A DNA stretch of 6,155 nucleotides from Candidatus Fermentibacterota bacterium. Lineage in GTDB: Bacteria > JAFGKV01. Every line of letters begins with the position of its first letter. Within the stretch, counting starts at the first letter, position 1. The position numbers and the translations under genes were made by a program. Shown in pieces: positions 1 to 6,155 of the stretch. The DNA lies in NCBI GenBank assembly GCA_016928395.1, contig JAFGKV010000251.1, forward strand, positions 1-6,155, written 5' to 3'. Below the pieces are notes generated by a model. It made no database searches and was not told where the DNA came from. It saw nothing but the letters and a program-made list of their open reading frames with translations.

Positions 1-9
1 AGGAGCGGC

Positions 10-90
10 AAGCGCTCGCGGCGGCAAAAAGCCTCCGGCTGGTCGTTTCTGCCTTCTTGTCTTCGGGAGGGTGTCCCCCGGCGCGCGAAG
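10..90 (+). repeat. Left copy of the inverted edge repeat
   Basis: Positions 42-70 (29 bases) are an exact reverse complement of 6092-6120. The similarity continues inward, imperfectly, over 71-90 against 6069-6091 (a C-run followed by alternating GC and ending in GAAG, with a few length differences). It also continues outward over about 10-25 against 6129-6143 (AAGCG, TCGCGG and GGC blocks shared, one gap, one mismatch). The repeat therefore runs close to the window edge and may continue outside it. Inside the left copy, CGTTTCTGCC (44-53) also pairs with GGCAGAAACG (108-117), giving a local stem not found beside the right copy. It could be the terminal inverted repeat of a mobile cassette, or one member of a dispersed intergenic repeat family; the window alone cannot separate these. 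Confidence 0.85.
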
Positions 91-152
91 AAAAGGCAAT
101 GCGGATTGGCAGAAACGCCAGCCTCGGCTTTCCCGCCCACCACCCGAAGAGC

Positions 153-174
153 GCAGAACGCTCCCGCGTTCTGC
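153..174. repeat. Perfect 9-bp inverted repeat, 4-base loop
   Basis: GCAGAACGC (153-161) and GCGTTCTGC (166-174) are exact reverse complements separated by TCCC. No T-run follows, so it does not look like an intrinsic terminator. Its role is unknown; it is one of a series of stems in this non-coding stretch. Confidence 0.75.
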
Positions 175-240
175 TTAACACTCCGCAGTCAATCGGCTCG
201 GTCTCGCCTACGCTCAACAAAGCCGTTTCACTGCTCTGTG

Positions 241-290
241 AAGACAAAAACCGCTCCGGCAGAGCGTTTGTCTTTCGTGAAACACGAAAG
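241..290. repeat. Two overlapping, mutually exclusive hairpins
   Basis: The first hairpin spans 241-274: AAGACAAA (241-248) pairs with TTTGTCTT (267-274), and CGCTC (252-256) pairs with GAGCG (262-266), with a three-base bulge AAC on one side and a CGGCA loop. The second spans 272-290: CTTTCGTG (272-279) and CACGAAAG (283-290) are exact complements around an AAA loop. They share 272-274, so both cannot form fully at once. A third stem, CGAAAGC (285-291) with GCTTTCG (302-308), competes with the second. If transcribed this could form a switchable RNA fold, but no adjacent gene supports a specific role. Confidence 0.6.
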
Positions 291-349
291 CCAATCCCTC
301 TGCTTTCGTCGCCCCGAAAACCCGTCGCACTTTTCAGCGGTCGCTTTCG

Positions 350-363
350 CGCCGCGCGCGGCG
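350..363. repeat. 14-base perfect GC palindrome
   Basis: CGCCGCGCGCGGCG is its own reverse complement. It is followed by a short CCGGC (377-381) / GCCGG (385-389) stem with a TAC loop. Part of the series of palindromes in this non-coding stretch; function unknown. Confidence 0.6.
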
Positions 364-491
364 GGCCGCTGCGGCTCCGGCTACGCCGGGCCTCGCTTTG
401 GTCGCTTCGCTCCAAGGAATGTCTTCACAATCTCTGAATACATCTGTCAATCAAACCCTTGTATCCCATCGCTCGACGGCAACGCCCCTCC

Positions 492-625
492 GAGGCTAAG
501 CGCGCTTTCTCTCCGTTCCGGGCCAGAACACCGGTCGCTCGCTACGCTATGGAGGCGAGCGGGCTTGTTTGCCTGCAGCAAACACCCGGTGTTTCTGGCC
601 CTCCACGGAGCGCGCGCTACGCCTC
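492..625. repeat. Large imperfect palindrome with two apical hairpins
   Basis: The arms at 492-534 and 586-625 pair over about 33 positions. GAGGC (492-496) pairs with GCCTC (621-625), GCGCGC (500-505) with 612-617, CTCCGT (511-516) with ACGGAG (605-610), and the 15 bases at 520-534 with 586-601, leaving one bulged T. Small internal loops separate these blocks. The 51-base apex holds two more stems: CGCTCG (536-541) with CGAGCG (556-561), and TGTTTGC (566-572) with GCAAACA (578-584). The predicted shape is a long interrupted stem ending in a three-way junction. The interrupted-stem form suggests folded single-stranded DNA or a structured RNA rather than a protein operator. No integron attC core (GTTRRRY with RYYYAAC) was found at its ends. 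Confidence 0.6.
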
Positions 626-709
626 TTCCGGGGCGCCGCTGGCTTCGCTCATCACAGACCGCCCAACCACCCTTCCGCGCGGGACGCCCCCCGGAAGAGT
701 CCCGCGCGG
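623..709. repeat. Nested inverted repeats, including a perfect 11-bp stem
   Basis: CCGCGCGGGAC (675-685) and GTCCCGCGCGG (699-709) are exact complements around a 13-base loop. Competing with this, CTCTTCCGGGGCG (623-635) matches the reverse complement of 685-699 apart from two extra C residues. The two pairings share 685 and 699, and the loop of the first is an arm of the second, so they are alternatives. The 623-635 arm also overlaps the base of the large palindrome ending at 625. Confidence 0.6.
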
Positions 710-849
710 TCGCTGGCGTCACTCCCGCCACACTCGCCGTTTCCCACACCACCCACAGACGGACTCCGAGCGCGTGGTGCCCCTGGTCAATTGCCGTGTT
801 GTGCTGCAGCTTTTCTCCTTGATTACCGCGGAGCATGTTGAGGATTCTC

Positions 850-865
850 GCTCATCGGAATGAGC
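850..865 (+). promoter_or_regulatory. Hairpin covering the start codon of the Mrr-like gene
   Basis: GCTCAT (850-855) and ATGAGC (860-865) are exact complements with a CGGA loop, so the ATG lies in the 3' arm. The best purine-rich candidate ribosome site, TTGAGGA (838-844), sits about 15 bases before the ATG, too far for normal spacing. CGGA immediately before the ATG is too close to serve. The hairpin might limit initiation or shorten the effective spacing. The stem is only 6 bp, so this remains a suggestion. Confidence 0.35.
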
Positions 866-1741
866 ATTTGGGAATACAGAGAACAGCCTAGGCTGAACGT
901 AGCTCTGGCGGTGCAAAGAACACAATGCCTTTACTGCAAGTCGAAACTGACCCAGATCGCAGCCCCGACTGACTTCTCCGAGTCTTGGCTGCACATGTGT
1001 ACGGCTTGCGGCTGGTGGAAAGCGGCGTCGATCTACCTCGATGCTGATGTCACGGAGGAAGCCTATAGTCGCGTTCTCGAGGACCCACCGGACCCAGATG
1101 ACAAGCTTTCGCTGAGTTCAATTCGGTCTCGGAAGGGCACGCTCATCGACAACAGCGACATCACAGAAGCACGAGGAATCCGGTATACTTTTGGCGCTAT
1201 CGGGTCCTTGAGGGAATTCGATCTGGCCGATGTTGAGGCGCCAATCAGAGAGGTGCGCTCCTACCTCACGGCGCGCTATCACAGCAGATTCACGGTGCAC
1301 CCACGGCTGTTTGAAGAAACGGTAGCGAGCGTGTTCAAGAGCTTGGGCTTCGAGGTCTTGGTTACCGGGTACGGAAACGATGGGGGGATAGACGTGATTC
1401 TCTCCTGCCCCGGAGGGACCGCGGTGGGCGTTCAAGTCAAGAGGACGAAGAATGCCATAAAGGTCGAGCAGATCAGGAGCCTCGCAGGGGCTCTTCTAGT
1501 CGCTGGGATCACCACGGGTGTGTTCGTAACTACATCGTGCTTCCAGCGGGGTTGTTGCGCTACTGCCAGTCTCGCGGCCATAAGAGGTAAACCCATACAT
1601 CTCATCGATGCGAGACGATTCTACCAAGCTCTAAAGATCGCGCAGAGGTCCGAGGGCTGGTCGTTCGATGATTGTACGGCGCCGTTTGTGATGGCAGAGC
1701 AGCAGTTGCTCCGCGTCAGCCTCTGGACTACAGGTCTGTGA
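860..1741 (+). CDS. Zinc-ribbon plus Mrr-type restriction endonuclease-like protein
   Basis: A 293-residue protein, probably a DNA-cleaving enzyme acting in the cytoplasm. Near the N-terminus are two cysteine pairs, C23-x2-C26 and C47-x2-C50 followed by GWWK, typical of a zinc ribbon that could bind DNA. Residues about 145-260 match the Mrr catalytic domain of the PD-(D/E)XK superfamily: helix FEETVASVFKSLGF with E152, then GYGNDGGIDVIL with catalytic D178, then VGVQVKR with Q192 and K194, followed by an IRSLAGAL helix and a GVFVTTS strand. All expected catalytic residues are present, so the nuclease looks intact. Residues 55-145 are a linker of unknown fold. ATG 860 is the only usual start codon in frame before the stop at 839-841. 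The twin methyltransferase gene follows on the same strand after 129 bases. Mrr-family enzymes often cleave modified DNA, but whether this one needs methylated or unmethylated DNA cannot be read from sequence. Confidence 0.88.
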   Translation: MSIWEYREQPRLNVALAVQRTQCLYCKSKLTQIAAPTDFSESWLHMCTACGWWKAASIYLDADVTEEAYSRVLEDPPDPDDKLSLSSIRSRKGTLIDNSDITEARGIRYTFGAIGSLREFDLADVEAPIREVRSYLTARYHSRFTVHPRLFEETVASVFKSLGFEVLVTGYGNDGGIDVILSCPGGTAVGVQVKRTKNAIKVEQIRSLAGALLVAGITTGVFVTTSCFQRGCCATASLAAIRGKPIHLIDARRFYQALKIAQRSEGWSFDDCTAPFVMAEQQLLRVSLWTTGL

Positions 1742-1870
1742 CAGGGCCAAAGAGCCCCGCGCGATCTACGACCATCCTTACGCGAAAAGAGTTGGACGGC
1801 GTTTCCTGTGAAGATTGCTATTGCGGAAGTTCTGGGCTATTGCTAGATTCCCAGAAATGGTGATCGGCGA
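1742..1870 (+). promoter_or_regulatory. Gap before the methyltransferase gene with a weak candidate promoter
   Basis: A possible sigma-70-type promoter for the methyltransferase gene lies at 1821-1849: TTGCGG (1821-1826), a 17-base spacer, then TAGATT (1844-1849) preceded by TGC, which fits an extended -10. Transcription would start near 1856, leaving a leader of about 15 bases. Each hexamer is only a partial match. A separate promoter would let modification be expressed without the endonuclease, a common arrangement in restriction-modification loci. The start ATG at 1871 has only a weak GGCGA upstream. A short frame reading through this gap and ending at 1863 has no support as a gene. Confidence 0.3.
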
Positions 1871-4714
1871 ATGAAGCAAACGAGTTCCCTTTACGACATC
1901 CAGCTCGGGTTGGGCCTCACGGTTTACGAAGAGAGAGCAGGGTATGGAACAGCGCTCGAGTCTGAGGCCCCCACCTATCCTGAAGTCGAGGACTTGGGCG
2001 ACCTACGACAGAGCGACAAACTGGTCAGAGACCTTAGAAGAATCGACTGGGCATTCACTGAGGACGACACAGACTTCCTGACTCACGACCTTCATCCTTA
2101 CCCCGCTAAATTCATTCCTCAAATACCCGGCCACTTGATAGCGCGGCTGTCACGCCGCGGCGAACTCGTCCTGGACCCCTTCGGTGGGAGTGGGACAGCC
2201 GCCCTTGAAGCCATTCGACTTGGGCGCAGGGCGGTGAGCGTTGACGCCAACGCTGTCGGTTCTCTGATCGGCAAAGTCAAGACATGCAATATCACAAGAG
2301 ACGTGGCAACGGACCTACACGGCATCAGGTGCGTCCTCACAGCACAGTTGCAGGACCTGCCTTCTGATCCGGCACATTTGATGTCGAAGTACAAGGAGTA
2401 CATCCCCGCGATCCCGAATCGAGAGAAATGGTTCCCGGACACATCGTGTGGGGAACTTGGCCTCATACGCTCCGCCGTCATGCAGATGACAACGGAGGCT
2501 GCGAGGAGCATCGGCCTGCTTGCTCTTTCCCGCATCATCCTCAGGGCGTCGTTTCAGGACTCTGAGACGAGATACTCAAGCAGGCCCAAGGAGATCGACC
2601 CAGGCGAAACAATCAAGGTGTACCTGCAGAATCTAGAGGAAATCATCAGGAACATCCTCAAGACCCAGCCTACCATCAGATATGGAGTCGCGCAGTTTGT
2701 CACGGCAGATACGCGCACCCTCGGGGATGACGTGATCCAATCTGAGTCGGTGGACCTTATCGTGACCTCGCCGCCTTATGGAAATGCTATGGACTACCAT
2801 CTCTATCACAGATTTCGGTTGCTTTGGCTCGGCAATGACCCGCGCGCACTGGCCCGAATAGAAATCGGCTCACACCTTCGACATCAGAGAGAATCGAGCG
2901 GTTTCGACGCATACATGCGTGAGATGACAGATTGCCTTGGAGTCATGTTCAGAGTATTGCGCCCAGGGCGCTACGCAGCGCTTGTGGTTGGTGATTCCAT
3001 CTACGAAAACGTGCTACACCACGGAGCAACGGCGTTTGCCGAACGCGCAACCGATGTCGGTTTTCAGACCGTGTGTATCATCGAGCGAGAGATTCACAGA
3101 ACCAAGCGATCCTTCCTCGCTGCAGGCCGACGCGCCACAACGGAGAATATCTTGGTACTGAGAAAGCCGGAGCACGATCTCAACCTCTTGCTAGAAGCCC
3201 CGCCATACAAACTCTGGCCCTATGAGGAGATGCTCAGAACGCGCGAGGCTCGGAGCATCCTACACAAGCAACCACACGCGAACGGACGAGGACTGGAGAT
3301 CGACCTTGATTCTTGGGCAATCTCCGATGCCAGACGACTCGTGTTCACACACCGTCTTTGGCACACAGCAACACTCAGGGAGCCCACATGGCAGGCCATC
3401 CTGGAGAATGGATTCGTTTCTCAACCCTCCGCTAGGAAGGATCCGAAGTATGTCACTCATGGTATTCACGCCTACAAAGGCAAGTTCTACCCGCAGCTTG
3501 CGAAAGCCCTAATCAATCTTGCAGAAACGCGCCCTGGCGCCTTTGTCCTAGACCCCTTCTGCGGCAGTGGCACCACGCTCCTCGAGGGCTACCTCAATGG
3601 CTGTCGTACAGCTGGCTGTGATATGCATCCTCTTGCCGCAAAGATCGCGCGAGCCAAGATCGGCATCCTTGATACAAACCCCGACGTTCTCCGCGAGGCG
3701 GTCGTCACCATACTGCGCAAGATGGAGGGGGCGGAGAACCGTGTTCCAGCAGGTCGCGAACAGTTCGCTCCAGAGTCGGTCGGCGAGATTGAGAAGTGGT
3801 TCCCCGGACCTGTGGCAGACAAGTTGAATTTGGTCCTGAAGGTCATTCGAACAGTCACCGTGGGTGTCATGCAGGATTTCTTCGAGGTGCTGCTTAGCAG
3901 CATCATCCGTGACGTTTCTCAGCAGGATCCCAGTGACCTGCGAATCCGACGCCGGAAGACCCCCATAAAGGACGCCGACGTGTTCGGCCTGTTTGCCAAT
4001 GCACTAGACGCGCAGTATCAGCGAATCGAGAGGTTCTGGTCTGTCCGGGGACATGCGCCGAACAAATTCCACGGATGTAGCGTTGTGGAGGGGGACTCAC
4101 GCAATCCCAAGACATTCGCGCAGATCGGTGCCGGGCCAGGGACTGTGGACCTGATTCTTACGAGCCCACCGTATGCTACTGCACTCCCCTACATTGACAC
4201 AGACCGGCTGTCATTGCTGGTTCTCATGGGCCTCGATGCGAGCAAACGCCGTCCTCTCGAGCAAGGCTTGGTCGGAAGCCGCGAAATCATCACCAGCGAG
4301 AAGCGGCATTGGGAGGGTCGTCTCATGGGGCCCCATGAAGACTCATTGCCCCGGGGAGTGAGGCGCGAGCTCCGTGCCCTGACGGCACGCATCGCAGACT
4401 CAAACGGTGGGTTCCGGCGCAAGAATATGCCGGCCCTCCTGACGAGGTTCTTCTCCGACATGGCCACGATTCTCGGCAATTGCGAACGGGTGTTGAGAGA
4501 CGGTGGGCAAGCGATGATTGTCATTGGCGACAACCGAACCAGCATCGACGATGAAGATGTGCGTATTCCGACGACGGACTGGGTTCAGGAAACAGCACTT
4601 CACATGGGGCTGAAGCTTGTCGAGAGAATCGACATATCGGTAACGACCGAGAACCTAGTCCACATCAGGAATGCTATTACGGAGAATGTTGTCCTGTGGC
4701 TGAAGAAGCGCTGA
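1871..4714 (+). CDS. Fused twin DNA methyltransferase (two amino-methyltransferase domains in tandem)
   Basis: A 947-residue protein expected to transfer methyl groups from S-adenosylmethionine to exocyclic amino groups in DNA (N4-cytosine or N6-adenine). Two domains carry the same motif series. Domain 1 has HPYPAKFIPQIP (H75-P86), SAM-binding DPFGGSGT (102-109), EKWFP (W187) and catalytic TSPPYG (T299-Y303), ending near 435. Domain 2 has HGIHAYKGKFYPQL (530-543), DPFCGSGT (561-568), EKWFP (W643) and TSPPYA (764-768), ending at the C-terminus. Spacings match closely: motif I to WFP is 85 and 82 residues, WFP to TSPPY 112 and 121. After TSPPY both have an LGxxxRVLR-type helix and a V(V/I)GD strand. 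Both catalytic motifs are intact. TSPPY favours N4-cytosine but does not prove it. Motif I precedes motif IV in both halves, unlike the usual beta-class order. Residues about 440-525 form a linker. Two fused domains suit an asymmetric recognition site, one domain per strand, which is inference. The gene follows the Mrr-like nuclease and converges on the PLD nuclease. Confidence 0.92.
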   Translation: MKQTSSLYDIQLGLGLTVYEERAGYGTALESEAPTYPEVEDLGDLRQSDKLVRDLRRIDWAFTEDDTDFLTHDLHPYPAKFIPQIPGHLIARLSRRGELVLDPFGGSGTAALEAIRLGRRAVSVDANAVGSLIGKVKTCNITRDVATDLHGIRCVLTAQLQDLPSDPAHLMSKYKEYIPAIPNREKWFPDTSCGELGLIRSAVMQMTTEAARSIGLLALSRIILRASFQDSETRYSSRPKEIDPGETIKVYLQNLEEIIRNILKTQPTIRYGVAQFVTADTRTLGDDVIQSESVDLIVTSPPYGNAMDYHLYHRFRLLWLGNDPRALARIEIGSHLRHQRESSGFDAYMREMTDCLGVMFRVLRPGRYAALVVGDSIYENVLHHGATAFAERATDVGFQTVCIIEREIHRTKRSFLAAGRRATTENILVLRKPEHDLNLLLEAPPYKLWPYEEMLRTREARSILHKQPHANGRGLEIDLDSWAISDARRLVFTHRLWHTATLREPTWQAILENGFVSQPSARKDPKYVTHGIHAYKGKFYPQLAKALINLAETRPGAFVLDPFCGSGTTLLEGYLNGCRTAGCDMHPLAAKIARAKIGILDTNPDVLREAVVTILRKMEGAENRVPAGREQFAPESVGEIEKWFPGPVADKLNLVLKVIRTVTVGVMQDFFEVLLSSIIRDVSQQDPSDLRIRRRKTPIKDADVFGLFANALDAQYQRIERFWSVRGHAPNKFHGCSVVEGDSRNPKTFAQIGAGPGTVDLILTSPPYATALPYIDTDRLSLLVLMGLDASKRRPLEQGLVGSREIITSEKRHWEGRLMGPHEDSLPRGVRRELRALTARIADSNGGFRRKNMPALLTRFFSDMATILGNCERVLRDGGQAMIVIGDNRTSIDDEDVRIPTTDWVQETALHMGLKLVERIDISVTTENLVHIRNAITENVVLWLKKR

Positions 4715-4720
4715 ACGTGG

Positions 4721-5980
4721 TCACGCGTAGCCGAAACGTCGGTCGCTGTTACGCACGGGTTGCGTGCAGAACGCAATCCACGACCGATACTCCGGTGTAC
4801 CCCTGCGCGCGAGGACGCATTCGTATTCGGCATCCGGTTGAGCGACCCTTGTGATCCGCACGACATCGCCGAGATCACCACCCGCATTCACAAGAGGACG
4901 AACGTAGAAGCGGAAGTCCGAGCTGTTCTCGTACATGTACATCCGTACTGTTTGCGTGACTACATTTCCAGGTTCCTCCACACTCCAGACCCTCCAGTGG
5001 GGCCGCCAATTCCAATACACCCGACCTCGCCCGCCCCGAGGCCCCTCATCGCGGGTGTACTCATTGGGCCAGCCCCAGAACTCCTGCGCGAGCTCCATCG
5101 CCTCCAAAGGAATTCGGGCCTCACCTGGAATGTTGTCCCCTTGCAGTGTCGGCAGCGTCATGTAGAAGGATGCCGGCGCTATTGCGTCACCCCGCCCTTC
5201 ACCCATCGGCTCGGGATGCGCACCCACCGGTCTGCGAGCAGGATGTCGGCGCTGTCGCACTTGCCGCCTACGCTGTCTCACCCCCTCCAGAAGGCCCTCC
5301 AGGATACGTGCAGGAAGTGGTGGCGGATTCTGGATCGGCTCCACTCCGAAAGGCGATTCCAGAGCTTCGGCTCCCCCGGCATCCCGCCGACGCTCCGTCA
5401 CTCCGTCAGCCCTGCTTCTGCGCGCTTCGGCCTCTGTCGGCACGTCACCTCTCGCCACCAAGAGCGCGAGGAACTCCTCCGTGAGCCGATACGCAGTGGC
5501 ACCCCGCGGGTCCAAGAACCGCTGCAACTGTCTTTGAGCTGCCTCATACACCTCGCGATCGGCAGGTAGTTCGTATGCGATTCTCGCGCTGCCCTCGTAG
5601 TTGCCGAAGAACCCGCCCTCGGTGATGTTGTGTGAACCGATAATGATCTCAGCACGATCCGGCCACTCGAAAAGGTAGACTTTCGGATGGAAAGTGTGCC
5701 GGGGTAGCCTGTGCTTGATCACGAACGCCTCAACACCCCACGATAGAATCTCGCGTAGCACCTCTTGGCTTGTCCCGCCCAAGTCGATGCCAACGACAGC
5801 CCGGACCTCGGTGCCCTGACGCCGAAGGTCGACTATGGCGTCTCTGTACCTCAGAGCGGTTTGCAGGCCTACGAATGCCGACACCAAGACTACTCTCCGC
5901 GGCGACGGTTCGGCTTCAAGGATGTCACCGATGATCCGTCCGAGTTGTTCATCGGGTTGCGCAATATACGTAACGTTCAC
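4721..5980 (-). CDS. Phospholipase-D-family restriction endonuclease (NgoFVII/BfiI-like)
   Basis: A 419-residue protein if translation starts at GTG 5980; an in-frame TTG at 6007 would add 9 residues. GTG is preferred because GGTGG lies four bases upstream and the likely -10 box overlaps the TTG. Residues about 5-170 form a PLD nuclease domain: VVLVSAFVG strand, VRAVVGIDLGGTS, then TFHPKVYLF with H98 and K100, IIIGSHNITEGGF with S116 and N118, and NYEGSARI with E129. There is a single HxK motif, so a homodimer sharing one active site would be expected, as in BfiI. Residues about 185-268 are an Arg/Pro-rich linker. Residues 270-419, beginning FYMTLPTLQG and including IPGEARIPLEAMELAQEFWGWP, resemble the C-terminal, probably B3-like DNA-binding part of NgoFVII-type enzymes; this assignment is less sure. 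PLD nucleases of this type cut without a metal ion. The gene converges on the methyltransferase gene with 6 bases between stops, leaving no room for a dedicated terminator. Confidence 0.88.
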   Translation of the reverse strand: MNVTYIAQPDEQLGRIIGDILEAEPSPRRVVLVSAFVGLQTALRYRDAIVDLRRQGTEVRAVVGIDLGGTSQEVLREILSWGVEAFVIKHRLPRHTFHPKVYLFEWPDRAEIIIGSHNITEGGFFGNYEGSARIAYELPADREVYEAAQRQLQRFLDPRGATAYRLTEEFLALLVARGDVPTEAEARRSRADGVTERRRDAGGAEALESPFGVEPIQNPPPLPARILEGLLEGVRQRRRQVRQRRHPARRPVGAHPEPMGEGRGDAIAPASFYMTLPTLQGDNIPGEARIPLEAMELAQEFWGWPNEYTRDEGPRGGRGRVYWNWRPHWRVWSVEEPGNVVTQTVRMYMYENSSDFRFYVRPLVNAGGDLGDVVRITRVAQPDAEYECVLARRGTPEYRSWIAFCTQPVRNSDRRFGYA

Positions 5981-5994
5981 GGTTCCACCAGATA

Positions 5995-6006
5995 TGGTAT
6001 ATACCA
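5995..6006. promoter_or_regulatory. 12-base palindrome overlapping the -10 box, possible operator
   Basis: TGGTATATACCA is a perfect palindrome that covers the whole proposed -10 element. A dimeric repressor bound here would block the PLD nuclease promoter, as controller proteins do in some restriction-modification systems. No controller-type small regulator gene is visible in the window, and a second copy of the site was not seen near the other genes. Confidence 0.35.
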
Positions 6007-6026
6007 AGACACTCGCCGAGGTTCAA
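5998..6026 (-). promoter_or_regulatory. Promoter for the PLD nuclease gene
   Basis: Reading the - strand, TTGAAC (6026-6021) is followed by exactly 17 bases and then TATATA (6003-5998), with TGG directly before it as an extended -10. Each hexamer matches the sigma-70 consensus at 4 of 6 positions. Transcription would begin about 7 bases further, near 5990, giving a leader of roughly 10 bases that contains GGTGG and then GTG at 5980. This geometry places the alternative TTG start (6007-6005) inside the promoter and supports the GTG start. Confidence 0.5.
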
Positions 6027-6068
6027 AACCAATGTGGGTCCATCGCTGGGACTGAATGAAGCGTCGGA

Positions 6069-6143
6069 CTTCGCGCGCGCCGGGGGGAACACCTCCCGAA
6101 GACAAGAAGGCAGAAACGACGGCCGCCCGCCTCCGCGACGCTT
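6069..6143 (-). repeat. Right copy of the inverted edge repeat
   Basis: Reverse complement of the left copy: 6092-6120 matches 42-70 exactly over 29 bases, with weaker matches over 6069-6091 (against 71-90) and 6129-6143 (against 10-25). It lies about 40 bases upstream of the PLD nuclease promoter. Together the two copies enclose all three genes, as terminal inverted repeats of a cassette would. The inner stem partner present beside the left copy (108-117) is absent here. Confidence 0.85.
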
Positions 6144-6155
6144 CGGCGCGGCAGG

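Follow-up and report, generated by a model that had tools for sequence, protein, structure and literature searches.

Genes for an Mrr-type nuclease, a twin DNA methyltransferase (MTase) and a PLD nuclease lie side by side at this locus, and the question is whether they form one three-protein defence system or a conserved pair with an unrelated neighbour. The window, i.e. the whole stretch of DNA that was analysed, is one entire 6155-bp contig (C314) of a 4.79-Mb draft genome with 343 contigs.

Organization of the locus

Three long genes, all of them open reading frames, fill positions 860-6007 (Table 1). The preliminary description had claimed three genes with intact catalytic motifs, and this was borne out by open frames, by Pfam matches and by the presence of the motifs in all three. 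It had however left out that the PLD gene is read from the minus strand and runs towards the MTase gene, the two meeting tail-to-tail. Owing to this opposed direction, the three genes do not constitute one operon. The Mrr-like gene and the MTase gene share one direction with a spacing of only about 130 bp, and their co-transcription is possible. GC3 was similar across all three genes (0.65-0.66). As for the end of the cluster, placed previously at 5980, this position approximates the likely PLD start, although the frame itself opens further out: homologues begin at the equivalent of about residue 10 of the 428-aa ORF, which suggests that the true start lies some 10 residues inside it.

Table 1 Features of the 6155-bp window
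Feature	Position	Strand	Remarks
Mrr-type PD-(D/E)XK nuclease	860..1741	+	293 aa; Mrr_cat 146-256; CxxC pairs 23-26 and 47-50
Fused twin N6-adenine/N4-cytosine-type DNA methyltransferase (MTase)	1871..4714	+	947 aa; two motif sets
Tail-to-tail junction MTase/PLD	4715..4720		6 bp separating both stop codons
BfiI-like PLD nuclease	4721..6007	-	up to 428 aa; TTG start at 6007; PLD domain, Arg-rich linker, predicted B3-like C-terminal DNA-binding domain

Positions 1-859 are GC-rich (0.63) and contain a long open frame (1-822), which is probably not a gene. Within the window, sigma-70-like and terminator-like sites were in no excess over shuffled sequences, and no Rfam match was found. The three genes are flanked by an inverted 47-bp repeat (42-87 versus 6074-6120; 94% identity, one gap), the copies of which lie 41 and 35 bp from the contig ends. 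The repeat was absent from the rest of the 343-contig genome. It could delimit a small mobile unit, or indicate that the assembly broke at a dispersed repeat.

We also considered whether the contig was misplaced in its genome bin, and found no sign of this in composition. Its GC content was 0.58, compared with 0.60-0.65 in six sampled contigs of the same bin (two more read as N), and its tetranucleotide correlation was 0.63-0.68, against 0.60-0.73 within the bin.

The PLD nuclease

A PLD catalytic domain with HxK and a downstream S/N motif, as expected of BfiI-type enzymes, was found in the PLD protein. PLDc_2 was matched in Pfam (E 9.2e-8), the motifs read HPK (residues 107-109) and GSHN (124-127), and H107, P108, K109, S125 and N127 were invariant across nine aligned sequences. 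BfiI (2c1l) was the top sequence match (E 3.9e-9), and a phmmer comparison with the BfiI C-domain gave E 4.5e-4. Two further Pfam matches remained below threshold: BfiI_DBD (E 4e-4, 20.7 bits against a cut-off of 25, residues 356-427, last part of the profile only) and RE_NgoFVII (E 0.042). When the AlphaFold model of the protein, which is of moderate confidence (mean pLDDT 73, pTM 0.48), was searched with Foldseek, BfiI was the best fold match (E 8.2e-16) and the isolated recognition B3 domain of BfiI (3zi5) was matched at E 1.1e-6. The full-chain TM-score to BfiI was low (0.32), since the domains are arranged differently or their arrangement is uncertain.

The Arg-rich residues 190-275 were examined as a possible frameshift. 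This was rejected, since alignment with relatives showed a variable inter-domain linker with both domains in one frame.

The twin methyltransferase as a fusion of M1 and M2

The MTase was matched by N6_N4_Mtase in three stretches covering parts of both halves (Pfam, E 6.8e-31). Motif I is present as DPFGGSGT at residue 102 of the chain and again as DPFCGSGT at 561, each followed by TSPPY (at 299 and 764, respectively). Counterparts in which the two methyltransferases are separate were also found. On the Rhizobium anhuiense plasmid pRA_T24_3 (L048), two separate methyltransferase genes overlap by 4 bp and are met by a convergent PLD gene, also with a 4-bp overlap; on the Methylobacterium indicum plasmid pVL1_4 (L049) and in genomes G1199 (L051) and G1615 (L052), M1, M2 and PLD genes are all located on one strand. 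The halves of the window MTase each aligned to separate M1 or M2 proteins in all four of these systems. Since the halves are matched by separate M1 and M2 proteins in unfused systems, the twin METHYLTRANSFERASE of the window can be read as a fused M1-M2. Judged by its sequence, it is the fused M1+M2 of a Type IIS-like PLD system: two complete motif sets occur in one chain, and the halves match the M1 and M2 that accompany a clear BfiI-type enzyme in L052 (BfiI_DBD E 4.3e-70).

BfiI itself is accompanied by two independent methylases acting on opposite strands (PMC4267653), and MhoVII provides an example of a fused M1-M2 Type II methyltransferase, by which both strands of an asymmetric site are methylated (PMC12898733). 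With BfiI/BmrI (Type IIS, ACTGGG; a PLD nuclease with a B3-like domain and two methylases), the window shares the HxK PLD nuclease and probably also the B3-like C-terminus and two encoded methyltransferase activities. It differs in that M1 and M2 are fused in one 947-aa chain, the nuclease gene is convergent and the central linker is longer. The C-terminal domain of the window PLD is only distantly similar to those of BfiI/BmrI, and the recognition site is therefore probably different. With MhoVII and the M.FokI type, the window shares two methyltransferase domains per chain, presumably one for each strand of an asymmetric site. The partner nucleases of that type, going by PMC12898733, do not belong to the PLD family, whereas the partner in the window does.

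Two unfused systems belonging to different phyla, L048 (7271-9275, by annotation) and L051 (2946-4889, called from N-terminal sequence only), have a UvrD-type helicase gene no more than about 0.8 kb away from the PLD gene. This is possibly due to chance.

Relatives of the methyltransferase-PLD pair

A scan with the MTase against one genome per species yielded 11 full-length relatives with 46-61% identity, distributed among several proteobacterial groups, Nitrospirae, Deltaproteobacteria (Myxococcota in the labels of the tree tool), Planctomycetota and Terriglobia. Together with three viral contigs and one relative from a search of the phylum Nitrospirota (L043/L050), this gave 15 fused relatives, ranging over Pseudomonadota, Nitrospirota, Myxococcota, Planctomycetota, Acidobacteriota and viral contigs. 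In every one of them (15/15), the PLD gene was located tail-to-tail with the MTase gene, the junction varying from a 10-bp overlap to a 27-bp gap. No third gene was constant beside the pair among the relatives. The Type IIS-like core of PLD nuclease and twin methyltransferase that had been proposed beforehand is thus supported: all fused relatives retain it, and sets of separate M1, M2 and PLD genes exist as its unfused counterparts.

On viral-classed contigs, the fused MTase and PLD pair was present in L035, L036 and L037; in L035 and L037 it is adjoined by an integrase-like gene, so called by sequence appearance only. The MTase of L036 is identical to that of a Paracoccus genome (L012). Viral scans with the Mrr-like and PLD proteins as queries returned no relatives.

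The Mrr-like gene

Mrr-family enzymes respond to foreign methylation, as established for E. coli Mrr. The protein encoded upstream of the MTase carries the Mrr_cat domain of Mrr-type Type IV nucleases (Pfam, E 1.4e-21) together with its catalytic residues, in the intact motifs DGGIDV (174-179, D178) and VQVKR (191-195, Q192 and K194). It shares the domain and its D...QxK residues with Mrr and Type IV modification-dependent nucleases, and differs from them in the two CxxC pairs of its N-terminal part, a possible zinc ribbon, and in lacking a Pfam match to known sensor domains. A single-sequence AlphaFold model was unusable (mean pLDDT 41).

The most direct alternative to a two-gene system is that of three components, in which the PLD pair is joined by the Mrr-like nuclease as a functional partner. 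The latter might, for instance, cut foreign-methylated phage DNA while the PLD nuclease cuts unmethylated DNA, so that both unmodified and wrongly modified DNA would be attacked from one locus. The co-directional position of the Mrr-like gene 130 bp upstream of the MTase and the similar GC3 of the three genes are consistent with such a coupling. The relatives, however, argue against it. The count of neighbours of homologues, set beforehand as the test of a conserved three-protein module, placed the Mrr-like gene next to the pair in none of the 15 relatives, an outcome named in advance as grounds for rejecting such a module, and tblastn gave no match near any of their loci. The DNA available upstream of the MTase exceeded 2 kb in 12 of these (it was shorter in L006, L011 and L037). 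Among the genes that take the upstream position instead are those for FdhD, a DUF4139 protein, an aminopeptidase, an IS integrase, an IrrE-type peptidase, a patatin and a subtilase.

Nor was a full-length homologue found in any of the 11 whole genomes of the scanned relatives; Mrr-domain matches occurred in only one of them, both away from the pair and covering the nuclease domain only. Plasmid, phage and viral collections contained no full-length homologue. Among 386 genomes across the domain, only the window's own genome, which served as positive control, was recovered at E 1e-15, and 395 genomes of another phylum, a set holding no positive control, gave no match. These counts are to be read with the small sample of relatives in mind and with the ability of tblastn to miss a diverged partner nuclease. 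As the pair is conserved without the Mrr-like gene, the proposed three-protein module was not upheld, and we regard a functional coupling of the three genes as unlikely.

Even less probable is an arrangement of the NgoAVII/CglI kind, in which the PLD-B3 protein would need a partner in order to cut and the Mrr-like protein would take the place of the helicase. R.NgoAVII has the PLD-B3 architecture that is predicted here (fold match 4rct), and CglI and NgoAVII are likewise three-gene systems; however, they combine the PLD-B3 nuclease with a helicase-ATPase, and their methyltransferase is of the C5 type rather than a twin N6/N4 enzyme (PMC4267653). In the window the third gene is a non-conserved Mrr-type nuclease in which Pfam detected no ATPase or helicase domain, and the relatives of the pair have no constant third gene. 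No helicase/ATPase gene of this type was found in the window, the contig ending 148 and 859 bp past the outer genes. That the Mrr-like gene acts as a guard, killing or restricting cells in which methylation has changed, e.g. after loss or alteration of the system, is similarly very improbable: it agrees with the adjacency of the gene and with the response of its family to foreign methylation, but no conserved association with the pair was observed.

Because it is absent in the relatives, the Mrr-like gene appears independent of the pair. On present comparisons it is best read as a locally acquired neighbour, and most likely represents a modification-dependent (Type IV) or orphan defence enzyme.

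Probable exchange of the nuclease

In the PLD tree, two fully supported clades (100/100) were separated, with only 21-27% identity between them. Clade I comprised the window, L003, L010, L005, L007 and L008; all remaining relatives included in the tree fell into clade II. The methyltransferase tree was at odds with this split and requires at least two clade changes on supported branches. The clearest case is represented by L004 and L005, whose methyltransferases are 83% identical and whose nucleases are only 22% identical. The identity of these two methyltransferases is high end to end and nowhere shows the sharp drop expected of an altered target-recognition region. Conversely, L004 and the viral contig L035 share 77% identity in their nucleases and only 44% in their methyltransferases. 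As two PLD clades occur with methyltransferases up to 83% identical, it can be inferred that the nuclease was exchanged under a nearly constant methyltransferase. The simplest reading would be replacement of the convergent nuclease gene under constant specificity.

Proposed model and its implications

We propose, with a probability of roughly 0.8, that the MTase and PLD genes constitute a Type IIS-like restriction-modification system of the BfiI kind, and that the upstream Mrr-like gene is separate and locally acquired. This is supported by the convergent pair in 15/15 fused relatives, by the unfused M1+M2+PLD sets, and by BfiI being the top match in both sequence and fold. Counterpoints are the BfiI_DBD match below cut-off, the moderate PLD model, and the shared direction and short spacing (about 130 bp) of the Mrr-like and MTase genes.

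BfiI acts as a dimer with a single active site and no metal ion (PMC4081073). According to the proposed model, each half of the fused MTase would methylate one strand of an asymmetric site, and the DNA of the cell itself would be protected by methylation of both strands. By analogy to BfiI, the PLD-B3 nuclease would bind the same site via its predicted B3-like domain; acting as a dimer, with a single HxK site that requires no metal ion, it would cut nearby if the site were unmethylated. The Mrr-like nuclease, as its absence in the relatives suggests, would act without need of either protein.

The relatives of the pair form a small family of fused-methyltransferase PLD systems in several phyla and on viral contigs. 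Within it, nucleases 21-27% alike that accompany methyltransferases up to 83% alike offer a natural test of two very different nucleases sharing one site. Finally, the trio seen in one window resolves into a conserved pair and a neighbour that is probably there by chance, a caution against declaring a new system.
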